From a bacterium (lineage in GTDB: Bacteria; Vulcanimicrobiota; Xenobia; RGZZ01): 13,147 bases of DNA. Position numbers and translations under genes: made by a program. The stretch is taken from NCBI GenBank assembly GCA_021782195.1, contig JAJXVI010000016.1, positions 1 through 13,147 of the forward strand, given 5' to 3'. Positions 1 to 13,147 of this stretch are shown piece by piece. The stretch's first letter is position 1. Every line of letters begins with the position of its first letter. The notes under the pieces were generated by a model that did not search any database, had not been told where the DNA came from, and worked only from the letters and a program-made list of their open reading frames with translations.

Positions 1-455
1 ACACGCCCGTGCTGATGATCACCGCGCGCGATACCCTCGACGACAAGATTCGTGGACTCGATACCGGGGCCGACGACTACATCGTCAAGCCGTTCGAGAT
101 GGGCGAACTGCTGGCGCGTATGCGTGCCCTGCTGCGTCGCGCGGCGGTTCCCCGGGAGCAGTTGCGCGTTGAAGATCTGACGCTTGACGTGGTGGCGCGG
201 CGCGCGTGGCGTGCCGGGCGCGCCATCTCCCTGTCGACCACCGAGTCCACCCTGCTGTCCTGCTTGATGCGCAACGCCGGTCAGGTGCTGACCCGTTCCG
301 CCCTGGTCACGCACGTATGGGACTATGACTTTGGCGGAAACGAGAACAACCTCGAGGTGTACATCAGCTACCTTCGCGCGAAAATCGACCGCGGACACGC
401 GCAGCCCCTCATCCATACCGTACGCGGGGTGGGATACCGCATGGGATCTTCGTGA
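1..455 (+). CDS. OmpR/PhoB-family response regulator, 3' part (5' end outside window)
   Basis: This is the C-terminal ~150 residues of a DNA-binding response regulator. The frame is open to the left edge (first full codon at 3), so the GTG at 9 is internal. The end of the receiver domain is visible as LMITARD, GADDYIVKPFE (the conserved receiver Lys is in KPF) and the linker LLARMRALLRR. The phospho-accepting Asp lies outside the window. A winged-helix effector domain follows, ending in the usual hallmarks: an ENNLEVYISYLRAKID recognition-helix region and a HTVRGVGYRM wing. The protein should act as a cytoplasmic dimeric transcription factor phosphorylated by the next gene's kinase. Its stop codon overlaps the kinase GTG start in GTGA (452-455), so the two are translationally coupled. 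The likely target is the promoter of this same efflux cluster (inference). Closest general types are QseB/PmrA/CzcR-like; I cannot pick one. Confidence 0.95.
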   Translation, partial: TPVLMITARDTLDDKIRGLDTGADDYIVKPFEMGELLARMRALLRRAAVPREQLRVEDLTLDVVARRAWRAGRAISLSTTESTLLSCLMRNAGQVLTRSALVTHVWDYDFGGNENNLEVYISYLRAKIDRGHAQPLIHTVRGVGYRMGSS

Positions 456-1948
456 AATTGAAGTCGATGCGCCTGCGACTCGCGCTGGGCTTTACGCTCG
501 CCATCGGGATCGCGACGGTGCTGGGTTGCGTCCTGCTGGCCCGTTACGCACGTGCCACCCTGCGCCAGGAGGCGGATGCACTGCTCGGGCGTGCCCTGAA
601 GCGTTTGCACACCGAGCAGGAGGAGGCCGGCCAGGGGCTTGCGGCACTTCGAGCGGCCGAGCGGCAGGTCGACGAACCGTCGGTGGTATTTGTCGTGCTT
701 GACGCGCGTGGACGGATCCTCCAGTCTTCCTCTCGTCATTTTGCGAATGTTCTGGGTGGCATCCTGCGTTCCCCGAGCACCCAGCTGAAGCTTCCCCAAA
801 CCGGCGTACCCGCTTTTGTCGGGAACACGTCCCGCTTTCGTGTGAAGACCGATCGGTTTGGTCCCTACACGGTGATGGCCGCACTCTCGTGGTCGTCCAA
901 TGAGCGCGTGACGGAGCGCCAGGAGCGCCTGCTCGGCCTGCTTGCCCTGCTTGTGTGGACCTGTGCCGGAGCTGGCGCGTGGTTGCTGGTGGGTCGCGCG
1001 CTGTCTCCCATTTCCGCATTTATATCCGAGGTGCACCGATTTCCCGTGCACGTTCCCATTGCGGCCGCTTCAGGCGCTTCCTCAAATCAGTCGGGCGCTG
1101 CCGGGGGAGTCGAGGCAAAGGTGCCGATGTTGCGTCCCTCGTCGGACGATCACGAGATTGTGCAACTCGTGGACACTTTAAACGGGCTCCTTGCCCGCCT
1201 GGCGGCGGCTTCCGCCGCGCGTGGACGTTTCTACGCGGCTGCCTCTCACGAACTGCGCACGCCGCTTCAGGCGCTGAGCGGTCACCTGGAACTGGCGCTT
1301 TCACGCCCACGCAGCGCGGAGGAGTATCGCGAACTGGTCGGGGAGGCGCTTGGACAGACCCGGCGGCTTACGGGGCTCGTGCGCGATCTGCTGGCACTGC
1401 ACCGCGTCGAGAGCGGGGAGGCGCCTCCTCGGTCGCGCCTTGATCTGGGGCAGGTCACGCGAATGGTTCTCGACGCGCTTTCCGAGACGATCGCGCAGCG
1501 CCACCTGCGACTCGAGTGCGTGTTTGCTGATTCGGTCTGGATTGACGCTTCTCCAAACTACTTTGAAATGGTTGCTCGCAATCTGCTCGACAACGCGGTG
1601 CGGTACACACCGGAAGGTGGAGACGTCCGCGTGACGCTGCAGGCTTCTCCGCCCGCGCTGGTTGTTGAGAACTCCCTCTTCGCACGTCCGGCCGCGTCCG
1701 CGACGGTTTCCGAGAGCGCACGCGCGTCGACGGAGCAGACGTCGGAGACCGGCGCGCCATCCGACGAGAGCCTCGTGTCGGACGCGGGGCGTTTTGAACC
1801 GTTTGCCCGCCGCTCCCGAGGAAGTGGCGGCAACGGGCTGGGTCTTTCGATCAGTCGTGCCGTGGCTGAGGCCAGCGGTTGGAATCTTTCACTTCAAGGA
1901 CAAGGGGGATGTGTACGTGCACGTCTTGAATTCGCGACGCCACACTGA
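452..1948 (+). CDS. Sensor histidine kinase with degenerate ATP-lid region
   Basis: Membrane sensor kinase of 498 aa, partner of the upstream regulator. From the N-terminus: transmembrane segment at about residues 7-29, a periplasmic sensor of about 125 residues, a second transmembrane segment at about 160-183, and a HAMP-like linker with a Ser/Ala/Gly-rich insertion (about 205-228). The dimerisation domain has the H-box ASHELRTPLQAL, with the phospho-accepting His at about residue 266. The ATPase domain has the N-box NLLDNAVRYTPEGG (Asn 377 and 381), an F-box-like RFEPFARR (447-454) and the G2 box GSGGNGLGL (457-465). The usual G1 box (DxGxG) is absent: the sequence reads VVENS (404-408), followed by about 39 Ser/Thr/Glu-rich residues. 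The GTG start is chosen for the 4-nt overlap with the regulator and because it gives a normal N-terminus. Signals are unknown; metals or toxic compounds exported by the adjacent pump are the natural guess. Confidence 0.93.
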   Translation: MKLKSMRLRLALGFTLAIGIATVLGCVLLARYARATLRQEADALLGRALKRLHTEQEEAGQGLAALRAAERQVDEPSVVFVVLDARGRILQSSSRHFANVLGGILRSPSTQLKLPQTGVPAFVGNTSRFRVKTDRFGPYTVMAALSWSSNERVTERQERLLGLLALLVWTCAGAGAWLLVGRALSPISAFISEVHRFPVHVPIAAASGASSNQSGAAGGVEAKVPMLRPSSDDHEIVQLVDTLNGLLARLAAASAARGRFYAAASHELRTPLQALSGHLELALSRPRSAEEYRELVGEALGQTRRLTGLVRDLLALHRVESGEAPPRSRLDLGQVTRMVLDALSETIAQRHLRLECVFADSVWIDASPNYFEMVARNLLDNAVRYTPEGGDVRVTLQASPPALVVENSLFARPAASATVSESARASTEQTSETGAPSDESLVSDAGRFEPFARRSRGSGGNGLGLSISRAVAEASGWNLSLQGQGGCVRARLEFATPH

Positions 1949-3428
1949 CCGGTTACCCGGATGGTGTTTTCGTCTGATCCGACCCGGGGAGCGCTCCCGA
2001 CATTTTCTCAGCCTGGTGGCGCTTACCGTGCTTCTCCTGGGCGCCGGAGGCTGTCACTCCCGGGCGTCGGGGGACGACCCCGCGGCGAGTGCTTCTGCCG
2101 ATGCCGTGCATCCCACCGTGGAAATGGCCGTGGCTCGCTGCGGAGCGATCGAGCACGTTGACAGGCTCAGCGGTCAGCTCGTGCCATTGCCCGATCAGGA
2201 GGCGGCGGTGAGTCCGCTCGTGAGCGGCGTGATCGACCGCGTGTACGTGCGTTTCGGCGAGCAGGTGAGACGCGGCCAGGTCATCGCGCATCTCTCCACG
2301 GCGACGGTCGACGCACAGGTGCGTCAGGCGGAAGCCACGCTCGCAGGGGCCCAGGTTGCCGTGCGTCAGGCGATTGCGAATGCGACCCAGCAGCGTGCCC
2401 AGACCCGTACCGCGATTGCCCAGGCCAGGGCGGCGGTCTCGGCCGCACAGGCCAATGTGGACGGTGCCCAGGCGACGCTTCGCGCGAACCGCGCCGCACT
2501 GGCGACCGCCCGCCAGAACCTGGAGCGCACCCGGAGCCTGGTGCACGGTGGCGTGGCCTCCCAGCGCGACCTTGAACTGGCGTCGCTCGGTGTCGACACA
2601 GCGCAGGCCGGAGTGACCTCCCAGGAAGCGACGGTCTCCGCGCTACGAGACACGTTGCGTGGAACCCGGCAGGCGCTGGAGGCGGCTCAGGCTGCGGTGT
2701 TGCAGGATGAGGTCAAGCGCCAGAACGTGGAAGTCGCGCGCCAGCAACTCTCAAGCGCGGTCGGGGCGCTGCGAGGTGCCGTGGCACAGAAGGCCTTTTA
2801 TACCCTGATGGCCCCCTGTGACGGGCAGGTCATTGCCGTGCGGGCGAACGTGGGAGAGACGGTTGACCCTTCACGGGTCGTGGCCCTGATTGCGAACCTT
2901 TCGACGCTGCAGTTGCAGGTGGCCGTTCCGGTTGAACACGCCGCCGAGGTACACGCCGGTCTGCAACTGTATTTCAAGGTGGCGGACGCCCCGGGACACA
3001 TTTTTCACGCGAGGCTCGGGGTGGTTGGAGGCGCGGCTGATGCGGCCTCGAGCACCGTTACGGCCACGGCTGAGGTCGCGAATCCAGACGGTCTGTTGCA
3101 CAGTGGCACGGTGGTCTCCGTGCATGTGGTCCTCGCGCGTCACGAGCGTACCGTGCTCGTTCCCGACAGCGCCCTGTTGACTTCGAAGGCGGGCACACAG
3201 GTGTTGCTGATCGGTCACGGGGACACGGTGCACGTCGCACCGGTGCATACCGGTATTATCGACGGCGGATGGGTCGAGGTTCTTGACGGTGTGAAGGCGG
3301 GCGACCGCGTGGTGGCAAAGGGCGGGTACGGACTGCCTGACGGTACGCGGGTGGTCGTTGCGAATGCAACATCCCCTGCCGCTTCAACGGCTTCCCCGGC
3401 GCCGTCATCGTCGGGAGGCGCGTCGTGA
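1917..3428 (+). CDS. RND efflux periplasmic adaptor (membrane fusion protein, HlyD family), probable lipoprotein
   Basis: Adaptor that links an inner-membrane RND pump to an outer-membrane channel. The frame is open far upstream of the real start because it overlaps the kinase. I chose GTG at 1917, about 8 nt after an AAGGGGG ribosome site; GTG 1911 and TTG 1926 are alternatives. This gives about 503 aa with an Arg-rich start, a hydrophobic stretch (FLSLVALTVLLLGAGG) and Cys46, a plausible though imperfect lipobox. Two lipoyl-type halves flank a hairpin: AAVSPLVSGVIDRVYVRFGEQVRRGQ (about 94-120) and YTLMAPCDGQVIAVRANVGETVDP (about 295-318). Between them lies a long Ala/Gln/Arg-rich coiled coil (about 132-290) that would contact the outer-membrane factor. 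Beta-barrel and membrane-proximal domains follow, ending in a Ser/Ala/Pro tail. The stop overlaps the pump's start by 4 nt. Substrate cannot be read from the adaptor. Confidence 0.92.
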   Translation: MHVLNSRRHTDRLPGWCFRLIRPGERSRHFLSLVALTVLLLGAGGCHSRASGDDPAASASADAVHPTVEMAVARCGAIEHVDRLSGQLVPLPDQEAAVSPLVSGVIDRVYVRFGEQVRRGQVIAHLSTATVDAQVRQAEATLAGAQVAVRQAIANATQQRAQTRTAIAQARAAVSAAQANVDGAQATLRANRAALATARQNLERTRSLVHGGVASQRDLELASLGVDTAQAGVTSQEATVSALRDTLRGTRQALEAAQAAVLQDEVKRQNVEVARQQLSSAVGALRGAVAQKAFYTLMAPCDGQVIAVRANVGETVDPSRVVALIANLSTLQLQVAVPVEHAAEVHAGLQLYFKVADAPGHIFHARLGVVGGAADAASSTVTATAEVANPDGLLHSGTVVSVHVVLARHERTVLVPDSALLTSKAGTQVLLIGHGDTVHVAPVHTGIIDGGWVEVLDGVKAGDRVVAKGGYGLPDGTRVVVANATSPAASTASPAPSSSGGAS

Positions 3429-6400
3429 CGGATTTTGCGTGGCGCTATCGCAAGGCCGTCCTGACGCTGGTTTTCCTGCTCACGGCGATCGGCATCTACT
3501 GCGCGCGTGTCCTTCCCGTCGCCATCTTTCCGCAACTCACGGTGCCGCGAATCGTGGTCAGCGCGGACGCGGGCGATCTCCCTGTGTTCACCACGCTTGC
3601 GCAGGTGACGCGTCCACTGGAGGCCGCCGCGAGCACGGTCTGGGGTGTCACGCGGGTGGCGTCGACCACGAGCCGCGGATCGGCGGAGATTGACGTCACG
3701 TTCGCCTGGGGCTCCGACATGCAGCTCGCGTTGCAGCGCATGCAGGGCAAGGTGGCCCAAGCGCGGACGGTCCTGCCGGCCGGCACGAACGTTCGCGCGG
3801 TGCTGATCAATGCGTCGGTCTTTCCCATCATGGGCATCAGCCTGACCGGTCTGGATCCCGCAACCCTGCACACCCTGGCCGAGTACACGGTGCGTCCGCG
3901 GCTTGCGCGACTCCCTGGCGTGGCGCAGATTCGTGTGACCGGTGGTGACGTTCCGGAGTTCCTCGTGGCTGTGCGCCCGGCAGCGCTGTCGGCGCGCGGC
4001 CTGACAATGCAGGATGTCGAGAACGCGCTGGCACAGGCGAACAACATCGCCACCGTCGGTCACTTCCCGTACGCGTACCATCGCTACGAGGTCCTGGTGT
4101 CGGGATTGTTGCGCAACGCTGACGACATCCGCAACGTCACCATCGCGGTGCACGGGCATGCAGTCCCGATTCTCGTGCGCGACGTGGCCGAGGTGACGAG
4201 GAGCGTGGCTCCCCGAACGGTGCTTGCGAGCAGCGGAGGCCAGCCCGCCACGGTGATCAATGTCGTTCGCCAGCCTCAGGCCAACACGATTGCAGTGGCC
4301 CAGGAGGTGCGGAAGGCGTTGCGGGATATGCGCTCCAACCTGCCCCCTCTACTCAAGACCCAGGTCTTCTATGACCAGTCGCAGATTGTCTCGGAGTCGG
4401 AGTCATCGGTGGTGGAATCCATCGCGGTGGGTGGCGTTCTGGCGCTCGTGGTGCTCATGGGCTTTCTCGGTAATGCGCGCGCGGCTGCGGTTGTGCTCTC
4501 GGTGTTGCCCCTGGCGCTTCTCATCACGCTGGGGTTCATGCGGCTGATGGGACAGACCCTCAACATCATGACCCTTGGAGCGCTTGCCGTTGCGCTTGGC
4601 CTCGTCATCGACGACGGCATCGTGGTGGTTGAGAATATCTTCCACGAGCTCGAACACGGTGCCTCGCGACGTGAGGCGGTGCGCAGCGGGGTTCGGGGGA
4701 TCACCGCGGCAATGTTCGGATCATCGGTCACGACCATGGCGGCCTTCATGCCGTTGACGCTCCTGAGCGGCGTGACCGGTCAGTTCTTTACGCCGCTGGC
4801 GCTGGTCATGATCGTGACACTTGCGGTGTCGCTGGTGCTCTCGATGGTGGTTGCGCCGATCCTGGCGACCTGGCTTCTGCCGAAGACTCGCCCGAAAGAG
4901 CGAAAGCGTGGGGGGTTCATGGACCGCCTCGGCGGATGGTACACGCAACTGCTCCACCTGAGCCTTCGTCATCGCCTGGTCGTGCTGGGCCTTCTTGTGC
5001 CGCTGCTTCTGCTTGACTTCGTGGTGGCAAAGCATCTCCAGACCGGCTTCTTTCCCGAGTTTGACGAGGGCGCCTTTGTCATCGACTACCACATGCCGTG
5101 GGGCACATCGCTGACCGAGACCAATCGCGCCGCACTTGAGGTGGAGAAGTTGTTGGGCCAGACGCCGGAAGTTGCGGCCTGGTCACGCCTCACCGGCGCT
5201 CGTTCCGGTTCAGGCCTCGAACTCACGGAACCGAGCCAGGGTGACATCCTGGTGCGCTTGAAGTCACGGCGTGAGCGTTCGGCTGATGAAATCATGTCGG
5301 ATGTCCGCCGTCGCATCGAAGCGAAGATTCCGGCAATTCACACCGATTTTGCCCAGATCATGCAGGACGGAATCGGTGACATCGCGGGCTCACCGTCCCC
5401 GATCGAGGTGAAGATCTTCGGCAACGACATGGCGACGCTGATCACGCTTGCACGGAAGACCCAGTCCATCATCAGCAAGATTCCGGGTGTCGTGGAACCG
5501 AGCGATGGTGTTGTGAACAGTGGTCCGGAAACCATCGTGCAGGTGAACGGCCCCCGCGCGGCCCATTTCGGGCTGACGACCGACTCGGTGACTTCTGCGG
5601 CTGCTGCAGCCCTCAATGGCATCGTTTCAACCTGGGTGCAGGAAGGGGAGCAGAAGGTGGGCGTGCGCGTAAGAGCGGCCGGGGAACTTGAGCGCATGTC
5701 GCCCGACCGACTTCCCGACGTGCGCATTGCGGCTCCACTGGCGGTCGCCTCGGGCGCGCCGGACGCAGGCGGCACGGTTCCACTCCGAGCTGTGGCCACC
5801 CTTGAGACGAACCCTGGGAGCACCGAGATCCGACGCCAGAACCAGCAACAGATGGTGGCCGTGACCGCGCGTCTGGAAGGGCGCGATCTCGGAGGCGGCA
5901 TGGCCGACGTGCAGGCTGCCCTGGGCAAGAGCTTGCGTCTGCCTCCGGGCTATTCCATCGAATACGGCGGGCTGTACGCGAGTCAGCAGGAGTCTTTTGC
6001 CGAACTCGGACGCGTGCTGGCGCTGGCTGTCCTGCTCGTGGCCATGCTGCTGATGGTCTGGTTTCGGTCGTTTCGCGAGATGTTTGCACTTCTGGCCGCG
6101 GCACTGCTCTCAATGAGTGGCGTGCTGCTCGGACTGTTCGTGACCGGAACTCCGCTCGACATCGCTTCCTACACCGGGGCCATCATGATCGTCGGGATTG
6201 TGACGGAGAACGGTATCGTGCTGTTCGACTTCTACAATGAACTGCGCCGTCAACGCCTTCCTGGCGAAAGCGCGGTGGCGGCCATGGAAGAGGCGGGTCG
6301 AATGCGGTTGCGCCCGATCATGATGACGACTGTGGGTGCCGTGCTCGCACTGTTCCCGCTCGCCCTCGGGTACGGTGCCGGCGCCGCCATGCAGAAGCCT

Positions 6401-6511
6401 CTCGCGATTGCCGTCATCGGAGGATTGAGCGTATCGATGGCATTCACCCTGGTGGTGGCCCCGGTGCTGCTGCTCTCGTTCGGTGGCGGGCCGGTGGATG
6501 ACGTCGACTGA
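3425..6511 (+). CDS. RND-family efflux pump, inner-membrane permease subunit
   Basis: Proton-driven RND transporter of 1028 aa, the usual length for the family. It should trimerise in the inner membrane and work with the upstream adaptor. The GTG start overlaps the adaptor stop (GTGA) and has GGGAGG six nt upstream. Visible features are TM1 (FLLTAIGIYCARVLPVAIFPQ), a large periplasmic porter domain, TM4 with GLVIDDGIVVVEN (Asp396 and Asp397), a second porter half, TM10 with GIVTENGIVLFDF (Glu928), and TM11 with RLRPIMMTTVGAVLALFPLALG. The double Asp is typical of drug-type HAE pumps, whereas GRDLGGG, GGLYASQQ and the TM10 Glu recall heavy-metal CusA/CzcA pumps. The substrate class is therefore open. 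No TolC-like gene lies in the window, so the channel is either upstream or shared. The last 262 nt are overlapped antisense by the next gene's frame. Confidence 0.96.
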   Translation: MTDFAWRYRKAVLTLVFLLTAIGIYCARVLPVAIFPQLTVPRIVVSADAGDLPVFTTLAQVTRPLEAAASTVWGVTRVASTTSRGSAEIDVTFAWGSDMQLALQRMQGKVAQARTVLPAGTNVRAVLINASVFPIMGISLTGLDPATLHTLAEYTVRPRLARLPGVAQIRVTGGDVPEFLVAVRPAALSARGLTMQDVENALAQANNIATVGHFPYAYHRYEVLVSGLLRNADDIRNVTIAVHGHAVPILVRDVAEVTRSVAPRTVLASSGGQPATVINVVRQPQANTIAVAQEVRKALRDMRSNLPPLLKTQVFYDQSQIVSESESSVVESIAVGGVLALVVLMGFLGNARAAAVVLSVLPLALLITLGFMRLMGQTLNIMTLGALAVALGLVIDDGIVVVENIFHELEHGASRREAVRSGVRGITAAMFGSSVTTMAAFMPLTLLSGVTGQFFTPLALVMIVTLAVSLVLSMVVAPILATWLLPKTRPKERKRGGFMDRLGGWYTQLLHLSLRHRLVVLGLLVPLLLLDFVVAKHLQTGFFPEFDEGAFVIDYHMPWGTSLTETNRAALEVEKLLGQTPEVAAWSRLTGARSGSGLELTEPSQGDILVRLKSRRERSADEIMSDVRRRIEAKIPAIHTDFAQIMQDGIGDIAGSPSPIEVKIFGNDMATLITLARKTQSIISKIPGVVEPSDGVVNSGPETIVQVNGPRAAHFGLTTDSVTSAAAAALNGIVSTWVQEGEQKVGVRVRAAGELERMSPDRLPDVRIAAPLAVASGAPDAGGTVPLRAVATLETNPGSTEIRRQNQQQMVAVTARLEGRDLGGGMADVQAALGKSLRLPPGYSIEYGGLYASQQESFAELGRVLALAVLLVAMLLMVWFRSFREMFALLAAALLSMSGVLLGLFVTGTPLDIASYTGAIMIVGIVTENGIVLFDFYNELRRQRLPGESAVAAMEEAGRMRLRPIMMTTVGAVLALFPLALGYGAGAAMQKPLAIAVIGGLSVSMAFTLVVAPVLLLSFGGGPVDDVD

Positions 6512-7419
6512 GCGTCTGCGGTCTGGCCGCGTTGAACGCGTTGCACGGTGTACCCTCTCTGGCGAAGCTGGGCAACGATTCCGCGCGGCCCCACCATGTG
6601 GCCAGCGCCGACGGCCACGAAGAAGGTGTCGCGCTGCTGCAGAAGGCCCACGATTTTCTCGGTCATTGTTGTATTGCGCTGGTAGAGCAGTGCGTTGTAG
6701 AAGGAGCGGAGTTCCGGGTCCTTGCGGGCGTCGGCCGTGATCACGCGATTGATCCCGTCGGCGTCTCCTGCCTTCCAGTATTGCACGAGCTGTTTTGCCT
6801 CCGACGCGATGTCGTTCACGCCGAGCAGGGTCAGGCGCAGTTGCATGTCCTGCTGCTCTGGAGTCTGACCGGCCAGCAACCCGATCTGTTCTTGCGCGGT
6901 TTCGAGTGCGAGGACGCGCTTGTGGTCGGTGCCGGCTTCGCTCAGGAAATGACGGTCAAGTCCGAGCGTCGGGCTCAATCCCTGCCGCTGCATCTCGCCG
7001 ACGTCGATCATGACGTTGACCAGCCACGGCTTGAGGCGGGCCAGTGTGGAGAGCGCCAGGCCGCGACGCCTGGCATACGCGGTCAGCGCGGCTTTCGTCT
7101 TCGGCGAGAGATGGGCCCAGAGGTTGTCAGTTCCCGTATAGAGCCCTTCTTGCTGGGTCAGGGTCGCGATCTGCGCCTGGTCGGAAGGGGAGTCGTTCAG
7201 TTCCACCACGAGCGTGGACGACTTCAAGAAACATTGCTCGATTTCGGGGGGGATCGGGTAGAAGGCCGAGGGCACAAGATGGATGGTACCCAGCAGGTAT
7301 GCAGTGGCTGTTGGGGACTGTACCTTCCACAGAAAGTCGGGCTGGGCACATGCCGGGGAGATTCCGACGGCGAGCAGCCACAGGAGCACGGCGAGGCGTG
7401 ACATCAAGCGTGTTCTCAT
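6250..7419 (-). CDS. TraB/GumN-family secreted protein (metalloprotease-like fold) with antisense-encoded C-terminal tail
   Basis: The product belongs to the TraB/PrgY/GumN/TIKI superfamily. ATG at 7419 gives 389 aa, with ATG 7404 (Met6) as alternative; neither has a strong ribosome site. The N-terminus is a signal peptide (RLAVLLWLLAVGISPACA, cleavage probably before QPD), so the protein is probably periplasmic. Family landmarks are YLLGTIHLVP (His47), STLVVELN (Glu73), LGLDRHFLSEA, LALETAQEQIGLL and VGAGHMVGPRGIVAQLRQRGYTV (His274). These positions correspond to the putative metal site proposed for TIKI-like members; function in bacterial GumN homologues is unsettled. The recognisable domain ends near residue 295. 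From about residue 304 the frame continues without a stop through the 3' end of the convergent RND gene, adding about 86 Ser/Thr/Pro/Ala-rich residues unlike the domain. That tail may be real or may reflect a lost stop or a sequencing frameshift. Confidence 0.85.
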   Translation of the reverse strand: MRTRLMSRLAVLLWLLAVGISPACAQPDFLWKVQSPTATAYLLGTIHLVPSAFYPIPPEIEQCFLKSSTLVVELNDSPSDQAQIATLTQQEGLYTGTDNLWAHLSPKTKAALTAYARRRGLALSTLARLKPWLVNVMIDVGEMQRQGLSPTLGLDRHFLSEAGTDHKRVLALETAQEQIGLLAGQTPEQQDMQLRLTLLGVNDIASEAKQLVQYWKAGDADGINRVITADARKDPELRSFYNALLYQRNTTMTEKIVGLLQQRDTFFVAVGAGHMVGPRGIVAQLRQRGYTVQRVQRGQTADAQSTSSTGPPPNESSSTGATTRVNAIDTLNPPMTAIARGFCMAAPAPYPRASGNSASTAPTVVIMIGRNRIRPASSMAATALSPGRR

Positions 7420-7439
7420 GAGATGGCCGTTCGACGGTG

Positions 7440-7484
7440 CCGGCCCGTGCCCTTTTCGGTCGGCCGTGGAAGGGCACGGGCCGG
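7440..7484. repeat. Perfect 15-bp inverted repeat (hairpin) between two minus-strand genes
   Basis: The left arm CCGGCCCGTGCCCTT (7440-7454) is exactly complementary to the right arm AAGGGCACGGGCCGG (7470-7484), with a 15-nt loop. It lies downstream of the fusion gene stop (7585) and about 20 nt before the TraB-family start (7419). There is no T-run after the stem on either strand, so it is not a canonical intrinsic terminator. It may still stop or stabilise the upstream transcript, or be a protein-binding dyad. It sits 6 bp from the parS-like palindrome. Confidence 0.85.
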
Positions 7485-7490
7485 GTTGAC

Positions 7491-7508
7491 GGGTTTCACG
7501 TGAAACCC
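7491..7508. other. parS: Putative parS site (ParB-binding centromere-like palindrome)
   Basis: The sequence GGGTTTCACGTGAAACCC is an 18-bp perfect palindrome. Its central 14 bp, GTTTCACGTGAAAC, is identical to the core of the widely conserved chromosomal parS consensus TGTTTCACGTGAAACA; only the outermost T/A pair is G/C here. It is intergenic, in the 165-nt gap between two minus-strand genes. By family knowledge, ParB loads on such sites as a CTP-dependent clamp, organises the origin region and recruits condensin, and parS sites usually cluster near the replication origin. No parA or parB gene is in the window. Identity is by sequence match only. Confidence 0.82.
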
Positions 7509-7584
7509 CTGCGTCGCCTGGCGCGCCCCCACGTCCGTGTCGGAGTGCCGTTAACTGCGAATCCGCGCGGTATCCGGGTGGCCT

Positions 7585-9441
7585 TCAGCCTGTCGTTGCC
7601 GTGAGCAGGCGTTCCGCCAGCGCGTAGCCATCCACCGGCCAGAACTCTCGGGGGCGCGGTTGAAGGCTCCAGGTGCCGGCACGGCAGGAAGCGATGAGCT
7701 GTTGCCATCGCCGGGGAACGGCATCCCTGCCGTATACGGCACCGAGCAATGCACCGGCGATCGCGGCGTTGGTGTCGGTGTCCCCGCCGGCGTTCACGGT
7801 GCGAATCACCCCTTCTTCCAGTGACGGGGCGTGCAGCAGTTGATGAAAGGCGTTCTGGAGGGCGTGGCGGACCCACCCCTGGCTACGGGACGGATCCTCC
7901 GGACCGCCCCCGTGTGCATCTTCAATCCAGCGGATCACGTCCGGCGCGGCGCCGGAGCGTGCCCAGGCGAGTGCGTGCTCGTACACCTCGCGCGGGGACG
8001 CGCCGTGCCGCACGGCGAAGCCGATGGCAACCGTGAAGACGGCGCACGCGTCCTGGCAGTTGCGGTGGGGGTGCGTGAGGGCGCTGTCGAGACGGGCCAG
8101 GTTGGCGCGGGCGTCGTCGTTGAGGAGGTGGGAGAAGATCCCCAGCGGACTGATGCGCATCAGCGATCCGTTGGCCTGGCTGTCTTGAGAGGCGGCCGAC
8201 GTGGCCGCATCAACCGCGTTGTCTTCCTCAATCCGCGTGGCGGTGGTTGCACGGGCGGGAGGAATCGCACGCAGGGCGCGCGCCGTGGTGGCTCCACGGT
8301 CGAACGGAGAGGAGTCGTACCAGTGCCGGTAGAGGAGGGCGGTTGCGCCAGGGCGGTACTCGCGGTGCATGACGAGTCCCCGTGCCAGCATCAGCGCCAT
8401 CTCGCTGTCGTCGGTGGGCTGACCTGCCCAGGTGTTGAAGGTCCCCCCGTTCGCAAGGTCGCGCACGCCGTTTGGGTATTGCCGGGCGATATCGCTCGCG
8501 GATCGGAACTCCACGAGGCTGCCGAGGGAGTCGCCGGCGAACTGCCCGAAAAGGCACCCCTGTGCCCGCCGCAGCAGATCGGCCTGACGGACCGAGTGTC
8601 CCCGCTGCGGTTCGACGAGGTCGAGCGGGGCGCGCACCTCGGGCGTGGTGGAGCGCACGGTCGACCAGGGGCGCGCGGCCAGGTTGCTCGCCACGTCCCG
8701 TCCACCGCCGAAGCAGGCGCGGGCCGAGACGCCGGCGCGTTCGTCGTAGCGGATGGGATCGCCACGCTCGTCGAGGAGTTCGGCGCCAGCCCCGCGTAGC
8801 AGCGCGTGTCCGCCTGCGAGGTCCCACGCGCGGGGTGCGTTCATCGACACGCCGCCCACCGTGTCGCCCGCAGCCGTCAGTGCGAGACGATACGCGATTC
8901 CGGGCACTCCGATGAAGCGGGCGGGTGCGATGGCTGCGTGGTTGACGGCCGCACGACGCTGCGCCGAACAGGTGAGGGCGACCAGATCGAGCGGGCCGGG
9001 TTCGGAGTGGAAGGCGAGCGGATTGACGGGGACGCCGTTGCGCTCCAGTGGTCCGCAGCCTTCGGCCCACGCGATCAGATCGCCGTCGTCGTCAGGGGCG
9101 GCGAACGCGTAGATCACGCCGAGCATAGGACGCCCGTCGACCACCGCGCCGATGGACACGGTCCCACCGCGGATTCCGTGTTCGTGGGCTTTCGTGCCGT
9201 CGAGCGGGTCGACGAGCCACCAGCTGCGTTCGGGTGCCACGGGCGACTGCTCGCCGGTCTCTTCGCCGAGGAATCCCCAGGTGGGAAAGGCGGACAGGAG
9301 GCGTGCGCGGATCTCGCGTTCGACCGCAACTTCGGTCTCGTGCGTGACGCGGGGGTCGGGCGACGCATGAAAGTCTGCGCGGAGTGCAGGGCCAGCCGCG
9401 AGCGCGGCGGCCACGGCAGTTGCGAGGGCATGGGCAAGCAT
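7585..9441 (-). CDS. Fusion protein: inositol monophosphatase-like domain plus ADP-ribosylglycohydrolase
   Basis: This is a 618-aa two-domain enzyme. Residues about 1-255 resemble the Mg-dependent inositol monophosphatase/CysQ/FBPase superfamily: GFLGEETGE (Glu60, Glu61), WWLVDPLDGT (Asp78, Asp81) and APRAWDLAGGHALLRGAGAEL (Trp206-Asp207). Residues about 290-618 are an ADP-ribosylglycohydrolase (DraG/ARH family): GCLFGQFAGDSLGSLVEF, QPTDDSEMAL (Asp344, Asp345), NGSLMRISPLGIF, HPHRNCQDACAVFTVAIG and VNAGGDTDTNAAIAGALLGAVYG (residues 552-559). Metal ligands of both families appear intact. One short linker (about 256-289) joins the domains. The start is supported by GGGAGG nine nt upstream. There is no signal peptide, so it should be cytosolic. 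Removing ADP-ribose from a target and dephosphorylating a related phosphorylated nucleotide is a reasonable joint role, but this is inference; the substrate of neither half can be read from sequence. Confidence 0.9.
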   Translation of the reverse strand: MLAHALATAVAAALAAGPALRADFHASPDPRVTHETEVAVEREIRARLLSAFPTWGFLGEETGEQSPVAPERSWWLVDPLDGTKAHEHGIRGGTVSIGAVVDGRPMLGVIYAFAAPDDDGDLIAWAEGCGPLERNGVPVNPLAFHSEPGPLDLVALTCSAQRRAAVNHAAIAPARFIGVPGIAYRLALTAAGDTVGGVSMNAPRAWDLAGGHALLRGAGAELLDERGDPIRYDERAGVSARACFGGGRDVASNLAARPWSTVRSTTPEVRAPLDLVEPQRGHSVRQADLLRRAQGCLFGQFAGDSLGSLVEFRSASDIARQYPNGVRDLANGGTFNTWAGQPTDDSEMALMLARGLVMHREYRPGATALLYRHWYDSSPFDRGATTARALRAIPPARATTATRIEEDNAVDAATSAASQDSQANGSLMRISPLGIFSHLLNDDARANLARLDSALTHPHRNCQDACAVFTVAIGFAVRHGASPREVYEHALAWARSGAAPDVIRWIEDAHGGGPEDPSRSQGWVRHALQNAFHQLLHAPSLEEGVIRTVNAGGDTDTNAAIAGALLGAVYGRDAVPRRWQQLIASCRAGTWSLQPRPREFWPVDGYALAERLLTATTG

Positions 9442-9444
9442 GGT

Positions 9445-9480
9445 GAGGTTCCTCCCATCGGGTCGCGAGGACGGAACCTC
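9445..9480 (-). promoter_or_regulatory. Inverted repeat overlapping the ribosome site of the fusion gene
   Basis: On the minus strand, GAGGTTCC (9480-9473) is followed 20 nt later by its exact complement GGAACCTC (9452-9445), just before the ATG at 9441. The 3' arm shares bases with the GGGAGG Shine-Dalgarno (9456-9451), so the folded leader would partly cover it. It could also be a repressor dyad. The stem is only 8 bp, so control of translation is a suggestion. Confidence 0.4.
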
Positions 9481-9510
9481 CTTCCGCCTTGCTCGGGGAA
9501 CTCCTGGCGC

Positions 9511-9545
9511 CAGAGGCGGCTTTGCGGGCGAAACGGTCAGGGACG
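9511..9545. repeat. 35-bp direct repeat, copy 1
   Basis: This intergenic copy starts CAGAGGCGGC and contains GCGGGCGAAACGGTCAGGGA. It matches the copy at 9582-9616 with one mismatch in 35 positions (T here, G there, at the twelfth base). Start-to-start distance is 71 nt and the spacer is 36 nt. It lies in the 286-nt gap (9442-9727) between two minus-strand genes. That gap holds no convincing gene. Confidence 0.9.
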
Positions 9546-9581
9546 GTGCTCATCCTGTTCTGACTCGGTCGGATCCGCTTG

Positions 9582-9616
9582 CAGAGGCGGCTGTGCGGGC
9601 GAAACGGTCAGGGACG
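9582..9616. repeat. 35-bp direct repeat, copy 2
   Basis: Second copy of the 35-bp unit, 34/35 identical to 9511-9545. Exactly 71 nt further on, at 9653, CAGAGCCGGCCGT matches the first 13 bases of this copy at 11 positions, suggesting an eroded third unit. The rest of that third unit is not recognisable. Function unknown; a protein-binding array or the remnant of a tandem duplication are both possible. Confidence 0.9.
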
Positions 9617-9727
9617 AGCGGGGAAGATCAAGCGCGTGAAGCGCCGACTTCGCAGAGCCGGCCGTCGATCGGTGCGGAGTCGCGAACCTGCGAATCGGAG
9701 GTTTCTGCGTGCAGCCCGGCGGCTGAG

Positions 9728-10636
9728 TCAGAGCCCTTCCTGGTGACTGGCCCGCAGCAGGTTGCGGTAGACGCCGTATACGCGGCCAGCCCACTGCGTG
9801 CTCGTCGAATATCCTCTGCCGTGTCCGTTTGCGGCGCGCAACTGCTGGAGGATGGGCTTGCTCTCATTGCTGCCGAAACGGTGGCGCAGATTCTCGAAGG
9901 CCGTGGCCGCTCCGTTGATCTGTTTTTCGAGGCCGCTGAAGACGGGATTTCGGACCGAGTTGTTCGGATCGTTGTCGTAGGCACCCACGCCGGCCATTCC
10001 CTTTACGCCAACACCGGTGCGTCCCCACTGCGTTTCGAGACCGGGAATGGCCGCGAGCAGGAGCGGGTCCATGTGGTGTGCCTGAGCCGTGCGTACAATG
10101 GACTCCCCGATGGAATCGGGCAACCCCTTCGCACCGTTGGTCTGGATATATCTGGTCAGAAAATCCGCTGTTTTCTGGTCGTGTTTGTCGAGGGGGGCGT
10201 TCTGCGGCGTTGTTGCGGGTCTGGCAGCATCTGAGGGGGCGGATGCACCGGGTGCGGAAACATGGCCGGTTGAGGACGAATCGCGGGGGGAGGATACAGC
10301 CTGCGTGGCCGCGACCGGACCGTGGCTCGTGGCGGGAGCGTCGCTTGCTGCGGCGGGCGGATGCGTGGCCGCCTGAGAGGACGGGCCGTGGGCCCAGGCC
10401 GCTACGCTCGTGGCGAGCGGGTCGCTCGCGTCTCTTTCGGTTTGCGGGGACGTCTTCGAGCGCGCGTCTGTGGAAAGATGCGTGGTGTCCGCCGGGGCAT
10501 TTGCCTGCGTGCCGGCGTGGCGCTGGGTGTTGGGGAGAGCGGGCGCGACAGGGGCGGCGTTTGCAGTTTCTCGGGTTTCCGTTGGCAATCTGCCCGTGTT
10601 GATCTGGTCGACCGCGTTGATGCCGTCGAAGCTCAT
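9728..10636 (-). CDS. Putative peptidoglycan hydrolase (glucosaminidase/lysozyme-like) with long disordered N-terminus
   Basis: The reading frame is open far upstream, but the real start is ATG at 10636, preceded by AAGGGAGGGAG about 8 nt away. This gives 302 aa. Residues 1-150 are low-complexity, rich in Ala, Pro, Ser and Thr, with no signal peptide or membrane segment. Residues about 152-297 form a globular domain: DFLTRYIQTNG, SIGESIVRTAQAHHMDPLLLAAIPGLETQWGRTGVGVKGMAGVGAYDNDP, LEKQINGAATAFENLRHRFG and WAGRVYGVYRNLL. The helix with DPLLLAAIPGLETQWG resembles the catalytic-Glu region of glucosaminidases (GH73, ESxWG) and lysozyme-like transglycosylases; Glu201 would be the catalytic acid. 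An unstructured, polar N-terminus without a Sec signal suggests export by a type III or flagellar apparatus (inference; none is in the window). The 286 nt downstream contain the direct repeats. Family level is moderately sure, export route unsure. Confidence 0.75.
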   Translation of the reverse strand: MSFDGINAVDQINTGRLPTETRETANAAPVAPALPNTQRHAGTQANAPADTTHLSTDARSKTSPQTERDASDPLATSVAAWAHGPSSQAATHPPAAASDAPATSHGPVAATQAVSSPRDSSSTGHVSAPGASAPSDAARPATTPQNAPLDKHDQKTADFLTRYIQTNGAKGLPDSIGESIVRTAQAHHMDPLLLAAIPGLETQWGRTGVGVKGMAGVGAYDNDPNNSVRNPVFSGLEKQINGAATAFENLRHRFGSNESKPILQQLRAANGHGRGYSTSTQWAGRVYGVYRNLLRASHQEGL

Positions 10637-10689
10637 CAGAATCTCCCTCCCTTGTTTCGCGTCAGGAACTGTCTTTTGCCGACTCAAGG

Positions 10690-10719
10690 TTGACATCAGG
10701 CGCAAGCCCGGAATTGAAT
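10690..10719 (+). promoter_or_regulatory. Possible sigma-70 promoter
   Basis: A perfect -35 hexamer TTGACA (10690-10695) is followed, after 18 nt, by TTGAAT (10714-10719), which matches 4 of 6 bases of TATAAT. It points towards the FGGY kinase and would leave a leader of about 300 nt containing the inverted repeat. The weak -10 makes this tentative. Confidence 0.3.
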
Positions 10720-10810
10720 GGTTCGAGACGAACACAGTACTTGTTTCTTTGCGCGCCAGATCCCTGCGACTTTTCGGTGCGCATCGGGCCATTGCGGGGC
10801 GACGCCGGAG

Positions 10811-10856
10811 GTGCGATCCTCCAGTGCGTACTTGGGATCGCAGTGGAGGATCGCAC
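10811..10856. repeat. Imperfect 18-bp inverted repeat in divergent intergenic region
   Basis: GTGCGATCCTCCAGTGCG (10811-10828) and CGCAGTGGAGGATCGCAC (10839-10856) are complementary at 17 of 18 positions around a 10-nt loop. There is no T-run, so an intrinsic terminator is unlikely. It could be an operator for the divergent genes, a leader hairpin in the kinase transcript, or a dispersed palindromic element; copies elsewhere in the genome would decide. Confidence 0.85.
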
Positions 10857-11029
10857 TGGTGAAGCGTGCAGTGGATTTGCGTGGCCGGGTCGTCGTCTGG
10901 AAGGAGGCTCTCGTGGGATGCACGGAAACCTCGGAGTCGGGTCATTTTTGATGGCGGCGCTCGCGCTACTGTGGAAGTGAGGAGCGGCGGCGACGTTGCA
11001 ATCACGTCTGTGCCGCACAGGAGGAGAGA

Positions 11030-12373
11030 ATGCTGCAAGGACAATCCCGACGCCGGCGATCGGTCGGCATCGACGTGGGATCGACGTCGATCAAAGGCGT
11101 GTGTCTGGAAGATGGTAATCTGACCTGTCTTGCGTCGCGTCCCCTTCCGCCGGCCGTCGCGGGAGAGGCGGGTTGGCACGAACTGGATCCCACGCGAGTG
11201 CTGGCAGAGGTTCGTGATGTTCTCGACGCAGTGGCGAGCGACGGGGTTGACGCGATAGCATTCACCGGGCAGATGCACGGCGGTGTCGTGACGGATGCGC
11301 GGAACCGTCCGGTTTCGTCGATCGTCACGTGGCAGGATCGCCGCTGCACCGATCTTGTGCGCGAGATTCGCGGTCGTACGCAGCCGTCCGCGTGGGATGG
11401 TCTCGGTTGCGACCTCCAGAGCGGCTTCCTCGGAGCAACCGTGGCCTGGTTCGTGGAGCGCGGTTTCCTGCCAGAGAGCGGGTGGCGCATCCACGGTATC
11501 TACGAGTGGCTGGCCGGTCAGTTGCTGGGCGTGGACCCGTACACGGACCCGAGCAGTGCTGCCGCCTGGGGCCTGTACGACATTCGCCGGTGCAACTGGA
11601 ATCGAGAGGCGCTGGAGGCCTGTCACGTGGCGGATGCCGCGTTGCCTCTTCTCGTCGAGAGTGGAGATCCGGTTGGCCGGGCGACGCTCGGGAAGGCGAC
11701 GGGGGCGCTTGTGGTCAGCGGTGTTGGCGACACGCAGGCCAGCTTTCTGGGTGCGGGCTGTGCGTCCGGCGACCTGGGGGTCAACTTCGGCACCGGTTCT
11801 CAACTGCTCTGGCTTTCCGACACCTTTGTCCGCTACGCCGGGACCGACGTACGTCCTTTTTTCTCGCGTTATCTCGTCACGGTACCGACGCTGGCCGGAG
11901 GTGCGGCGTACGCCTGTCTGGCTGACTTCTACGCCGACGTCCTGCGGGTCTTTGGCGCTGGCGTTCCTCCTCGCGAACGCCTCTACCAGGTCATGAACCA
12001 CGAGGCAGCCGTTGCTCTGTGCGAAGGGGTTGTGGTGTCTCCGTTCTTTAACGGGAGTCGTACCCACGGGGAGACGCTGCGTGCTTCCATCGGAGGGCTT
12101 GACGCACGCAACTTCCGGCCGGGCAACGTCACGCGCGCGTTGCTCACGGGGTTGGTTGAGGAACTGGCAGAACCGTATTTTGCAATCTCTCCCCCTCGAC
12201 GCCATTCCGGCCTGGTTGGTAGCGGAAACGGCCTTCGACGAAACGAGGTGCTTCGAACCATCGTAGCGGAACGGTTCAAGTTGCCCCTGCGAATGTCGCC
12301 GCACGAAGAGGAGGCTGCCTTCGGAGCGGCGAGAATCGCTGCGGGGGACGTCCCGAGATGGGCCGATGGATGA
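11030..12373 (+). CDS. FGGY-family carbohydrate kinase, sedoheptulokinase-like
   Basis: Cytosolic sugar kinase of 447 aa. It starts at ATG 11030 with AGGAGG five nt upstream. The N-terminal phosphate-binding loop reads VGIDVGSTSIK (12-22). TGQMHGGVV (79-87) followed by VTWQDRRC (99-106) resembles sedoheptulokinases (SHPK) more than xylulo- or gluconate kinases. The second half has VVSGVGDTQASFLGAG, with catalytic-base candidate Asp234, then VNFGTGSQLLWL, VRPFFSRYLVTVPTLAGGAAYACLADF and a C-terminal HEEEAAFGAA. Length is close to the roughly 480 aa of SHPK. The expected reaction is ATP-dependent phosphorylation of sedoheptulose to sedoheptulose 7-phosphate, feeding the pentose phosphate pathway; substrate is inferred from motif resemblance only. 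No transporter or other sugar gene is adjacent, so it appears to be a stand-alone unit. It converges on the SUMF1-fold gene with a 26-nt gap. Confidence 0.88.
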   Translation: MLQGQSRRRRSVGIDVGSTSIKGVCLEDGNLTCLASRPLPPAVAGEAGWHELDPTRVLAEVRDVLDAVASDGVDAIAFTGQMHGGVVTDARNRPVSSIVTWQDRRCTDLVREIRGRTQPSAWDGLGCDLQSGFLGATVAWFVERGFLPESGWRIHGIYEWLAGQLLGVDPYTDPSSAAAWGLYDIRRCNWNREALEACHVADAALPLLVESGDPVGRATLGKATGALVVSGVGDTQASFLGAGCASGDLGVNFGTGSQLLWLSDTFVRYAGTDVRPFFSRYLVTVPTLAGGAAYACLADFYADVLRVFGAGVPPRERLYQVMNHEAAVALCEGVVVSPFFNGSRTHGETLRASIGGLDARNFRPGNVTRALLTGLVEELAEPYFAISPPRRHSGLVGSGNGLRRNEVLRTIVAERFKLPLRMSPHEEEAAFGAARIAAGDVPRWADG

Positions 12374-12399
12374 CCCCCGATGTGTGTGGCGCGCTCGGG

Positions 12400-13147
12400 T
12401 CAGTTGGCGTCGCCCGCGACGCGGAATCCTTCCGTGAGTGGACACGCGCGTGGGCTCAGGTAGCTGCGGTGTGCGCAACGGAACACCTCGGGGATGCCGT
12501 TGAAGAACGATCCGCCGCGGATCACGCGTCGGTCGTCAGGGCTCGCGGGGGCGCTTTCGCGTCGGTCAGTGGAACTCCACGGATAGGGTGCGTATCGCGA
12601 GGAGCACCACTGCCACACGTTTCCCGCCATGTCGAGGCAACCGAAGGGCGAGGCTCCTCGAGGGAATGAACTCACGGCGACCGGATCGAATCGGTGTCGA
12701 CCGACGCTCGTGCAACAGTACGAGGGGTTGAAACTGTTTCCCCACGGGTACTGTCGTCCGTCGGTTCCACGTGCCGCGTATTCCCACTCGGCCTCGGTGG
12801 GCAATCGTAGACCGGCCCACCGCGCGTAGGCCTGCGCATCGTACCACGACACGCATCTTACCGGGGCCTGTTCCCCGTTGGTTGCGGCGTAGTGTTGCCA
12901 GTCGCCGGCTGCTTTGTGGCCGGTCGCGGTCACGAACTTGCGAAACTGGGCGTTGGTTATGGGCGTTCGTGCCATGAAGAACGCATTCACGTGTACTCGA
13001 TTGGCGGGCAACTGGTCGTCGACCATCGAAGCGTCGCAGGCCGAGTTGTACTGGCGCGCCAGTGCCAGCCCCTCTTGCGCCTGTTGTGCGGTCGAGCCCA
13101 TCGTGAAGACGGCTGCGGGCAGACGGATCAGCACGGTGCCGTCGATA
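12400..13147 (-). CDS. SUMF1/FGE-fold protein, C-terminal part, lacking the FGE catalytic cysteines (5' end outside window)
   Basis: The frame is open to the right edge, where it reads IDGTVLIRLPAAVFTMGS. This corresponds to the usual domain opening (DGMVxIPxGxFxMGS), so the GTG at 13134 is internal and the true start is beyond the window. Domain hallmarks in order: ARTPITNAQFRKFV, VRCVSWYDAQAYARWAGLRLPTEAEWEYAARG, YPWGN, FGCLDMAGNVWQWCSSRY, RVIRGGSFFN and GFRVAG at the C-terminus. The fold is that of formylglycine-generating enzyme and relatives such as EgtB and NirV. In true FGE the stretch after RGGS carries two redox Cys (of the type [20 protein letters not shown]). Here it is RGGSFFNGIPEVFRCAHR, so that pair is missing and sulfatase activation is unlikely. 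The role is therefore unassigned; such domains are often fused to kinase or signalling domains, which could lie upstream. Confidence 0.9.
   Translation of the reverse strand, partial: IDGTVLIRLPAAVFTMGSTAQQAQEGLALARQYNSACDASMVDDQLPANRVHVNAFFMARTPITNAQFRKFVTATGHKAAGDWQHYAATNGEQAPVRCVSWYDAQAYARWAGLRLPTEAEWEYAARGTDGRQYPWGNSFNPSYCCTSVGRHRFDPVAVSSFPRGASPFGCLDMAGNVWQWCSSRYAPYPWSSTDRRESAPASPDDRRVIRGGSFFNGIPEVFRCAHRSYLSPRACPLTEGFRVAGDAN

Follow-up and report, generated by a model that had tools for sequence, protein, structure and literature searches.

A probable chromosomal parS site, away from its usual companion genes, in a little-studied bacterial lineage

Introduction

Bacteria separate their newly copied chromosomes with the help of parS, a short DNA landmark at which ParB loads. 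According to two reviews, ParB first binds at parS and then spreads along adjoining DNA; it also activates ParA and brings in SMC, and parS lies mostly near the origin (PMC7333895, PMC7022226). The chromosomal parS consensus is given as TGTTTCAC-GTGAAACA and the Noc-binding site (NBS) as TATTTCCC-GGGAAATA; according to the same source, ParB positions including 173, 179, 184 and 201 determine the preference for parS or the Noc site, and R173 and G201 are absolutely conserved in ParB orthologs (PMC7383237). In Caulobacter crescentus parS is written t/cGTTt/cCACGTGAAAca, with a variable outer base, and the consensus of B. subtilis and Burkholderia is TGTTNCACGTGAAACA (both in PMC7022226). A literature search on parS in Eremiobacterota gave no specific result among the papers listed.

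Here we analyse a palindrome in a 13,147-nt stretch of DNA, hereafter the window. The window corresponds to contig C598; the draft genome that contains it has 3,535,393 bases in 705 contigs (61% complete, contamination estimate 0.93%). The palindrome's own sequence, the single ParB found in the draft and a comparison across the phylum were used to judge whether it is a parS site.

Results

The original prediction described a perfect 18-bp palindrome that encloses the exact 14-bp parS core, lies between genes and ends in an outer G/C pair instead of the common T/A; all of this was recovered in our reading (Table 1). The two arms (7491-7499 and 7500-7508) are 100% complementary in the repeat finder, with extension ending at 18 bp, and the outer bases read G..C. 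The gap is flanked by minus-strand ORFs (7419-6250 and 9441-7585), each with Pfam domains; the site stands upstream of the TraB/GumN start, at 74 bp, and past the ADPRH stop, at 79 bp. Gene positions were set by a simple script that chooses the best among overlapping ORFs, and the mechanical ORFs touching sites, i.e. 7876-7496 in the window and 4515-5078 on contig C107, were set aside. The former, on the minus strand, extends into the palindrome and has no other support; its overlap with the longer ADPRH gene led us to discount it as spurious.

Table 1. Coordinates of the palindrome, its gap and the adjoining features in the window.
Feature	Position	Strand	Basis
TraB/PrgY/GumN family protein, 389 aa, domain residues 29-294	6250..7419	-	PF01963, E 3.3e-69
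Intergenic gap with the site, 165 bp	7420..7584	no strand	ORF bounds
Perfect 15-bp inverted repeat, 15-nt loop, 6 bp from the palindrome	7440..7484	no strand	repeat finder
Perfect 18-bp palindrome GGGTTTCACGTGAAACCC with parS core 7493-7506	7491..7508	no strand	sequence match and repeat finder
Inositol monophosphatase (IMPase) and ADP-ribosylglycohydrolase (ADPRH) fusion, 618 aa	7585..9441	-	PF00459 and PF03747

The core GTTTCACGTGAAAC has one exact copy in the window (7493-7506), and a mismatch scan found no second place in the window at three or fewer mismatches. Shuffled windows gave a mean of 0.47 matches at that tolerance, with at least one match in 73 of 200 shuffles; because shuffles so often match at three or fewer mismatches, it is exactness alone that is significant at the level of the window. 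A first-order Markov model, taken from 50,210 bases on nine contigs of the genome, predicts 6.1e-5 exact 14-mers in the window, in line with the claim that far less than one was expected, and 0.0165 in the 3,535,393 bases of the draft. The draft as a whole contains two (on C598 and C107), and not the many scattered copies that the original prediction had named as speaking against parS; the reversed control is absent. At one mismatch there are four more places (C297, C368, C461 and C539), compared with approximately 0.63 expected and none for the control. At two or fewer mismatches the genome has 17 places versus 10 for the control, so this level is little informative. The sites on C297 and C461 are both GTTCCACGTGAAAC and lie past the end of an aminotransferase gene and of an HU gene respectively, and the exact site on C107 is located between the ends of two convergent genes. 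The C539 place is inside a small ORF and that on C368 is in a doubtful ORF; since both fall inside ORFs, they are probably not parS.

A single HTH_ParB match was found in this 61% complete draft, on contig C60, where the gene adjoins parA. The protein has the PF02195, PF17762 and PF23552 domains (N-terminal, HTH and C-terminal respectively), and its N-terminal domain carries the GERRWR motif, presumably the CTP-binding region of ParB. In Caulobacter numbering, which was derived from the conserved motif and not from an alignment to Caulobacter, its specificity positions read R173, T179, N184 and G201, along with G170, K171, S172, N178 and R204; when aligned with Noc (7nfu), it has R/T/N/G where Noc has Q/K/K/R. 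The gene order on C60 is mnmG, rsmG, a helicase gene in the opposite direction, parA and parB, the first three being what we take these genes to be from sequence resemblance. The mnmG-rsmG-helicase order is also present in G001.

Across 58 genomes, sampled up to phylum level and including that of the window, the exact 14-mer occurs in 33 and the control pattern in none (0/58); a ParB match was obtained in 52. Of the 33 site-bearing genomes, 25 carry the site on the same contig as parB, 23 bp to 6.4 kb from that gene, and of the 44 exact sites in total, 32 are no more than 10 kb away from parB. At several loci, e.g. in G009 and G022, the exact site is found between rsmG and parA. Among the 25 of 58 genomes without the exact 14-mer, at least six carry a site with one mismatch no more than 3 kb from parB (G019, G037, G045, G047, G050 and G055). 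Likewise, GTTCCACGTGAAAC lies within 3.2 kb of parB in G041, G042, G055, G057 and G019. Eight of the 33 site-bearing genomes carry none of their exact sites on the contig of parB (G000, G001, G002, G004, G020, G023, G026 and G027), the first three being those of the window's own family. In two of the eight, G023 and G027, which represent one other family, the exact site adjoins rsmG and mnmG, and that of G027 is ∼7.4 kb from dnaA. The sole exact site of G026 (L114, position 9921) is inside a predicted ORF on a contig other than that of parB, with nothing linking it to the origin. Because the motif tracks the par or the mnmG/rsmG region in most site-bearing genomes, its distribution is as expected of parS.

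The four sampled genomes of family f11 (G024, G028, G031 and G035; 4/4) are without an HTH_ParB match and without exact parS; judged from these sequences, the family may have lost ParABS. G021 and G030 also have no ParB match.

Flanks were read for 35 of the 44 exact sites. The outer pair is T..A in 19 of these 35, and at least one of the two bases is present in 27 of 35, with variable bases at the others; in the family of the window, none of four sites has T..A. Given that T..A is found in 19/35, the G..C pair of the window site is within normal variation.

The family to which the window belongs comprises three genomes, with exact sites on C598 and C107, on G001:C79 and on G002:C71, all four of them intergenic. 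In none of the three genomes (0/3) does parS share a contig with parB. No match to parA, parB, mnmG, rsmG or dnaA was found on the exact-site contigs, which are short, and none of these coincides with any of seven DnaA_C matches; site, parB and best dnaA contigs of the family range from 3.7 to 33.6 kb. Comparison of 17 proteins of C598, C60 and C107 with the entire site contigs of G001 and G002 yielded no match (E 0.001), and hence no gene order common to the exact sites: the C60 proteins alone have counterparts, on the parB contigs, and none of the C60 proteins had a match on C598 or C107. A diverged parS on the family's parB contigs was sought and not found, the best places having 4 mismatches in C60 (8.1 kb, with no parS-like place at three or fewer mismatches), G001:C169 and G002:C217. 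The interval before parA or parB in this family contains no parS-like inverted repeat; one 82% palindrome is present at the parA start of C60. The two contigs with a relative of the ADPRH protein, G001:C59 and G002:C141, are without an exact site (best 2 and 4 mismatches respectively). In this family, parS is apparently uncoupled from the par/mnmG locus.

In C60 and G001:C169 the reversed helicase fills the rsmG-parA interval, and in G002:C217 it is beside parB, with a parA remnant alone between them. Among the relatives' loci searched, the reversed helicase was matched in the G001 and G002 loci alone. As a large helicase-like gene reversed between rsmG and parA it occupies 1935-4406 of C60 (L017) and 3917-6289 of L111. 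In G002:C217 (L112, 1559-2164) ∼36 residues near the parA end are recognisable (2057-2164, overlapping the parB start, E 1.7e-4); because these are the only recognisable ones, this parA seems truncated or misassembled.

The hairpin at 7440-7484, before the TraB/GumN gene, has a folding z of -4.8 to -4.9. No exact copy exists elsewhere in the draft genome, the matches being its own two arms, and we rejected it as a genome repeat, since places at two or fewer mismatches on both strands number 20 versus 32 for the control. No Rfam match was found in the window. The hairpin adjoins the parS palindrome by position; a functional tie between the two is a candidate at most.

Relatives of the IMPase/ADPRH fusion are found in G001 (54%, C59) and G002 (49%, C141), and its best listed match in a search of 5.8 billion proteins, with 7995 candidates scored, is 55%. 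No true relative of the TraB/GumN protein turned up in 18 other genomes of the lineage; its matches elsewhere are at most 40% identical, the three named by organism being Betaproteobacteria, Collimonas and Oscillospiraceae. The C-terminal tail of its ORF (6250-6511) overlaps the final part of the RND pump gene in antisense, and for this reason translated matches were misleading: the apparent relatives in the lineage were discarded, each listed match covering the tail alone, antisense to RND genes. On the plus strand (9-6511), genes for a response regulator, a histidine kinase, a membrane-fusion protein and the RND pump follow one another. The best relative of the pump listed in the 18 other lineage genomes is 41% identical; relatives in named genomes (26 loci) show 27-38% identity, and among plasmids the RND gene had no close match. 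An ORF of 916 codons on the minus strand (9728-12478) is without a Pfam match and overlaps an FGGY kinase gene in antisense; judged by eye, its last third alone (about 9728-10650) resembles a real gene.

Discussion

The palindrome at 7491-7508 is, in our judgement from sequence, very probably a chromosomal parS site. This call is made because the core is rare genome-wide, the ParB found has parS-type residues, and 25 of the 33 phylum genomes with the 14-mer have it near parB. Rarity, ParB residues and parB linkage in relatives likewise uphold the parS part of the original prediction. Its other part, a position near oriC, is plausible at most: in this draft, too fragmented at 705 contigs for placing sites relative to oriC, neither exact-site contig has parAB, mnmG/rsmG or a dnaA match.

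Chance is an extremely improbable source of the palindrome: any long genome contains some palindromes, but the expected number of exact cores is 6.1e-5 for the window and 0.0165 for the genome, and the control pattern is found in 0/58 genomes. It is also very unlikely that the palindrome is a transcription-factor operator for the TraB/GumN gene, unrelated to ParB. Such a role would suit its place upstream of the TraB/GumN start and beside a strong hairpin, but the exact sites have no downstream gene in common (that of C107 is between convergent gene ends, and those of G001:C79 and G002:C71 have other neighbours), the sequence tracks parB across the phylum, and a sigma-70 consensus scan of 7300-7700, which is blind to other promoter types, detected no promoter-like pair.

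A true parS could also have come in on a contig or segment from another organism or replicon, by binning error or horizontal acquisition, and would then not belong to the chromosome of the C60 ParB. The TraB/GumN protein, with no true relative in the 18 lineage genomes and matches of at most 40% elsewhere, the RND pump, whose best listed relative in those genomes reaches 41%, and an assembly in 705 pieces that is 61% complete would all agree with a foreign origin. Nevertheless, we consider it improbable: G001, another genome of the family, encodes a 54% relative of the neighbouring 618-aa fusion, near the best listed match of 55%, the contamination estimate is 0.93%, and by tetranucleotide distance the window comes 13th among 24 contigs sampled from the genome, with a smaller distance than all seven G001/G002 contigs tested. 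Metagenome bins are usually built on composition, and the tetranucleotide evidence is therefore partly circular. Assignment of the window to this bin is favoured, not proved.

A more far-reaching reading of the family is that the centromere left the par operon: the helicase occupies the rsmG-parA interval, the parB contigs of three genera have no site at three or fewer mismatches, and active parS would lie at unrelated, unlinked places, perhaps far from oriC. We put this forward tentatively, and think it rather unlikely. Should complete genomes bear out a departure of parS from the par/mnmG locus, the family would be a natural experiment on whether parS must lie near parAB for segregation or near oriC alone.

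With the palindrome as parS, the C60 ParB dimer would recognise the two half-sites GTTTCAC via its helix-turn-helix domain. ParB would load at the site with CTP, close and slide onto the flanking DNA; ParA would then move the ParB-coated region, which would also load SMC. We infer binding, CTP loading, sliding and segregation at this site by analogy with the described systems; by the same analogy, the assembled part of the chromosome would have two to four ParB loading sites, this one among them. The TraB/GumN gene, 74 bp away, might also be affected: a P. aeruginosa study deals with repression at promoters next to parS3 and parS4 (PMC5521831). A complete-looking ParABS with the universal parS core is now placed in a poorly studied lineage, and parB together with the exact sites offers a usable anchor for the phylum.

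Taken as parS, the window site is an ordinary one of established type, in a little-studied lineage and away from its usual companion genes. The NBS is likewise a palindrome, equal in size, and a ParB paralogue binds it, but its bases 1 and 6 are A and C where the window site has G and A, and Noc has Q/R at the positions where the ParB found in this 61% complete draft has R173/G201. We rejected a Noc-binding site on this account, i.e. the bases are G/A and the sole ParB found has R/T/N/G and not Q173, K179/K184 and R201. Caulobacter crescentus parS has its core in common with the window site; all five Caulobacter sites are in the ori domain, whereas the window site is known from its contig position alone. 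The GTTCCACGTGAAAC core of C297 and C461 fits the consensus TGTTNCACGTGAAACA of B. subtilis and Burkholderia, as given in PMC7022226. Compared with chromosomal parS, the window site has outer G..C instead of T..A and stands off the parAB contig, but it is identical at 14 of 14 core positions, with G at base 1 and A at base 6, the two positions at which parS differs from the Noc site.
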